Shown here: positions 1 through 59,513 of the stretch, piece after piece
Position numbering within the stretch: position 1 is the first letter of the stretch
Layout: each line of letters opens with the position of its first letter
Source: a bacterium
GTDB taxonomy: Bacteria; ARS69
Length of the DNA stretch: 59,513 nucleotides
Direction of reading: 5' to 3'
Assembly: GCA_025774805.1 (NCBI GenBank)
Contig: JALGZR010000016.1
Coordinates: 1-59,513 of the forward strand
Position numbers and translations under genes: made by a program
The notes under the pieces: generated by a model
Told to the model about the DNA's origin: nothing
Databases searched by the model: none
What the model saw: the letters and a program-made list of their open reading frames with translations, nothing else

Positions 1-666
1 ATCCAGTACCGGACACCCATCCACACGGCGTGGCACCTCGGCGACGCCCTTTCCGTGGGGCTGGGGCCGGAGGAGCTTCGCGCGGTCCCGGGGCGGTACG
101 CGGCCCTCACGCCCCGGGAGGCGGACTCCGCGGTGGCGGCATTCGTGGATCCGGAGGAGATGGTGTGGATCGTCGTCGCCGACGGGGCGCAGGTGGGAAA
201 AGCCCTGCGCGACGAGGCCGGCGACATCGAGACGGTCTACTTCGAGGAGCCGCTCGAGTCCTGGAACGCGATCACGCGGACCCGGCTGGGGATCGGAATG
301 ACCTGGAACGCCGCGGCGCGAGGCCCGCAGGTCTGCCTCCTGCACCGCCGGCTTCTCCTGGCCGGGACCTATGGCTTCTCGCGAGTCGGGACGTGGGACA
401 ACGATCACGCGGTCCAGGGCACGCTGGATCTGCACCGCGGCAACTCGGAGTACTCCGGCGGATCGCTCTACCTCGGCGCGACGGGCACCTTCACCGAGGA
501 CTTCCGCGGCATCTCGCCTCACCTCGGACTCCGCCTCTTCCCGATCGCGTGGGGTGATCACTTCTCGTTCGCGACCGAGCTCGGATGGTCGTTCTGGGAC
601 GAGTCGGGAGAAGACCGCGATCTTCCCGGCTTCTACTGGTCGGTCGCTCTCGACTATTACCTCTGA
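1..666 (+). CDS. C-terminal part of a probable outer-membrane barrel or surface protein (5' end outside window)
   Basis: The frame is open from base 1 to the TGA at 664-666, so the gene begins before the window. I do not recognise a named family. The last 110 or so residues alternate polar and aromatic/hydrophobic positions (strands ending in Y, W and F, with many Gly). The protein ends in a short aromatic strand, WSVALDYYL, as beta-barrel outer-membrane proteins often do. The ATG at 163 and GTG at 55 are internal. The gene stops 26 bp before a repeat element. The barrel assignment is inference from strand periodicity only. Confidence 0.6.
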   Translation: MQYRTPIHTAWHLGDALSVGLGPEELRAVPGRYAALTPREADSAVAAFVDPEEMVWIVVADGAQVGKALRDEAGDIETVYFEEPLESWNAITRTRLGIGMTWNAAARGPQVCLLHRRLLLAGTYGFSRVGTWDNDHAVQGTLDLHRGNSEYSGGSLYLGATGTFTEDFRGISPHLGLRLFPIAWGDHFSFATELGWSFWDESGEDRDLPGFYWSVALDYYL

Positions 667-691
667 CCGGAGCCTCGGAACGGGGATCTTG

Positions 692-852
692 CCCGCACAT
701 CTCACCAGTCTCTGCTACGGCAGCGGCAAAGCCGCGCCTGACTTCGTCGTTGCGGCGCTTCCGCCCTGCGACGGGGCTGCGGCGCCGCCTCGGGCGAAAG
801 CACCCCATTTCCTCGCCAGGCACGGCTATCCGCAGCCTCGCGACGAGCCTGG
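692..852 (-). repeat. Dispersed miniature palindromic element, long copy, one end missing
   Basis: This 160-bp stretch is a near match, in reverse orientation, to the copy at 53527-53668. It starts with the terminal CCCGCACATCTCACCAG and runs through the GC-rich middle (…CCCTGCGACGGGGCTGCGG…) to GACGAGCCTGG. The other terminal 16 bp or so are missing, and the sequence passes straight into the remnant of a carboxypeptidase gene. Shorter relatives lie at 9208-9285, 17130-17158, 32655-32707, 41899-41938 and 42050-42148. It contains strong hairpins and no ORF of its own. The homology is directly visible by reading; its mode of spread is inference. Confidence 0.85.
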
Positions 853-1168
853 CCGTCCCACCACTCCGCATTCGCGAGCGAGGGCGGAGCAAAGGCGACA
901 CCGGCGATGAGCAGTCGGCGTGGCAGCCGCCGATCAGACTCACGCGGAAGTCCCCTTCCCCGAAGCGATGGCCGCGCACGGGCCGGCCCTCGCGGGACGT
1001 CCCGAGCACTTCGCCCTCCGGGGTCGCCGCGGTGTCCGCGGCGAGAATGGAGCGAATGTCCGGAATCACGGGAGCGTCAGCGGAATCTGCGGGTGAGGGT
1101 CGGCTCGGGAATCGAACGGCGTGTCCGATGCGATGCGGCGCCGCGCCGCTCGTGCCGAGACCGTTCAA
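853..1168 (-). pseudogene. 5' remnant of an M14-type zinc carboxypeptidase gene
   Basis: Reading from the TTG at 1168, about 85 residues look like the N-terminus of a small M14 metallocarboxypeptidase: the stretch GTSREGRPVRGHRFGEG is followed by SLIGGCHAD, the usual lead into the first zinc motif HxxE. Here the motif reads HADC, so the Glu ligand is lost, and the similarity ends within a few codons. Past 853 the frame runs into the repeat element at 692-852, leaving no catalytic domain. The start overlaps the TGA of the gene at 1165-1560, so the two were probably co-transcribed. The M14 assignment rests on the short motif only. Confidence 0.55.
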
Positions 1169-1560
1169 CCCACGGAAAGCTCATCGACTCCGATCCAATC
1201 GAGGGCGGACGCCCGCTCGCGAAACACCATCACGTTCTCGGGCGATTCCTCGCTGACGGCTTCGTAGGCACGGGCCAACCCGAACAGAACATCTTCGGGA
1301 GCGATGACTGCGGTCTTGAATCCCTCGCACTTGCCGCTCACGTAACTCTCGATCAGGGAGGCCAACTCTCGCAGGGAGTCGATTGTAATGTCACCCGGCT
1401 GGGCCTTCTGCACATCGACGATCTGATGGAACCCCGGTTTCCATTGCTCACTTTCGTAGAGCCGTCGGTGGGTGCGCACAACGTCGGCTTCCGAGGCCGT
1501 GCCGACCCAGGTGATGAAGACGACTCCGCGGGCTTCATCGATCGTGTAGGAGATCGCCAT
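1165..1560 (-). CDS. Small SpoIIAA/STAS-like protein
   Basis: The 131-residue protein starts at the ATG at 1560, which has a GGGGAA ribosome-binding site just upstream; a longer reading from 1623 adds residues with no such support. The N-terminal hairpin (MAISYTIDEARGVVFITWVG), a middle with alternating strands and helices, and the tail VFRERASALDWIGV resemble the SpoIIAA-like/SEC14-type alpha-beta fold found in many small cytoplasmic proteins of unknown role. No catalytic residues are evident. It precedes and overlaps the carboxypeptidase remnant. The function is unknown; the fold is a moderate-confidence guess. Confidence 0.7.
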   Translation of the reverse strand: MAISYTIDEARGVVFITWVGTASEADVVRTHRRLYESEQWKPGFHQIVDVQKAQPGDITIDSLRELASLIESYVSGKCEGFKTAVIAPEDVLFGLARAYEAVSEESPENVMVFRERASALDWIGVDELSVG

Positions 1561-1693
1561 GTCGTGTTCCCCGAGCTCGATCCACCGGATTGTATCGCAT
1601 GAGACAGGACCCTGTCCGATCACCGCTCGAGTTTGGAACTCTCATCAGTCTCGGCCGCGGCGGAGGTAAAGTCGCGCTCGGTGAGAAATGCTA

Positions 1694-1874
1694 GCTAGCC
1701 TCGATCCGTCAGAAAATCTCGGCGAAAAGCGCTGGCGCTCGCACGATAGCATGCCATCCGCGGCCGTGCTCGCCCTCGCCAATACTCACTTATCGTGAGA
1801 TAAGCTCGCGCGCGACCCCGGCTGGCGCGCTCTCGTGCGTTTTCCCTCGAGATTTTCTGACGGATCGAGGCTAG
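1694..1874. mobile_element. MITE-like element with perfect terminal inverted repeats and CTAG flanks
   Basis: Bases 1698-1720 and 1848-1870 are exact inverted copies of each other (23 bp). Both are bounded on the outside by CTAG (1694-1697 and 1871-1874), which reads as a 4-bp target duplication. The 173-bp element has a central hairpin (CTTATC-GTGA-GATAAG, 1788-1803) and no plausible ORF. IS5-family transposases are known to duplicate YTAR tetranucleotides, so mobilisation in trans by such an enzyme is a reasonable inference. No transposase gene is present in the window. The right CTAG contains the stop codon of the minus-strand reading frame beginning at 1871. Confidence 0.8.
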
Positions 1875-3150
1875 TTCCGCACCATCGGCGCTTGCCCTCC
1901 TCCCTCGAGGGCCTCTCTCTCCCAGTACCGTCCGTAACCGTATTCGAGGGCCTTGGAAAAGAGGGCCCGGGCCTGCGGATCCGAGCCCAGACCTCGGGCC
2001 GCCTGCCCCCGATAGAGCCAGAGCCGAGCAAGATACGGTGAGTACACGCCGCTCGTCGCGCTCGCCGCCCGATCGAGTCGTGCCAGAGCCGCGCGGTGGT
2101 TCCCCCGGAGGATCTCGACTCGCGCGAGGACGATCTGTCTCTGACTGTCGAGCAATGAATCCTCGCTCTCAGTTGCAGGAAGGAGCTTCTCGGCCCGGAT
2201 CGGGCTTCCCGTCTCCGCAAGCGCCCACGCGAGCGCCCAGGCGAGTGCACCGCTATCGGGATGATCCTTGTACGTGGACCGGAGCGCGGGAAGGGCCCGC
2301 GCGAATGGGCCGCTCTCGAGATCCGTCCACGCCTCGGGTGCGAGGCGGTAGACCTCGAGCTCGTTCCGCCGGAACCGGACGGTCGGATCGGTCTTCGCGG
2401 GAATCGTCGCCAGCACATTGAGCTCCTCTTCGTGCCGTCCCGAGAGCGCGTGGACGAACGCCCGCGCCCTCTTGAGCCAGGGATCCGACGGCGATCTCTC
2501 TTGGAGCGACGCGACCCAGCGGTGCGCCTCGTCCCACATCCTCGTCCGCAGGTAGAACTCGAAGAGGTTCAGCCGCGCCCAGGACTCCGTGGTCTTCGCG
2601 TGCGCCGTCTCGAAGCACCGGCGCGCCTCGTCATCCCGCCCGTCGCCGTAGGCGATTCGATGTTCTGGTGCTCGGGTCTCCGCGCTTCGTGCACCGATCG
2701 GTGGAAGTGAAACGGGGTCGACATGTCGTCGTCATACGTGGCGTACCCTCGATCGAGGCCGTACTTTCGCTCGAGCACGGCCGCGCTGACGAAGGCCGCC
2801 GTTCGGTATCCCCGGCGCGAAAAGACCTCGGCCAGCGTGCCGACGGAATCGTCCAGGGCGAAGAATCCGTTGTCCCGGACTCCGTGCAGGGGGGGATAGG
2901 CTCCGGTGAGAATCGTCGCGACCTAGGGTGCCGTCACCGGAACCTGACTGATCACCGTCTCGAACTGGATTCCCTCCCGCACGAGCCGGTCGATGCCCGG
3001 CGTCCCGATCTCCGGGTAACCGTGGCAGGGCAGACGACTTGCGCGGAGCGTGTCGACGAGGATGAGGACGACGTTCGGGGCGGCCGGCTCCCGGTGCGAG
3101 CAGCCCGCCACCGACGCGGCCATGAGGGCGGCGGCGAAGGCGCTCCGCAA
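1871..3150 (-). pseudogene. Decayed sulfatase-like/alkaline-phosphatase-superfamily lipoprotein with TPR tail
   Basis: From a TTG at 3150 the frame gives a lipoprotein signal ending SVAGC. This is followed by the metal-binding start of the sulfatase-like fold (NVVLILVDTLRASRLPCHGY) and then an in-frame TAG at 2928-2926, exactly where the active-site motif TxPSHATILTG should be; after the stop the frame resumes as VATILTGAYPPLHGVRDN. Near 2655 the reading jumps to another frame that encodes TPR helices down to 1871. The rest of the catalytic domain, some 300 residues by comparison with the intact relative at 24836-26992, is missing. The final TAG lies in the CTAG flank of the MITE at 1694-1874. 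The gene is clearly dead. Confidence 0.85.
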
Positions 3151-3243
3151 TCGGAGTCTTGGTCTGCGGATCTCCTGCCCTCCGGCTCCTCGGTCATCGC
3201 CGGTCGTGGCGTCCCGGCCCCGGGACCGGTAGACTCGGCAGCG

Positions 3244-4505
3244 ATGCCGACTTCCCTTCGACGCCGTTCGTCCCGTCTCGTCGTCACGACGGCCCTCGCG
3301 GGATCGCTTCTCGCCGCGTCCTCCTCCGCCCGCGCCTGGGACTGGACGGGGGCGGCCTGGGCGGACTACCGACCGTTCATGAGCCCGATCACGGCCTCCG
3401 TGAAGGCGAACCAGCAGGCCGTACGGGCCGTCGGGGACGCGAACGGCCGGGTCCTCGGACGCATGGGCCAGATCGGTGATTCTATCACGGAGTCCTCGGC
3501 CTACTTCCGCAACGTGGCCCTCATCGGGCCGTCGTCGAACGAGACGGGGCACGACTACGCCTCGATTCGATCGTGGCTCGCCTACAGCGGAGAGCAGCCG
3601 GCCGACGCGAACTCGTTCTATCGCGACCATGGAAAGGGCGTCCCGTATGGAAACGAGGGTGGGTGGAGAATCGGGGACGCGATCTCCGCCGGCCATCCTC
3701 CCGCCGGCGTCGAGGTGGGAGACGGCGAGACGCCCGGCGAGTTCTCCTGGGCGCTCATCATGTTCGGCACCAACGACATCGACGACGGCTCCTGGGACGC
3801 GGGGGTGTGGAGGGGGGAGCTCGCCGCCTTCGCGCAGGAGTACATGGACCTCGGCGTGATTCCGGTGTTGAGCACGATTCCCCCCGAGGCGGCCCACGTC
3901 GGAGACGGGCTCGTCGCGTTGGCGAACGATCAGATCCGGTCGGTCGCCTCGGAGCTCGACATTCCCTACGTGGACTTCGAGGCGCTCGTCCTCCACTACC
4001 AACCGGAGACGTGGCATGGAACGCTCATCGGTCCCGACGGCACGCATCCGAGCGCCGGGGGCGGAGGGTCTTCTCCCAGACAGGGCTGACGACGACGGAC
4101 GGGTACGCGGCTCGGACGAAGCTCTCGCTCGACATGGCGGAGAAGTTGCGCGACATCGTGTTCGAGAACGGAGTCCCCGAGCCGGATCCGGTGACGGCCG
4201 TCCCGTTCCGCAAGAGCGACACGACCGGCCGGCCCACCCTGAGCAGCGTGCCGAACCCGTTCGTCATCTCCACGACGATCCGATACGAAGTTCCACCGGG
4301 GTCGAATCGCGTGAGGCTCCGGGTGATGAATGCCGCCGGGCGAGTCGTGCGGACCCTCGTGAACGCCCGGAGCGGGGATGGGCGGAGGACCGTGGTCTGG
4401 GACGCCAGGGACGATTCGGGCGACCGAGTCGCGGTCGGCGTATACTTCTTCCGGCTGGAAGCACGCGACCACGCAGTCACGCATCGAGTCGTCCACCTTC
4501 AGTGA
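3244..4505 (+). pseudogene. Secreted SGNH/GDSL hydrolase with FlgD-like C-terminal domain, split by a frameshift
   Basis: Starting at the ATG at 3244 there is a signal peptide ending near SSARA. It is followed by the SGNH blocks GQIGDSITES (nucleophile Ser), IMFGTNDIDD and DGTHPSA (Asp/His pair). The reading then ends at 4089, but the frame one base back continues from about 4060 as RVFSQTGLTTTDGYAARTKL and ends with a typical FlgD-Ig-like sorting domain (…AAGRVVRTLV…VGVYFFRLEA…) at 4505. The break falls in a G-rich run (4057-4070), consistent with loss of one G, either real or a sequencing error. All catalytic residues lie before the break. It probably acts on an ester or acetylated glycan outside the cell. 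Confidence 0.8.
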
Positions 4506-4637
4506 GCGAGTGCGGATCGCTCCCTCACCGCCCGACTCGCTTCCCTCCCGTTCGCCCGTCTCCCCGTCCCGCCGCCGTCCCCTTCCCGCCCCCCCGCCTC
4601 GCGCTTTCCGGGTACCGCGTGCTACGATCCCCTCTCC

Positions 4638-6341
4638 ATGTGCGCGATGCCACTCTCCGGGACCCGTCGCGAGCCGGGTCTGCTTCGCCTCCTGTCGGAG
4701 ATCACCTCCGATCTCGACCGGATCCGGGAGACGGACAAGGCGCTGAAGACCGCTCTCCGCCTGGCCCGGGAAATCTTCGGCGCGGACGAGGTCTGCGTCG
4801 CCGCGAAGCGCTCGGGAAAGGACCGCCCCGAGATCCTCTTCCGACTCCCCGGGAAGACGGAGTGGGATCCGCAGATCTTCACGAATCTCCTGGCGGGACG
4901 GTCCGCCGATCCACCGCCGAACACGTTCATCGCTCCGATCGAACGGCGGAAGCGCATCTGGGGAGGAATCGGACTCCGGTGGAAAGAGGCCGCACTGGAT
5001 CGGTCCACTCGCCGGGGGATCTTCCGGTTCGCCGCCATCGTGTCGAAGATGATTCAGCGGATCGACCGGCTTCGACTCCTGGAAGTGCGAACGCGCATCG
5101 ATCGCAAGATCCTGGAGCAGCTCCGGCCGAAGGACCTCTTCTATCAAATCCTCCACGGGCTCCGCTCGCTCACCCGCTACGATCACTCGGCGGCGCTCCT
5201 CATCCACGAGGAGAGCCCGGGGGCTCTGGAGCTCGTCGCGGAGCAGATCGCCTGGCGCAAGGGCAAGAGCCGAAACGTCGGTCTGGTTCGCGACATCGAC
5301 GAAGGAATCCAGTCGCTGATGGAATCGGGTGACGTCTTCGGATTCGACCGTATGGACGATCGCTGGATCGAGTGGGAAGGGAGGGACGCCTCCGCGCTCG
5401 CCCGCGTGCTGGATTACAATTGCCGAGAGGACTGCGATGAACCCGATCGCCGCGAGGCATGTCTTCTCTGCGCACCCCTCGCGACGCGGGACGGCGTGCT
5501 CGGCGTGCTCAAGGTGGCATCCTGTCGGCCGGGAACGCTCGGGGAGTACGAGGCCGACCTCGTGCGCGGCTTCCTGGCCCACGCCGCGGTGGCGATCCGG
5601 AATCTTCGGCGAACGGAGTCCCTCGAGGCCGGCCTGCTCGCCGCGGAGAAGAAGCACGTGATGGCGAATCTCGTGCGGGGCGTCTCCCACGATATCAACA
5701 ACGCGTTGGGATCCGTCCTCCCCCTGGTCCAGCAGATGCAGGACGATGCACGCGACGGTCGAGTCGATGCGGAGGTGCTTGAGAAGGACCTGGAGCAGAT
5801 CGAGACCTCGCTCCAGGTCTGCCGACGCGTCTTCGGAGGGATGCTGCAACTCGACCGGGGCTCCGCCCGGGGGCTCGGGGAGGCGAACCTGCCCCGAGCG
5901 GTCGAGAGCACGCTCTCCATCCTGGAAGAGGGCATGCGGCGGCACCGCATCGAGATCGTGCTCGACGTCCCGGAGGATCTGCCCGCGGTGCGGGGCACGC
6001 AGGGCGACCTCGAGCAGCTCGTGCTGAATTTCGCCACGAATGCGCGCGACTCGATGCCCGGCGGCGGGCGGCTCACCATTCGGGCGTCGCCGGAGGGCCG
6101 GGACGTCGCTCTCGAGATCGAGGACACCGGTGTCGGGATCGAACCGGAGGACTTCGGGCGGATTCAAGAGCCGTTCTTCACGACGAAGAGACACGGAAAC
6201 GGCTTCGGTCTGTCGATCTGCCGCTCGATCCTCTGGGATCTCGGCGGATCGTTTCGGATCGAGAGCGAACCGGGACGGGGTACCCGGGTCAGCGTCCAGC
6301 TGCCGACCGCGTCGGCGGTCGATGCTCCGGAGGAGCAGTGA
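4638..6341 (+). CDS. GAF-domain sensor histidine kinase
   Basis: This is a 567-residue soluble kinase with no membrane segment. Two regulatory halves at about 20-150 and 165-330 look GAF-like; the second holds a Cys cluster (CREDCDEPDRREACLLC, about 258-274) that could bind metal or sense redox. The H-box is GVSHDINNALGS with His at residue 351. It is followed by the N-box (LNFATNARDSM), G1 (EIEDTGVGI), the F-box region (PFFTTK) and G2 (GNGFGLSI). It heads a four-gene operon and overlaps the next gene, its likely phospho-partner, by 4 nt. Its signal is unknown. Confidence 0.93.
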   Translation: MCAMPLSGTRREPGLLRLLSEITSDLDRIRETDKALKTALRLAREIFGADEVCVAAKRSGKDRPEILFRLPGKTEWDPQIFTNLLAGRSADPPPNTFIAPIERRKRIWGGIGLRWKEAALDRSTRRGIFRFAAIVSKMIQRIDRLRLLEVRTRIDRKILEQLRPKDLFYQILHGLRSLTRYDHSAALLIHEESPGALELVAEQIAWRKGKSRNVGLVRDIDEGIQSLMESGDVFGFDRMDDRWIEWEGRDASALARVLDYNCREDCDEPDRREACLLCAPLATRDGVLGVLKVASCRPGTLGEYEADLVRGFLAHAAVAIRNLRRTESLEAGLLAAEKKHVMANLVRGVSHDINNALGSVLPLVQQMQDDARDGRVDAEVLEKDLEQIETSLQVCRRVFGGMLQLDRGSARGLGEANLPRAVESTLSILEEGMRRHRIEIVLDVPEDLPAVRGTQGDLEQLVLNFATNARDSMPGGGRLTIRASPEGRDVALEIEDTGVGIEPEDFGRIQEPFFTTKRHGNGFGLSICRSILWDLGGSFRIESEPGRGTRVSVQLPTASAVDAPEEQ

Positions 6342-7489
6342 ACGAACGGATACTCGTCGTCGACGACGAGCCGGGGATGCTCCGTAGCCTCGAGCGGATC
6401 CTCTCCCCCCGCTATCGTGTGGCGACCGCGAGCGATTCCCGTGCCGCGCTCGCGCTCGTCGAGCAGGCGGAGCCGGATCTCGTGCTCCTCGACATCCGCC
6501 TGCCGGACACGGACGGCTTCGAGCTGCTGGGCGAGCTCCGGCAGAGGCGCTCCGACTTCGACGTGATCTTCATGACCGGCGTGATCCACGAGCGCGACAA
6601 TCAGATGATCCGCTCCATCCGGGAGAGGGCGTTCTACTTCATTCCGAAGCCCTTCGATCGAGAAGTGCTGCTCACCCTGGTGGACCGGTGTCTCGAGACA
6701 CGACGCATCACCCTCGCGAACCGTCAGCACACGAGCCGGCTGGAGGCGGAGCTGGAGGATGCCCGCGGACTGCAGCGGAGTCTTCTCCCTCGCCCGGCGG
6801 GCGAGCTCGCGGGCGTGTCCATCGCGGCGCGCTACCTTCCATGCACGGAGGTCGGCGGCGATCTTTTCGACTATCGAGCGGTCGGGGATGGAAGCGTCCT
6901 GCTTCTCATCGCCGACGTGTGCGGTCACGGAGCATCGGCCGCGATGCTGACGGCGGTCGTCAAAGCCGCCTTCCACGACGTCTCCCACGGGAGCGACGAC
7001 GCGCTCGGGACGGTGCGGAGGATCGGAACCGGAATCCGCTCGTTCGACGACTCGCGGTTCATCACCGCGATCTGCATCCGGATCGCGGCGCCGTCGGGGG
7101 CCCTCGAGTACGTGAACGCCGGACACTCTTGTGGCGTCGTGCGAGACGCGGAGGGCGAGCTCGTGCGGCTCGACCCGACCGGACCGCTGATCTCCCCCGC
7201 CTTCCCGAGCGCGACGTGGGAGCAGAAGACCATCGCGGTCCCCGACGGAGCGAGCGTTCTCCTCTACACGGACGGAGTCCCCGAATCCCCGGGCGAGGCG
7301 GGCTTCTTCGGAGAGGACCGTCTTCTCCGAATGGTCGCCGGGAGCTCGCGCTCCGGGGCGGAACTGCTGGACGAGATTCTCTCGGCCGTGAAGGAGCACT
7401 CGAGGGGGCGGCCGGCGGCGGACGACCTGACCCTGTTGACTGCGACGATCGGTCGCGGTTCGAACCCTTCGCGATCCCGGAGGGCATGA
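6338..7489 (+). CDS. Response regulator with RsbU/SpoIIE-type PP2C phosphatase output
   Basis: The GTG start at 6338 overlaps the kinase stop (GTGA). Residues 1-125 form a receiver domain with the acidic pair DD at 9-10, phospho-acceptor Asp52 (LLDIRLPD), T in FMTG and K in IPKPFD. A coiled linker leads to a PP2C domain: LQRSLLP, GGDLFDY, LLIADVCGHGASAAML, LEYVNAGHS, LLYTDGVPES and the final DDLTLL carry the metal-binding Asp residues. Such proteins dephosphorylate an anti-sigma-factor antagonist; none is encoded beside it, so the target must lie elsewhere. The small SpoIIAA-like gene at 1165-1560 is the only candidate of that fold nearby, and that link is speculative. Confidence 0.93.
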   Translation: MNERILVVDDEPGMLRSLERILSPRYRVATASDSRAALALVEQAEPDLVLLDIRLPDTDGFELLGELRQRRSDFDVIFMTGVIHERDNQMIRSIRERAFYFIPKPFDREVLLTLVDRCLETRRITLANRQHTSRLEAELEDARGLQRSLLPRPAGELAGVSIAARYLPCTEVGGDLFDYRAVGDGSVLLLIADVCGHGASAAMLTAVVKAAFHDVSHGSDDALGTVRRIGTGIRSFDDSRFITAICIRIAAPSGALEYVNAGHSCGVVRDAEGELVRLDPTGPLISPAFPSATWEQKTIAVPDGASVLLYTDGVPESPGEAGFFGEDRLLRMVAGSSRSGAELLDEILSAVKEHSRGRPAADDLTLLTATIGRGSNPSRSRRA

Positions 7490-7995
7490 TGGAAGACACG
7501 GCGGAGACCTGGATCGAGAGACTCGAGCTCCAGCCGCACCCCGAAGGAGGTCACTATCGAGAGACGTATCGCGCCGCCCTCTCCCTCCCCGCCTCCGCTC
7601 TCGGAAAGGGGTTCGACGGCCCCCGGCGCGCATCGACAGCCGTCTACTATTTGCTGAGAAGCGGGGAGCACTCCGCAATGCACCGGCTTCGCTCCGACGA
7701 GGTCTGGCACCACTACGCGGGCGCGGCGCTCACGCTTCACGTGATTCACCCCGAAGGACGTTACGAGGCGATCCGCCTCGGCACGGCGATCGACTCGCGG
7801 GAACGGCCGCAGGCGCTGGCCCCCGCCGGGGCCTGGTTCGGGGCGACGGTCGACGCTCCGGACACCTGGGCGCTCGTCGGGTGCACGGTGGCACCCGGTT
7901 TCGAGTTTCGCGACTTCGAGCGGGCGGAACGTGCACGGTTGCTTCGCATGTTTCCCCCCTACCGCGAGATCATCGAACGGTTGACGAAACCATGA
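7486..7995 (+). CDS. DUF985/cupin_5 family protein
   Basis: This is a 169-residue single-domain beta-barrel protein. The opening ERLELQPHPEGGHYRETYRA is the hallmark start of the DUF985 cupins. It is followed by TAVYYLLRSGEHSAMHRL, DEVWHHYAGAALTLHVIHPEG and VGCTVAPGFEFRDFE, which carry the barrel strands and His residues expected for a cupin pocket. The start at 7486 overlaps the previous stop by 4 nt, and a second Met follows directly. Members are suspected to bind small sugars or nucleotides, but no reaction is established. The operon position suggests co-expression with the signalling pair. Confidence 0.88.
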   Translation: MMEDTAETWIERLELQPHPEGGHYRETYRAALSLPASALGKGFDGPRRASTAVYYLLRSGEHSAMHRLRSDEVWHHYAGAALTLHVIHPEGRYEAIRLGTAIDSRERPQALAPAGAWFGATVDAPDTWALVGCTVAPGFEFRDFERAERARLLRMFPPYREIIERLTKP

Positions 7996-9146
7996 ATTCC
8001 ATGAAGCGCGCGGGCCGCACGCTGCGAACCGTGCACCCGCGACCGGATCGAATCCTCCGTATTCTCATTCTCGGCGGCACGAAGTTCCTGGGGCGGCACA
8101 TCGTCGAGGCGGTCCTCGCCCGCGGCCATCAACCGACCCTTTTTCATCGCGGGAAGACGAACCCCGGTCTCTACCCCGGCATCCCGAGAATCCTCGGGAA
8201 CCGGGACGGGGGTCTCGGGGCCCTGCGCGACGAGACCTGGGACGCCGTGGTCGACACCAGTGGGTACTTTCCGCGCATCGTCCGCGCCTCCGCTCGGCGG
8301 CTGGCGGGGATCGTCGATCACTACACGTTCATCTCCTCGGCTTCGGTCTACGCGGCGTTCCCGCCCGAGGGCGTCGACGAGAATGCCCCGACCGGGACTC
8401 TCGAGAATCCGACCGTGGAGAAGATCACCGCCGAAACCTACGGCCCGCTCAAGGCCCTCTGCGAGGGAGTCATCGAGGAGGCGTTCCCACAGCGATCGCT
8501 CATCGTCCGGGCGGGACTGATCGTGGGCCCGCACGACCCCAGCGACCGCTTCACCTACTGGCCGGCGCGCGTGATGCGAGGCGGCCGGATCGCCGCTCCC
8601 GGGGCCCCCGAACGTCCGGTCCAGTTCATCCACGCGCGGGACCTCGCGAACTGGATCGTCCGATCGGTGGAGGAGAGACGGTCCGGCGTGTTCAACGCGA
8701 CGGGTCCGGCCGGTCCGCTCTCCTTCGCGGAGTTCCTCGATGTCTGCGCGAGCGAGATCCGCGACGTCCTCACCGACACGCGGCGGCTCCGTGGCGTCGA
8801 TTGGATGGGCGGCTCCGCTCGCACCCCGACATCCGGTCCCGCGGAGTTCCGGGAGGCGCGGTTCATCTGGATCCCGGACGAATTCCTGAGGGAGCAAGAC
8901 GTCCCGGTGTTCACGGGACTGCCCCTCTGGATTCCCGACGAGGGAGAGGACCGTGGCTTTCTCCGTCTCGACTGCCGGAAGGCGCGGGGCGCGGGGCTGG
9001 CGATTCGTCCGGTGGCCGACACGGTACGGGAGACGCTGGCCTGGCACCTTACGCGTTCCCGGCGCCGGCCGCTGGCGGCGGGCCTGACGGCGGAACAGGA
9101 GGCGGATCTCCTGGCGGCGTGGGAGCAGCGGATCCTGCCGGCTTAG
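7992..9146 (+). CDS. NAD-dependent epimerase/dehydratase (extended SDR)
   Basis: The 384-residue protein starts at 7992, again with a 4-nt ATGA overlap. After a short basic leader there is the Rossmann motif ILGGTKFLGRHIVEA, then FISSASVYA and ETYGPLK with the Tyr/Lys catalytic pair (YxxxK), a binding loop FIHARDLANWIV and a C-terminal substrate-binding half. The architecture matches the SDR subgroup that includes mRNA-binding-like and reductase-like epimerases. The substrate cannot be told from sequence. It is the last gene of the operon, and its stop is 57 bp before a CTAG-flanked miniature element. Confidence 0.85.
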   Translation: MNSMKRAGRTLRTVHPRPDRILRILILGGTKFLGRHIVEAVLARGHQPTLFHRGKTNPGLYPGIPRILGNRDGGLGALRDETWDAVVDTSGYFPRIVRASARRLAGIVDHYTFISSASVYAAFPPEGVDENAPTGTLENPTVEKITAETYGPLKALCEGVIEEAFPQRSLIVRAGLIVGPHDPSDRFTYWPARVMRGGRIAAPGAPERPVQFIHARDLANWIVRSVEERRSGVFNATGPAGPLSFAEFLDVCASEIRDVLTDTRRLRGVDWMGGSARTPTSGPAEFREARFIWIPDEFLREQDVPVFTGLPLWIPDEGEDRGFLRLDCRKARGAGLAIRPVADTVRETLAWHLTRSRRRPLAAGLTAEQEADLLAAWEQRILPA

Positions 9147-9203
9147 CGCCGCGCGCCCATGACGACCGGCTCGCGGCGGATGCTGCCGGCCTGACAAATG
9201 GAG

Positions 9204-9289
9204 CTAGCCTGCAAATCTCACCAGGCTCGTCGTGAGGCTGCGGATAGTCGTGGCTGCCGCAGCAGAGGCTGGTGAGATATGCAGGCTAG
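9204..9289. mobile_element. Short complete copy of the dispersed miniature element with CTAG flanks
   Basis: The element spans 9208-9285 and is bounded by CTAG at 9204-9207 and 9286-9289. Its ends, CCTGCAAATCTCACCAG and CTGGTGAGATATGCAGG, are inverted repeats with one mismatch. Internally it matches the first 50 bp or so of the long copy at 53527, then jumps to the last 30 bp, so it is an internally deleted version. The right-hand CTAG supplies the TAG stop of the convergent glycosyltransferase gene at 9286. This copy defines the element ends and the probable 4-bp target duplication. Confidence 0.85.
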
Positions 9290-10425
9290 GCCTCCGCCAA
9301 GATCTCCCGGTACGCATCGACGGTCTTTTGGGCGATGCGGTCCAGGTCGAACTCCTCGCGACCGACCTCCCGTGCCCTCACCGCCAGGCGATTCCTCAGA
9401 TCCCGGTCGCGGAGAATCGCGACGACCCGTTCGGCCAGGGCGTCGACGTCCCCGATCGGGCGGACGTACCCCGTCTCCCCTTCTCGGACCATGTACGGAA
9501 TGCCCCCGGCGTCGGTGCCGACGACCGGGATCCCCGCGGCACAGGCCTCGCCGATCGCGATGGGCGCCGTCTCCTCCAGCGACGTCAGCAGGAGAAGAGA
9601 GGCCTTCCGGTACTCGTCGTGGAGCCGCTCATCGGGAACCAGACCGAGAATCTTCACGCTTCGGCCGAGACCGCGCGCCTCCACGAAATCCGCCACCTCC
9701 CGGTCGAGCGGCGTGCGCGAAGGCGGTCCGAGAAGGTGCATGTTGGTGTCAGGCACCTCCTCGAGCACACGCTCCAGGACCCGGACCGCGGTGAGCGGAT
9801 CTTTCCGGTGGCGGATCCCCCCGACCACGAGCACGTGAGGTCCCGCGGGGTCATTCCGGATCTCGAAGATCTCCTCGCCGATCGGGTTGTTCACGACGAA
9901 CTCACGATAGCTCCTCTCGGACGGCAGCATCCGGGCGGCGTACCCCGACGTGATGAAGACGTATCGGGCGCGCCGGATCTGTTCGAGATGGCGGCGAGCC
10001 CGGATCTTTCCCCGGGCTTCCTTGATCCACGACCGATGGTGAATGCTCGCCTCTTTCCACGTGATCCCGTGGAGAGTCACCGCGTACGGGCGCCCCGACG
10101 TCTCCGCCCCCGCGGTCGTCAGCCCGAGTCCCTGGGCGTGAACGACGTCCGGCTCGATCTCGTCGAGGACCGCGCGGATCTTGCGCTGCTCCGCCCACGC
10201 GTTCGTGAGCAACGTGAATCGACCGGAGGTCGAGAGGAAGTGAACGGTTGCGCCATCTCGCATCTCGACGGCGTCGCGCACGACGTCGGGTTGACAGCAG
10301 ATCACGTGGAGGTCGACGTCGGGTTGTCGGGCGAGCCCCCGGGCCAGATAGTGCGCGACCGCGGTCACGCCTCCGGGGACGAAGCGAGGATCGACCGGGT
10401 AGTGGCAGGTCAGGGCGACCCGCAC
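9286..10425 (-). CDS. GT4-type glycosyltransferase
   Basis: This is a 379-residue GT-B enzyme. The GTG start at 10425 has GGAGG six bases upstream and begins VRVALTCHYPVDPRFVPGG with the glycine loop of family 4 enzymes. The C-terminal nucleotide-sugar site shows VLVVGGIRHRKDP, LLLLTSLEETAPIAIGEA and GIPVVGTDAGGIPYMV, with the E-x7-E-like region typical of GT4. It overlaps the upstream epimerase gene by 16 nt, so the two are co-transcribed and probably act on a surface polysaccharide or glycan. Its stop codon lies inside the CTAG flank of the element at 9204-9289. Confidence 0.9.
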   Translation of the reverse strand: MRVALTCHYPVDPRFVPGGVTAVAHYLARGLARQPDVDLHVICCQPDVVRDAVEMRDGATVHFLSTSGRFTLLTNAWAEQRKIRAVLDEIEPDVVHAQGLGLTTAGAETSGRPYAVTLHGITWKEASIHHRSWIKEARGKIRARRHLEQIRRARYVFITSGYAARMLPSERSYREFVVNNPIGEEIFEIRNDPAGPHVLVVGGIRHRKDPLTAVRVLERVLEEVPDTNMHLLGPPSRTPLDREVADFVEARGLGRSVKILGLVPDERLHDEYRKASLLLLTSLEETAPIAIGEACAAGIPVVGTDAGGIPYMVREGETGYVRPIGDVDALAERVVAILRDRDLRNRLAVRAREVGREEFDLDRIAQKTVDAYREILAEA

Positions 10426-11426
10426 GTCGATCCTCCCCCCGATCGGGTGCTCGACCGGGCACGGGCCCAGGGAGGGGAGTACTCCTCGGCGTGCCAGTCG
10501 ATGAGTCGACGGAGGCCTTTCTCCAGCCCCACCTCGATCTCGTACCCGATTCCTTGCAGGCGGCCGATGTCTCCGCACAGCCGCTGGATGTCCCCCTTCC
10601 AGCTCTCTCCGGTGTAGATGATCTCGGGGGGATCGATTCCGAGCAGCTCGATGATCAGGGCGGCGACCTCTCGGATGCTGATCGTTCGGGTCCCGCCGAT
10701 GTTGTAGACGTTGTCCCGCGCGTCCGGGTGCACCCCCACGAGAAGGAACGCGGTCACCGTATCGGCGACGTAGTTGTAGGTGCGGACCTGGTCCCCCGAG
10801 CCGAGGATCTCGAGACGGCTCGAATTCTTGCGGAGCTTCTCGAGGAGGTCGAACATCACGTACTTCCGCTGCCGGGGGCCGAACGTGTTGAAGATCCTCA
10901 CCGTTCGGCGATCGAGCCCGAAGCACCGGCAGTAGCTGGCCACGAGATGCTCGCCGGCGAGCTTCGTGCCGGCGTAGGGCGAGATGGGGGTTCGGGGATG
11001 GTCCTCGTCCATGGCCGGGGTGCGAGGCTCTCCGTAGACCGCCGCGGAGGAGGTGAAGATCAGGGGACCGGCTCCGGTACGTCGGATCGACTCCAGAATG
11101 CGGTGCGTGCCGACGACGTTCGACTCGAAGTCGACGTCGGGCCGCTCCACCGACCGGGGCACCGAGGCGTTCGCTCCCAGATGGAAGACGAAGTCACAGC
11201 CCCCGACCACGTCGTCCAGTCCGCCCGGATCCGCCACCGACCGGTGGATGAAATCGATCCGATTCTCCGAAAGCCTCAGATTGTCGAGATCGCCGTCGGA
11301 GAGATCGTCGAGGGCCCGGACCCGGGTGCCCAGCTCGACGAGCCGGTCGACGAGGTGGGAGCCGACGAACCCGGCCGCTCCGGTCACGAGAACCGTCTTG
11401 TCAGCGTATTCGGCGGTGAAGTTCAC
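10410..11426 (-). CDS. UDP-sugar 4-epimerase-like NAD-dependent epimerase
   Basis: This is a 338-residue extended SDR. The motif TVLVTGAAGFVGSHLVDRL binds NAD, FHLGANASVPRSVERP matches the GalE-type loop, and the catalytic set is FTSSAAVYG with SPYAGTKLAGEH (Tyr-x3-Lys). The region RTVRIFNTFGPRQ is typical of UDP-glucose/UDP-glucuronate epimerases. The start is GTG at 11426; its ribosome site is weak. It is the first gene of a minus-strand pair with the GT4 enzyme and probably makes the nucleotide sugar used by it. The exact sugar is not resolvable. Confidence 0.9.
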   Translation of the reverse strand: MNFTAEYADKTVLVTGAAGFVGSHLVDRLVELGTRVRALDDLSDGDLDNLRLSENRIDFIHRSVADPGGLDDVVGGCDFVFHLGANASVPRSVERPDVDFESNVVGTHRILESIRRTGAGPLIFTSSAAVYGEPRTPAMDEDHPRTPISPYAGTKLAGEHLVASYCRCFGLDRRTVRIFNTFGPRQRKYVMFDLLEKLRKNSSRLEILGSGDQVRTYNYVADTVTAFLLVGVHPDARDNVYNIGGTRTISIREVAALIIELLGIDPPEIIYTGESWKGDIQRLCGDIGRLQGIGYEIEVGLEKGLRRLIDWHAEEYSPPWARARSSTRSGGGSTCGSP

Positions 11427-11761
11427 GAGAAGAGGCTCGATTCACGGGCTAGAGGCGAAGCCGACTTTCCGCCGGGTGGATGGAGGTTCCAGTTTCCCAT
11501 TCTATCATTCTCGAAAAGGGCCGATCAACCGGGACCTGTCGAAAGGCCAGAGCGGACGACCTCGGGAGGCGACCGGGCGCGGTGGGGATTTCTCTGCGGT
11601 CAGGACCGCCGGACCGTATACAATCGCGAGACTGGCGCGACACCGGTCCGACCGACTCGTTGCGACCGATCGCCTCGGAGGCGAGGAGTCGGAGGCGGAG
11701 CCCGACGTGGAGTCCCCGAAGCGACTCGCCTCCGAGACCCGCACCCGAAAGGAGCCGTCCC
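11427..11761. other. Divergent intergenic region, no gene seen
   Basis: This lies between the start of the epimerase operon and the FKBP gene. A TATACAAT sequence at 11617-11624 could be a -10 element for the FKBP gene, but there is no convincing -35 box. An inverted repeat of the type CGCCTCGGAGGCG occurs near 11669-11681. I see no supportable ORF. Confidence 0.4.
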
Positions 11762-12151
11762 ATCGCCGAGACCTCTCCCGAGGGTCCTCCCACACTGCCG
11801 CCCGGCCTGGAGACCCAGAGGACCGACAGCGGCCTGGAGTACCTGGACGTCGAATCGGGCGCGGGAAAGGCGGCACGGAAGGGCTCCCGCGTGCAGATCC
11901 ACTGTCGAGGTTGGCTCACGAACGGCACGCTCGTGGATGATACGCGAGCCCGGCAGGCCCCGGTTCAACTCACCCTCGGCGCGGGAGAGCTGATCACCGG
12001 GTTCGACGAGGGACTCGTCGGAATGCGGGTTGGAGGTCGCCGCCGACTGATCGTCCCATCGGATCTCGCCTTTGGAGCCGAGGGCCACAAGCCCACGATT
12101 CCACCCTACGCGACCCTCATCTACGACGTGGAGATTCTAGCCATCGGCTAG
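11762..12151 (+). CDS. FKBP-type peptidyl-prolyl isomerase
   Basis: The last 110 or so residues form a single FKBP domain: SGLEYLDVESGAGKAARKG, VQIHCRGWL, LTLGAGELITGFDEGLVGM, GGRRRLIVPSDLAFG and IPPYATLIYDVEIL. These include the pocket aromatics and the flap. It would be a cytoplasmic folding catalyst. The start is unclear: there is no ATG, and the best Shine-Dalgarno (AAAGGAG, 11751-11757) sits at proper distance from an ATC codon at 11762, which I use provisionally. An open frame extends upstream to 11480, but that part is Arg/Pro/Ser-rich and unlike protein. Confidence 0.8.
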   Translation: MAETSPEGPPTLPPGLETQRTDSGLEYLDVESGAGKAARKGSRVQIHCRGWLTNGTLVDDTRARQAPVQLTLGAGELITGFDEGLVGMRVGGRRRLIVPSDLAFGAEGHKPTIPPYATLIYDVEILAIG

Positions 12152-12280
12152 CATCTCTCCTTCGGAGGGTCTGGCCGCCGCAAACACAGTAGGGACGCGA
12201 ATTTCCGACCGGAGAGCCGCCTTGCCCCACTGGAGCTACGATTCGGAGCTTTCGGGGGCCGGCGGCGACCCGGGTGCGGT

Positions 12281-12310
12281 TTGACAGCCATTCTCATCAT
12301 TTGTTAATAT
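12281..12310 (+). promoter_or_regulatory. Near-consensus sigma-70 promoter
   Basis: TTGACA at 12281-12286 is followed after 18 bp by TAATAT at 12305-12310. A perfect -35 box and a 5/6 -10 box are striking in this GC-rich DNA. It points to the small secreted protein at 12567 and its overlapping regulator gene, with transcription expected to begin near 12317. Confidence 0.75.
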
Positions 12311-12566
12311 AGGCATGTTCTCGGATGTCCCGCTCCCCTCCCCCCGCATGGGAGCCCTCGGTCCCGCGCGACTCCACTGTACGCGCTCGTTGGCGCTCCC
12401 GGGAAGATCAAATGGCGGCTGAGATCCCCGCAAGTCCGCCGAGCCCGACTCCTTCGAGTGATTCTCGACAAGGGGCCGTGCCGATCTGCCGACATCCTCA
12501 GTGGACTCGCACCCATTGTCGTCCCCCCAGGATGTTCGAATCCGACGCAGAAAGGCGGAAAGCCGT
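12311..12566 (+). other. Long 5' leader before the small secreted protein gene
   Basis: About 250 nt separate the predicted transcription start from the ATG at 12567. I recognise no riboswitch or leader class. Open frames crossing it are of low-complexity composition and lack good starts. It may fold, since it is GC-rich with several short inverted repeats. The AAAGGCGG ribosome site lies just before the ATG. The region 12152-12280 upstream of the promoter shows nothing else. Confidence 0.4.
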
Positions 12567-12869
12567 ATGCACTTGACCGGACACATCAAGACCCTTTCGT
12601 TGACCCTCTTACTCCTGATCGGGATCTCCCTGGTCAATCCTCCGGTCATCGAGGCGCAAGATACCCGCTCGGAATACTCGGCGATCGTGGACGGCGAGCC
12701 GACCGACCCCGTGGACGCCCTGTCGCTTCTGGAGGCCGAGGAATACGAGAACTATGGATTCGACACGACCGTTCCGGAAGACGAGGACGCCTTCATCGAG
12801 TGGTTCGAAGCGCTTTTGGATCTGCTCTGTCATCTGGGTCTCATTCTGAACGAGGAGTCCGGTTCATGA
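12567..12869 (+). CDS. Small secreted, strongly acidic protein (candidate signalling peptide precursor)
   Basis: This is a 100-residue protein that I do not recognise as any family. It has a classic signal peptide: a basic start, a hydrophobic core (LSLTLLLLIGISLV), and a likely cleavage after VIEAQ near residue 31. The mature 69 residues contain about twenty Asp/Glu, a single Arg and no Lys. They end in an amphipathic stretch FIEWFEALLDLLCHLGLIL with one Cys. It follows a strong promoter and overlaps the next gene by 4 nt (ATGA), so the two are translationally coupled. The layout suggests that it works with the TPR/sigma-54 regulator, as a peptide ligand or as an exported effector. That is inference. 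Confidence 0.75.
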   Translation: MHLTGHIKTLSLTLLLLIGISLVNPPVIEAQDTRSEYSAIVDGEPTDPVDALSLLEAEEYENYGFDTTVPEDEDAFIEWFEALLDLLCHLGLILNEESGS

Positions 12870-15313
12870 AGCAGCGGCTCCGAGAGTTGAATCTCGGTGA
12901 TCGCCACCGCAGGGCCGAACTGCATTTCAACCGGGGGATGTTCGCCCCGGCGCGGGACGAGTACGTCGCTCTGATCGAGCGGGCCTCCGGACTGACCGAC
13001 GAGTCGAGCGCCGAACTCCGGTGGCGCCTCGGGATCTGCCTCGCCGCCCTCGGGCAGAGCGAGGAGGCCGAACGCGTGGTGGACGAAGCCCTCGCGCTCC
13101 CGGAGGTCCCAGAGCGGTTCCGCGAGAGACTGAAGGCTCTTCGAGGATTCAGTGCGCTCTCCCGGGGAGACTACGCCCGAGCGCACGAGATCACCCGGTC
13201 CGCCGTCGAGCGCCTGCACGAGTTGAAAGACCCGACCGGGCTGACGATTGCGCTGCGCTGGCACGCTCTGACCTGTCTCCGTCTGGGGGACCTGGAGTCG
13301 GCGTTCGAGTCGGCCTACTGCTCTCTCGCCGAGACGCGTCACGCCGGACTCGAGGCCGAGGCGGGGCACGCGCACGGCATTCTGTGCGTCGCCTTCATCC
13401 AGCGCGCGCAGTACGACACGGCGATCGAGCACGGCAAGGAGGCGCTCTCCGTCGCGACGCGCCTGGGCCACCAATCGGCGATCGTCCGGAACAACCTGCA
13501 CCTCTCGATTGCCTCGCGTCTGGCCGGTGATCTCGATCTGGCCGCGAACTACGCTCTGCGCGCCCTGGCGAGCGCCGAGGAGAGCGACGAGCCCAACCTG
13601 ATCGTCTCCGCCCGCCTGGCCGCGTCCCGGGCGCTGCGCGACTCGGGCCGACTCGACCCGGCCCGCGAGCTCGCCATGGGGGCGCTCGAGATCTCCCGCT
13701 CGGGGGAACGGGAGCGCGACCACATCCTGGTGCTGGAGGACCTGGGAGACCTCGATCGACTCGGAGGACAGATCCGAACCGCTCTCGAAAAGTACCGGGT
13801 CGCCTGGAGAAAGGCCGAGACGATCGCCGCCGAGGGGGATCTCGTCGCCGAGCTCGGCTGGCGCATCGGCGCCTCGCTTCTCGAACTGGGGGACGCGGAA
13901 GGGGCGGGCGCCTGGATCGAGAAGAGTCTCGTCGTCTGCGAGAAGGCGGGCGAGCGCAAGGAGCACACGCTGGCCCTGCGCACGCGGGCCCTCTGGCACG
14001 CCCGGTCGGGGCGACAGGCGGAGGCCCGGAGCGATCTCGAGGAGAGCCTCACCGCGCTCGAGTCCCTCAACGTTCCGTACGAGCAGGCCTGGACCCATCT
14101 CGCCTTCGACACCGTACTCGCCGCCGATGAAGGCGACTCGCCCACCGTTCACTCCGAGAGGCGAAGGCATCTGAGCTGCGCCCGCCGGCTCTTCGAGCGC
14201 ATCGGCGCGATCCACGGACTGGAGATGTGCCGGCAGGCGGAGGCCGCCCTGGCCGGGTCCGACACGATCGACGGCCCGCCGGGCGGCGACCGGGATAGGG
14301 GCCGAAGGGGCACCCCGGCCCTGGACATCGAGTGGCCTTCCCGCGCGTTCCGGGCCGCGCTCGAGGACTGCCGCAAGCTCGGCCCGACGAGCCTCCCGAT
14401 CCTGCTCGTCGGCGAGACAGGCACCGGAAAGACGCTTCTCGCCGAGGCCCTGGACCAGCTCGGCCATGGCGGGCGGGAAGGCGGGTTCTTCCCCGTGAAC
14501 TGCGCGGCGCTGCCGCACCACCTCCAGGAGTCCGAGCTGTTCGGACACCGCAAGGGAGCGTTCACGGGGGCGGAGCGCGAGCATCCCGGGATCTTCCGGG
14601 AGGCGGGGCGCGGGACGGTGTTCCTCGACGAGATCGACAAGACCTCCCTCGAGTTCCAGGCGAAGCTCCTCCATGTTCTCGACTACCGGGAGATCCGACC
14701 GGTCGGCTCCACGCAACGGGTCCCCGTCGAGGCGCGCATCGTCGGAGCCACGAACCGGGATCTGTTCGCGCTGGTCGAGAAGGGCAAGTTTCTCGAGGAT
14801 CTCCACCACCGCCTCACCTGCGGGATCATCCAGGTGCCCGCCCTGCGCGATCGCGTCGAGGATCTGCGCATGCTCTCCCTCTCTCTGCTCGAGGAGATCT
14901 GCGCGATCGAGCGGACCCCCGTTCCCGAGATCACCGAGGACGGCTGGCGCCTTCTCACCACCCACGACTGGCCGGGCAACGTCCGCGAGCTGAAGTCGCT
15001 GCTGCACCGGGCCGTGGCGCTCAATCGCGGATCCTCGACGTTGAGCGCCGAGATCATCCTGGACAGCGCACCGCTGGGCTCCACCCTCCGGGGCCAGGAC
15101 GGTCGGGAGGCGTTGAGGGTGACGGCGGGGGCCGGGGCGAGCAGTCTCGCCCAGCGCATGGAGAATGCGGAGCGCGAGGAGATCCTCCGGGCGTTCGAGA
15201 AGGCGGGCGGTGTGCGCAAGAAGGCCGCGGAGATCCTGGGGATCTCCTATCGCGGGTTGGGGAAGAAGATGGCCCGGCTGGGGATCGAGATCTCGAGGCG
15301 GAGGGCGCGCTAG
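12866..15313 (+). CDS. TPR-domain sigma-54-dependent activator
   Basis: This is an 815-residue protein. Residues 10-460 or so are built of TPR-like helical pairs (repeated A-x3-G/L-x2-A-E-A patterns) and replace the usual receiver or PAS sensor. The AAA+ domain has Walker A GETGTGKT at about 516, the sigma-54 contact loop GAFTGA at 564-569, Walker B VFLDEIDK, and GNVRELKSLLHRAV in the C-terminal lid. A Fis-type helix-turn-helix ends the protein (AAEILGISYRGLGKKM). It should open promoters with RpoN in response to something bound by the TPR array. The 4-nt overlap with the secreted peptide gene makes that peptide the prime candidate. Confidence 0.93.
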   Translation: MKQRLRELNLGDRHRRAELHFNRGMFAPARDEYVALIERASGLTDESSAELRWRLGICLAALGQSEEAERVVDEALALPEVPERFRERLKALRGFSALSRGDYARAHEITRSAVERLHELKDPTGLTIALRWHALTCLRLGDLESAFESAYCSLAETRHAGLEAEAGHAHGILCVAFIQRAQYDTAIEHGKEALSVATRLGHQSAIVRNNLHLSIASRLAGDLDLAANYALRALASAEESDEPNLIVSARLAASRALRDSGRLDPARELAMGALEISRSGERERDHILVLEDLGDLDRLGGQIRTALEKYRVAWRKAETIAAEGDLVAELGWRIGASLLELGDAEGAGAWIEKSLVVCEKAGERKEHTLALRTRALWHARSGRQAEARSDLEESLTALESLNVPYEQAWTHLAFDTVLAADEGDSPTVHSERRRHLSCARRLFERIGAIHGLEMCRQAEAALAGSDTIDGPPGGDRDRGRRGTPALDIEWPSRAFRAALEDCRKLGPTSLPILLVGETGTGKTLLAEALDQLGHGGREGGFFPVNCAALPHHLQESELFGHRKGAFTGAEREHPGIFREAGRGTVFLDEIDKTSLEFQAKLLHVLDYREIRPVGSTQRVPVEARIVGATNRDLFALVEKGKFLEDLHHRLTCGIIQVPALRDRVEDLRMLSLSLLEEICAIERTPVPEITEDGWRLLTTHDWPGNVRELKSLLHRAVALNRGSSTLSAEIILDSAPLGSTLRGQDGREALRVTAGAGASSLAQRMENAEREEILRAFEKAGGVRKKAAEILGISYRGLGKKMARLGIEISRRRAR

Positions 15314-15380
15314 CCGGGAGCGGATCGAGCCCCGGCGGACCGAGCGTCCCCGGAGATCGGAACCCATCAGAGTGCGGCAC

Positions 15381-15409
15381 GGGCCGGCGTCGAGCCGGTC
15401 CTTTCTTTT
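15381..15409 (+). terminator. Intrinsic terminator after the TPR/sigma-54 activator gene
   Basis: The stem GGGCCGGC/GCCGGTCC (one G-T pair) with a 5-nt loop is followed directly by TTTCTTTT. It lies 68 bp past the stop at 15313 and closes the transcription unit that begins at 12281. Confidence 0.75.
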
Positions 15410-15475
15410 CGTGGTACGCCCGGCCCCGCCGGCGCCGCTCCACCGCAGGCAGGCCCCGTCGACGCGGCCTGTCGA

Positions 15476-16210
15476 CTACCCGGCCACCAGCGCGCGAAAG
15501 TCGTCGACCACCGGGATCCCGTCGGCCAGGGTCGGGGCGTCCTTCGGGTGGAGGGTTCTCACCCGAACCGGAATCGCCTCGGGCACCGCCTCCGCCAGCG
15601 GATTCAGGACGCGCGGGTCGTTGTCCACGATCAGCACGATCGGTCCCTTGTTCCGGATCAACCCGACCGCCTCGACCTTGAACTCCACGTCGTTCATCTC
15701 CGCGGCCGGCTTCATGAGAAGATGGGTCCGAATCGTTCCCAGCGGGAAGCCCGCGTCCAGGAGAGAAGAGCAGGTGCCAAGAACCATTTCCGGAACGTGG
15801 CGGCCCGTGAGATAGTTGAGCTCCGCACCTGTCTCCCACCACGTCTTCGCCGCTTCGATCGAGCCGGTGAGCGGCAGATCGTGACCGAGATAGGAGCTGC
15901 CGAAGAAACGGGTCGCCCACGCGTCCCGGAGCCGGAAGAGGACCTCCTCGTCGTGGACCCCCTGACTGCGTAGCGTGTCGACCGGGCTGTACTCGAAGTC
16001 CCCCTCCTCGAGCCCCTCGACCATGCGGGTGATGTCGTCGTCGGGGCCCAGGAGCTCGCGAGTCACTTCGAGGAGGATTCGGTGCGTTCGGGGGACGTTG
16101 TCGAACAGGGTGCCGTCGAGATCGAGGACGATCTGCGGCGGGCGGCCCGCGTCCAGGGCCGCGCGAATGCGCTCGTGGATCCGGCGGGCGAGATCCGGGT
16201 TCGGGGTCAT
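15476..16210 (-). CDS. HAD-superfamily hydrolase
   Basis: This is a 244-residue protein. Motif I is IVLDLDGTLFDN with both catalytic Asp residues, the motif II region is NYLTGRH, and motif IV is IVDNDPRVL; a helical cap lies between motifs I and II. The ATG at 16210 has GGAG upstream. The substrate is unknown. It faces away from the methyltransferase at 16329, with a 118-bp shared upstream region in which I see no clear promoter boxes. Confidence 0.85.
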   Translation of the reverse strand: MTPNPDLARRIHERIRAALDAGRPPQIVLDLDGTLFDNVPRTHRILLEVTRELLGPDDDITRMVEGLEEGDFEYSPVDTLRSQGVHDEEVLFRLRDAWATRFFGSSYLGHDLPLTGSIEAAKTWWETGAELNYLTGRHVPEMVLGTCSSLLDAGFPLGTIRTHLLMKPAAEMNDVEFKVEAVGLIRNKGPIVLIVDNDPRVLNPLAEAVPEAIPVRVRTLHPKDAPTLADGIPVVDDFRALVAG

Positions 16211-16328
16211 GGGGACTCCGGCCTTCGGAAGGACTCTGCGGAGGGGCCCTTTGGAGGGGTATGCCGCCCCCGGCGGGTCGGTGCGCTCGACTTCGGCCCG
16301 CAGTCTATCAGAGAGGGATGAGAGAGGC

Positions 16329-17129
16329 ATGGCCGAGGAATCGAGGGAAGAGATCTTCACGCGGACCGAGTACCGTCGCGTCATCGCGTGGAAGGAGCGG
16401 ATTCGACGCGAGTCTCCCTTCTTGAGGGAGGTGCTGGGGGAAGCGGGCGGTCGACGGGTTCTCGACGTCGGCTGCGGAACGGGGGAGCACACGCGACATC
16501 TCGCCGAGCAGGGCTGGCAGGCGGTCGGGATCGACCTCTCGGAGGATATGATCGAGAACGCCGCGACGCTGGCCGGCGCGATCGAAGGGGCCGGGTCGGC
16601 GCGCTACGAGCGATGCGTCGCCGCCGAGGCCGGCGGCCTTCCCGACGCGCCCTTCGATGCGGCGATCTGTCTGGGGAACATGTTCGCCTTCGCCGAGGAC
16701 GGCCGCGAGCTCGACTCGTGGCTTCGGGGAATCGCGGCCGCGCTGCGGTCGGGTGGGACGTTCCTCCTGCAGATCCTGAACTACGAGCGCATCTTGGCAA
16801 GCGCGATCCGGTATCTGCCCGTGAACTTCCGCCCCCTTTCCGAAGAGGAGGGAGACGGCGAGATCGTGTTCCTTCGAATTCTCACCCCCCGACCCGACGG
16901 CGATCTCGACTTCTACCCCGTCACGCTCACGCTCCGCCCCGGGGCCGATCCCCCGGTCGAGATCCGCTCCGCCCGTCAGGGGAAGCACCGCCCCTGGAAA
17001 CGATCGGAGATGGAGGCGGCGCTGGAGCGGGCCGGGTTCCGGGTCGATCGGATCTGGGGAGGGATGTCCGAGGTCCCCTTCGTTCCCGAGGAGTCCTACG
17101 ACCTGACGCTCGCCGCCGTGAAAGTGTAG
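16329..17129 (+). CDS. Class I SAM-dependent methyltransferase
   Basis: This is a 266-residue protein. The SAM site is RRVLDVGCGTGEHTRHLAE, followed by VGIDLSEDMI and FDAAICLGNMFAF, the Rossmann core of class I enzymes. A late insertion plus SEMEAALERAGFRVDRIWG completes the fold. Met16329 follows a purine-rich stretch. The substrate is unknown. Its TAG stop at 17127-17129 directly abuts the left end of a dispersed miniature element, the same arrangement seen at three other genes in this window. Confidence 0.88.
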   Translation: MAEESREEIFTRTEYRRVIAWKERIRRESPFLREVLGEAGGRRVLDVGCGTGEHTRHLAEQGWQAVGIDLSEDMIENAATLAGAIEGAGSARYERCVAAEAGGLPDAPFDAAICLGNMFAFAEDGRELDSWLRGIAAALRSGGTFLLQILNYERILASAIRYLPVNFRPLSEEEGDGEIVFLRILTPRPDGDLDFYPVTLTLRPGADPPVEIRSARQGKHRPWKRSEMEAALERAGFRVDRIWGGMSEVPFVPEESYDLTLAAVKV

Positions 17130-17158
17130 GCCGCATGTCTCCTCAGGCTCGTCGCGGT
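17130..17158 (+). repeat. Truncated left end of the dispersed miniature element
   Basis: The sequence after the TAG matches about 28 bp of the left end of the element at 53527 (…CCGCATGTCTCCTCAGG then CTCGTCGCGG, with substitutions). It then passes into the TonB-receptor remnant. The flanking tetranucleotide is GTAG rather than CTAG, so this copy is either degraded or rearranged. Confidence 0.6.
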
Positions 17159-18380
17159 CATCTCTCCCGACTCGGTCGCCGGCGCGACCGGGGGCCGGAC
17201 CGACGGATGGCGGGCCGCGCTCGGCGGGTTCCGCCGGAGTCACGACGACTACGCGTTTCCGTCGGGGGAAGGGCGGCCGGAGGGGGACGCCCACAACTCC
17301 GGCTTCGAGAACACGGGAGGGGCCCTTGTCGCCGAACGTTCGGTCGGTCCGGGATCCGTCCGGATCGTCGCCCTGGCGTCGACGGCCGATGGGGTCGGCC
17401 GACCCACGACGCGAAGCGGGAGACGCGGCACGATCGAGGGGGAGGATCATTGGCTTACGTCCGTTCGTTATCACCGTGATTTCGAGGAACGGCGCACGGA
17501 GGCGGTACTCGGGATCCACCGTCCGCGGACTCTGAACCGGGGGGAACGCTTCGACGCGGCGACCGGGCGGCCGACCCGCACGACGCGGCTGGAGAACGTG
17601 TCGACGGATCTGTCGTTCGCGAGCCTCGTCGAGCGTCCCCGGAAGGGCGGGACGTGGCTCGCCGGAGTGGACGTCTTCGCTCGGGAAGGGGTGGATGCGA
17701 CAGAAACGACCGTTCGGTTCGTTGACGGCACCCCCGGCGCTCCCGAAGAGATCCGCCTCGTCCAGAGGGGCCGCCGTCTCGACCTCGGAGCGCTCCTGGG
17801 GATGAAGCGGCCCTTCGGGTATCCGGGGGATTTCCGGCTGGCGGGCAGCCTGGACTGGGCTCGACGCTCAACAAACGAACGATCGTCTGCCGATTGGATC
17901 TCGCCCAGCGTCACGATCGGAGCCGTGATCCCTTTGGACGAGGCCTGGGCGATGACCGGGAATGCCGCCCGCTCGTTTCGGGCCCCCCGCCTCATGGAGC
18001 TCTACCTCGAAGGAGACCGCCCGGGGGGAGCGCGGCGCGCGAATCCGGATCTCGGGCCGGAATCCGCGTGGTCGGCGGAGGCCGGCGTGCGATGGACGCG
18101 AAGGGGATGGACGGCCGAGGCGGCCGCGGAGGCCGGCGTGCGATGGACGCGAAGGGGATGGACGGCCGAGGCGGCCGCCTGGGGAATGGTGGCGAAGGAC
18201 CTGATCGTCCAGCTCCCGATCGACGCGGCCGCGGACACATTGCGAAACGAGAACGAGGCGACCGGGCTCCTCGCGGGCGTGGAGGGAGCGGCGGAGTGGA
18301 GCGTCGCTTGTCCCCCGAGTCGCACCCTGCGCGTGGAGCTCAGCCTCGGAACCTATTCCTCCAGGTCCACGTTCCAGTAG
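17159..18380 (+). pseudogene. Internal fragment of a TonB-dependent outer-membrane receptor
   Basis: The frame is open from the methyltransferase stop at 17127 to 18380 and reads as receptor barrel: GWRAALGGFRRSHDDYAFP, then the characteristic SFRAPRLMELY and ANPDLGPESAWSAEAGVRW signature of TonB-dependent receptors. There is no signal peptide, TonB box or plug domain, and the last strands are missing. The 5' side is cut at a miniature element and the 3' side runs into the end of the HNH gene. A 51-bp tandem duplication lies inside it. An apparent start at 17598 is just an internal codon. It is almost surely not functional. Confidence 0.8.
18078..18179. repeat. Perfect 51-bp tandem duplication
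   Basis: Bases 18078-18128 and 18129-18179 are identical except for the last base. The unit is 17 codons (EAGVRWTRRGWTAEAAA), so the frame is kept. It lies within a barrel strand pair of the receptor remnant and looks recent, or it could be an assembly artefact. Confidence 0.9.
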
Positions 18381-18958
18381 GCCTCGCCGATCACCCGCTC
18401 CCACGTCGCTCTCCGGGGGAGGCCCGTGAAGAGCATGCGCGGCGTCCAGCGCGGCCGCCTGGGAGCGCGCCTCAGCGACATGCGGGACTGTTCGGGCGTG
18501 CGGTGCGCCTTGCGGCGGTTGCAGGGGATGCAGGCCAGCACGCAGTTCTCCCAGGAGGACACCCCTCCCTGGACCCGCGGGACGATGTGGTCGATCGTCA
18601 GATCGTTCGCGTCGAGCCGGTCCCAGCAGTACTGACACCGGTACAAGTCGCGCACGAAGAGGTTCTTCCGATTGAAGGGAACGGTGCGCCGCGGGATGCG
18701 CCCGTATCGCTCGAGAACCACGACCTCGGGCACGGGGATGCGGAGGGAGGGCGTCCGGATGCAGGGCGCGGTCTCCGGCACCCGCAGGTCGGTCCAGGAC
18801 TGGAACCGGTGGAGCGAGCAGTCGGCGGGGTCCACCGCCCGCGCCACGGTCTGGTAGACGAGCGTGATGGCGTGCCGGGCCGTCGTGAGGTGGATCGGCA
18901 CCCAGTGCCGGTTGAGCACCAGGGCCGGCTGCTCCAGGATGGCGACGGCGGCGGCCAT
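18353..18958 (-). CDS. HNH endonuclease family protein
   Basis: This is a 201-residue protein. The nuclease core is RDLYRCQYC, then LTIDHIVPRVQGG and WENCVLACIPCNRRK, giving the beta-beta-alpha-metal motif with two CxxC zinc pairs. The N-terminal half (ALVLNRHWVPIHLTTARHA) is the conserved leader of a widespread chromosomal HNH family of unknown role, often near housekeeping genes rather than in mobile elements. AAGGAG lies upstream of the ATG at 18958. Its 3' end overlaps the receptor remnant by 28 bp. Confidence 0.9.
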   Translation of the reverse strand: MAAAVAILEQPALVLNRHWVPIHLTTARHAITLVYQTVARAVDPADCSLHRFQSWTDLRVPETAPCIRTPSLRIPVPEVVVLERYGRIPRRTVPFNRKNLFVRDLYRCQYCWDRLDANDLTIDHIVPRVQGGVSSWENCVLACIPCNRRKAHRTPEQSRMSLRRAPRRPRWTPRMLFTGLPRRATWERVIGEAYWNVDLEE

Positions 18959-19175
18959 GGGTGTCGCGCTCCTTCCGGGGTCTCCGGAATCAGGACGTCA
19001 CCGTCCACTTTACCACAGGGAGACTGCGGGGAGGACCGGTGGGGGGGGCCTCTTCTCGGGGGCTCTCCTCCCGCCGGATCGAGGATCCTTGCTCGTCCCC
19101 GGGTCGCGTTCTCGACCGGGACCGGGTCCCTTTGGTCGCAGGTTGCCGTCAACAGCGACCCGAGAAAGGGCGGAA

Positions 19176-20906
19176 CTACGTCGTCGCCAGCTCGTAGACC
19201 GCAGCGTATTCCCGAATCGTGCGGCTCCACGAAAACGTCTCGGCCTTCTCCAGTAGGCCGCCGAGCATCGCGGCGTAGGTCTCGGGCTGCATCCGGTAGA
19301 TCTCGCCGGCCCGGGTCAGCGACGCGGTCAACGCCGATACCATTCCGCGGTACGTGGGGACCTCCATTCGCGCCTGCGGTGTCGTCGCCGTTTGAATCGC
19401 CTTCCACTCCGCGCCGGTTCCCTCCACCGCCTCGCGATAGGCAATGCCGCTGACGCCGTCATCCACCTGCCGCACCAGTCCGCCCGTGGCGCGCGCCACC
19501 ACCGGTGTGCCGTTCAAGTAGGGCTCCGTGGCGCCGCCGAAAGGCTCGTAGAGCGACGGCATGACGGCGTACGTGGCGCCCGCCATGGCCTCGAGATAAC
19601 CGCGCTCCATGCGGAAGGGGTATACGACGACTTCACCCGGTCTCGCAGAGGCCAGAGCGTGCAGATCATCCTGAAAGGCCGACGACCCTCCGGTGATGAT
19701 CGGCATCAGGATGAACCGCCGCGGGCCTGTCGGGAGCGTCTCGATCGCCCGCGCCAGGACGTCGAAGCCCTTCTGTCCGGGATCCAAGCGACCAAACATG
19801 AGAAACACGGGCACGTCGTCGGGGAGTTCGACCAGCGATCTACCGCCGCCTGCGTCCAGGCGACCCATGATGCGGGCATCGTCGTACTCCGCAAAAACCT
19901 GGAGCATTCGTTCGCGTTTGGCGAGCTTCTCGCCCAGGATCGTCGCCGGTCGGCCCTCTTCCAGATCCCGAAGCGCCGCCTCGGAGAAGGGCGACACCGG
20001 CCTGCCGAACAGTCCGTTGTCGACGCCCACGATTCCCTGGCTCTTGAAGGTGTCCTGGAGGTGATCCGCGAAGTGGTGCGTCTGCAGCGGGTCGTCCAGC
20101 AGCTCGGACGCGAAGTTCCGGCTCACGGTCGTCACGGGAGCATCCGTGAACGGAATCATGCACTCGTAAACGGTACGCGGCGGCCTCCGCGCGTACCTCC
20201 GGTCCGTGACGAGTCTCACTGACTCGCCGGACAGCGCGTTGTCATACGGATTGTGAGAGGTCAGTACCACCGCCGCGCTCTCCAGCCGACCGTCCAACAG
20301 GGCGAGCTTCAGGGTGAGTGCCGTAGATGCGAGCTCCCAATCCTGCGCGTGAACGATCAGGTCCCGTGACAGCCCCAGGGCGGCCAACGCCTCCGGAATC
20401 GCCGCACAGAGGAAGAGGCTGTCCGTGAGCAGTCGCGGCTCCTGCGAGTTGACGTATGGATCCGTTCCGCCGGACCCGCCATCCGCCTCGAAGAATCCAT
20501 CGGCGCTCAGGAGAATCCAGCGAACGTCGTGGCGCAGGTGCTCCAGGATTCGGACGTTGAACCGGTCGCCGGCGAAGGCCACATCGCACTCCGCGACTTG
20601 GCGGACCGCATGGCCCTCGGGTCGCGTCCTCAGCCTGCTGTGGAAGGGGGTGACGACGAAGACGTCCCGATCCGTCCGTGCGAGCGCGGAGCAGTAGTTG
20701 TCGGCCACTGCGAAGATCCCACCGCTCTTCGCGAACGGGTTTTCATAGACGCAGTAGATAATCGTCGCAGACGCCGATCGCACGCTCCGGCGCGCCTCCT
20801 CGAGCCGCCGGAGCTCGTGATCCGTGAAGAGCAGGGGGAGGGACGGGCGTTCCCGCTCACGCTGAACACGGGCGTCTGCCAGTGCCGAGACGAAGTCCGA
20901 TGTCAC
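19176..20906 (-). CDS. Glycogen/starch synthase-like glycosyltransferase (GT5 type)
   Basis: This is a GT-B enzyme of about 576 residues. The glycine-rich start is ENPFAKSGGIFAVADNY, the equivalent of the KxGGL loop of glycogen synthases; HAQDWELAS and VLTSHNPYDN follow. The donor site contains FGRLDPGQKGFDVL and SLYEPFGGATEPYLNGTPVV, with the catalytic E-x7-E-like motif. It should transfer glucose from ADP- or UDP-glucose to an alpha-glucan, by family analogy. I take the GTG at 20906 as start; the open frame continues to 21098, but that part is Arg-rich and unlike the family. A 217-bp gap separates it from the HNH gene. Confidence 0.85.
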   Translation of the reverse strand: MTSDFVSALADARVQRERERPSLPLLFTDHELRRLEEARRSVRSASATIIYCVYENPFAKSGGIFAVADNYCSALARTDRDVFVVTPFHSRLRTRPEGHAVRQVAECDVAFAGDRFNVRILEHLRHDVRWILLSADGFFEADGGSGGTDPYVNSQEPRLLTDSLFLCAAIPEALAALGLSRDLIVHAQDWELASTALTLKLALLDGRLESAAVVLTSHNPYDNALSGESVRLVTDRRYARRPPRTVYECMIPFTDAPVTTVSRNFASELLDDPLQTHHFADHLQDTFKSQGIVGVDNGLFGRPVSPFSEAALRDLEEGRPATILGEKLAKRERMLQVFAEYDDARIMGRLDAGGGRSLVELPDDVPVFLMFGRLDPGQKGFDVLARAIETLPTGPRRFILMPIITGGSSAFQDDLHALASARPGEVVVYPFRMERGYLEAMAGATYAVMPSLYEPFGGATEPYLNGTPVVARATGGLVRQVDDGVSGIAYREAVEGTGAEWKAIQTATTPQARMEVPTYRGMVSALTASLTRAGEIYRMQPETYAAMLGGLLEKAETFSWSRTIREYAAVYELATT

Positions 20907-21260
20907 TTTGGCGTCTCTCTCCCTGGAAGCCGGTGGCGGAAGGCGTAGGGGGCGTCGGATGCGTGCGACGCCGCCGACGCGCCCCCGGGCCATGATGGAG
21001 GATGAGGCATCGCGGCGCCTCGCCACCCGGATCAAGGGGACCGTTCGAGGAACGAATCGACCGAGCGGGACAATGAAGAACCGGTGTCTCCGCGTCAAGT
21101 CGCTCGCGGGGAGCGTCGTCGTTCCCCGGGGCTGACGATCCGCACGGCGCCGTGCGCACGCGGGCGGCGCCGAGAAGTTCGCAGGAACTCGCTCCGCGTG
21201 CCGGAGGCCATGCGGCCGAGAAGCCCCAAGAGCCCCCGGTCGGGCAGGAAGTAGCTCTCC
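20907..21260. other. Intergenic region, no gene seen
   Basis: This lies between the M28 peptidase stop and the synthase start, both on the minus strand. It could be an N-terminal extension of the synthase (open frame to 21098) or plain spacer. I see no repeat, terminator with a T-run, or supportable ORF. Confidence 0.4.
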
Positions 21261-22682
21261 TCAGTCCTTCGCCAGCGACGCCTGCTCCGCGCCCTTCCCG
21301 GTCCGAGGCTTGGTCAGCTTTTCCCGCGACAGAAGGTGATCCAGGTCGGCCGTCCCGAGCGCTCCCAGCGCGATCACTGTCGCCGAGTGCCCCAGGTACG
21401 CGGGGATCACCTTGTCGACCCTGTCCTCCTCGGAGTGAGCAGGGTAGGATACGGTGCTGTCGCCCCGTTGCGCCCACCAGAAGCCGGGCACTCCCGCGGC
21501 GAGAAAGGCGCTCTGGTCGCTGCTTCCGATCGCGAGGAGCTTCATCTTCGTCCCGTCCGGCCCCTCGATCTCTCGACCTCCGGCGACGAGCCCCAAGTCC
21601 TCGAGGTCGTCCATCGTCAACGGCTCTCCGTCTCCGGCGCCGGGAACACACCCTCCCGAGATCACGATTCGCCTCTCCCCCGGCTCACCCCCGGAGGGCG
21701 TCCCACAAGATCCGAGCGCCTCGAGATCCTTCGCATCGAGCTCCACCGGTTGCAGGGTGCCGTCCGCCGTCCGCCGGTACGCCCGGGTGATGAGCCGAGG
21801 GCCCCCCTCTCCGCCGGCGGCCATCGCAGAACCCTGTACGCAGCAATTGGGATCTCCCATCAACAACCAGTCCGTGAGCTCCACGTCGAACGGGAGGTCC
21901 GGGTCCAGGGTCTTCGCGGGCGCGAAGATCGCCTCCATGTCGTCCTCGAGCGGCTCGGTGGCCTGGATGCCGGAAATGTAGTGCGTTCCGAGGTCCATGT
22001 TGTACATCGCGGAGATCTTCGGCAGGAGCTCCGGATGCGACTCGACGTATCCCCGCGAGCCGATGAGCCCTGACTCCTCGCCGGCAAAGAGGACGAACCG
22101 GATGGTCCTCTTCGGCTTCGCTCCCGATTCCACCAGAAGCCGGGCCGCCTCCATCACGGCGGCCACCCCCGTGCCGTTGTCCAGCGCTCCCGTTCCGATC
22201 GGTACGGAATCGTAGTGGGCCCCCACGATGACGTACTCGTCCGGTGTCTCGCTCCCCGGGATGTCTCCGACGACGTTGTAGACCGGAACCATCGTCTGCA
22301 CGACGGTCTCGTCGCCGACATCGAACGACGCCTTCCAGGAGAGCTTCTCCAGCAGACCACCCACCCATTCGGCGTCCGGGTGCGCGACGGCCTCACCGCA
22401 CCGCTCCAGGTGCACGTTCGACAGTCCGAACTCCCGGAACCTCTCGTGGGCCCACTCGGCCGCTCGCTGGTGGCTTCTGGAACCGGCGGGGCGCGCGCCG
22501 ATCCCGTTGCAGAGCGCCTCCAGATGCTCCATGGATCGATTGTCGTTCTTTCCCATCCGGGCGATGCGACCGGCAGCGCCCGGGTCGCTCCAAGGTCCCG
22601 ACGACGCGGCCTCGAAAGCGAGGGTCACGACGGCGAGAGTGGCCAAGATCCGGATGACCCGGAATCCGAGGTTCTTCGACAT
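21261..22682 (-). CDS. Secreted M28-family zinc aminopeptidase
   Basis: This is a 473-residue protein with a signal peptide (RILATLAVVTLAFEAASS). The M28 zinc ligands are in order: VGAHYDSVPIG (His, Asp), GALDNGTGVAA (bridging Asp), FAGEESGLIGS (catalytic Glu and Glu ligand), YNMDLG (Asp) and SYPAHSEED (His). The middle carries an insertion of about 120 residues with four Cys (CC, SCG, GGCV), probably disulfide-bonded, that is not part of the minimal fold. It should cleave N-terminal residues from peptides in the periplasm or outside. It lies 90 bp downstream of a MarR-type regulator gene on the same strand. Confidence 0.9.
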   Translation of the reverse strand: MSKNLGFRVIRILATLAVVTLAFEAASSGPWSDPGAAGRIARMGKNDNRSMEHLEALCNGIGARPAGSRSHQRAAEWAHERFREFGLSNVHLERCGEAVAHPDAEWVGGLLEKLSWKASFDVGDETVVQTMVPVYNVVGDIPGSETPDEYVIVGAHYDSVPIGTGALDNGTGVAAVMEAARLLVESGAKPKRTIRFVLFAGEESGLIGSRGYVESHPELLPKISAMYNMDLGTHYISGIQATEPLEDDMEAIFAPAKTLDPDLPFDVELTDWLLMGDPNCCVQGSAMAAGGEGGPRLITRAYRRTADGTLQPVELDAKDLEALGSCGTPSGGEPGERRIVISGGCVPGAGDGEPLTMDDLEDLGLVAGGREIEGPDGTKMKLLAIGSSDQSAFLAAGVPGFWWAQRGDSTVSYPAHSEEDRVDKVIPAYLGHSATVIALGALGTADLDHLLSREKLTKPRTGKGAEQASLAKD

Positions 22683-22772
22683 GACGTATCTCCTTGTCTG
22701 CCGCCTGAACCCCGACGGTGGCCGAAAGTTGCAGGCTACAACTAAAATCCTCCGAAGGAGAGACTCGTCACG

Positions 22773-23276
22773 TCAACTCTGCGATCTGCTCACCCCCTTC
22801 GCGGCGAATCTGGCGGCGGCCGCCCTCGCAAACCGGGAGATGAGTCGAGTGGTCGCTTGTCGGACGCCGGGGTCGAAGTCCGCGGCCAGCTTCCGGGTCT
22901 CGTCGACGAGGTCCTGCTCGATCCGGCGGTGGATCCCCCGGCCCTCCCGGGTCACCTTCAGATGCAGCGCCCGCGCATCCCGGGGATCGACCGACCGGGT
23001 CACGTACCCCTTTTCCTCCAGCGAATCGACCGTCCGGCTGACGGTGCTCTTGTCCAGGTAGAGCTCTCTGGCGAGGGCGTTCAAGGTCATGGGCCCCCGC
23101 ACCAGGAGCACCCCCAGGGCATAGCACTGCGTCACGGAGAGGTCGAAGTAGCAGATTCTCTTGCGGTCCCGGAACTGGTAGATCCGCACCAGCTCGCTCA
23201 CGGCCGCGTGGAGCTCGCGCGCGTCCCGGTCGAGCGCCGTATCCTCGGCCCGTGTCCCCCTCTGTTCGCGCCTCAC
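22773..23276 (-). CDS. MarR-family transcriptional regulator
   Basis: This is a 167-residue winged-helix protein. The helix-turn-helix is LNALARELYLDKSTVSRTVDSLEEKGYV, with the wing DPRDARALHLKVTREG and dimerisation helices on either side. I place the start at GTG 23276, six bases after AAGGGG. It is immediately upstream of the M28 peptidase gene and may control it. The ligand is unknown. An unusual detail is the CYFD segment before the recognition helix, typical of a GNAT-fused or single-domain MarR subgroup. Confidence 0.88.
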   Translation of the reverse strand: MRREQRGTRAEDTALDRDARELHAAVSELVRIYQFRDRKRICYFDLSVTQCYALGVLLVRGPMTLNALARELYLDKSTVSRTVDSLEEKGYVTRSVDPRDARALHLKVTREGRGIHRRIEQDLVDETRKLAADFDPGVRQATTRLISRFARAAAARFAAKGVSRSQS

Positions 23277-23568
23277 CGGACCCCTTCTTGCGGGCGGAAC
23301 ACCCCACCCTCCGAGCTTCTCGTTGAGGAGGCCAACGATAAGGGCTGGGCATCGGCGAGACAACACGAGCGACTCGCGGATCGAGGAGTCACGCCCCAGA
23401 CCGCCGGACGGGAGGACATCGATGCCGGCCTACCCGGCGGGGGCCGGCGAAGGCGCTCATCTCCGATCCATCCCGCGCATTCGCCGGGGGCACGATACGG
23501 GCCGCGCCCCGCGGCGGACCGCGACGAAGTCCGTCGACGAGAAGGCGGGTGCCTGCTCCTCACGCAAA
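23277..23568. other. Intergenic region, no gene seen
   Basis: This is the region upstream of the MarR gene. Open frames on both strands are Arg/Pro/Ser-rich with no family resemblance. There are several short GC hairpins and no recognisable promoter boxes. Confidence 0.4.
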
Positions 23569-23601
23569 GAGGGCCCGGAGGCGCAAGACCTCCGGACCCT
23601 C
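23569..23601 (-). terminator. Hairpin terminator for the secreted protein gene
   Basis: A 13-bp stem (GAGGGCCCGGAGG against CCTCCGGACCCTC, one G-T pair) with a 7-nt loop lies 49 bp beyond the stop at 23650. On the minus strand it is followed by TTTGCG, so the T-run is short. Confidence 0.6.
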
Positions 23602-23649
23602 GACTGCGACTCGGTCGTGTGACCGAGCGTACCCTGTCAGAGGCTCAAC

Positions 23650-24339
23650 TCAGCGGTAATCGGCCTTGATCTGCCCCCAGCTGAAGTTCTCGACCTCGAC
23701 CGGGCCCTGCACATCGACCACGAGCCGGAAGACCCAGTCACCCGGCAGTCCGAACCCGGCGAGATTGGCCCATGCACTGGCACCGCATCCCGGCGCGCGA
23801 ATCCAGGCATCCTGGCTCGGCGCGAAGTCCTCGTAGCCCCAGCGCATTCCGCCCGAGCCGTACTGCTTCATGCCGGCGTAGAATTGACCGCCGGCCGTCA
23901 TGCCGGCCGTGATCTTGCAGCCGGTGACGGGGATGGAGTACGTGCCGAAGGTGGCAAACGGAACTGCGGGACCCACGCAAGCCGTGGCACCGGGGCTAGG
24001 ACCGCCGTTCCAGAGAGCGAAGTCACACCCCGTGACGAATCCGGGGATGCCAGGGGTCCAGACGATGTAAGAGAAGGTCAAGACATCGACCGGTGCGGCC
24101 GTGCACAGGGTCAGCATCTCGGCGACGTCGTTCGGTCCGCCGCTGGTACCGGAGGCGTTGCTGCAACCGATCCCCTGGGTCACGACGAAGCCCTTCTGCA
24201 TCGCACAGACCGGCAGCGCGGTCACGTCCGGAAGGGACGGGCCGTCCTCGGTCGGGCGCCCCTTCAGTGTGTTTGCCCCTGCCACGCCGGCCATCAGGAG
24301 AACGACGAGGGTACAGCCAACGAGTAAGCGTTTGTTCAT
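23650..24339 (-). CDS. Secreted protein of unknown function with short basic C-terminal tail
   Basis: This is a 229-residue protein that I do not recognise. It has a signal peptide (LLVGCTLVVLLMAGVAGA), then a Gly/Pro/aromatic-rich beta-type domain with six Cys (VCAMQ, IGCSN, LCTAA, GCDFA, GCKIT, GCGAS). The end is ENFSWGQIKADYR. The ATG at 24339 has GGGGAGGG at ideal distance; an ATG at 24345 would be too close. A similar tail, EIKSLDR, closes the beta-helix remnant at 46744, so the tail could be a sorting signal. Upstream there is a 16-bp palindrome and a possible promoter. Confidence 0.8.
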   Translation of the reverse strand: MNKRLLVGCTLVVLLMAGVAGANTLKGRPTEDGPSLPDVTALPVCAMQKGFVVTQGIGCSNASGTSGGPNDVAEMLTLCTAAPVDVLTFSYIVWTPGIPGFVTGCDFALWNGGPSPGATACVGPAVPFATFGTYSIPVTGCKITAGMTAGGQFYAGMKQYGSGGMRWGYEDFAPSQDAWIRAPGCGASAWANLAGFGLPGDWVFRLVVDVQGPVEVENFSWGQIKADYR

Positions 24340-24374
24340 GTCCATGCCCTCCCCAAAGAAAGGGAAAAGGGAAC

Positions 24375-24390
24375 TGGTCTAGCTAGACCA
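24375..24390. promoter_or_regulatory. Perfect 16-bp palindrome in the 5' leader (possible operator)
   Basis: TGGTCTAGCTAGACCA is a perfect palindrome 35 bp upstream of the ATG at 24339 and just downstream of the putative transcription start. It could be an operator for a dimeric regulator. CTAG is rare in GC-rich bacterial DNA and occurs here twice. Confidence 0.45.
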
Positions 24391-24423
24391 CGCCCGGCCG
24401 AGCGCTCCGACCAGACAATCCGC

Positions 24424-24452
24424 AGTCTAGCACTTTCCCCGACGCGACTCAA
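24424..24452 (-). promoter_or_regulatory. Possible sigma-70 promoter for the secreted protein gene
   Basis: On the minus strand TTGAGT and TAGACT are spaced by 17 bp (each 4/6 to consensus), in the locally most AT-rich DNA of the area. The expected start would be near 24417. Confidence 0.4.
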
Positions 24453-24835
24453 ACTCTCTAAATCGCCCAAAACCGAGAATATATGGGTTTCCATCTCCCG
24501 ACGGCGGCCCAATGGGGCTCGTCGGCCCGGATTCTCGACTTGTGGGCTCTCAAGCCGCAGGAGGGGTCTGGACCGCCCGCGGCCTCGCGGCGAGCCTCGT
24601 GAGAGATGCGGGTCAGGGGCCGGTTGCGCAACGATCGATTCACGGCGGGCAACAACAAGATCTTGTTGTTGTGGTGTCCCCCGGACAACAAGATCTTGTG
24701 CACGTCGTGCCTTCCCGCGACAATACGCAACAGTCTCCCAAGGGGTCCGAGGATCGGCAAGGGCGCGGACGCCCGCCCCAACGGCCCTCTCGAGCGCGTG
24801 AGGTGCGGCAGTGCCCACCGAGGCGCGCTCCCGAG
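24453..24835. other. Intergenic region holding twin palindromes, no gene seen
   Basis: This lies between the stop of the sulfatase-like gene and the promoter of the secreted protein gene. It contains an AT-rich patch (24455-24490) and the palindromes at 24650-24699. The open frames crossing it have no family resemblance. Confidence 0.45.
24650..24699. repeat. Twin palindromes sharing the core ACAAGATCTTGT
   Basis: Bases 24650-24671 form a perfect 22-bp palindrome (CAACA repeats around AAGATCTT). A second perfect palindrome with the same 12-bp core is at 24688-24699. The centres are 33 bp apart, about three helical turns. The intervening bases (…TTGTTGT…ACAACAA…) allow alternative pairing between the two. 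This could be a paired operator or an RNA structure in the 3' end of the upstream operon. Confidence 0.75.
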
Positions 24836-26992
24836 TCAAGGAGAGACGTTCCCGGCTCCCTGTTGTGACAGGAACGCGTCGATGTTCTCCAGCCGTTCGT
24901 CGATCTCCCTTCGAAGATCTCCGGGCGGAGTCAATTCTCCGGCCCGGACGAGGTACTCACGAGCGCGAGTCGCATCGTTTTGCTCGTAGAGCAGCCTTCC
25001 GAGGGCATAGAGACCGTCGCGATGGGAGGGAGCGAGCCGGACCGCACGCGCCAGTCCGGAACGGGCCTCGTCGATGTCACCCTCGGCCCAGTGCCAGATC
25101 CCCACGTTGTAGAGCACGTGCGGACTGTCGGGCGCGAGGTTGAGAGCCCGCTTGAGATGGGGTTCGGCCTCGTCGAGCTCCTCCTGACCCACATGGGAGG
25201 CCCCCAGCGCCACGAGTCCGTACACGTGGGTGGGATCGATCGCCAGAAGCCTCTCGAGATTCTCGCGACTCCGGACCAGATCACCCTCGGCTTCGCAGAT
25301 GGCCGACAGCTCGTAGAACGCGGAGACCGAATGAGGCTGGAACTCGAGGATCGCCTCCGCATGCCGGCGGGCCCCCTCGAGATCGCCTTCTCCCCGCGAG
25401 ATTCTGGACAGAAACCTGTGCGCCTCCTCACTGTACGGATCGGCCTCCAGGGTCCGTTCGAAATACTCCCGGGCGAGATCCCTTCTCCCGACCTCCAGGA
25501 AGTACGCCTTCCCCAGAGTGATCAGCGCGGCAGCGTTTCCGGGATCGCTTTCGAGCACACGATTCAGGCCGCGGATTCCCTCCGCGACGTTCCCGGTTCG
25601 AAGATCCTCGCGGGCAACGGAGATCCGGTCGAACAGGGATTGATTCTCATAGGGATCCGCCTTGCCCTCGACTTCGGACAGTGAGTCCTCGATCCCTCTC
25701 GCCCCCCCGCCCCCCGCGACATAGCCGAGCGCCGCGAGCTTTCGCAGAACTTCCTCGTCGGGAGCAGAGATCGCCTCGGCCGCATCCTGTGACGCCCAGT
25801 GAACGAGACCGCGCTCCAATTCGGCCGTCATCCGTTCCAGCCTCTCGGGCTCGCGCTCGGCGAGATTGTAGACCTCCCCCGGATCGTCTCCGACCGCATA
25901 CAGGCGGGGATTCGGCCCGTGGATGAGCTTCTCGGTGCTCGTCCGCAGACCACGCAGAGCGCCCCAATTGCACTGCAGAGCGGCGACGAGCGACTCCATG
26001 TAGATCTTCCGGTCGGAGCTCCCGCCGTCGTGTCCGCGAATCAGCGAGGCGAAGGACTCGCCCTGCACTACGTCCGGAATCTCGAGTCCGAGCAGGTCGA
26101 GAATGCTCGGCATGACATCGACGATCGAAATCAGCGGATCCAGACGCTGGCCGGGGGCGGACCCCGGCGCCCTCACGACCAGAGGGATGCGCATGGTCGT
26201 ATCGAAGATGAGCAGCGAATGCGTCGGCTCCCCGTGATCCATGAGGCCCTCGCCGTGATCGGCGGTCACCACGATCAACGTCCGGTCGTACTCCCCCTGC
26301 CTCTTCAATTCCACCAAGATCTGACCGAGTTGCTCGTCGGCGTAGGCGATCTCCGCCGCGTAGCGTTCGCTGAAGAAGCTGAGATGGGGCTCGGGCGGGT
26401 TGACCGGCTGATGAGGGTCGAAGTAGTGGACCCACGCGAAGAACGGTTCGGACCTCGGCCTTCGGAGCCAATCCAGGACGACCTTGGTGACCGCTCCGGC
26501 TTTGCGCTCCGGAAAACCGAACGCGTTCCGCGCCCGCAAATCCATCTCGTCCTTCGACCAGCTCTCGTCGATCCTGTCGTCGTAGAGAGAGAATCCCTGA
26601 TCGAGATTGTACCGAGAGTCGAGCACGAACGCGCCCACGAAGGCGGCCGTGTCGTAGCCCACGTCGGCGAGAACCTCGGCCAAGGTCGTCGCGTCTTCCC
26701 GCACGGTATAGGTCGAGTTGTCCCGGACGCCGTGGTAGAGCGGATACGTTCCGGTCATGATCGACGTATGGGACGGAAGGGTAATGGGATTCGTGGTGAA
26801 GGCGTTCAGGAAGAGAGCACCGCTCTCGGCAAGCTCGTCGACGTTCGGCGAGGAGGGCTCGAAGTAACCGTAGCAGCTCAGTCGATCCGCCCGGGTCGTA
26901 TCGAAGGTCACGAGCAGAACGTTCGGGCGATCGCGATCGCCACAGCCACACGTCAACAGCAAGGCCGCGAGGATCACGCGAGTGATGGTCAT
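24836..26992 (-). CDS. Sulfatase-like (alkaline-phosphatase superfamily) lipoprotein with TPR tail
   Basis: This is a 718-residue protein. It starts at ATG 26992 with a lipoprotein signal (LLLTCGC). The metal-binding opening NVLLVTFDTTRADRLSCYGY is followed by the active-site segment ITLPSHTSIMTGTYPLYHGVR. The position of the formylglycine Cys/Ser of true sulfatases is Thr here and the motif Arg is His, so this is probably a Thr-nucleophile phospho- or sulfo-transferase relative rather than an FGE-dependent sulfatase. FDPHQP and VVTADHGEGLMDHGEPTHS complete the metal site. Residues 450 to 710 or so are TPR repeats. It follows the parvulin gene by 19 bp on the same strand, suggesting an operon of envelope lipoproteins. 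Confidence 0.9.
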   Translation of the reverse strand: MTITRVILAALLLTCGCGDRDRPNVLLVTFDTTRADRLSCYGYFEPSSPNVDELAESGALFLNAFTTNPITLPSHTSIMTGTYPLYHGVRDNSTYTVREDATTLAEVLADVGYDTAAFVGAFVLDSRYNLDQGFSLYDDRIDESWSKDEMDLRARNAFGFPERKAGAVTKVVLDWLRRPRSEPFFAWVHYFDPHQPVNPPEPHLSFFSERYAAEIAYADEQLGQILVELKRQGEYDRTLIVVTADHGEGLMDHGEPTHSLLIFDTTMRIPLVVRAPGSAPGQRLDPLISIVDVMPSILDLLGLEIPDVVQGESFASLIRGHDGGSSDRKIYMESLVAALQCNWGALRGLRTSTEKLIHGPNPRLYAVGDDPGEVYNLAEREPERLERMTAELERGLVHWASQDAAEAISAPDEEVLRKLAALGYVAGGGGARGIEDSLSEVEGKADPYENQSLFDRISVAREDLRTGNVAEGIRGLNRVLESDPGNAAALITLGKAYFLEVGRRDLAREYFERTLEADPYSEEAHRFLSRISRGEGDLEGARRHAEAILEFQPHSVSAFYELSAICEAEGDLVRSRENLERLLAIDPTHVYGLVALGASHVGQEELDEAEPHLKRALNLAPDSPHVLYNVGIWHWAEGDIDEARSGLARAVRLAPSHRDGLYALGRLLYEQNDATRAREYLVRAGELTPPGDLRREIDERLENIDAFLSQQGAGNVSP

Positions 26993-27011
26993 CGGGGACC
27001 GCACCTCGCTG

Positions 27012-28838
27012 TCAAATCGCCGGAAGGTTCTCATAGTCGATCTCGATCGCGGCGTTCTTCAAGATCTCCCGGCGAACCTCGGCCTCGATGCGCTGGAAAT
27101 TTACGCGCAGATAGTTGCCAAGGACCGCATCCCGGACTTCCTCGAAAGTCTTCTGCTCCGGAGGATAATCGTTGACGACACGTGCGATGAGGACGCCGGT
27201 ACGCGTGTAGCGCAACGCCTTCGTGTCGTAACACTCCGCGACCATCGGATCCGACACCTCTCCCACGGCGAGCTTCTTGAGCTCCGCGCGAAAGGCGGGG
27301 CGACCGGGCACCATTCCCACGAGGGCGGCGTCGGTCAGCCCTTCCAGGCGACCTCCATTGGCGGCGGAGTAGTGAGCCGAGTGGGCTCGGGCGAGGTCCG
27401 AGAAGTCCTCTCCTCCTCGAATCCGCTTCACGAGATCCTCGGCCCGCCGAAGCGTCGCCCAGAATGGCTCGTCTTCTTCAGGCTTGACCAGGATCACGTC
27501 CAGATCCTGCGTACGGAGCGTCTGGAAGCGCTGCTCGTTTTGCCGGAAGAACTCGCGGAGCTCCTCGTCCGGGACCTTCGAGACCTTCGCCTGCAAGCGC
27601 GCGTCCAGACCCCGTTGATACCGGATCTCACGGGTGGCCGCCTCGATCTGGGCGGCGATCTCGCTGCGTTGTGACAGCTGCAGACGCTCGGCTTCGCTCA
27701 ACAGGAGGGTGTTCAACACGACTTCGTCCAAGAACTCGTGGATTCGTGGGAAGTGGGCGCTGTAGAGGTGGGGACGAAGAGACGGGGTCAACTCGGTGCA
27801 AAGGTCCCGAAACGTAAAGCGAGTGTCTCCGACGACGAACAAGACCTCGTCGTCGGCGAGGAGAGGATCGGACAGCCGCTCGTAGTACCTCTCCAGACCG
27901 GAGCGCTCACCGGCCTCGCGGACGAAGTCGTCTCGCGCCTCTCTCTTCTTCTCCTCGAGCACCTTGCGCCGCACGAACTCGACTACGGTTTCGAACTCCC
28001 GGTGGACCGGCGGTATGATCTCCCTCATCTTGACGAGCTGGAAGCCCGTGGGGATGTCGATGACCTCACTGAGCTCCCCGACCTCGAGGGCCCACACGGC
28101 TTCGGCGAACGCCGGGAACACGTCGGCGTCCGCTTTGAGGGTCATCACCCCTCCCCGACTCGCGTCGTCGGATTCCGAATGCTGTCGGATCAGCTCGGTG
28201 AAATCGGCGCCCGAGAGTACTTCCCGGCGAATCCCCTCCAGCCTCTCCCGGACCGCGTTCCTCTCGGTCGGCGAGAGGACGGCGTCCTCGGCGCGGAGGA
28301 ACAGGTGGTCGGCCCGCGCGATCTTCGGATCGATATATTGGTCGGGGTGGGAGTCGTAGTACTCGCGACACTCCTCACGGGTCACCGCGAGCCTCTCCCA
28401 GCCCAGCTCATCGATCATGGCGGCGACCAGAATGCCGTTCGAGCTTCGCTGTACTGCGACCTGCAACGCAGGGTCCGGATCGACGGCGGCAACTTCTGCT
28501 TCGAGAACTTTGCGAACCACGATCTCGGCAATGGTGGAGAGACGCCAATCCGTCTCCTCGACCTCGCCGATCTGGATGTCCTGCGCCTTCGGCGTCTTCT
28601 TTTCTTCAAAGCGGTCGAACTCGGCGCGGTGAACCACGCCGCCCCGGTACACGGCCACGACGTTCGAGGAGTCGGGTCCGGGCGGAGAGTCGTCCGCTCC
28701 CGAGCCGGTGGAGTCACCGGTGCACGCAGATCCCAGAGCCAGGAGCAAGGAAACCGAGCCCCCGCAGAAGCATCGCCGGGTCACGGATCCGATCCGGATC
28801 GCCCTCATGAAGAGGCCGCAGATGGTGGCGGACGTCAT
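27012..28838 (-). CDS. Periplasmic parvulin-type (SurA/PpiC-like) peptidyl-prolyl isomerase lipoprotein
   Basis: This is a 608-residue protein. The ATG at 28838 has GAGGAG six bases upstream. A lipoprotein signal ends LLLALGSAC. Two parvulin domains are visible: one at about 180-290 (ARADHLFLRAED…SGADFTELIRQHSESDDASRGG…ALEVGELSEVI) and a weaker one at about 440-560 (TQDLDVILVKPEEDE…GEDFSDLARAHSAHYSAANGG…LAVGEVSDPM). Helical SurA-like segments flank them. It should assist folding of exported proteins. It is the first gene of a pair with the sulfatase-like lipoprotein. Confidence 0.9.
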   Translation of the reverse strand: MTSATICGLFMRAIRIGSVTRRCFCGGSVSLLLALGSACTGDSTGSGADDSPPGPDSSNVVAVYRGGVVHRAEFDRFEEKKTPKAQDIQIGEVEETDWRLSTIAEIVVRKVLEAEVAAVDPDPALQVAVQRSSNGILVAAMIDELGWERLAVTREECREYYDSHPDQYIDPKIARADHLFLRAEDAVLSPTERNAVRERLEGIRREVLSGADFTELIRQHSESDDASRGGVMTLKADADVFPAFAEAVWALEVGELSEVIDIPTGFQLVKMREIIPPVHREFETVVEFVRRKVLEEKKREARDDFVREAGERSGLERYYERLSDPLLADDEVLFVVGDTRFTFRDLCTELTPSLRPHLYSAHFPRIHEFLDEVVLNTLLLSEAERLQLSQRSEIAAQIEAATREIRYQRGLDARLQAKVSKVPDEELREFFRQNEQRFQTLRTQDLDVILVKPEEDEPFWATLRRAEDLVKRIRGGEDFSDLARAHSAHYSAANGGRLEGLTDAALVGMVPGRPAFRAELKKLAVGEVSDPMVAECYDTKALRYTRTGVLIARVVNDYPPEQKTFEEVRDAVLGNYLRVNFQRIEAEVRREILKNAAIEIDYENLPAI

Positions 28839-29033
28839 GTGGATCTCCTCTTCGAGGATGGATGGGAGACCGGACAGGGCACGGTCAAAGACGCCTCTGC
28901 GAGCATGGCATGGGAGTCTAGCCGGTCGTTTTCGGAGAGTCAATTACCGGCCGACGCCTGACCCGTTCCGGAACGACCGTGCCGGCAGACGGTTACAGTG
29001 CGATCGCGGCGCGAGGCGCATTTCGAGGGGGGC

Positions 29034-32000
29034 TCAACGGAGTCGAACCAGCTTCCGGGTCGACCGGAAGGCGCCCGACTCCAGACGGACGAAGTAGACG
29101 CCGGGAGCCACCCGCCTTCCCGCGTGGTCCATTCCGTTCCAGAGCTCGAAGTGGCGGCCCGCCGCCACGAAACCCTGGTGCAGAACCCGGACGCGTCGGC
29201 CCCGCACGTCGTAGACCACGAGCCGCGCCACGCCGTCTTCCCGGATCCCGAAGTCGATTCGCGACGTGCTCCGAAACGGATTCGGCCTTCCTCCGCTGAG
29301 GAAGGACCGGTGGGGCGCCGTCACCTCCGGGGTCGGGGTGGGATTCGCCGCCCCCGAAGGCGTGCTCTCGTTGCCGGCCGCGTCTCGGGCGGTCACGAAG
29401 GCGAACGGGCTGTTCACCGGCTCCCAAGCGGTATCGACGGTCATGCCGAGTGCGGTGTCCGTTTCCGGATCGAAATCGGAATCCTCGGACGCGTACACCC
29501 GGAAGTTGACGTAGTTCGTGTCGACGGGAGCCACCCATTCGATTCGATCGGGAGTGACGAACGTCACGGGGCCCGGCGGACCGGGGGCGAGGTTGTCGAC
29601 CGAGTACCCGCTGTCGGGCGCGGAATCGAAGAAGACCTCGGGAACCGCCGTGTGAGCGGAGACGTAGTAGACCTGCCACGGGATCCCGAAGAACCCCGTG
29701 CTGTCGGAGGAGGTGGGGAAGATGGCGGTGTACGTCTCCTGCGCCGATGCCGGCACGGTCGGACCCACCGTCTCCCAACCTCCGCCCGGCATGCGGCGCA
29801 AGACGGTGTAGTGCGTGATCGGCGTCGCGGCAGCGGTGGTGTCGTGCAGATCCCGCTGCCAGGTCACGCGGACCTCCCCTCCTTGATCGTCTTCGACATC
29901 CACGATGCTGTCGATGATCGCCGTGTCGGTGAGCTCGACCGCGAGCGAGTCGCGGTCGACGGACACCGTCTCCGGATCCCAGACCACGAGCGTGTCCACC
30001 GCGAGCCCGGCACCCGCGCTCGCCGCATAGCCCAGCGTGTAGCTGGAGTCGCTCTGCGATTGGCTCCCCGAGAGCGAACCCAGGCCCTGCAGACTCACCG
30101 CGGTGAAGGGAGTTCCTTCGTCGAGCAGGCGGTTTCCGTTGGGATCGAGAATGGAGACGCGGATCACGAGGCTGTCGCTCCAGTGCACACGGGGCGGACC
30201 GTCGGACGAGAGACGGATCGTATCGGGGTAGACCGTGATCCGCACCTCCAGTGAGTCGGACAGCGGCGGAGCCGAGAGAGGATCCGTGACCACCAGAGTG
30301 TCCACGCCCGTGGCGAGCTGGCTGGCGTAGGAAATCGTGTAGGTCGAGTCGGCGTTCTCCACGGCGGGGCCCTCGGGAATCAGCAGACCGCCGAGGCTCG
30401 TCAGCGTGAAGTTCGTCGCCTCTCCACTGACCCGGGCCGAGGTCGAGTCCCTCACCTCGAAGTCGAGGGCGCCCGTCTGGGTGGGGGCGAGACTGTCGGG
30501 AGACGCGGTCAATATGTCCAGGGACGTCACCTCCCGGCCCTCCTTGATTCGGTATTGGCCCGCCGCCAGAGGGCGATAGACCTCGACGCCTCCCGCCGGC
30601 CACTCGATCGTCAGCGAGTCGGCTCCGAGGGCGCCCCCCAGCCCGAGGTGAACCGTGAGCGGATCCGCGAACCCCCGCCAGGCGTTCGCCGAGACTCTCC
30701 GCCGCACGACGTCCCTCCCCAGATGGGCCGTCACCCGAGCGCCGATGGCCGGCGCCCCGGAAGCGCGCCCGACCAGGTCGATCTGGATGGAGTTTCCCCT
30801 CGGTCCTTCGTTCTCGAGGAACAGAGACGGGGCGGCAAAACTGAACGCGAGCGGACCGGCGCCCTGCTGCACGTAGACGTCGAGATCGCCGTCCCGGTCC
30901 ACGTCGCCCCACACCGCGCCGTCCCCGAGCCCCTTCACGCCCCCTTCGACGCCTTCGAGCGAGGTCACGTCGGAGAAGACGGCGCCGTCGTTGCGGAAGA
31001 GAGCATCGGGCGCGTTCAACGTCGCGGACGTCCCCATGTCGACGACATGGAGATCCAGGTCGCCGTCGTTGTCGTAGTCGACCCATGAGATGTCGCGAGG
31101 ATTCAGCATCATCGGGAGGCCGAGCGCAGTCGTGACTTCAGTGAACGCTCCGCCGTCATTCCGCCACACCCTGGGCCCCCCCGGGACGAAACCCGGATCT
31201 TCCAGATTGTGCGCGACCACGCCGCTCAGGGGTGAGCCGTCCTCGAACCAGCCGTCGAATGCGTCCTGGTTGAGAAGGGGCGTCGAGCACCTCATTTCCC
31301 AGGCCCCCGCGGGCGCCGTTCGCCACACCCAGATGCCCCGATCGACTCCCGGCGTGAACGCGGGGGCTCCGACGTATTCGTCGGTGAGGATCATGGGTAT
31401 CGACGGGGGCGGGTTGATCTCGTCCGGGCCAAGGAAGACGAGGTCCGGATCGTCGAATCCTCGGATGCGGAGGCGTGCGAAGAGCGTGTCGGCGGTGGAG
31501 GGGATGGTCAAGCCGTCGACTCCGTCGTCCGCCCAGCGGGTGTTGAAGTAGAAGGTGACCGAGTCCCCCTCGGTGAAGACATCGAAGAGCCCCACGCTGC
31601 CGTCGCACACCGCGAGATCGAGATCGTCGTCGCCATCCATGTCCCCGAAGTCCGCTCCGGAGATCACGGGGAGGGCCGGCGCGAAGATGGACGAGACGTC
31701 GGCGAACGAACCGCCGTCGTTTCGGTACAGGACCGTGGGACGCGCAAACTCCTCCCCCCCGACCAGCAGGTCAGGATCGCCGTCGTCGTCGACGTCCCCC
31801 CAGAGACCCCCGACGGTCCCGAGCCCCTCGTCGAGTCCGACCGTGGCGGCCACGTCGGTGAACATCAGCGTACCGTCGTTGCGATACAGGGAGTTCGGGC
31901 TCTGCGCCCGGGGGGCCTTCCCCACCCAGAGATCCACGCGGTGGTCTCCGTCGAAGTCCGCGGCGGCGACAGCCCGCGACCTCCCGTCCGGGTCGTCGAG

Positions 32001-32423
32001 GCCGGCGCTCGCGGCGACGGAGACGAATTCTCCGGAACCGTCGTTGCGGTACAGCTCGTTCGGCTCCGAGCCGCTGCCGCCCGCCCCGCCGTGCGTCACG
32101 AAGATGTCGGGGTCATCGTCCTCGTCGAGCGACAGGATGGCCCCCCCGTGACGATCGACGGGTTCGGTCCACGGCATGGGAATCGGGTTGAATCGGCCGG
32201 TACCGTCGTTCCCGTACAGGACAGGCAGGCTCGCGTGGCGACCGGCGTAGAGATCCAGATCACCATCGCCGTCGACGTCGGCGAAGATCGCCCCCCAGCT
32301 CGGTGAGAGACTCAAGAGCGCCGACGAGATCGTCTGGTCGACGAACTGCCCCTCGGCGGAAGGCGAGAGTCCGACAATCACGAGGGCGGCAAGGGCAGCG
32401 CGGTTGCTGAAGGCTCGGAGCAA
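29034..32423 (-). CDS. Large secreted VCBS/FG-GAP and ASPIC/UnbV surface protein with FlgD-like C-terminus
   Basis: This protein is about 1129 residues long; I place the start at TTG 32423, which gives a clean signal peptide (RAALAALVIVGLSPSAEG). Roughly 30-560 holds FG-GAP/VCBS repeats with calcium loops of the form DVDGDGDLDLY and DFDGDHRVDLWVG. Next comes an ASPIC/UnbV domain (GARVTAHLGRDVVRRRVS, VHLGLGGALGADSLTIEWP). Two Ig-like stretches and a fibronectin-like region follow. The protein closes with RPNPFRSTSRIDFGI, VYDVRGRRVRVLHQG and APGVYFVRLESG, the FlgD-type export domain. It is probably a cell-surface or released adhesion or binding protein. Upstream DNA to 32654 shows nothing clear. 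Confidence 0.88.
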   Translation of the reverse strand: MLRAFSNRAALAALVIVGLSPSAEGQFVDQTISSALLSLSPSWGAIFADVDGDGDLDLYAGRHASLPVLYGNDGTGRFNPIPMPWTEPVDRHGGAILSLDEDDDPDIFVTHGGAGGSGSEPNELYRNDGSGEFVSVAASAGLDDPDGRSRAVAAADFDGDHRVDLWVGKAPRAQSPNSLYRNDGTLMFTDVAATVGLDEGLGTVGGLWGDVDDDGDPDLLVGGEEFARPTVLYRNDGGSFADVSSIFAPALPVISGADFGDMDGDDDLDLAVCDGSVGLFDVFTEGDSVTFYFNTRWADDGVDGLTIPSTADTLFARLRIRGFDDPDLVFLGPDEINPPPSIPMILTDEYVGAPAFTPGVDRGIWVWRTAPAGAWEMRCSTPLLNQDAFDGWFEDGSPLSGVVAHNLEDPGFVPGGPRVWRNDGGAFTEVTTALGLPMMLNPRDISWVDYDNDGDLDLHVVDMGTSATLNAPDALFRNDGAVFSDVTSLEGVEGGVKGLGDGAVWGDVDRDGDLDVYVQQGAGPLAFSFAAPSLFLENEGPRGNSIQIDLVGRASGAPAIGARVTAHLGRDVVRRRVSANAWRGFADPLTVHLGLGGALGADSLTIEWPAGGVEVYRPLAAGQYRIKEGREVTSLDILTASPDSLAPTQTGALDFEVRDSTSARVSGEATNFTLTSLGGLLIPEGPAVENADSTYTISYASQLATGVDTLVVTDPLSAPPLSDSLEVRITVYPDTIRLSSDGPPRVHWSDSLVIRVSILDPNGNRLLDEGTPFTAVSLQGLGSLSGSQSQSDSSYTLGYAASAGAGLAVDTLVVWDPETVSVDRDSLAVELTDTAIIDSIVDVEDDQGGEVRVTWQRDLHDTTAAATPITHYTVLRRMPGGGWETVGPTVPASAQETYTAIFPTSSDSTGFFGIPWQVYYVSAHTAVPEVFFDSAPDSGYSVDNLAPGPPGPVTFVTPDRIEWVAPVDTNYVNFRVYASEDSDFDPETDTALGMTVDTAWEPVNSPFAFVTARDAAGNESTPSGAANPTPTPEVTAPHRSFLSGGRPNPFRSTSRIDFGIREDGVARLVVYDVRGRRVRVLHQGFVAAGRHFELWNGMDHAGRRVAPGVYFVRLESGAFRSTRKLVRLR

Positions 32424-32654
32424 GGCAGAACGTTCCTGGTCATGGTCGGAGCGGCGAGTACTCCAACGATACCATCGGCAGACTCCCATTCTCAAGCAGG
32501 GGCGTGGGTCCCACTCGATCTGTCCGCGAGTCGACCGGGAGATCGCGGGAAACTCCAGAGTGCGTGACTCGGGCGCCCACTCGGTCCGGCGACGTGCGCA
32601 ATGGCGAGAGAAATGCCTAATCTTCTCGCAGGTTCCCTCTTCGGTGGGCTCGGT

Positions 32655-32711
32655 CACGCCAGGCGCGGCTTTGCCGCTGCCGCAGCAGAGGCTGGTGAGA
32701 GATGCAGGCTA
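32655..32711 (+). repeat. Right-end part of the dispersed miniature element
   Basis: The stretch GCCAGGCGCGGCTTTGCC…CAGAGGCTGGTGAGAGATGCAGG matches the right half of the element family, and CTAG at 32708-32711 follows directly. The left half is not recognisable. The CTAG contains the TAG stop of the adjacent minus-strand gene. Confidence 0.75.
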
Positions 32712-33563
32712 GCCCTTCCCAAGCAACGTGTGGGAGGCGGCGATGGCGCTCTCCAAGAACGCGTCGAGCCTCGCGGCCTGCGCCTCGCCATTGCCGGCGG
32801 CGACGAGATCGGAGCCGGTCAGGACGGCGCCGTTCCAGCCCTCGGTGTGCCAACGGCCATGGCCGGCGAGTTCGGGGAGCTCGGCCCGTTTCGGGAACGG
32901 CCAGGCGTTGACGTACCAGTACGGCTCGGCGTAGCTGCCGTCACCCGGAGTCATGCCGATCCCGACCGTCTTCGCGTTCTCCCCCGAGCCCTCGAGGGTG
33001 AGCAGGGTGGCGATGTCGAAGTGATGGGGCCAGCACCGAACCGTCGACGCGTTGCCACGGGCCGCCTCGATGGCGCGGAGCTTCTCGTCAGAGCTCGCGT
33101 ACCACTTGGCGAGCTCGGCGAGGGCATCTTTCGGGACGTCGAGAGCGGCCCCCCCCGAGCCGACCGCGTGGCTCGGCATTCCGTCGTATTCGCGCAGTCC
33201 GAGGAGACTCCCGGGGGCCCTGCCGAGGATGCGGGTGACGGCGCCGTTGAGCCAGTCGAGCCCCCGGGTCAGGGTCTGGCCGTTGAGCGCGAACGCGTCG
33301 AGGCCGCTTCCTTGCTCGTCGAGCAGCCACAACGTCAGGTCGGCCACGCTCAGCGCCGAGCGCAGGCGTGGCTCGGCGGTCGTGAGCTCCCCGGCGAGGG
33401 CTCCCCGGTCGTCGAGCCACTCGAGGTTCGAGTGACTGTCGTCGGGTCGCACGGGGATCAAGTTGTTTCCGATCACGGCGGCGAGCTGCGCGGCCCAGTG
33501 CAGTTGTGTGCGCGCATCGACCAGATCGGCCGGTGCGAGGGTTCCCAGTTGCTCGTGTGCCAT
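32709..33563 (-). CDS. DUF5996-like protein
   Basis: This is a 284-residue soluble protein. The conserved-looking block CWPHHFDIATLLTLEG followed by VGIGMTPGDGSYAEPYWYVNAWPFP resembles the DUF5996 family, for which no function is known. The His pair in PHHF and the acidic/aromatic run could form a ligand site. It lies 14 bp downstream of the Rieske-GltS gene and is probably co-transcribed with it. The TAG stop at 32709-32711 lies in the CTAG next to a miniature element, so the C-terminus ends exactly at the element. Confidence 0.75.
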   Translation of the reverse strand: MAHEQLGTLAPADLVDARTQLHWAAQLAAVIGNNLIPVRPDDSHSNLEWLDDRGALAGELTTAEPRLRSALSVADLTLWLLDEQGSGLDAFALNGQTLTRGLDWLNGAVTRILGRAPGSLLGLREYDGMPSHAVGSGGAALDVPKDALAELAKWYASSDEKLRAIEAARGNASTVRCWPHHFDIATLLTLEGSGENAKTVGIGMTPGDGSYAEPYWYVNAWPFPKRAELPELAGHGRWHTEGWNGAVLTGSDLVAAGNGEAQAARLDAFLESAIAASHTLLGKG

Positions 33564-33577
33564 GGGTGCCTCGACTC

Positions 33578-35197
33578 TCAGAGAGATGTGACGCCGGCGT
33601 AGCGAATTCCGGTCAGGCAGGCGATGTCGCGCTTCCAGGTCGTGAGATCGTCGTGACAGAAGTCGTTCAGGTGGTCATGACCGCAGGCGCGGGCGAGGAT
33701 CTTCATGAGCGCGATCGTGGCTGCCAGATAGTTCCGGAGCTGCCGGGCCGAGGTGTCGATGGCGAGACGCCGGCGCAGGTGATCCCTCTGGGTGGCGATG
33801 CCGACCGGGCAGTTGTTCGTATGGCAGGCGCGCATGCCGAGGCAGCCGATCGCCTGCAGCGCCGAGTTCGAGACGGCCACGCCGTCGGCGCCGAGGGCCA
33901 TCGCCTTGACGAAATCGGACTCCGTGCGAAGACCACCGGTCGCGATCAGGGTGACGTCGCGGCGTCCGCGGCCGTCGAGGTGGCGCCGCGCCCGGGCGAC
34001 CGCGACCATGGTCGGGATCGAGATGTTGTTCTTGAAGATCTCGGGGGCGGCGCCCGTTCCCCCGCCGCGGCCGTCGAGGATGATGTAGTCGCAGCCGATG
34101 TCGAGCGCGAAGTCGACGTCCTCTTCGATGTGTTGGGCCGACAGCTTGAAGCCCACCGGGATGCCGCCGGTCGCCTCCCGGACCTCGGCGGCGAGGGCGC
34201 GGAAATCGGCCACCGTCGCGAGATCCGGGAAGGTCGACGGACTGATCGCCGGGGTTCCCGGCTCGAGCCCGCGAACCTCGGCGATGCGGCCGGTCACCTT
34301 GTCGCCGGGCAGGTGACCGCCGATTCCGGTCTTCGCCCCCTGGCCGCCCTTGAAGTGGAACGCCTGGCAGCGCTTGACCTTGTCGATGCTCCAACCGAAT
34401 CGGCCCGAGGCGAGCTCGTAAAGGTAGCGCGAGTTCGACTCCTGCTCCTCGGGCAGCATGCCCCCCTCGCCCGAGCAGATGCCGGTGCCCGCGAGCTCGG
34501 CCCCTTGGGCGAGGGCGATCTTGGCCTCCTCGCTCAAGGCGCCGAAGCTCATGTCGCTCACGAACAAGGGGATCTCGAGGGTCAGCGGCTTCTCGGCGTT
34601 CGGACCGATGACGATGCCGGTGCCGACCTCGGCGTCGTCCAACAACGGCTTGCGCGCGAGCTGGGCCGTGAGAAGCTGCATGTCGTTCCATCGCGGCAGT
34701 TCGGTCAGGGGGATCCCCATTGCCGACACCGCGCCGTGATGACCGAGCTTGCTCAGGCCGTCGCGGGCGAGCTGCTGGATGTAGCCGTTGAACGGTTCTT
34801 CCGGGGAGCCGTGAACGTCGGCGTAGAGACCGAGGTATTGATCGCGCCGGTACGGTTGCGGATGGTCTGCCTCCCACGTCTCGACTTCGACCTCGTCCAC
34901 CAGGACGGCGTCGTCGCCGGGCTCGACGAAGGCGGTGAACTTGTGCAGGGCTTCGGCGTTGTTGTACTCGCTGACGCCGGTGTCGAGCCGGTAGTCCCAG
35001 CCGTGGAGGCCGCAGATCAAGTTCTGGCCGTCGACGTAGCCGTCCGACATCAGGGCGCCGCGGTGCAGGCATCGCCCGTACAGGACGGAGACCTCTTCAT
35101 CGTGGCGCACGACGACCAGATCGACTCCCGCGACGAGGGCGTAGGCGGGCTTGCGATCCTCGAGTTGGCTCAGGGTCGCGACTTTGACCTTGCTCAC
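33578..35197 (-). CDS. Rieske-domain/glutamate-synthase-like FMN oxidoreductase fusion
   Basis: This is a 539-residue protein. The GTG start at 35197 has AAGGAG six bases upstream. Residues 1-105 or so form a Rieske domain: CLHRGALM and CGLHGW give the CxH…CxxH ligands of a 2Fe-2S cluster. The rest is the FMN-binding (beta/alpha)8 domain of the GltB family: SDMSFGALSEEAK, FKGGQGAKTGIGGHLPG, DYIILDGRGGGTGAAPE and LGADGVAVSNSALQAIGC. The Cys cluster CLGMRACHTNNCPVGIATQ probably binds an iron-sulfur centre. There is no glutaminase domain, so it is not a classical glutamate synthase. The electron donor and substrate are unknown. Confidence 0.9.
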   Translation of the reverse strand: MSKVKVATLSQLEDRKPAYALVAGVDLVVVRHDEEVSVLYGRCLHRGALMSDGYVDGQNLICGLHGWDYRLDTGVSEYNNAEALHKFTAFVEPGDDAVLVDEVEVETWEADHPQPYRRDQYLGLYADVHGSPEEPFNGYIQQLARDGLSKLGHHGAVSAMGIPLTELPRWNDMQLLTAQLARKPLLDDAEVGTGIVIGPNAEKPLTLEIPLFVSDMSFGALSEEAKIALAQGAELAGTGICSGEGGMLPEEQESNSRYLYELASGRFGWSIDKVKRCQAFHFKGGQGAKTGIGGHLPGDKVTGRIAEVRGLEPGTPAISPSTFPDLATVADFRALAAEVREATGGIPVGFKLSAQHIEEDVDFALDIGCDYIILDGRGGGTGAAPEIFKNNISIPTMVAVARARRHLDGRGRRDVTLIATGGLRTESDFVKAMALGADGVAVSNSALQAIGCLGMRACHTNNCPVGIATQRDHLRRRLAIDTSARQLRNYLAATIALMKILARACGHDHLNDFCHDDLTTWKRDIACLTGIRYAGVTSL

Positions 35198-35601
35198 AGG
35201 TTGCTCTCCTTCCGGCGTCGGGTGGTGCTCGGTGCGGCGAACGAAACCACCGAGGGCGATTGCAGGGAAATGATCCACGTAGGCAGTTCTAGATGAGATG
35301 ACGGCAGCCGCGAGTCGGTTTCCCGTGGTTTCCATGCATTCCAACCCGGACATCGCCGACGGGGTCCGTCTCCGCGCGGAAGACCTCCGCGAACGGACAA
35401 GGAGATTGCCGGGCCGGCCGGTCAGGAATGGCAAGGGCTCGGCGTCGACGTGGCGCCAAAGGTCACGGTGATTCGCTGACATGGAACGGTCCGATCGAAG
35501 GTCGAGTCGTACGACCCGGGAAGACCGGGGCGATCCGGACGCCTCCAAATGCACGATGCGCACTGCTCCCGGTGCGAGGTAACGCCTGCGATACCGGGCG
35601 G
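35198..35601. other. Divergent intergenic region, no gene seen
   Basis: This lies between the start of the Rieske-GltS gene and the promoter of the iron-sulfur protein gene. The open frames here look like noise. A TTCTAGA sequence at 35286-35292 is the only AT-rich patch. I see no repeat or terminator. Confidence 0.4.
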
Positions 35602-35630
35602 TTGATACCGCGTCCCGAACACACTAACCT
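35602..35630 (+). promoter_or_regulatory. Possible sigma-70 promoter
   Basis: TTGATA and TAACCT are spaced by 17 bp, 28 bp before the GTG start at 35658. The -35 box is 5/6 and the -10 box only 3/6 to consensus. Confidence 0.4.
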
Positions 35631-35657
35631 GCATGAAGAACGGATGCCGGAGGAAGA

Positions 35658-36734
35658 GTGGTCGAACCGACTCCGCCCGAGCGGGACAGGCGATTCGACG
35701 AGCGGGACACCATGTTCGCCCGGATGGAGTTGGTGCCCGGTTCCCCCCAGTATGAGGACTACTACTCACGGCGCCCCGATGCCCGACCGGTGGACGACCG
35801 GATCCGGACGCAGCCGCGCCTTCTCCGGCCCGGCGGCACCCATTACGACCCGGAAATCACGCGTCAGGCGGAGGAGTTCTTCCGGGCGATCGACGAGATC
35901 GAGGTGCGGGAGACGGTGCTTCGCGAATGGTCGGAGCGCCTTCGGTCGGCCGGAAACCCGACTTCGACGATCAAAGAGCTGCTCCTCTCGCAAGGCGCGG
36001 TCACGGCGGGCTGCACGGCGCTGGACGAGAGATTCGTCTACACGCACAAGGGTCGATTCCCGGAGGACTACGGTCGCGAAATCGACCTCGACCATCCGTC
36101 CGCCATCGTCTTCCTCGTCGAGATGGACTTCGACGAGATGCAGTGGGCGCCCAAAGCGGAGACAATCCGCGAGTCGGCGCGGCAGTATTACCGGGCGGCC
36201 CGCATTTCCATGGTTCTCGAAAAGGTACTGCGCGCGACCGGGCACGCCGCGAAGGCGCACTACGACGCGCACTACGACCTGGTCCTTCCACCTCTGGCCG
36301 TCGCGGCCGGCCTCGGTGAGCTGGGGAGGAACAACATCCTGATCGCCGACCGGTTCGGCAGTCGCGTCCGAATCGGAGCCGTGACCACGGACTTCCCGGT
36401 GGAATACGACGAGCCGGTTTCTCTCGGCGCCGATGCGCTCTGCGGGGTCTGCTTGAAGTGCGCGGAGAACTGCCCCTCGCGTTCCCTTTCGCTCTCCGAG
36501 AAGGTGGACGTGAAAGGAGTCCGCAAGTGGCCGACGCGCGTCGAGGCGTGCTACGCATATTGGCGCCGCGTCGGCACGGACTGCGGAGTCTGCATGGCGT
36601 CATGCCCCTTCTCGCACCGCGACAACCGTTTTCACAACTTCGTGCGCTGGATGATCCGGCGCTTTGGAGTCACTCGTCGGCCGGCGATCTTCCTCGAGAA
36701 CCTGTTTTATGGCCGCAGGTGGAAGCCGCGCTGA
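35658..36734 (+). CDS. QueG/reductive-dehalogenase-like double 4Fe-4S protein
   Basis: This is a 358-residue protein without a Tat signal. The GTG start has GGAGG four bases upstream. A core domain (VLEKVLRATGHAAKAHYDAHYDLVLPPLAVAAGLGELGRNNIL) is of the kind shared by epoxyqueuosine reductase QueG and reductive dehalogenases. The motif LGADALCGVCLKCAENCPS and the later TDCGVCMASCPFS are two 4Fe-4S binding sites. Such proteins carry cobalamin next to the clusters. The absence of a Tat signal argues for a cytoplasmic, non-respiratory enzyme. Which reaction it performs is open. Confidence 0.82.
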   Translation: MVEPTPPERDRRFDERDTMFARMELVPGSPQYEDYYSRRPDARPVDDRIRTQPRLLRPGGTHYDPEITRQAEEFFRAIDEIEVRETVLREWSERLRSAGNPTSTIKELLLSQGAVTAGCTALDERFVYTHKGRFPEDYGREIDLDHPSAIVFLVEMDFDEMQWAPKAETIRESARQYYRAARISMVLEKVLRATGHAAKAHYDAHYDLVLPPLAVAAGLGELGRNNILIADRFGSRVRIGAVTTDFPVEYDEPVSLGADALCGVCLKCAENCPSRSLSLSEKVDVKGVRKWPTRVEACYAYWRRVGTDCGVCMASCPFSHRDNRFHNFVRWMIRRFGVTRRPAIFLENLFYGRRWKPR

Positions 36735-36790
36735 AGGTAGCTGCTCGGAAACCTCCCGGGAGCGCAGTACCTGTTCGTATCCTCGTCGGG

Positions 36791-39100
36791 CTACGGCCCC
36801 CCCGGGGAGCGAGAGCGGTCGCCGCTTCGCACGTCCTTCAGGAGCTCGACCCCGCGCCGGGCGCCGGCGTGCTCGGGATCGAGACGGAGGGCCTCGGCGA
36901 GACAGCCCTCGGCGAGATCGAGGTCTCCGAAATGGAGGGCGAGCTTGCCGAGACGCGAGAAGTGGGTCGCGTTTCCGCTCCAGCGAAGAACGCTCTCGCG
37001 ATAGCACTCGAACGCGGTCTCGTAGTCGCCCTTCTGAAGGGCGGCCTCGCCGCGTCCGAACCATCCGATCTGGTCATCCGGGTTGATCGCGAGCATCGCG
37101 TCGAAGACCCGAACCGCCTCGTCGAAGTCTCCGGAACGGAGCGCGTGATCGCCGAGACGGGCGAGAACGACCATCGCGTACGGGTCCTCCGCCGCGACTT
37201 CCCGCAACAACGGCAGCGCCGTGGAGTCTCCGGCATCGTAGAGGGCCACGGCTTGCCACTCCCGCGCCCAGGGGAACTTTCCTTCCGAGAGCTCCCACGA
37301 CTTGCGGAAGTCTTCGGCGGCGGCGGCGAACTCGGCGTGGCGGCTCTGGACGAGGTGGGCATTTCCGTAGAGGTCGAGGAACTCGAAGTCGGAGACGTCC
37401 AGGCGGTCGGGACGGAACGGAGGGGCGTCCGGTCGGAGGCGGTACATCGACTGGATCCGGGGCCACCTCGGCAGGCAGCGGAAGTAGTGCTCGTAGTAGG
37501 ACTCGAAGAACGTCTCGTAGAGGAAGAGCGCCTTCTCCGCGGCGGAGCTCGGGCGGATTCCGGTGGAGAACATGATTGCGTCCGGACGGCGGCGGAGAAC
37601 GCTCACGGCGCTGTACTTGATTTCACGCCAGGTGTCGGAGAGCCCCTCGATCATCTCCGATTCCCGGGCGATCTCCCGATCGGTCAACCCGAGCATGTCG
37701 ATGACGTTCAGATCTGAGTAGTAGCCGATGGCGCCCACCGTGGTGATCGCGATCCGGGCTCCCGGGGGCAGGTTGTCCTTCAACCAGAGCCCCGTCTGCT
37801 TCATGTTGAAGACGAAGCCGATCTCCTGCTGGCGGCGGTACTGAATCGATTCCCAGTTCTTCGCGAGACCGATCCCCGCCAGAGCGAGCGCCAGGACGAT
37901 CGTCCCCGCGGGCACGAAGGGAGGACGTGCCCTCCTGCGGGCCGCGGCGATCTCGAGAACGGCGGTGAGACCGCGGGCGACCAGAAGGGCGGCGATCGGG
38001 AGGATCGGGAGCCAAAAGCGGTGGACGTACAACACGTCTCCACCGATCGCGACGATGTACGCCGCGAATCCGACCCACAGGAAGAGCAGTCGCGCTTCCA
38101 CTCCCCGGTGCCGCTCGCGGACGAGCGAGGCCAGGGCGAGGAGCGGAACAGCTCCCCACGCTCCGTATGCGTGGAAGTACTCGAGGGCGTAGCGCGCCCC
38201 GCGTGAGACGTACGCCAGGGAGACGCCCGCCTTCGCGTAGTAGGTGTTCGGCAAAATGTCCCCGTAGTAGGCGAGCTTCCACAGGGCGTACGGAATCATC
38301 GGGAGCAGGTAGAGGAGGGCGTCGAGGACGAGCTCCCGCCGTCCCCCGTCCGCCGCCGGCCCGCGGCGACGCAGCGTGTCGTGCACGCGCACAACGTACC
38401 AGAGCGCGAAGATAAGCGGTCCGTCGGGTCGGGTGAGAGCCGCCAGGAAGAGCACGATCGGTGCGGCTCGCCGGCCTCGGCGCGAGACGCCGGGCGCGAG
38501 CCCGCGCTCCAGCCCCAGTGTCACCAGGAACGTGAACAGCGCCGTCTCGAGCCCGCCGGTACTCCACAGGGCGAATGCCGAGCATCCGGCGATGAGCAGG
38601 GCGGTCGCCACGGTCGCGACCCCCCAACGCCCCTCGAGGGCCCGCGCGAAGCGCGCGGCGACCCCGATCGCCGACGCCCCGAACAGCACCCCGAGCCACG
38701 TGCAGGTCTCGACGGGGGGCGCCCCGAGTCTCAGGAAAAGGGCGAGGAGCAGCGTCCAGGTGAAGTTGGAGTATCCCTCGACCCGCTCTCCCGGATTGAA
38801 GACGAGACCGTGCCCGTCGACCAGGTTCTGCGCGAAGCGCAGGGAGATGTAGGCGTCGTCCTGGGTGAAGTGGAACAGCGCGGCGTGCCCGACGAACAAC
38901 CCCACGATCACGACCACGACGGTCAGACCGAACGGCGGCCACCGTGCCGGCCGCCATGCGGACGACCTTGCGACCGGCGCACGGCGCGGGCCACCCGTCG
39001 GGGGGCGCCCACCCTCTCGCCGCGTCCCCTCCCGCGTTTGCGGTTGGGACTTCGCGTCGGTCGGGTGCCTCTTCTTGGAGCCCCGCTTCGATCGGCTCAT
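36791..39100 (-). CDS. GT-C-type membrane glycosyltransferase (AftB-like) with C-terminal TPR
   Basis: This is a 769-residue protein. After a basic leader there is a first membrane helix. It is followed by DDAYISLRFAQNLVDGHG and FNPGERVEGYSNFTW, the signature loop of GT-C enzymes such as the arabinosyltransferase AftB and relatives, where the DD pair is catalytic. About ten further membrane helices run to residue 430 or so. A soluble part (IGYYSDLNVIDMLGLTDREIA) and then TPR-like pairs from about 600 follow. It probably transfers a lipid-linked sugar outside the inner membrane. The TPR tail is not part of the canonical family. It ends convergently with the iron-sulfur gene, 56 bp away. Confidence 0.85.
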   Translation of the reverse strand: MSRSKRGSKKRHPTDAKSQPQTREGTRREGGRPPTGGPRRAPVARSSAWRPARWPPFGLTVVVVIVGLFVGHAALFHFTQDDAYISLRFAQNLVDGHGLVFNPGERVEGYSNFTWTLLLALFLRLGAPPVETCTWLGVLFGASAIGVAARFARALEGRWGVATVATALLIAGCSAFALWSTGGLETALFTFLVTLGLERGLAPGVSRRGRRAAPIVLFLAALTRPDGPLIFALWYVVRVHDTLRRRGPAADGGRRELVLDALLYLLPMIPYALWKLAYYGDILPNTYYAKAGVSLAYVSRGARYALEYFHAYGAWGAVPLLALASLVRERHRGVEARLLFLWVGFAAYIVAIGGDVLYVHRFWLPILPIAALLVARGLTAVLEIAAARRRARPPFVPAGTIVLALALAGIGLAKNWESIQYRRQQEIGFVFNMKQTGLWLKDNLPPGARIAITTVGAIGYYSDLNVIDMLGLTDREIARESEMIEGLSDTWREIKYSAVSVLRRRPDAIMFSTGIRPSSAAEKALFLYETFFESYYEHYFRCLPRWPRIQSMYRLRPDAPPFRPDRLDVSDFEFLDLYGNAHLVQSRHAEFAAAAEDFRKSWELSEGKFPWAREWQAVALYDAGDSTALPLLREVAAEDPYAMVVLARLGDHALRSGDFDEAVRVFDAMLAINPDDQIGWFGRGEAALQKGDYETAFECYRESVLRWSGNATHFSRLGKLALHFGDLDLAEGCLAEALRLDPEHAGARRGVELLKDVRSGDRSRSPGGP

Positions 39101-39230
39101 CCGGCCAACTCGCTTCACCGCCCCGGGGCCCCTCCGAGGCCGGCCACCCACGCGGCCCCGGAGCTCGACCCGTCCTTCGCGCCATTCTCCGGGAAAAACG
39201 GGGGAAGAGACAGCGGGTTCCGGGGGGCCT

Positions 39231-40031
39231 CTACTCTCCGCGCCGCCGCCCGCCCTCGATACGCCGCCGCCACTTGCCGATCTGGGCGAACACGCCCTGG
39301 AGAAGCGCGCGATCTCCGGCCGTGGGTCGGGCCCGGGAGAGGAAGTCGCGCAAGCTCCCTCGGAATCGGGTCGCGTCGGGTCGAGGCCGGAATCCGATGT
39401 CGGTCAGCGCATCGAGGATCTCCTCCAGAAGCGCGTCGAGGTCGGTCGCCCCCAGCGGGAGGGAGCTCCTCTCGCTCCGGACGCCCCGGGCGGCCGGCAC
39501 GGGCTCGCCGGCCATCCGGCCTCCCCCGCGAGCGATCACGTAGGCCACGACGGTCGCCGCGTGGGGAAGGCTCAACGTCGCCCCGGCGTCCGCAGGCAGG
39601 GGGATCGAGAGGATCTCGTCGCACGCCGCAAGCTCCTCGTTCGTGAGACCGCGATCCTCCGGGCCGAAGACGACCGCGTAGGGGCGCGGGTCGTGGCCGG
39701 CGGCCCGGGTGACCTCCGTCCGCGACCGGAGTCTCACCGCCGCCTCTTCCGGGGAGAGCACGGGTCGTCCCCAGTGGCGGGCGCGCGCGGTCGTAGCCGC
39801 GGTGCGGTCGCAGTCGGCGAGGGCGTCCCTCAATCCGGCGTACGTCCGGATCGCGGCGAGAACGTCCTCCGCGCCGTGAGCGAGCCACCTCGCCTCCTCG
39901 CCGGCGGGATCTGCGACCGGGGCCACGAGTCGCACCTCGGGGAAGCCGAAGGCCTTCGCGAGCCGGCAGACGGCGCCGATGTTTCCCGGCGCGCGCGTTC
40001 CCACCAGAACGAAGATCACGGGCGACGGCAT
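39231..40031 (-). CDS. SpoU/TrmH-family RNA methyltransferase (TrmJ-like)
   Basis: This is a 266-residue protein. The N-terminus FVLVGTRAPGNIGAVCRLAKAFGF is motif 1 of the SPOUT fold, YAVVFGPEDRGLTNEEL is motif 2, and IPLPADAGATLSLPHAATVVAY is motif 3 of the TrmH/TrmJ group, forming the knotted SAM site. A helical C-terminal extension (TDLDALLEEILDAL…GDRALLQGVFAQIGKW) matches TrmJ-type tRNA 2'-O-methyltransferases. AGGAAG precedes the ATG at 40031. Confidence 0.92.
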   Translation of the reverse strand: MPSPVIFVLVGTRAPGNIGAVCRLAKAFGFPEVRLVAPVADPAGEEARWLAHGAEDVLAAIRTYAGLRDALADCDRTAATTARARHWGRPVLSPEEAAVRLRSRTEVTRAAGHDPRPYAVVFGPEDRGLTNEELAACDEILSIPLPADAGATLSLPHAATVVAYVIARGGGRMAGEPVPAARGVRSERSSLPLGATDLDALLEEILDALTDIGFRPRPDATRFRGSLRDFLSRARPTAGDRALLQGVFAQIGKWRRRIEGGRRRGE

Positions 40032-40179
40032 CGGTGCTTCCTTTCGTGCCGGAACACGAATAGCGTCGAGCGGTCCGCCGGAGCGGCGACCCGATACTAA
40101 TCGCCGCGGACAAACCGTGTCCCGCCTCTTGAAAACGAGGACAAGAGGGAGTCCAATCGAGCGGCCCGAGGAGGGGACC

Positions 40180-40650
40180 ATGCTGGAGATCGAGATTCCC
40201 GGACGGGAACCGTTGCGTCTTACGCACCTGCTGCTCGACTACAACGGCACGCTCGCCGTCGACGGGCAGCTTCTCCCGGGGGTGGCGCGGCGGCTCGAGT
40301 CGCTCGCGGGACCGCTCACCATCCGGGTCGTGACCGCCGACACGTTCGGCGCCGCCGCGGCGCGAACGGAGGCCCTCCCCGTCGGGCTCGAGATCCTCGA
40401 GCCCGGTCGCCAGGACGAGAGGAAGGCGGCCCTCGTGAGGACGCTGGGTCCGGCGTGCGTGGCCGCGGTCGGCAACGGCCTGAACGATCGTCTCATGCTG
40501 GAGACGGCGGCCCTGGGAATCGCGATCGTGCAGGGAGAGGGGGCCGCGGCGGCCACGCTCGCGGCCGCCGACGTCGTCGTGCCGGACATCGCCGCGGCGC
40601 TCGATCTGCTGCTCCATCCGAAGCGCCTCGTCGCGACGCTGCGGGTCTGA
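40180..40650 (+). CDS. Small capless HAD-like phosphatase with variant motif I
   Basis: This is a 156-residue protein close to the isolated phosphatase domain of P-type ATPases. Motif I is LLDYNGTLA, with Asn where most HAD enzymes have the second Asp; the nucleophile Asp is kept. VVTADTFG is motif II, and VGNGLNDRLML is motif IV in the GxGxND form. AGGAGGGG lies five bases before the ATG. It is divergent from the SpoU gene. It may be a soluble P-ATPase-like phosphatase; the substrate is unknown. Confidence 0.85.
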   Translation: MLEIEIPGREPLRLTHLLLDYNGTLAVDGQLLPGVARRLESLAGPLTIRVVTADTFGAAAARTEALPVGLEILEPGRQDERKAALVRTLGPACVAAVGNGLNDRLMLETAALGIAIVQGEGAAAATLAAADVVVPDIAAALDLLLHPKRLVATLRV

Positions 40651-40822
40651 GGCGTCCCGTCACCCGGAGGCGCACTCGCCTCGCGCTCGCTCCGTGAAGG
40701 CGACCGACCCCGAGATTCCGCTCCGAGCGCAACGTTTCTTTGCCGACGCCGGCGGGGCTGGTCTACACTCGGCCGCAGTCGAAGCCGATAGAGGGCCCGA
40801 GCCCGCGAGACGGAGGCCGCCC

Positions 40823-41278
40823 ATGCCGTTCATGACCATTCGAGAGATCTTGCACAAGGTCGAGGAGTTCCACGGCGAGTTCGGCCGTCGTTTGCACGAG
40901 GCCGAGGACGCCGCCGCAACGGAGCAGGGAAAGCTCATGCTGGGCTTTCTCGGCAATCATCAACGAGAGCTCGCCGACATCCTGAAGACGATCGAGAAGG
41001 AGACCCCGGATCACGTCTCGACGCTGAACGAGTGGGTCCAGTTCGACACCGAGATCGAGGATCCGAGGGGCTTCCTCCAGGACTTCCATGTCTGTCCCGA
41101 TGCCAGCGCGCAGGAGATCCTGGAAGCCGCGAACAAGCTCGACGTCTGCCTCTTCTGCCTCTACAAGGGTCTGGCCAAGGGGGGCTCGACGCCGAAGGCC
41201 CAGCGTCTCTTCGGCCGCTTGGCCCGCCTCGAGCTCGAGCACCAAAAGGCGAGAGGATCGGGTCCGGCGTACTACTGA
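40823..41278 (+). CDS. Ferritin-like helical protein
   Basis: This is a 151-residue all-helical protein. The start ATG at 40823 follows GGAGG; an upstream in-frame ATG at 40694 adds unlikely residues. EFHGEFGRRLHEAEDAAATE, LGNHQRELADILKTIEKE and LARLELEHQKARG carry Glu/His pairs spaced as in four-helix di-iron ferritin-like or rubrerythrin-like bundles, but the fourth helix is short. A CxxC (CLFC) is present at about residue 110. It could be a stress-related iron protein or a structural bundle. Function unknown. Confidence 0.7.
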   Translation: MPFMTIREILHKVEEFHGEFGRRLHEAEDAAATEQGKLMLGFLGNHQRELADILKTIEKETPDHVSTLNEWVQFDTEIEDPRGFLQDFHVCPDASAQEILEAANKLDVCLFCLYKGLAKGGSTPKAQRLFGRLARLELEHQKARGSGPAYY

Positions 41279-41425
41279 CCCTCGCCCTGCCGGCCTCTTG
41301 CCGACTCTTGCCGAACTTGGCCGGTGTCTCTCACCGGTCCGGGTCGACCACATTCCCGGTCAACTGACGATCGGCCGCTGCCGTTCTCTCGACAGAGCCC
41401 GCACGCCCCGCGGAGACCCGATGCC

Positions 41426-41890
41426 GTGCCCGATCCGAGGGTGGCCTCACGCCCGTCCACGACTCCGTCCTCCCGAAGGAGAGTGCTTCCCCTTCTGTGG
41501 GGGCTGCTCTTCGTCGTGGGCGGGATCACGGTCTGGCTCTCGATCCCGCGGCCGGACGAGGATCTTCCCGGGGCGTGGAAACAGACCGCCGGGGCGGAGG
41601 TCGCACCCACGGAATTGGTCTCCTCGGTCCGCCCCGGCGGTGCTCGCCAGGGAAGTCTCCTGCGCCTGGAGTGGCCGGCTCATCCCACGGCGACGGGATA
41701 CCGCCTCCGATTCCGAACGCCGGACGGTACGGCGCGTCCTCCGGTGACCGTCCAGGGGACGGTGTTCCTCTACGACCTGCACAGCAATGCGCTCCGGCTG
41801 CCCTCGGAGTTCGAGTGGCAGGTCTCGGCCGAGCTCGCCGACGGCAGCGAGATCCTCACCCCCGCCCAGCGGTTCCCGCCCGTCCCCTGA
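41426..41890 (+). CDS. Single-pass membrane-anchored protein with Fn3-like domain
   Basis: This is about 154 residues, not a family I can name. A basic stretch (SSRRR) precedes one membrane helix, LPLLWGLLFVVGGITVWL. A beta-sandwich-like domain follows (LLRLEWPAHPTATGYRLRFRT, FEWQVSAELADGSE), similar to fibronectin type III. I use the GTG at 41426; the frame is open from 41324. It would be anchored with the domain in the periplasm. Its 3' end is 8 bp before a repeat element. Confidence 0.65.
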   Translation: MPDPRVASRPSTTPSSRRRVLPLLWGLLFVVGGITVWLSIPRPDEDLPGAWKQTAGAEVAPTELVSSVRPGGARQGSLLRLEWPAHPTATGYRLRFRTPDGTARPPVTVQGTVFLYDLHSNALRLPSEFEWQVSAELADGSEILTPAQRFPPVP

Positions 41891-41898
41891 CCCCTGGT

Positions 41899-41938
41899 CC
41901 GCATATCTCACCGGTCTCCGCCGCGGCAGCGGCGATCG
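41899..41938 (-). repeat. End fragment of the dispersed miniature element
   Basis: About 40 bp (CCGCATATCTCACCGG then a GCCGCGGCAGCGGC hairpin) match the right terminus of the family in reverse orientation. The preceding tetranucleotide is CTGG rather than CTAG. It may act as a hairpin terminator for the gene ending at 41890. Confidence 0.65.
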
Positions 41939-42049
41939 TCCGAGGTGACCCGTCCCCGACCGGGCGGCTCCGCGCCGGGCGGCTCCGGAAACCTCCCCGG
42001 CCGGCATGACGCCGGAGGGCCCGGCGTGGCACAATGGGCCGGCTCGCCG

Positions 42050-42148
42050 GCAATTCTCACCGGCCTCTGCCGCGGCAGCGGCGCGCCGCGCCTGGCTTTG
42101 TCGCTGCGGCGCTTCCACCCTGTGACGGGGCTGCGGTCCCGCTTCGGA
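42050..42148 (-). repeat. Partial copy of the dispersed miniature element
   Basis: About 100 bp match the first two thirds of the reverse-orientation copy at 692-852, including ATTCTCACCGG, GCCGCGGCAGCGGC and GTCGCTGCGGCGCTTCCACCCTG. The far end is replaced by the 5' region of the SixA gene. It begins 112 bp after the fragment at 41899, and both point the same way. Confidence 0.75.
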
Positions 42149-42173
42149 CACACCCGGTCGCGAGGGAGGCGAC

Positions 42174-42680
42174 ATGAAGAGCGTCCTGCTCCTGCGCCAC
42201 GGGAAGTCCGACTGGGGCGCCGAGTACGAGACGGATCACGATCGTCCGCTCGCCCCGCGGGGCGCCAAGGCGGCGAAGCGAATGGGGCGCTATCTGGCCG
42301 GGCTGGGGCAGATTCCGGACCGGGCGGTCACCTCCTCCGCCCTCCGGGCGCGGGAGACCGTGCGCCTGGCCGCGAAGGCGGGGAGCTGGCCGTGCCCCAT
42401 CGATGTCGACTCCCGCCTGTACGCTGCGTCCCCGGCTGACGTCCTGACGGTGCTTCGCGAGTGCGATGACTCGGCCGAGAGCGTTCTCCTGGCCGGGCAC
42501 GAGCCGACGTGGTCGGAGACCCTGGGGGAGCTCACCGGCGGGGTGAACGTGAAGTTCCCGACGGCCGGGATGGCACGCGTCGAGATCGCGGTGGAGCGGT
42601 GGAGCGAGGTCGCGTTCGGACTCGGCGTCCTGGTCTGGTTCGTCCCTCCCCGCGTGCTCTCCCGGATCGGATGGCCGTGA
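42174..42680 (+). CDS. sixA: SixA-type histidine phosphatase
   Basis: This is a 168-residue member of the histidine phosphatase superfamily. The start LLLRHGKSDW carries the catalytic RHG, SSALRARETVRLA the Arg pocket, and VLLAGHEPTWSE the second catalytic His. The length and the KSDW following RHG match SixA, which dephosphorylates phosphohistidine on signalling or sugar-transport proteins. GGAGG lies upstream. It precedes the polyphosphate kinase gene by 106 bp; SixA-like genes often travel with polyphosphate or CHAD genes, suggesting a link to phosphate metabolism. Confidence 0.88.
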   Translation: MKSVLLLRHGKSDWGAEYETDHDRPLAPRGAKAAKRMGRYLAGLGQIPDRAVTSSALRARETVRLAAKAGSWPCPIDVDSRLYAASPADVLTVLRECDDSAESVLLAGHEPTWSETLGELTGGVNVKFPTAGMARVEIAVERWSEVAFGLGVLVWFVPPRVLSRIGWP

Positions 42681-42786
42681 GGCCGCGCGGATCGAGTGCC
42701 CGCCGCGGCCCACGGAGACGGGGTCGCGAAGGAGCGCGCGAGAGCACGCCCGAACGCCCGACACCGGAGGTGCCGATCTGGCCAAG

Positions 42787-44991
42787 GTGAAGAAGTCACC
42801 GATTCCGCTCGACTCCCCCGAGATCTTCCTCAACCGGGAGCTGAGTTGGTTGGCCTTTGCCAGCCGGGTGATCGCCCTGGCCGAGTCACCGGATCTCCCC
42901 CTTCTCGAGCGCATCAAGTTCGCGAGCATCGTGGGCATGCTCCACGACGAGTTCTTCATGAAGCGCATGAGCGGGCTCATGCGTCAGACCCGCAAGGGCT
43001 CCACCAATCTCTCCCTCGACGGGCGGCAGCCGCCGGAGGAGCTGGCCGCGTGTCGCGAGGAGATCCACGCGCAGATGGCCCGGCTGGCCCACCTCGTCGA
43101 CGAGGAGATCCGACCCGCGCTCGCCCGGGAAGGTCATCCCGTCCTGAATCACGAAGATCTCGACCGGCGGCAGACGGACACCGTGCGTGACTACTTCCGG
43201 AAGTCGGTCCAACCGATCCTGACCCCGCTCGCCGTCGACTCCGAGCACCCGTTCCCCTTCGTCAGCAACCTCGGAGTGAACCTCGCGATCCTGCTCCCGA
43301 ATCGCGAGGGCTCCCGGAGCCGTTTCGTCCGGATCAAGGTCCCGCGCAACCGTCCGCGCTGGATTCCGGTGCCGGGAGGAGGCTGGATTCCTCTCGAGCA
43401 GGTCATCGCCGCGAACCTGGATCTGATCATCCCGGCGAAGCGACCGAAGGAGATCCACCTCTTCCGGGTGACGCGGGGCGCCGAGGGGGACGTCGAGCGG
43501 ACCGAGGATCTGCCGGAGACCGATGCGCTGCCCGAGCCCGGCAGCATCCTGCGCCAGGTCAGCGGCGAGCTGAAGGCCCGGCGCTTCGCGGGCGTCGTTC
43601 GCCTCCAGGTGGGCTCGGGAATGCCCAAGCGGTTCCGCAAGTGGCTGGCGAAACAGCTCGGGGTGGGCGCGACGGATACGTATCCTTGCCGGACTCTCCT
43701 GGGGCTCTGCGATCTCGCGCAGCTCGAGGTGGAGGGTCGAGAGGACCTGCGCCTTCCCGTGCACGAGCCGATCACGCATCCCCGGTGCCGTCGATTCCGG
43801 ACCGACGAGCCCTCCGCGATTTTCGAAGAGATATCGCACGGTGAGATCCTGCTCCACCATCCCTATCACGGCTTCGACACGTCGGTGCTCCGCTTGATCC
43901 AGGCGGCGGCGGAGGATCCATCGGCTCTCGCGATCAAGCTGACCATCTACCGAACGAGTGCCGACTCCCCCATCATTCGGGCACTCGCCGAGGCCGCGCG
44001 ACGCGGCAAGCAGGTCGCGGTGCTCGTCGAGGTCACGGCGCGATTCGACGAGGCACCGAACATCGCCTGGGGCCAGTACCTCGAGAAGGAGGGCGTGCAC
44101 GTCGCCTACGGGGTCGAGAGCCTGAAGACTCACGTCAAGCTCGCGCTCGTGGTCCGGGAGGAGGGTGGCCACATCCGGCGGTACTGCCACGTGGGCACCG
44201 GCAATTACCACACGGGAACCGCTCGGCTCTACGAGGACGTGGGGGTGCTGACGGCGGATCCGGAGATCTGCGACGAGGTGGCGATGGTCTTCAACGCACT
44301 GACGGGAGCCACCCCCATCCAGGAGCCCTCCCGGCTGCTCGTCGCGCCGATCACGATGCGGAAGCGCTTCACCGCCATGATCCGACGCGAGGCGAAGCAC
44401 GCCGGCGCGGGGCGTCCCTGTGGAATCGACGCCAAGATGAACCAGCTCCAGGATCCCGACATCATCCGGGAGCTCTACCGGGCGGGCCGGGCAAGCGTGC
44501 CGATCCGACTGAACGTGAGGGGTCTCTGCTGCCTGCGCCCTGGAGTCCCCGGGCTTTCGGAGAGCATCCGAGTCTTCGGTGCCGTCGGGCGCTTCCTCGA
44601 GCACAGTCGGATCTTCCGTTTCGAAAACGGAGGAGAGCCGGAGTACTTCCTCGGATCGGCCGACTGGATGCGGCGCAATCTCGACCACCGCGTCGAAACC
44701 GTCGTTCCCGTCCTCGACCCGAACTCGAAACGGGAGCTCGACGAGATCCTCGACGTCTACGAACGGGACAACTGCACCGTCTGGGACTCCGATGCGGAGG
44801 GCAACTACCGGCGGCGGGAGCCGCGGGAAGGGGAGACGCCCCGAGCCGCTCAAGAGACCCTCATCGCCATGGCCCGGAGGAGACCGGAGGGGACCCCCCC
44901 GGCGAGCCCGCTCCCGCGCCGCGTCCACCCTCTCCAGCCGGCGCGGGGTCCCGGCTCCCGGTCGCGGAGGCCCGACCGGCGCACCCCCTGA
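42787..44991 (+). CDS. ppk1: Polyphosphate kinase 1
   Basis: This is about 734 residues, slightly longer than usual because of an Arg/Pro-rich tail. It opens SPEIFLNRELSWLAF, the N-terminal Ppk1 signature. LIIPAKRPKEIHLFRVTRG and LLHHPYHGFDT mark the middle. HVGTGNYHTGTARLYED contains the His that is autophosphorylated, and EYFLGSADWMRRN is the second catalytic site. It builds polyphosphate from ATP reversibly. I list the GTG at 42787; a CTG at 42778 sits at better distance from GGAGG (42766-42770) and could be the true start. Confidence 0.95.
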   Translation: MKKSPIPLDSPEIFLNRELSWLAFASRVIALAESPDLPLLERIKFASIVGMLHDEFFMKRMSGLMRQTRKGSTNLSLDGRQPPEELAACREEIHAQMARLAHLVDEEIRPALAREGHPVLNHEDLDRRQTDTVRDYFRKSVQPILTPLAVDSEHPFPFVSNLGVNLAILLPNREGSRSRFVRIKVPRNRPRWIPVPGGGWIPLEQVIAANLDLIIPAKRPKEIHLFRVTRGAEGDVERTEDLPETDALPEPGSILRQVSGELKARRFAGVVRLQVGSGMPKRFRKWLAKQLGVGATDTYPCRTLLGLCDLAQLEVEGREDLRLPVHEPITHPRCRRFRTDEPSAIFEEISHGEILLHHPYHGFDTSVLRLIQAAAEDPSALAIKLTIYRTSADSPIIRALAEAARRGKQVAVLVEVTARFDEAPNIAWGQYLEKEGVHVAYGVESLKTHVKLALVVREEGGHIRRYCHVGTGNYHTGTARLYEDVGVLTADPEICDEVAMVFNALTGATPIQEPSRLLVAPITMRKRFTAMIRREAKHAGAGRPCGIDAKMNQLQDPDIIRELYRAGRASVPIRLNVRGLCCLRPGVPGLSESIRVFGAVGRFLEHSRIFRFENGGEPEYFLGSADWMRRNLDHRVETVVPVLDPNSKRELDEILDVYERDNCTVWDSDAEGNYRRREPREGETPRAAQETLIAMARRRPEGTPPASPLPRRVHPLQPARGPGSRSRRPDRRTP

Positions 44992-45109
44992 GCTCCGCGG
45001 GGGGAAAGGCGCATCCCTCGAGCCCGCGTTTCCCATCCGGCGGGGCGAGCCGCCGACGCGGCGGAGCCCGGTCAGACATGCAGGCTGGACGTCGACCCGG
45101 CAGCGTTGG

Positions 45110-46267
45110 TCAGCCGCTCGCTCTCCCTCGGTCGTCCACTCGGGGAGCTCGGTCCCGCCGACGCTCGAGATTTCGGATGCCCGCGATCATCGCACGGAGA
45201 ATCACCCAGGCCGGAAGGGCGAAGTCGATCGTGTAGCGGGTGAGAGGTCCCATGCGGCGGTCGAGGCGGATCGTGAGGGCCAGACCGAGGAAGAGCAGAC
45301 CCGGTCCCGTCACGAGATCACGGCCCGCGGGGATGCGCGCGCGGATGACGAAGAGCAGAACGGCGAGCCACGCCGCGTGCAGCAATGCGGGACGGGCGAG
45401 CGACTCGCGGAAGAGGTCCGGGGCGAACACGAGACCTCCGAGGAGAAGGAACGTGCACTCGTCGAACAGGATCCGGGCCCCCGGGATTCGAGGTGCCGTC
45501 TCTCCCGCGCGTCCGAGCAGGATGCCCGCACCGAGAAACGCGAAGGGGAGCCACAGGTAGGTGTAGAATGCGGCCTCCGCGAGGAGAGCGAGGAGAACCG
45601 GGGCCGCCACCGGTCTCGGGACGCGCAGCTTTCGAGTCAACAGGAGATACAGCACTCCCGCCCCCACCCCGAGAGCTCCCGACTCTCCGAGGATGAGGAC
45701 CGGCTCCCTCCAGAACAGCCCCCGGTCGATCGGACGGACCCACAGAAGCGAGGGTGCGAAGGAGTAGACGGCACCGAAGAGCACGACGGCCACGAGGAAC
45801 ACGCTTCCCACGTCGGAGGGGGGCCGGTGGCGGATGTCTCGCAGTGAGAGCAGCGGAAACGCGGCAAGCACGAAAGAGAGGGGCAAAAGAAAGCGTCGAA
45901 ACGACCGGTCGGGCTCGGCGTCGGGGAGGAGGACGGGAAGGAGCGCCGCCTCCGCGAGAAGCGATGCACCGGCGAGGAGAAGCGGAGGAGCGCTGCGTCT
46001 AGCGACCTCCGAAGCCGGGAGGCGCAGCATGCCCTGCCCGAGCCGGTGGCCGAGCATTCCCAGCAACAGACCCACGTGGAAGAGAACCGCGGGGAAGAGC
46101 CCGAGAAGCGTCGCGACCGGGACGACCTCGAATCCCGTTCGACCGAGGACGAGCCCGGCGACGAGGGCCGGCACGGCCGGGGAAATCCGGACCGCCCGCG
46201 CCGCCGCACCGAAGAGTGCCGCGACGGCGACGAGCCCCGCATACGCCGTCAGGGCGATCCAGTCCAA
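45110..46267 (-). CDS. Cation/proton antiporter-like membrane protein
   Basis: This is a 385-residue protein with about 12 predicted membrane helices. It resembles the sodium/proton exchanger fold: the opening GLVAVAALFGAAARAVRISPAVPALVAGLVLG is the domain start of CPA-type antiporters, and LFHVGLLLG and GALGVGAGVLYLLL could be core helices. The usual ND/DD ion-binding pair is not evident, so transport activity is uncertain. It stands alone, convergent with ppk1 and divergent from the beta-helix remnant. Confidence 0.7.
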   Translation of the reverse strand: MDWIALTAYAGLVAVAALFGAAARAVRISPAVPALVAGLVLGRTGFEVVPVATLLGLFPAVLFHVGLLLGMLGHRLGQGMLRLPASEVARRSAPPLLLAGASLLAEAALLPVLLPDAEPDRSFRRFLLPLSFVLAAFPLLSLRDIRHRPPSDVGSVFLVAVVLFGAVYSFAPSLLWVRPIDRGLFWREPVLILGESGALGVGAGVLYLLLTRKLRVPRPVAAPVLLALLAEAAFYTYLWLPFAFLGAGILLGRAGETAPRIPGARILFDECTFLLLGGLVFAPDLFRESLARPALLHAAWLAVLLFVIRARIPAGRDLVTGPGLLFLGLALTIRLDRRMGPLTRYTIDFALPAWVILRAMIAGIRNLERRRDRAPRVDDRGRASG

Positions 46268-46380
46268 TCGCCGTTCTCCTCTCGAAAGGCCGCCGCCCCG
46301 ACCGAGAGAATGCTCAAGAGGCGGGAATCGCCCGCAACGCCATTGGCTCCACGAACCGTTCCCTCCGTCATGCCGACCCG

Positions 46381-46744
46381 ATGCGCATCCTGTTTCCCCT
46401 CTCGGCCGCGCTTCTCTCTCTGGTTCCGGATTCCGCGATCGGGGGAACGATCGTCGTTCCCGATTCGGTCCTGACCATCGCTCAGGCGCCGGCGTCGTCG
46501 GCGAGCGGCGACACGGTGCTGGTCCTCCCCGGAAACTACCGCGAACGCATCACTCTACCGCGAACGCATCACTCTGGTCGACGGTGTGATTCTGCGGGGC
46601 TCCGAGCCCGGACACCGCCCCGTTCTGAGCGGAGGAAGCTCCGGCACCGTGATCCACGCGGTGTCCTGCGGCTGTCCTTCCGTGAGCGTCGGAGAGCGGC
46701 TCTCGCCCGTCACCCGGGCCGAGATCAAGTCGCTCGACCGGTGA
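46381..46744 (+). pseudogene. Remnant of a secreted beta-helix protein, broken by a 19-bp duplication
   Basis: From the ATG at 46381 there is a signal peptide and the start of a right-handed beta-helix: TIVVPDSVLTIAQA, GDTVLVLPGNYRERITL. A tandem 19-bp duplication at 46539-46576 shifts the frame. In the shifted frame the protein goes on as VDGVILRGSEPGHRPVLSGG and then, after an apparent deletion, ends RAEIKSLDR at 46744. The full gene would be several hundred residues. It probably encoded a polysaccharide-binding or lyase-like surface protein. Confidence 0.75.
46539..46576. repeat. 19-bp tandem duplication that breaks a reading frame
   Basis: TACCGCGAACGCATCACTC occurs at 46539-46557 and again at 46558-46576 with no difference. 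Because 19 is not a multiple of three it inactivates the beta-helix gene. It is either a very recent event or an assembly error. Confidence 0.9.
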
Positions 46745-46753
46745 GGCTCTCCG

Positions 46754-47557
46754 TCAGTCTCGCCGGGCGAAGAAGATCATCTCCTCGCATCGCTCCGTGA
46801 GGGGTCCCCCTTCGAAGTCGCCGCAGATCCGGTAGGCCCGAAGGCGGGCGCGCGCGAGCAGGTGCTCGAACTCGTACCGGTGAAACCAACGCCATCGCAT
46901 CGGCGCGTGATCGCGGGAAATCCGCCGGCTTCCCCGGTAGACGTCCCAGTAGTAGTCGATGTGAGCGATCTGTCGGGACCAGTCGCACGAGAGGCGAAAC
47001 CGCTGGACCACTCTCTCCTCGGAGCGGGGCAGCCTGCGCTCGTAGGCGACCGAGAGCTTGTTCTCCGCTTCGGTGAACGCGGCCAGATCGGGCCGAAACA
47101 GGTCGAAGACGGCGATCCCGTCCGGAGAGAGTCGCTGACGGATCTTGCGCAGCGCCGCGAGCTGCCGGTCGATCGTGTAGAGGTGGTGGAACGCGCGGAA
47201 GGGCACGATGACGGTGCGAAAGCGCCCCCGAACCTCGAGCTCGGCCATGTCACCGTGTACCAGGCGGATTCGCCCCGCCGGGCGGCGAATCCGCGCGACC
47301 CGCCGGTGCGCCCGATCCAGCATCTTCTCGGAGATCTCGACGCCGGTGACCGTGAATCCCCCGCGCGCCAGGTGCGCGGTCACCCGGCCGGTACCCGCCC
47401 CGAGCTCGAGCACGGGATCTCCTCCCTCCTCCGCGCACGCCCGCCAGAACGAGAGGTCCTTGCGCATCCGTCGCTCGTAGTCGAAGTCGTACCACTTCGC
47501 CATCGCGTCGAACTCGGGACGCGAAGGTCCACGGGGAGGGGATTCGTCGAGTGTCAC
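46754..47557 (-). CDS. Class I SAM-dependent methyltransferase
   Basis: This is a 267-residue protein. The start of the fold is FDAMAKWYDFDYERRM, then VLELGAGTGRVTAHLARGG, the SAM motif, and VTGVEISEKML with a helix beyond; FRAFHHLYTIDRQLAAL follows. I choose GTG 47557 because the conserved leader lies before the ATG at 47503. The substrate is unknown. It sits on the minus strand 53 bp from the phosphoesterase gene, possibly one operon. Confidence 0.85.
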   Translation of the reverse strand: MTLDESPPRGPSRPEFDAMAKWYDFDYERRMRKDLSFWRACAEEGGDPVLELGAGTGRVTAHLARGGFTVTGVEISEKMLDRAHRRVARIRRPAGRIRLVHGDMAELEVRGRFRTVIVPFRAFHHLYTIDRQLAALRKIRQRLSPDGIAVFDLFRPDLAAFTEAENKLSVAYERRLPRSEERVVQRFRLSCDWSRQIAHIDYYWDVYRGSRRISRDHAPMRWRWFHRYEFEHLLARARLRAYRICGDFEGGPLTERCEEMIFFARRD

Positions 47558-47610
47558 CTCGGACCTCGCGGGATGGGCGGTCCGCCCCCGGGGCGATTCG
47601 ACCCGCTTTC

Positions 47611-48882
47611 TCACTCGGGGGACGGGAGGTCGGCCCGTTCCGAATACAGGAGAACCTCCCGCCGCGTACGAGACCCGCCGGGCCAATCCTCGTCGAGGAA
47701 GTGGACCTGGAGACGGAGGTCTCCGTTCGGTTCCACCGTGAAGATCGCGAACTGGTTCGCCTCCTCCGGTCGCAGCATGACCTCTTCCTGGTGGATCTCC
47801 CAGTGGTCGAGGCCGAGCCACCCCAGATCGTCGAACCACTCGTGCTCGATGCCGCCTATGTGGTGAGCCCGCCGCGAGCCCGCTCCGAACCAGAGCACGG
47901 CATCGCGCGGACGCCCCGAGATGTTCACGACATCGATCTCGCGTCCGTCGTCCCGAACCATCCGGTAGCGCTCATAGGTGTGCGTGTGCCCGGTCAGGAT
48001 CACATCGACCCCCCCGTCGGCCAGGATGTCGACGAGGGGTCTCCCGTCGTCCTGGAAGTTCCAGAGGGAGCACGCCGTGGTCTGGTGCTTCCCTGAGGAC
48101 TGGACGATGGGGTGGTGCATCACCGCGATCACGAGACGGGGCTCGCGGGCGCGGAGCTCGGCGAGTTGCGGGCGGAGCCAGAGCAACTGTCGTCCCTCCC
48201 GCGTCGTCGCATCGACTTCGAGCGGACAGGACTTCCGCTCGCCGTCCTCTCCGTAGACGAAGTCGTTCGTGTCGAGAAAGAGAAACGTCGCGGGTCCGAT
48301 GTCTTTGCGGTAGTAGAGCCGGTCGGGGGAGAGGTCGGGATCGAGGTAGGCGAGGAATCGGGCCGTGTTCCTGCGCGCCGCCGGATCCCGGTTGTTCTTC
48401 AGCTCGTGGTTCCCCACGCCCACGAGATAGGGGAGATGGCGGACCGAGGCGAGGATCTCCCGTTCGAGGAAGTGGAACTGGTCGCTGTAGCGCCCGTCGT
48501 CGACGATGTCACCCGTGTCGAGGAGGAATGCGATCTCGCCCTTCTCCCGCTCAAAGCGGACGATTCTCTCCAGCAATTGCTGCCACTCCCCGTCGGCGAG
48601 CGCACGCTGGTCCCCGAAAGCGACGAACCGGTATCCGTCCGTCGTTCCGGACGGGGTCGTGCCGAGCCCCAGTGCGGCCTCCACCGTGGGATGGGCGAGG
48701 GTCCGGACCGCGAGATTCGAGGACCGGGGCCAGGGCTCGTGCTTTTCCCACGGCCACCGCACGGCCTCGGCGGGAACGGGTCCGAGGAGAGCGACGGCGA
48801 CCAGCGTCCCCGCGAGACCCCGTGCCCGAACGCCGGGCAAACGAGTCCTTGACCACTGCGCATCCTGCCGGAGAAAGTACAC
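47611..48882 (-). CDS. Exported metallophosphoesterase (purple-acid-phosphatase-like)
   Basis: This is a 423-residue protein. The GTG at 48882 has AAGGAG six bases upstream, and a signal peptide follows (GLAGTLVAVALLGPVPAEA). The calcineurin-like motifs are FLLDTGDIVDDG, GVGNHE, VIAVMHHPIV and LTGHTHTYERY, which supply the dinuclear metal ligands. The region YYRKDIGPATFLFLDTND is typical of the purple acid phosphatase branch. It should hydrolyse phosphate esters in the periplasm or outside. It is divergent from the nucleotide transporter gene. Confidence 0.9.
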   Translation of the reverse strand: MYFLRQDAQWSRTRLPGVRARGLAGTLVAVALLGPVPAEAVRWPWEKHEPWPRSSNLAVRTLAHPTVEAALGLGTTPSGTTDGYRFVAFGDQRALADGEWQQLLERIVRFEREKGEIAFLLDTGDIVDDGRYSDQFHFLEREILASVRHLPYLVGVGNHELKNNRDPAARRNTARFLAYLDPDLSPDRLYYRKDIGPATFLFLDTNDFVYGEDGERKSCPLEVDATTREGRQLLWLRPQLAELRAREPRLVIAVMHHPIVQSSGKHQTTACSLWNFQDDGRPLVDILADGGVDVILTGHTHTYERYRMVRDDGREIDVVNISGRPRDAVLWFGAGSRRAHHIGGIEHEWFDDLGWLGLDHWEIHQEEVMLRPEEANQFAIFTVEPNGDLRLQVHFLDEDWPGGSRTRREVLLYSERADLPSPE

Positions 48883-49110
48883 CTTGCGCTCCTTGGTTGG
48901 TCCCGCGGTCTCGCCCCCGCGACGGCGGACCGCCCGTCGGACCCCCATGACGGCCACCCGAGCCCGAGGGTCGAAGCAAGGGAATGATACCCGTGGATGC
49001 CAAGGCCCGGTGCCTCGTTTTCGCCGTCCTCTCCGCCGCATTGACGCTGCCCCGGCCAGCGGAAGGGGCGGAAGGATCCCCGGGGGAGCGGTAGAGCGGA
49101 GGGGAGAGCG

Positions 49111-50478
49111 ATGGAGATGCAGAGACGGCCCGGGCCGCTGGAGCGCCTTCTCGCCCTTTTCACCGAGGTCCGCGGGGGAGAGGGCCCGACCGCTCTTCTC
49201 CTCACCCTGAACGTCTTCCTCCTGCTGACGACCTACTACATCATCAAGCCGGTGCGCGAGGCGTTGATCCTCGCGGGGGGAGGTGCGGAGCTCAAGAGCT
49301 ACACGTCGGCCGGACAGACGCTGCTGCTTCTCGTAGCCGTTCCCGCGTACGCGAGACTGGCCTCCCGCCTACCGCGGCGGAGGCTGATCAACACCGTGAC
49401 GATCTTCTTCGCCGCCTGTCTCGTCGGGTTCTACCTCCTCGCGCAGACGGGAGTTCCGCTTCTCGGGGTCGCGTTCTTCCTCTGGGTCGGCATCTTCAAT
49501 CTCATGGTCATCGCGCAGTTCTGGTCGTTCGCGAACGACCTCTACACGCCTGAGCAGGGGAAACGACTCTTCGCGATCGTGGCGTTCGGAGCTTCGTTCG
49601 GGGCGGTGGCCGGGAGCTGGATCGCGGGACGGATCATCGGTCCTCTGGGGATCTACCAGATGCTCCTCGTCGCCGCGGCCCTCCTGGCGTTGACCCTCAT
49701 TCTCACGAACGTGATCGACGCGCGGGAGCGGCGACGCGCCCGGGCGCCGTCGTCGTCGGCGGATGAAGCCGCGAAGTCCGCGGGCGGAACCGAAGAGGAG
49801 CCCCTTCCGGAGGGCGGTGCGTTCGAGCTCGTGGGGAGGAACCGTTACCTGCTCCTCATCGCCCTTCTGATGCTCTTCTTGAACTGGGTGAATACGACCG
49901 GGGAGTACATCCTGGGACGCGTCGTGTCCGCGACGGCGGCGGACCACGTCGCCGCCGGAACCGCGGGCGGACTCGAGGAAGGACAGTGGATCGGGAAGTT
50001 CTACGCCGACTTCTTCACCGTCGTGAATCTCGTCGGCGTGCTGACGCAGCTCTTCCTCGTCTCGCGCATTCTCAAGTTCCTCGGCGTGCGCGTGGCGCTT
50101 CTCTTCCTGCCGATCATCGCCCTGGGGGGCTACCTGTTGCTCGCCTTCTATCCGCTGCTGAGCGTGGTCCGCTGGGCCAAGACCGCCGAGAACTCGACCG
50201 ACTACTCGCTGCAGAACACGGTCCGCAACGTCCTCTTCCTGCCGACGACACGGGAGCAGAAGTACAAGGCCAAGCAGGCGATCGACACGTTCTTCGTGCG
50301 GACGGGGGACCTCCTCTCCGCCGTGGTCGTCTTCGTGGGCTCCGCACTGCTCTCCTTTCAGACGAGCCACTTCGCCCTGGTGAACCTCGCGCTCGTGATC
50401 GTCTGGATCGGGATCGCCGTGGCCATCGGACGCGAGAACGCGCGCCTCACGGCGGCATCTCCGGCGCGGGCGGAGTAG
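49111..50478 (+). CDS. Npt1/Npt2-type nucleotide (ATP/ADP) transporter family protein
   Basis: This is a 455-residue protein with about 12 membrane helices. YYIIKPVREALIL at the N-terminus and DYSLQNTVRNVLFLPTTREQKYKAKQAIDTFFVRTGD near the end are strong signatures of the ATP:ADP antiporter/Npt family and related MFS proteins. A charged central loop of about 40 residues splits the halves. In free-living bacteria such homologues are of unknown substrate and sometimes fused to HEAT repeats; none is present here. The flanking genes are unrelated, so this is probably a single-gene unit. Confidence 0.88.
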   Translation: MEMQRRPGPLERLLALFTEVRGGEGPTALLLTLNVFLLLTTYYIIKPVREALILAGGGAELKSYTSAGQTLLLLVAVPAYARLASRLPRRRLINTVTIFFAACLVGFYLLAQTGVPLLGVAFFLWVGIFNLMVIAQFWSFANDLYTPEQGKRLFAIVAFGASFGAVAGSWIAGRIIGPLGIYQMLLVAAALLALTLILTNVIDARERRRARAPSSSADEAAKSAGGTEEEPLPEGGAFELVGRNRYLLLIALLMLFLNWVNTTGEYILGRVVSATAADHVAAGTAGGLEEGQWIGKFYADFFTVVNLVGVLTQLFLVSRILKFLGVRVALLFLPIIALGGYLLLAFYPLLSVVRWAKTAENSTDYSLQNTVRNVLFLPTTREQKYKAKQAIDTFFVRTGDLLSAVVVFVGSALLSFQTSHFALVNLALVIVWIGIAVAIGRENARLTAASPARAE

Positions 50479-50490
50479 CGACCGACCGCC

Positions 50491-50508
50491 GCGGCCCTCG
50501 GGGGCCGC
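50491..50508 (+). terminator. GC hairpin after the transporter gene
   Basis: A 7-bp perfect stem (GCGGCCC/GGGCCGC) with a 4-nt loop begins 13 bp after the stop at 50478. There is no T-run, so it may only stabilise the transcript end or act with Rho. Confidence 0.35.
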
Positions 50509-50689
50509 CATCTCCTCGACCCCCGGTCCGACCCCCTCCGGGCCGCCCCGCCAGACTCCGGCACAACTCGTTTTCAGGCAATACGTTGCGCCCCCACGCG
50601 AATAGCCCTTCATGAGAGAGCCCCCGTGCCCGATGCACGTATTAGCGAAGAGTGACCACTCTCGACAAGCCCCCGATCGCCGAGGACCC

Positions 50690-52669
50690 ATGCAGCCGAA
50701 CACGGCCGGCCCCTCCGTGCCTTCTTCGCCTTCATCCGCCAAGACCGTCGATCTCATCTCGGAGGCCCTCTCCCTCGAGACGCTCATTCTGGAGGAGGGT
50801 GGCGTCTCCCAGAAACAGATCGATCGTGCGCGCCGCATCGCCGCCCGGCTCAGCGAGCCGAAGCCTCTGGGACTGGTGCTCGTGGAGCTCGGTCAGCTCG
50901 CCCGCTCCGAGTACGAGCGTCTCATTCGCCTTCACCGCTCACGACTCGCGCTTCCCCTGATCCTCTATCAGGACGGCGCCCTCAGCGATGAGGGTCTCGC
51001 CCGGTACCGGGAGCGCAAGTCCGCCGATCCCGGTCTGCCGGACCGTGAGATTCTCGTCGGCGGGAACCTGGTGACCGAGCAGCAGTTCCTGCAGGCCCTC
51101 TGCGTCAAGAACGACATCGAGTTCGTGGAGCCCGAGGTCGCACTCGTCGACGACAGCCTTCTCGCGAAAGCGTCGATGAGCTACCTGGTCCGTCAGCGCG
51201 CGCTTCCCTTCCAGGAGATGGAGGGGGCGGTGGCCGTCATCCTGGCCGACCCGCTGGACGACCGGCTCATCATGGACCTCGAGCGCATCTTCGGACGTCC
51301 CGTGAAGCCGTTCGGCGCCCCCTCCGACAAGATCCTGGAAGCGCTCCGGATCCTGGACCGACTCGAGGACAGCGACGGCAAAGATGCCAAGACGTCTCTG
51401 CAGTACCGCACGATCGAAGACATCGAACCGGGGGACGATTCGGGAGAGGAGGCCGTCCGTCTCGTGGACTACCTCCTCTACCGGGCGATCGAGGTCGGCG
51501 CGAGCGATCTGCACATCGAGCCGCTCCAGAGCAGGGTGCGTGTCCGCGTCCGCGTGGACGGCGCGATGCGCCCGTTGACCGAGCTTCCGGGATCCTACGC
51601 CGCCCGGGTCGTCTCCCGCATCAAGGTTCTCGGAGGCGCGGACATCGCGGAGCGGCGCCTCCATCAGGACGGCCGGCTCCTGGTCAAGGTGGAAGATCGG
51701 GAGATCGACATCCGTCTCTCCACGTACGCGTCCGTGTTCGGAGAGACGATCGTCCTGCGGTTGCTGGATCGTCGTCGCGGGCTCGTGCCGCTGGATGGAC
51801 TGGGTTTCGAGTCGAGCGTGCTCACGGTGCTGCGGGACGTGGTGCTCCGCGCATCATCGGGTCTCGTGCTCGTCACCGGGCCTACCGGAAGCGGCAAGAC
51901 GACGACGCTCTACTCGTTCATCGACTACGTCCTGGACGACTCGATCAAGGTCATCACGAGCGAAGATCCCGTGGAGTACGTCCTGGAGGGAGTGACGCAG
52001 TGCTCCGTGAACGAGAAGTCCGGCCCGACCTTCGCGGATTCCCTCCGGGCGATGCTCCGCCAAGATCCGGACATCATCGTCCTCGGAGAGATCCGGGACA
52101 AGGTGACGGCGGAGCTCGGAGTGGAGGCCGCCCTCACCGGACACAAAGTTTTCTGCACGTTTCACACCGAGGACTCCGTCAGCGCCGTGCTCCGGCTGCT
52201 CGACATGGGCGTGGAGCCGTTCCTCGTCTCCTCGACGCTCTCCTGCATCGTGGCGCAGCGCCTCCTTCTCCGGCTGTGCGAGGACTGCCGCCGCCAGGGT
52301 CGGGCGTCTCCGAGAGATCTCCGGTTCCTCGGCATGGCACCGGAGGACCTGGGTCGGCAGCCGGTCATGGAAGGCGTCGGTTGCGCCAATTGCGGAAACA
52401 CGGGCTACCGGGGCCGCCTCGGAATCCACGAAGTCCTGCTTCCGGATGACGACTTCCGGGATGCGGTCCTTCGTCGGGCGCCCTCCCGCGAACTCCGGGC
52501 GCTGACCCGAAAGCTTCCGGTCTTCCTCACGTTGCAGGAAGACGGCTTCCTCAAGGCAGTCAAGGGAGAGACGACCCTGTCCGAGATCGCCGACAACGTT
52601 CCTCGCGATCCCGATGCGCGCCCGCTCAATGTGCTTCGAGAGATCACTTCCACGAGGGGTCTGGTATGA
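50690..52669 (+). CDS. GspE/PilB-family secretion ATPase
   Basis: This is a 659-residue protein. The N-terminal 250 residues form two MshEN/GspE_N-like units (LGLVLVELGQLARSEYERL, ILVGGNLVTEQQFLQALC, AVAVILADPLDDRLIMDL), which bind c-di-GMP in relatives. The ATPase core is VLVTGPTGSGKTTTLYS at about 397-405, an Asp box (ITSEDPVEYVLEG), Walker B (DPDIIVLGEIRD) and a His box (GHKVFCTFHTED). A zinc site CEDC…CANCG follows, as in PilB/GspE. No pilin, GspF or secretin gene is nearby. It overlaps the HDOD gene by 4 nt, which suggests control of type IV pili or secretion. Confidence 0.92.
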   Translation: MQPNTAGPSVPSSPSSAKTVDLISEALSLETLILEEGGVSQKQIDRARRIAARLSEPKPLGLVLVELGQLARSEYERLIRLHRSRLALPLILYQDGALSDEGLARYRERKSADPGLPDREILVGGNLVTEQQFLQALCVKNDIEFVEPEVALVDDSLLAKASMSYLVRQRALPFQEMEGAVAVILADPLDDRLIMDLERIFGRPVKPFGAPSDKILEALRILDRLEDSDGKDAKTSLQYRTIEDIEPGDDSGEEAVRLVDYLLYRAIEVGASDLHIEPLQSRVRVRVRVDGAMRPLTELPGSYAARVVSRIKVLGGADIAERRLHQDGRLLVKVEDREIDIRLSTYASVFGETIVLRLLDRRRGLVPLDGLGFESSVLTVLRDVVLRASSGLVLVTGPTGSGKTTTLYSFIDYVLDDSIKVITSEDPVEYVLEGVTQCSVNEKSGPTFADSLRAMLRQDPDIIVLGEIRDKVTAELGVEAALTGHKVFCTFHTEDSVSAVLRLLDMGVEPFLVSSTLSCIVAQRLLLRLCEDCRRQGRASPRDLRFLGMAPEDLGRQPVMEGVGCANCGNTGYRGRLGIHEVLLPDDDFRDAVLRRAPSRELRALTRKLPVFLTLQEDGFLKAVKGETTLSEIADNVPRDPDARPLNVLREITSTRGLV

Positions 52670-53526
52670 GTGAGATGACGGGATCTGTTGCCGGATCGCT
52701 GACCGAAGAGGTTTCACGCGTCCTCGAGACCGGCCAGGTCGTGCTGCCCCCGCTTCCCGCTCTGGGGGATCGACTGAGGATTCTGCTCGAGGACGAGGAG
52801 AAAGTCAGCCTCAAATCGGTCGGGGAGCTGATTCAGACCGATCCCGCCGTGGCCGCGACTCTCCTGAAGACGGCGAACTCCGCGCTGTTCGCCGGTCTCA
52901 GCACGATCACCGACCTTCCGCTGGCGATCTCGCGACTCGGACTCAAGCAAGTCGGGTCTCTCGTGACGACTCTGCTGTACAGGGGCCACTTCCAGACGAA
53001 GTGCAGGGAGAGGGAGGAGCTGCTCCGGATCCAATGGACGCACGCCGTCTCCTGCGCCCTTATCTGCCGACGGCTCGCGGAGGTCGGGGGGGACACCCGG
53101 GAAGAGGCCTACCTGGCCGGCCTTCTTCACGACGTCGGAAAACTCTTGGTCTACGCGGCCCTGGATCACCTAGCGTCGAAACCGGGGTTCATCGAGCCCA
53201 CGCCGTCGACACTGGCCGAGCTGATGAACGTTCTGCACACCACACTCGGCTATCGGGTTCTGAAGGACTGGGCCAGTCCGGGACCCATTGCGGAGGCCGC
53301 GCTCCACCACCACGAAGACGCGGCCACCATGGAGAATGTCGTGGTCGTCCGCGTTCAGGCGGCCAACGCGATCTCCCGCAAGATCGGACACCACGACCAG
53401 CCGGATCCGGAGATGAACGTCCTGGAGGATCCGGCCGTCGAGCGTCTCCGCATGGGAGACGTGGAGCTCGCCGAGCTCATGGTGGACGTCGAAGACGAGA
53501 TCGAGAGGATCCTGGGACTCCTCTAG
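52666..53526 (+). CDS. HDOD-domain regulatory protein
   Basis: This is a 286-residue protein. PPLPALGDRLRILLED, VSLKSVGELIQTDPAVAATLLKTANSALF and ITDLPLAISRLGLKQVGSLV are the HDOD signature. The HD-like motif LAGLLHDVGKLL at about 145-160 is intact in form. HDOD proteins modulate c-di-GMP signalling and often sit by pilus genes. The ATG at 52666 overlaps the ATPase stop, so the pair is translationally coupled. The stop TAG at 53524-53526 lies inside CTAG at the boundary of a miniature element. Confidence 0.92.
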   Translation: MSEMTGSVAGSLTEEVSRVLETGQVVLPPLPALGDRLRILLEDEEKVSLKSVGELIQTDPAVAATLLKTANSALFAGLSTITDLPLAISRLGLKQVGSLVTTLLYRGHFQTKCREREELLRIQWTHAVSCALICRRLAEVGGDTREEAYLAGLLHDVGKLLVYAALDHLASKPGFIEPTPSTLAELMNVLHTTLGYRVLKDWASPGPIAEAALHHHEDAATMENVVVVRVQAANAISRKIGHHDQPDPEMNVLEDPAVERLRMGDVELAELMVDVEDEIERILGLL

Positions 53527-53668
53527 CCCGCACATCTCACCAGGCTCGTCGCGAGGCTGCGGATAGCCGTGGCTGGCGAGGAGATGGGGTGCTTCCACCC
53601 AAGGCGGGGCCGTAGCCCCGTCGCAGGGCGGGAGCGCCGCAGCGACGAAGCCTGGTGAGGAACGCGGA
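53523..53668 (+). repeat. Long copy of the dispersed miniature element abutting a stop codon
   Basis: After CTAG (53523-53526) the element starts CCCGCACATCTCACCAG and runs for about 140 bp to GCCTGGTGAGGAACGCGG. The centre has a hairpin with CCCCGTCGCAGGGCGGGAGCGCCGC-type arms, split across several stems. It is the reverse complement of the copy at 692-852 at most positions. The right end has lost its CTAG. Confidence 0.85.
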
Positions 53669-53854
53669 TGAATGCCGTTGCGGGATCGCCGGGCATCCCA
53701 CTAGACTCATCGACCGTCGGGGTAGAATCGAGTCCGCCCTACCCGGCTCCGCACGGCCGTGTCCGCGCCGAAGCGTGCGAGCTTTCCGACGATGTCCGGC
53801 CACACCGCCGGTCACGTGTGCTCCGATCCGTAGAGGTCAATCGAGGGACGAAAC

Positions 53855-54373
53855 ATGATGATGCCGGAGATCGAACAGGCCTTCAATCGACAGGTCAATG
53901 CCGAGACGTACTCCGCCTTTCTCTACCTGTCCATGTCCACCTTCCTCGAGTCGAAAGGACTGCGGGGAATGGCGTCCTGGATGCGCATCCAGTTCGATGA
54001 AGAGATGGTGCATGCGATGAAGTTCATCGACTTCATCAACGAGCGGGGCGGTCGGGCGCTGCTGGGGGCGATGGAGGCGCCGCCGACCGAGTGGGACTCT
54101 CCCCGCGCGGTCTACGAGGCCGCCCTGGAGCACGAGAGCAAGGTCACCGGGCTCATCAACGACCTCGTCGATCTTGCCATCAAGGAGAAAGATCACGCGG
54201 CGGCGACGTTCCTGCAGTGGTTCGTGAACGAGCAGGTGGAGGAGGAGTCCACCGTCCACGACATTCTGGACAAGTTCGCCCTCGGCGGCGATCACCCGGG
54301 GTTCTTGTATATGCTGGATGCCGAGCTCGGGCAGCGGGCGCCCGTCGCCGCAGATGAAGGAATCACTCCGTAG
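53855..54373 (+). CDS. Non-haem ferritin
   Basis: This is a 172-residue protein of standard bacterial ferritin length. Helix A has QVNAETYSAFLYLSM with the Glu ligand; helix B is GMASWMRIQFDEEMVHAMKFIDFI with the ExxH ferroxidase pair; later EAALEHESKV and WFVNEQVEEES give Glu and Gln/Glu ligands of the di-iron site. The DNA before it (53672-53854) holds two -10-like sequences (TAGACT, TAGAAT) without good -35 boxes. Iron storage and detoxification in the cytoplasm is the family role. It ends convergently with the RND pump, 20 bp away. Confidence 0.95.
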   Translation: MMMPEIEQAFNRQVNAETYSAFLYLSMSTFLESKGLRGMASWMRIQFDEEMVHAMKFIDFINERGGRALLGAMEAPPTEWDSPRAVYEAALEHESKVTGLINDLVDLAIKEKDHAAATFLQWFVNEQVEEESTVHDILDKFALGGDHPGFLYMLDAELGQRAPVAADEGITP

Positions 54374-54393
54374 CGGGCGGTCGCCTTCCCGGA

Positions 54394-57300
54394 TCAGCTC
54401 TCCGACCCTTCGGCTTCGTACCCCCGGAACCGGATCCGGAACAGCAGTGAGTACAGAAGCGGCACGAATCCTAGCGTCAAGCACGTCGCGAACAGCAGTC
54501 CGAAGATGATCGAGATCGCCATCGGCTTGAACATCGGGCTTCCCCCGATCCAGAGAGGTAGCAGTCCGCCGACCGTCGTGCCCGTCGTCAGCAGGATCGG
54601 ACGCAGACGGCGCTGAGCCGCCTCCACGATCGCCCGGCGGGGCCCGAGTCCGTGCTCCCGGATCTCGAGATCGATGCGCTCGATCAGAACGATCGCGTTG
54701 TTGATGACGATGCCCGCCAGTGAAATGATTCCGAGAAGGGTCATGAAGCCGAAGACGGAGTTCGCGATCAGGAGGCCGTACACGACTCCGATGAGTCCGA
54801 GCGGAATCGTCATGAGAATGATGAAGGATCTCCGCAGCGAGTTGAACTGTGTGATCAGCAACAGGACGATGAGGTAGAACGCGATCGGAAGCTTGGCTCC
54901 GATCGACGCGTTCGCGTCCCCGGAGGACTCGAGCTCCCCTCCGAACTCGTGGAAGTAGCCGAAGGGCCATTCCCGGCTCTCCCCGGAGAGGAGGGGCATG
55001 AGGTCGGCGGTGACGGCGAGCGCGTTGCCTCCGCGCACGACGTCGGCCTCGACGGTCACGGTCTTCAGGCGATCCCGCCGGCGCACGAGGGAGGGCTCCC
55101 ACTCGAGGCGGACGTCCGCCACCTGGAGGAGGGGAACGTTCCGTCCCGTCGCCTGGCTGTAGATGCTCATGCCCTCCAGCTTGCCGAGATCCTGACGGTC
55201 CGCGGCGATCGAGCGGAGAACCACGGGGATGACCTTGTCGTCCTCGCGATACCGGGTCGACTCCCAACCGGACAGGTGGGTCTGGAGCGACACCGCCACG
55301 TCTTGATGCGTGACCCCCGCCCGCAGCGCCCTCGGCTCGCTCACGTCGACGACGAGCTTCTTCACCTGGGGTCCCCAATCGTCCGTCACGTTTTTCGTCC
55401 CGGGATGCTCCCGGACGATGTCGCGCACCCTCTCCACCAGAGGGAAGAGGACGTCGGGTTCCTTTCCCGAGACCCGGACCTGAATCGGAGACTCGACCGG
55501 CGGCCCGAGTTGCTTGGGAAGGATCTTCACCCTCAGGTCAGGGAAGCTCTCGGTACAGAACCGCTCGAGGTCGGGGATGATCTCCTTGATGAACGCGCGG
55601 TCGGTCGCGTTCACGATCGTGTACGCGTACTCCGGAGTACGCGGCTCCGGGCTATAAACCAGGATGTACCGCGGAGCCCCCTCCCCCACGAAGCTCGTCC
55701 AGTTCGTGCAGTTGCGCTCGGGATCGGTTCCCGGGCCATAGTGTGTCGACAGGTATTCCTCGAAACGCCGGACGACCTCGTCGGTACGCCCGAGGTTGCT
55801 TCCCACCGGCATACGGAACTCCGCCGAGAAGAACGGGGCGTCGTCGGGCGGGAAGAAGATTTTCGGCACGTATCGGAAGAAGTACAGCGTGACCCCGAAG
55901 ACACCGGCGATCACGAGAAGAGAGACGACCGGATGGCGCAGGCTGGCCACGAGGCCCCTGCGGTAGGCGCGGTAAAACCCGGAGGCAAAGGGATCGCGCC
56001 CGGGATCCGGACGCGGCTTCAGGAACGTCACGCAGAGGAGAGGGGTCATCGTGATCGCAAGAGTCCAGGAGCAGAGAAGCGTGATCGTGACCACCTTGAA
56101 GAGCGGGGCGGTGTACTCGCCGGTGCTCGACTCGGCGAGGAAGATCGGCAGGAAGGCCGCAGCGGTGGTGAGCGACGACGTGAGGAGCGGGACCCTCAGC
56201 TCGGCGGCGGACTCCACCGCCGCGGCGATGGCGGACTTTCCGCCCCGGATCTGGACCAGGATGGACTCCGCCATCACGATCGCGTTGTCCACGAGCAGAC
56301 CGAGCGAGATGATCAGGGACGCCAGGGACATCTGGTCGAGCCCGATCCCGACGAAGCCCATGATCAGAAGGGCGAACACGATCGCCCCGGGAATCAGGGC
56401 GGCGACGACGAGACCGGTCCGGATCCCGAGGGAGAGGATCATCACGACGAGAACGATCGCCACCGCCTGCAGAAGGCTCTTCACGAAGTTGTCGACCTTG
56501 CGATTGACGATCTTCGGCTGGAAGGCGGCGAGATCGAACTCGACGCCGATCGGGTAGACGGCCTCGAGCCGACGCTTCAGATCGAGGACCTTCTCCCCCA
56601 GGAGCGTGATGTTCTTCCCCTCCTTGAGCGAGATCGCGAGCGCCAAACCGGGCTCGCCCGAGGCCCGCACGCGCACCTCGGGAGGATCGACGTAACCCCG
56701 CTCCACGCCGACGAGGTCCCTGAGGTAGACGAGCTCCCGGGAGCCCGGAATCTGGATGATGGCCTGACGGAGATCGTCCACCGACTCGAAGTTCCCGGAG
56801 GGCTCGAGGGCGATCCGCTCGGGGCCGACCTCCAGCGAGCCGCCGGGAATGATGATGTTTCGGCTCTCCAGGATCCGCTGGAGCTGGACGGCGGAGAGGT
56901 TCAGCTCGGCCAGGCGCGCGTTGCTGTACTCGATGAAGACCCGCTCCTCCTGGGCTCCGTGGATCGCGACCTTGGAGATCTCCGGAATCCGCAGGAGCTC
57001 GTCGCGCACGTCGTCGGCGATTCGCTTGAGCTCGGCGTACGTGTATCCCTCGCCGACAATCGTGAGAACCGTTCCGAAGACCTCCTCGAACTCGTCGTTC
57101 ACGAAAGGACCGATCGCGTCGGGAGGAAGATCGTCCCTGGCGCCGTCGATCTTGCGTCGAAGGTTGTCCCAGATGGGACGCATCCGGGTGTGCTCCTCCT
57201 TGATGTTCACGTAGACGACCGAGAGTCCGGTCTTGGAGTCGCTGCTGATGAAGTCGAGCTCGGGGATCTCCTGGACCACCTTCTCGATCTTGTCGGTGAT

Positions 57301-57486
57301 CAGCATCTCGACCCGCTCCGGACTCGCCCCCGGAAAGTACGTGACCACGGTCGCGACGCGGATGATGAACCCCGGGTCCTCGGAGCGGGACATGCCGAAG
57401 AAGGAGGAGATCCCGCCGGCCAGAATGACGAGCAACGCGACCAGCGTGACGCGGTTCCTGCGAACGGCGAGCTCGGTGACGGTCAT
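54394..57486 (-). CDS. RND-family efflux transporter, inner-membrane subunit
   Basis: This is a 1030-residue protein of typical length for HAE-type pumps, with 12 membrane helices and two large periplasmic loops. It opens with a first helix followed by FFGMSRSEDPGF. TM4 reads SLGLLVDNAIVMAESIL, keeping the first Asp of the AcrB Asp-Asp pair but with Asn in place of the second. The TM10 region reads LAGIVINNAIVLIER, where AcrB has the relay Lys. Other RND branches also differ at these positions, so the proton path may be of another subtype. It overlaps the adaptor gene by 4 nt and needs an outer-membrane factor encoded elsewhere. Confidence 0.93.
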   Translation of the reverse strand: MTVTELAVRRNRVTLVALLVILAGGISSFFGMSRSEDPGFIIRVATVVTYFPGASPERVEMLITDKIEKVVQEIPELDFISSDSKTGLSVVYVNIKEEHTRMRPIWDNLRRKIDGARDDLPPDAIGPFVNDEFEEVFGTVLTIVGEGYTYAELKRIADDVRDELLRIPEISKVAIHGAQEERVFIEYSNARLAELNLSAVQLQRILESRNIIIPGGSLEVGPERIALEPSGNFESVDDLRQAIIQIPGSRELVYLRDLVGVERGYVDPPEVRVRASGEPGLALAISLKEGKNITLLGEKVLDLKRRLEAVYPIGVEFDLAAFQPKIVNRKVDNFVKSLLQAVAIVLVVMILSLGIRTGLVVAALIPGAIVFALLIMGFVGIGLDQMSLASLIISLGLLVDNAIVMAESILVQIRGGKSAIAAAVESAAELRVPLLTSSLTTAAAFLPIFLAESSTGEYTAPLFKVVTITLLCSWTLAITMTPLLCVTFLKPRPDPGRDPFASGFYRAYRRGLVASLRHPVVSLLVIAGVFGVTLYFFRYVPKIFFPPDDAPFFSAEFRMPVGSNLGRTDEVVRRFEEYLSTHYGPGTDPERNCTNWTSFVGEGAPRYILVYSPEPRTPEYAYTIVNATDRAFIKEIIPDLERFCTESFPDLRVKILPKQLGPPVESPIQVRVSGKEPDVLFPLVERVRDIVREHPGTKNVTDDWGPQVKKLVVDVSEPRALRAGVTHQDVAVSLQTHLSGWESTRYREDDKVIPVVLRSIAADRQDLGKLEGMSIYSQATGRNVPLLQVADVRLEWEPSLVRRRDRLKTVTVEADVVRGGNALAVTADLMPLLSGESREWPFGYFHEFGGELESSGDANASIGAKLPIAFYLIVLLLITQFNSLRRSFIILMTIPLGLIGVVYGLLIANSVFGFMTLLGIISLAGIVINNAIVLIERIDLEIREHGLGPRRAIVEAAQRRLRPILLTTGTTVGGLLPLWIGGSPMFKPMAISIIFGLLFATCLTLGFVPLLYSLLFRIRFRGYEAEGSES

Positions 57487-58625
57487 GGGCCGGTTCCCGA
57501 GCTCTCCGGAAGCCTCACTGTCTGACCGTCCCGGATGCGCGAGACTCCCGCCGTGACGATGCGCTCTCCATCGAAGAGGCCGTCGACGATCTCGAGGCCT
57601 TGCGGTTGCAGCTCGCCGATCTCGACCGGTCGTCGGTGGACGGTGCCGAGTCCCGGTTCGGTCTCCTCGACGACGAAGGAGTAGCGGCCGACACGATCCT
57701 GGAGAACGGCCGACGCGGGGACGTAGATCCGTTCCGGCTCGCCGGCGCTGCCGAATCGGAACGCGACCTCGGCCGCCATGCCGGGCCGCACGGCCTCGGT
57801 CTGCTCGTCGAGACGCACGCAGACCGGAAACGTGGCCCCACCCCGAGTTGCGGCGACTCCGACCTCCGTGACCGTTCCCGAGAACGTGCGGCCCGGAAGG
57901 GCGTCAAAGGTCACGGCGACGCCGTCCCTCTCCCGGATCCCCTCGATCAGGACCCCGGGAACGGCGACGTCGACCTCGGGGCGGTCGCCCGAGGCGAGAA
58001 CCGCTACGGTCTGACCGGCCCCGACGTTCTCATTCACCTCCACCTCGACCCCTGCGATCGCACCGTCCGCGGGCGCGAGCAAGCGCGTGTATCCGAGACG
58101 GGACTCGGCCAGAGCGAGGTTCTTCTCGGCGGACTCGAGTCCGGCCGCCGCGGCCTCGGAGGTCGCTCGCGCGGCATCGAGGTCGCTCGGCGTGGCGTTT
58201 CCCGTCTCCCAGAGCTGCCGGAAACGCTCGTAGTTCGCGTCGGCCTTCCGCGACTCGGCCTCCCTGCGGGCCACCTCGGCTCGTGCATTCTCCACCTGGA
58301 GATCGAAATCGGTCGGATCGATTCGAGCGATGAGTTGGCCCGAACGGACCCGGTCGCCGACTCCCACCGGCAATCGATCGACCGTTCCCGCGACCTTGAA
58401 GCTGAGCGAGGACTCGATTCCGGCGGCCGCGATCCCGGGGAAGCTGCGGGTGCGGGCCGTGCCCGTGGCGAAGACCGTCTGGGTCCGAACGGGACGGATG
58501 ACCGGATCGGGCGGGGCGCTCTCGCCGCCGCACCCGGTCCATATCAGAGCGGGTGGACCCCAGAGCGCACCCAAGAACAGAGTGGCGGCACCGAGTGCCC
58601 GTGACTGCCGCGCGCGCCGGTTCAT
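57483..58625 (-). CDS. RND efflux periplasmic adaptor (membrane fusion protein)
   Basis: This is a 380-residue protein. The ATG at 58625 has GGAGG seven bases upstream, and a lipoprotein-type signal ends IWTGC. A lipoyl-like hairpin (LSFKVAGTVDRLPVGVGDRVRSGQLIARID) flanks a coiled-coil of about 70 residues, then VNENVGAGQTVAVLASGDRPEVDVAVP and a beta-barrel (VTFDALPGRTFSGTVTEVG). It links the pump at 54394-57486 to an outer-membrane channel. The 4-nt overlap makes the two a coupled pair. Confidence 0.93.
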   Translation of the reverse strand: MNRRARQSRALGAATLFLGALWGPPALIWTGCGGESAPPDPVIRPVRTQTVFATGTARTRSFPGIAAAGIESSLSFKVAGTVDRLPVGVGDRVRSGQLIARIDPTDFDLQVENARAEVARREAESRKADANYERFRQLWETGNATPSDLDAARATSEAAAAGLESAEKNLALAESRLGYTRLLAPADGAIAGVEVEVNENVGAGQTVAVLASGDRPEVDVAVPGVLIEGIRERDGVAVTFDALPGRTFSGTVTEVGVAATRGGATFPVCVRLDEQTEAVRPGMAAEVAFRFGSAGEPERIYVPASAVLQDRVGRYSFVVEETEPGLGTVHRRPVEIGELQPQGLEIVDGLFDGERIVTAGVSRIRDGQTVRLPESSGTGP

Positions 58626-58769
58626 CGCTCTTCCTCCCTTTCGTCCCGGAAGCGCTCCTGCCGGTCGAGAGAAACCGTGCGGACCGGAGTGGACATACCG
58701 TGCCTCCTCGGGACGGAGGCCGGGTGATCGAGACGAGAATGGAATCCCGGGTCCGGGCGCGGGGCAACG

Positions 58770-58804
58770 AAAAAGGAGGGCGGGAGGCGAGACTCCCGCC
58801 CTCC
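58770..58804 (-). terminator. Intrinsic terminator for the FlgD-domain protein gene
   Basis: A perfect 12-bp stem (GGAGGGCGGGAG/CTCCCGCCCTCC) with a 6-nt loop is followed on the minus strand by TTTT. It lies 25 bp after the stop at 58829 and is the clearest terminator in the window. Confidence 0.85.
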
Positions 58805-58828
58805 GGCGCGAAACCGATACCGGAGCCC

Positions 58829-59513
58829 TTACCGGAGGTAGGTGCTCTTGATCGTCCTGGATCCCTCTTCCGTGGTGAGCCGGAAGAAGTAGACACCGCT
58901 CGCGACCGCGCTTCCCGCGGCGTCCCGGCCGTTCCACCGGACGGAGTTCGGTCCGGCGGGCGCCGGTCCGTCGATGAGGACCCTCACCGTCCGCCCGGTC
59001 ACATCGAGCACCTCGAGCTTCGCGCTCTGCTGGCGCGTCAGGGCGAACGAGAGTCGGGTGCTCTCGGAGAACGGGTTCGGGTCGCCGGTCAGGCGGAGCT
59101 CCTCCGCCGAGGATGGGCCGGCATCGATCGACGTGGCGCCGTTGGGCACCTGCGTGGAGATGTTGAACGACGTGCCGATTCCCGCGCGATAGATATCGCC
59201 GATCGCCTGACCGGTCGTCGGACCGACGTTCGCGTCGAAGCGGAAGTTGTAGAGGTGCTGGTACTCGATCGGGTTCGTGGTCGTGCTCCAGCTCACGTTC
59301 GAGCCGGCCACCGTGGCCGTCCAGTCGTTACCGCCGTCCTGGTCGATGTCCCGGAATCCTACGTTCGTGATGACGGCGGCGCCCACCGGGACGGTGAAGC
59401 CGTCCACGGCCCGGTGCGAGCGACGGTTGTAGAACGCGTACTCGTAGTGCCAGGTCCCGCCGCCGAGGTCCGTGACCTTGGAGGCGACCATGACCTCCGC
59501 GTCATCCGGAGCG
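58829..59513 (-). CDS. Secreted protein with FlgD-like C-terminal domain (5' end outside window)
   Basis: The frame is open to the window edge, so only the last 228 residues are seen. The first part is beta-rich (GGTWHYEYAFYNRRSHRAVDG and VSWSTTTNPIEYQHLYNFRF) and matches no family I can name. The end is the FlgD-Ig-like sorting domain: LTGDPNPFSESTRLSFAL, VLDVTGRTVRVLIDG and ASGVYFFRLTTEEG, closing TIKSTYLR. It is probably an exported enzyme or surface protein. A strong terminator follows. Confidence 0.88.
   Translation of the reverse strand, partial: APDDAEVMVASKVTDLGGGTWHYEYAFYNRRSHRAVDGFTVPVGAAVITNVGFRDIDQDGGNDWTATVAGSNVSWSTTTNPIEYQHLYNFRFDANVGPTTGQAIGDIYRAGIGTSFNISTQVPNGATSIDAGPSSAEELRLTGDPNPFSESTRLSFALTRQQSAKLEVLDVTGRTVRVLIDGPAPAGPNSVRWNGRDAAGSAVASGVYFFRLTTEEGSRTIKSTYLR

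Follow-up and report, generated by a model that had tools for sequence, protein, structure and literature searches.

Why a gene for a small secreted protein should overlap the start of a gene for a TPR-containing sigma-54 activator is the question raised by positions 12281–15409 of the analysed contig, a stretch of 59,513 nucleotides hereafter referred to as the window. An initial sequence-only reading had interpreted the two genes as a candidate peptide-receptor cassette, self-contained and reminiscent of RRNPP quorum systems but with output to RpoN promoters. Comparison with related loci leads us to propose, with a probability of about 0.58, that the TPR-sigma-54 activator has a dedicated ligand in the small exported protein co-transcribed with it, and that the two bind directly.

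The first ORF (12567–12869, plus strand; ATG at 12567, stop codon 12867–12869) encodes 100 residues and, as initially described, a secreted protein of unfamiliar family. A Sec-type signal peptide was assigned heuristically to approximately residues 1–30 (12567–12656, plus strand; cleavage near VIEA/Q), the procedure for all small proteins being a simple hydrophobicity and AxA rule complemented by inspection. The protein belongs to no Pfam or NCBIfam family, and scans of 20 small proteins against Pfam and of 11 against NCBIfam likewise returned no match. Its predicted mature part is strongly acidic (20 D/E, one K/R, pI 4.05) and carries an acidic/proline motif, GEPTDP (residues 43–48, 12693–12710, plus strand), that is conserved among orthologues, as well as a predicted hydrophobic amphipathic C-terminal helix, AFIEWFEALLDLLCHLGLIL (12789–12848, plus strand).

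The stop codon of the small ORF and the start of the second gene (12866–15313, plus strand) have an ATGA in common. The encoded 815-residue protein contains TPR, Sigma54_activat (E = 8.7e-52), AAA_lid and HTH_8 (Fis) domains according to Pfam, and the AlphaFold model of its TPR region resolves 23 helices, corresponding to 11 TPRs in a superhelix (pLDDT 91.8), the array spanning residues 10–466 (12893–14263, plus strand). It is followed by the AAA+ sigma-54 interaction domain (residues 492–652, 14339–14821, plus strand), featuring the Walker A sequence GETGTGKT and an intact GAFTGA loop (14555–14572), and by the Fis-type helix-turn-helix HTH_8 (residues 765–804, 15158–15277, plus strand; Pfam, E = 8e-11), so that the architecture and the overlap first noticed are both confirmed. 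The protein is a sigma-54 enhancer-binding protein, judged by its Sigma54_activat domain with Walker A and GAFTGA, its Fis-type C-terminus and the presence of RpoN in the genome; RpoN (PF04552) is encoded in 16/16 genomes tested, including its own.

Upstream of both genes lies a sigma-70-type promoter (12281–12310, plus strand; TTGACA, 18 nt, TAATAT, with a TG before the -10) recognised from the sequence and by orthologue comparison. Described earlier as near-perfect, it matches the consensus at 10/12 positions, where about 0.2 such sites are expected per shuffle, and a TTGACA/T -35 element with an extended -10 occupies the same position in 6/6 orthologous loci. A ribosome-binding region with the string AGAAAGGCGG (12548–12558, plus strand) is likewise common to 6/6 orthologous loci in the alignment. 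Directly 3' of the promoter (12311–12360), a stretch GTTCCCGGATGTC...GCTCCCCCCGCCGGGA is kept in several orthologues (L074, L076, L077 and L078, at the corresponding place upstream) and could form a 5' leader hairpin; an Rfam scan of the window found no element. At the far end, a terminator-like hairpin with a T-rich tail does exist where the unit had been thought to close (15381–15401, plus strand), but the terminator call is weak because 1.5 such sites are expected in the stretch by chance. The gene directly upstream of the cassette (11480–12151) resembles FKBP-type peptidyl-prolyl isomerases and is kept at most orthologous loci. At 18075–18178, 51 bp are perfectly duplicated in tandem and in frame, apparently within an outer-membrane receptor gene.

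The suggested look for sigma-54 sites gave none in 19 regions upstream of cassettes and none above chance in the window, and a strict genome-wide pattern yielded a single, unlinked match. The failure to detect a target promoter or a sigma-54 site close to the cassette counts against the ligand model.

Orthologues of the activator (58–66% identity) occur in four other genomes of the family, each with a small exported ORF directly upstream that carries GEPTD(P/L) and whose stop overlaps, or nearly overlaps, the activator start. A sixth GEPTDP cassette, L074, lies at the edge of a contig of 4.2 kb (G000:C20) in the window's own assembly, and the motif is present in the small proteins of 6/6 orthologues, one of which reads GEPTDL. 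Upstream of the L074 cassette there is an FKBP gene; the flank shares 73% identity with G002:C11 and resembles another genus, and this copy may represent a paralogue or contamination. More distantly, 8/8 paralogous TPR activators of these genomes (33–38% identity) follow a gene for a small exported protein, with motifs including GDPEYP, NDPEVP and GDPDQP, and the same holds for 5/5 TPR-GAF activators of the family, whose partners carry GDPDxP. When a TPR-GAF activator served as query against 386 genomes, full-length relatives were recovered in about 10 further families; all those examined, and likewise two from the family of G013, have a small ORF upstream, and Pfam detected TPR, sigma-54 AAA+ and Fis-type HTH domains in eight of the distant relatives.

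By inspection, a small signal-peptide ORF lies directly upstream of 48/48 complete TPR-sigma-54 activators from 12 families. The proposed coupling is therefore strongly supported well beyond this locus, and a homologous activator devoid of an adjacent small secreted ORF, one of two refuting cases named at the outset, was not encountered among the TPR homologues examined. A strict automatic call placed a small exported ORF at 18/22 TPR activators versus 1/48 non-TPR activators. A permissive call gave 45/47 TPR-type activators versus 13/54 controls (Fisher p = 2e-14), with many control matches resembling histidine kinase ends and a few positives picking the wrong ORF; p-values for the pairing overstate independence because the loci are related by descent, and the 12 families are the safer measure. 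Many of the genomes are draft assemblies, and start codons are uncertain for some activators. One seeming exception, L146/L206, was dismissed since an upstream in-frame start restores both the signal peptide and an HPWDD motif, and two apparently partnerless activators with long N-termini, L197 and L203, were rejected because the open frames behind these N-termini seem spurious. An approximately 1750-residue fusion of Ser/Thr kinase, ATPase, TPR, GAF and sigma-54 activator (G000:C282, L087:2444–7705; domains judged from the sequence) has a different architecture, and no small exported ORF stands in front of it.

An exact-peptide search of the genome contigs retrieved one AAA-only relative as its sole match. 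From the side of the small protein, a profile built from 20 members recovered, across five genomes of the family, its training members and one new match (E = 1e-7), on G003:C128, in front of a TPR gene within which the contig stops. A second profile, run against 386 genomes, brought up a single further confident match besides its members, in G342:C42, located before a TPR activator. At confident E-values no clear orphan small protein emerged from these profile searches, whose sensitivity is limited because the proteins are short and diverged. Both the strict one-to-one pairing and the finding that confident matches, two of them outside the training set, occur only beside TPR genes favour a ligand. 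Strict pairing could also arise from a common physiological role without contact, which weighs against the ligand model, and the two genes might simply share an operon, with the small protein acting as a secreted effector or envelope component that never touches the regulator. For such an arrangement, the fast evolution and the amphipathic, mostly cationic tail of the small proteins would suit a membrane-active product; the strictness of the pairing across families, the failure to find orphan small genes and a motif that tracks the activator group nevertheless make it rather unlikely.

The spacing of the two genes bears on a further alternative, namely that the small ORF encodes an arrest peptide of the SecM/VemP type, which senses export and controls how the activator is translated. 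A secreted small ORF directly upstream would fit this idea, as would the ATGA or similar overlap found in most non-GAF pairs. GAF-class pairs, however, are mostly separated by 15–129 nt, and because many pairs have such gaps the mechanism is disfavoured; moreover, the intergenic stretches show no conservation between genera, and the conserved motif lies mid-protein, ahead of variable tails. Compared with SecM/VemP leaders, gaps of up to 129 nt and variable C-termini leave neither the tight coupling nor a conserved C-terminal arrest motif, and we consider translational control of this kind very improbable.

Two further observations concern the GAF class. An inverted repeat, GTGAA-N5-TTCAC, lies between the small gene and the TPR-GAF activator in two exact copies (L080:1184–1198 and L079:6583–6597) and two near copies (L090 and L091), and is a possible operator. 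In addition, 17/34 GAF-class proteins have GAFTDA, GSFTDA or GSFTNA in place of GAFTGA or GSFTGA as the loop that contacts sigma-54, including L080, L079, L089 and L091, which is unusual and sets these members apart from known enhancer-binding proteins.

The small proteins evolve fast, yet keep the signal peptide, the acidic/proline motif and usually a hydrophobic amphipathic tail. In their mature parts of 50–90 residues, the most conserved positions lie mid-protein while the C-terminal tails vary. The mature region does carry a conserved motif, so that the other refuting case named at the outset, an unconserved mature region, does not apply either. Variants of this motif include GEPTDP, GDPDxP, GDGDIP and (E/H)PWDD; orthologues share a nearly invariant version, and each group has its own, as illustrated by family f99, where GGGDPDNPVP occurs in 6/6 small proteins belonging to one activator group and GDGDIPE in 5/5 belonging to the other. 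A regular expression for the motif matched 33/45 small proteins versus 2.4 in shuffles, a count that is descriptive only because the pattern was chosen after viewing the sequences. In a close genome pair whose activators are 95% identical, the motif-bearing stretch differs by two synonymous codons and one nonsynonymous codon, the signal peptide and rest of the small protein by two synonymous and 16 nonsynonymous codons, and the activator by 145 synonymous and 53 nonsynonymous codons. Constraint on the motif-bearing stretch in this pair, together with motifs that are constant within and divergent between orthologue groups, argues for a ligand. The tails are more hydrophobic than the remainder in 30/33 small proteins and mostly cationic; most members of the window's orthologue group have acidic tails, and the designation as an acidic peptide, although correct for this group, does not extend to the majority of other pairs.

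On the receptor side, conservation across the TPR array is higher at concave than at convex positions (p = 1e-4 and 0.003), and a concave patch in TPR6-9 comprises R255, E291, D295, W332 and R333. R333 is kept in 43/47 activators and an Asn in 34/34 GAF-class proteins, which, along with the universal presence of RpoN in the genomes tested, supports the ligand model. Basic and polar groove residues opposite an acidic motif would suit direct recognition, although conservation of the concave face could serve another ligand. The suggested prediction of a peptide-TPR complex was unsuccessful and speaks against the model: in a pseudo-complex (L141) composed of the mature small protein, the natural intergenic linker with the stop read as Q, and the TPR region, the small part remained disordered (pLDDT < 50) and no docking was obtained, a low-confidence outcome from an alignment that omitted the small-protein rows because these were misaligned with the TPR.

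Under the ligand model, a housekeeping sigma-70 promoter would serve both genes and the signal peptide would direct the small protein to Sec export, two steps for which the evidence lies in the sequence itself. The acidic/proline motif would then dock into the conserved basic/polar groove of TPR6-9, and groove occupancy would set assembly of the AAA+ ring and, through it, the activity of RpoN promoters located elsewhere. The form read would be cytosolic, either as a not-yet-exported precursor that reports the state of export or the envelope, or as a returned fragment, and paralogous pairs within one genome, having different motifs and tails, would maintain separate specificities. These two versions are sub-cases of the ligand model, and the probability assigned to it includes both.

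The returned-fragment version corresponds to RRNPP-like quorum sensing, in which an exported propeptide is cut to a short pheromone that an oligopeptide permease brings back into the cell, where the TPR activator binds it. Like the RRNPP(A) pairs of Bacillota (Rap-Phr, PlcR-PapR, NprR, AimR), the present loci combine a small exported ORF with an adjoining, multi-TPR regulator, several divergent pairs occur per genome, the motif is constant in orthologue groups, and Rap structures appear among the Foldseek matches of the TPR model in the PDB (rank 42, 8rsv). LGN and other TPR proteins fit the model better, however, and Rap is not separated from LGN-like TPRs in this comparison. Re-import is possible in the window's genome because Opp/Dpp binding proteins (PF00496) are present there, as in 13/16 genomes overall, but three cassette-bearing genomes of 97–100% completeness (G140, G161 and G342) contain no detectable Opp/Dpp binding protein or POT transporter, these being the importers surveyed, and other importers may exist. 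The RRNPP layout was rightly noted as far as adjacency and the TPR regulator are concerned, while gene order is reversed, with the small gene first, the mature part is long, and the conserved stretch lies mid-protein rather than in a short C-terminal pheromone. The receptor is moreover a sigma-54 activator of 760–1050 residues with AAA+/Fis output instead of an HTH_3-type DNA-binding domain or a Rap-type output; a published large-scale RRNPP search covered only Bacillota and viruses and considered only receptors 250–500 residues long (PMC10075063). By the tests made, the module is not an RRNPP member but may work like one, and we regard re-import as doubtful.

Sensing of the unexported precursor, in which the TPR activator would bind it in the cytosol so that export status sets sigma-54 output, is slightly favoured over re-import. 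It would account for the signal peptide and for co-translation and would require no importer. In type III secretion, TPR chaperones bind short translocator motifs in their groove and act as co-activators once freed (IpgC-MxiE, SicA-InvF), a loose precedent for a TPR protein that is paired with an exported partner and acts on transcription. One report (PMC3299695) describes IpgC as working with MxiE on genes under secretion-activity control. The present system differs in that TPR and activator are joined in a single chain, the partner is predicted to be exported by Sec, output proceeds through sigma-54 and no secretion apparatus adjoins the cassette. Sec precursors do not persist for long, it would seem redundant for a genome to have several such sensors, and we know of no precedent for an export-coupled TPR switch with a Sec substrate; we rate this version as conceivable but not probable.

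Among enhancer-binding proteins, these activators share the AAA+ Sigma54_activat domain, the GAFTGA-type loop and the Fis-type HTH with the NtrC/NorR/NifA class, and many relatives possess a GAF domain as do NorR and NifA, yet the sensory module here is an 11-repeat TPR array and, in all 48 cases, a small exported protein is encoded in front. Neither a description of pairs of a small exported protein with a TPR-sigma-54 activator nor a sigma-54 activator known to be paired with exported proteins was found in the literature searched. TPR receptors that sense peptides are known mostly in Bacillota, and the pair looks like an undescribed signal-and-sensor module. A broader generalization, to which we give somewhat less than even odds, is that each TPR-sigma-54 activator in many lineages has an exported small protein of its own that gates it via the acidic/proline motif, with several orthogonal pairs per cell. 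If this gating is true, RpoN promoters would answer to whether a protein made by the cell itself is exported, retained or returned. The pairing names a likely ligand for the many sigma-54 activators of the TPR type, it supplies some 50 naturally occurring pairs whose motifs differ and which lend themselves to specificity tests, and its strictness and wide distribution provide a concrete, directly testable way into the signalling of poorly studied bacterial lineages.

Follow-up and report, generated by a model that had tools for sequence, protein, structure and literature searches.

IS1380-type miniature inverted-repeat elements at CTAG sites and TAG stop codons of a bacterial genome

The closest described relatives of the repeat family reported here belong to the IS1380 family (PF13701), a relative of piggyBac. 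IS1380 transposases form the outgroup of piggyBac, which itself targets TTAA (PMC10813416), and IS1247, an IS1380 member, is listed with a 5-bp duplication (PMC3281130). Miniature inverted-repeat elements (MITEs) that duplicate CTAG or YTAA are already known from MITEPsy1/ISPsy2 of Pseudomonas syringae, in which a 100-bp MITE carries 18-bp inverted ends (PMC3189936). The use of YTAR as target by IS5 (PMC10359306) and the supply of TAG stops by GTAG-tagged REP families (PMC3733652) are known as well. Among the papers searched, those naming both IS1380 and miniature inverted-repeat elements describe no IS1380 MITE in title or abstract.

The family of the present host resembles two intact IS1380 elements of other genomes (described below) in its ends (CCCGCAT/CCCGGAT...) and its 4-bp duplication; those elements carry a DDE transposase, whereas the host elements are short and gene-less (47-174 bp). 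As in MITEPsy1, a MITE duplicates CTAG, but its ends are unrelated in sequence to those of the host, and the passages found on it (PMC3189936) contain no stop-codon association. The edge of the GTAG-tagged REPs supplies the TAG stop of flanking genes, as in the host family; unlike it, they belong to a tyrosine (RAYT) system, measure 20-40 bp and carry the TAG as part of the repeat, not as a duplicated target (PMC3733652). IS5 shares the YTAR 4-bp target motif, but its ends differ, and the host genome holds no DDE_Tnp_1 (IS4/IS5) match. RUP, Correia/NEMIS and similar bacterial MITEs are likewise short, gene-less, present in high copy, bounded by inverted ends and mobilised in trans; unlike the host family, they are mostly TA-ended and A+T-rich (PMC2229807).

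The window (the whole stretch of DNA analysed, 59,513 nucleotides) is one contig of a MAG of 5.10 Mb, 96% complete and assembled in 284 contigs. A family consensus was built from 46 full-length genome copies (87% mean pairwise identity), and the window copies were matched to it by blastn. With up to 3 mismatches allowed, the window holds 8 occurrences of the 18-bp terminal repeat GCCTGCATWTCTCACCAG, where 0.05 would be expected. An Rfam search of the window gave no match. The copies and the features adjoining them are as follows.

692-852, minus strand: near-complete copy, 161 bp, outer flank CTTG; 93% identity to the consensus over 161 bp.
9204-9207, unstranded: left CTAG duplication of the following short copy.
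9208-9285, plus strand: complete short copy, 78 bp, both inverted ends intact.
9286-9289, minus strand: right CTAG duplication, containing the TAG stop of the glycosyltransferase gene 9286-10425.
17130-17158, plus strand: truncated end (blastn match 17133-17156) adjoining GTAG (17126-17129), the stop of the methyltransferase gene 16329-17129.
24577-24612, minus strand: additional end, outer flank CTGA; 86% identity to the consensus.
32655-32708, plus strand: right-end fragment (98% identity, match 32657-32708), followed by CTAG 32709-32712, the stop of the minus-strand gene 32709-33563.
41898-41938, minus strand: truncated end, outer flank CTGG; blastn match 41901-41933.
42047-42148, minus strand: truncated copy, 102 bp, outer flank CTCG; 84% identity, match 42047-42147.
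45023-45084, plus strand: additional decayed copy of 62 bp, flanks CGAG and CTGG.
52666-53526, plus strand: HDOD-domain gene ending at the element (PF08668, E 4.7e-39).
53523-53526, plus strand: CTAG flank, in which TAG 53524-53526 is the stop of the upstream gene (from the sequence and the gene call).
53527-53668, plus strand: element copy, 142 bp, right arm internally deleted (about 32 bp missing); 91% identity over 53527-53655, inverted ends by the terminal-repeat matrix, CTAG on the left side only and ATGA as right flank.

All seven copies proposed by the sequence-only reading matched the family consensus by blastn (7/7); the list was real in every entry but incomplete, having missed 24577-24612, 45023-45084 and a weaker copy ending near 1694. 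Its complete short copy, with inverted ends and CTAG on both sides, was borne out at 9208-9285. The claim that the flank contains the stop of the neighbouring gene agreed with called genes at 53523-53526, 9286-9289 and 32709-32712 (CTAG) and at 17126-17129 (GTAG).

The full element is 174 bp long with inverted ends of about 17 bp, CCYGCATWTCTCACCAG; most full copies measure 172-175 bp, and shorter classes of 47, 57-63, 70 and 74-78 bp carry the same ends. A search of the whole host genome with a looser consensus, one mismatch being allowed, returned 361 terminal repeats, and the reversed control returned 0. Many MAG contigs (L229, L233, L238, L252, L266, L270, L272 and others) stop about 75-130 bp from a terminal repeat, inside a copy, which indicates that these repeats fragment short-read assemblies and that copy numbers in MAGs are probably underestimates. 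Further counts were made in a sample of 61 stretches plus the window (1.25 Mb). In this sample a position matrix for the ends found 245, against 3 in the reversed sequence, and 173 copies were recognised, 84 with both ends and the remainder with one; the stretches were taken from contigs with hits, so copy density is biased upward, and comparisons within the sample are less affected. Short, gene-less, dispersed and bounded by inverted ends that are shared with an autonomous element, although that element is located in a distant genome and not in the host, the family is a non-autonomous MITE with IS1380-type inverted ends. Its interior is specific to the host genome, only the outer 30-50 bp matching other phyla, and the same-family relatives tested (other genera) held no comparable element family; both observations fit independent MITE expansions from related IS1380 elements. 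A second family with ends CCCGGACTATTCATGA (L107:13909-14084 and other host stretches) had 23 ends in the 1.25 Mb and none in the reversed control; 12 of these ends have a CTAG flank and 5 lie exactly at stops. It is probably another IS1380-derived MITE.

Of the 84 complete pairs, 25 are bounded by two CTAGs; in many of the rest one CTAG is intact and the other flank differs from it at a single position. Given the symmetry of both CTAG and the element ends, a 4-bp duplication and a TA duplication with a terminal G and C look alike at CTAG sites. Asymmetric repeats tell them apart: TTAG/TTAG surrounds a related MITE in Gemmatimonadetes ARS67 and occurs in 5 of 7 copies with TTAG on the left in an Acidobacteria MAG, and CTAA/CTAA surrounds related MITEs in two further genomes. 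The duplication is therefore a true one of 4 bp, with motif YTAR, mostly CTAG. Five abutting pairs of copies use a single CTAG in common, as would result from insertion of a new copy into the flanking CTAG of an older one. The two flanks of a copy sometimes differ (TTAG..CTAG and TTAG..CTAA hybrids). At non-stop ends, changes affect the outer position of the YTAR flank in 30/176 cases and the position adjoining the element in 16/176, a difference of about twofold; both this difference and the hybrids could reflect donor overhang carried over in the manner of piggyBac. The commonest decayed forms of the CTAG flank are CTGG (27 ends) and CCAG (15 ends), and these changes are more frequent than those at other A/T positions of the ends. 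Vsr-type repair of T:G in CTAG would be expected to yield these two forms and would also explain why CTAG is depleted.

These ends, together with CTAG, were found in at least 115 stretches of public genomes, of Gammaproteobacteria, Acidobacteria, Gemmatimonadetes, Planctomycetes, Nitrospira, Verrucomicrobia, Eisenbacteria and others. One of the stretches, from an Arenicellales chromosome, contains (L292:643-2426) an autonomous IS1380 of 1,784 bp with ends CCCGCATATSTCACCAA, CTAG on both sides and one intact PF13701 transposase (E 6e-152). Its ends comprise CCCGCATATGTCACCAA and CCCGCATATCTCACCAA, the latter exact at one end and with one mismatch at the other. This element interrupts a gene. 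When the flanks were joined with exactly one CTAG, an ORF of 488 aa was obtained, reading GAGTGKTL^LAIAKAQ across the Walker A motif; joined with two CTAGs (8 bases) or none, the ORF was not restored. This ORF demonstrates the empty site of an element bearing such ends. As the same-family relatives belong to other genera without a comparable family, the empty-site proof rests on this ORF and on the abutting copies. A second intact IS1380 (L185; 1,629 bp, PF13701 E 6e-142) is flanked by TTAG/TTAG. A functional IS1380 transposase was not found in the host MAG, where only a C-terminal fragment of 131 aa (C17:1747-2085) is present, short and decayed, with no ends of its own seen; an intact copy may be unassembled or lost. 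Without an intact IS1380 there, the mobilising enzyme of the host is one that we infer, and the MITE status is unaffected. Transposases of the IS630 (PF13358), RAYT (PF01797), IS4/IS5 (PF01609) and IS701-like DDE_5 (PF13546) types had no match in the host genome, and the DDE gene of genome G121 is not flanked by the ends of the family.

CTAG is as rare as the sequence-only reading had supposed, with 22 occurrences in the window against 66.6 expected and 317 in the 1.25 Mb against 977, a depletion of about threefold. The CTAGs that carry no element number 208; genes contain 46 of them, stops 61 and intergenic DNA 101, so that 162/208 are at stops or intergenic. Copies occupy 46/107 of the CTAGs at stops (43%), 41/142 of the intergenic ones (29%) and 1/47 of those inside genes (2%); the difference between stops and intergenic sites (Fisher p 0.02) is confounded and in part expected, since a stop is held by selection and an intergenic CTAG flank decays. 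Most of the pattern is explained by selection against gene disruption combined with the low number of CTAGs in coding DNA.

For the analysis of stops, a codon-usage gene caller was trained on the 1.25-Mb sample (961 genes, 88% coding). Exactly at the stop of an adjacent gene began 61 of the 173 copies, against 0.9 expected from random intergenic placement (1000 trials, maximum 6). Genes carrying a copy were 48 of 110 with C-TAG (44%), 7 of 26 with T-TAG, 2 of 4 with TTAA and 7 of 770 with non-YTAR stops in the 1.25 Mb, and in three cases one copy has a flank that provides the stops of two convergent genes. Among the occupied genes are those for FtsA, pyruvate dehydrogenase E1, a PilT ATPase and an IscS-like desulfurase; the profiles of these four families reach to about 1-33 residues from the stop, which indicates native C-termini and not truncations. 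In genomes of other phyla, the frame closed by the flank TAG is long (≥200 codons) at 34 ends, and the two alternative frames are long at 17 and 10 (p 3e-4), so the association extends beyond the host genome. In one stretch (L180:8376-8557) a copy lies between two convergent genes with TTAA on both sides, each gene ending in TAA there, so that one duplication rebuilt two stops.

The proposals of the sequence-only reading on insertion fared unevenly. A 4-bp duplication that rebuilds the TAG stop is supported, and the outcomes it had named as adverse were not seen: stops are enriched, and the CTAG is target DNA and not owned by the element, as follows from the restored ORF, the shared CTAGs and the asymmetric YTAR repeats. 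CTAG is indeed the main target, although the motif is not strictly CTAG, being YTAR, with TTAG and TTAA stops used too. The idea of a safe-site strategy was right in effect and fits as a passive outcome; as a strategy it is unproven, stop occupancy being only modestly above intergenic.

In the reading preferred here, which is given a probability of about 0.92, the family is an IS1380-type MITE mobilised in trans, with YTAR duplication and neutral persistence at stops. An IS1380-family DDE transposase (PF13701) supplied in trans would excise the element and join it to YTAR, duplicating 4 bp; the YTAR used would nearly always be CTAG. With CTAG avoided inside the genes of the GC-rich host, the usable sites would be mainly C-preceded TAG stops and intergenic DNA. 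The CTAG duplicated at a stop would rebuild the TAG, on both strands where convergent genes use the same site, and as the protein would then be left intact, the insertion would be nearly neutral and would persist. We infer both that transposases of the IS1380 class moved the host copies and that neutrality is the reason for their persistence.

Active targeting, by a machinery that favours sites of translation termination over and above the occurrence of CTAG, would agree with the higher occupancy of stop than of intergenic CTAGs and with the over-representation of convergent pairs (45/168 copies with both neighbours called, against 116/899 gene pairs). This excess in occupancy is small and biased, part of the intergenic CTAGs counted as "empty" may be left over from old copies, and stops outside YTAR are almost never used; active targeting is accordingly improbable. 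The hairpin might instead have been domesticated as a 3'-end structure and kept to end transcription or stabilise mRNA. The fold is very stable (z -8.0 for the copy at 53527, -7.2 for the short copy 9208-9285) and compensatory changes occur in 11 of 56 pairs, but inverted arms give a foldback structure in any such MITE, covariation contributes little (-0.74 of -68.8 kcal/mol), the copies show no preferred orientation towards the stop (12 vs 8) and many copies are truncated. In an intrinsic-terminator test of the element copies the hairpin was present, very strong as a predicted RNA, and neither a T-run nor a terminator-like site was found, which leaves the terminator role suggested by the sequence-only reading possible but unsupported. 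Maintenance as a 3'-end structure is considered unlikely, and so is, to the same degree, a stop-codon niche in the broader sense, in which insertion is directed at gene ends or the hairpin serves as a 3'-end structure, nearly half of the C-TAG genes then being occupied by benefit and not by neutrality.

The two remaining alternatives concern the enzyme. A two-base TA duplication of the IS630/Tc1-mariner type, with the terminal G and C belonging to the element (C-TA-[G...C]-TA-G), gives the same outcome as the 4-bp model at CTAG sites and agrees with the more variable outer base and the few hybrid pairs. It does not give the repeated TTAG/TTAG and CTAA/CTAA flanks, by which it is largely refuted; moreover, the host genome contains no DDE_3 (IS630) transposase, and the autonomous element with the same ends is an IS1380, so this model is very improbable. 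Least probable of all are REP/BIME-type palindromes moved by a RAYT (Y1_Tnp), with a tetranucleotide tag supplying the TAG stop: short palindromic repeats do lie at gene ends, and GTAG-REPs are reported to give flanking ORFs their TAG stops (PMC3733652), but no Y1_Tnp is present in the host genome, the ends are symmetric and inverted, the target is duplicated and the parent is of DDE type, and the restored empty site refutes it.

The IS1380-type MITE reading assigns a widespread type of end to IS1380, and adds its YTAR duplication and a measured stop-codon occupancy. It provides a clean and quantified case in which the target word of a mobile element coincides with a stop codon and is rebuilt by the duplication, with 44% of the sampled C-TAG genes occupied, and it links related miniature elements from many bacterial phyla with IS1380 and piggyBac. 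It also shows how a tetranucleotide that a genome avoids throughout can become a neutral landing site.
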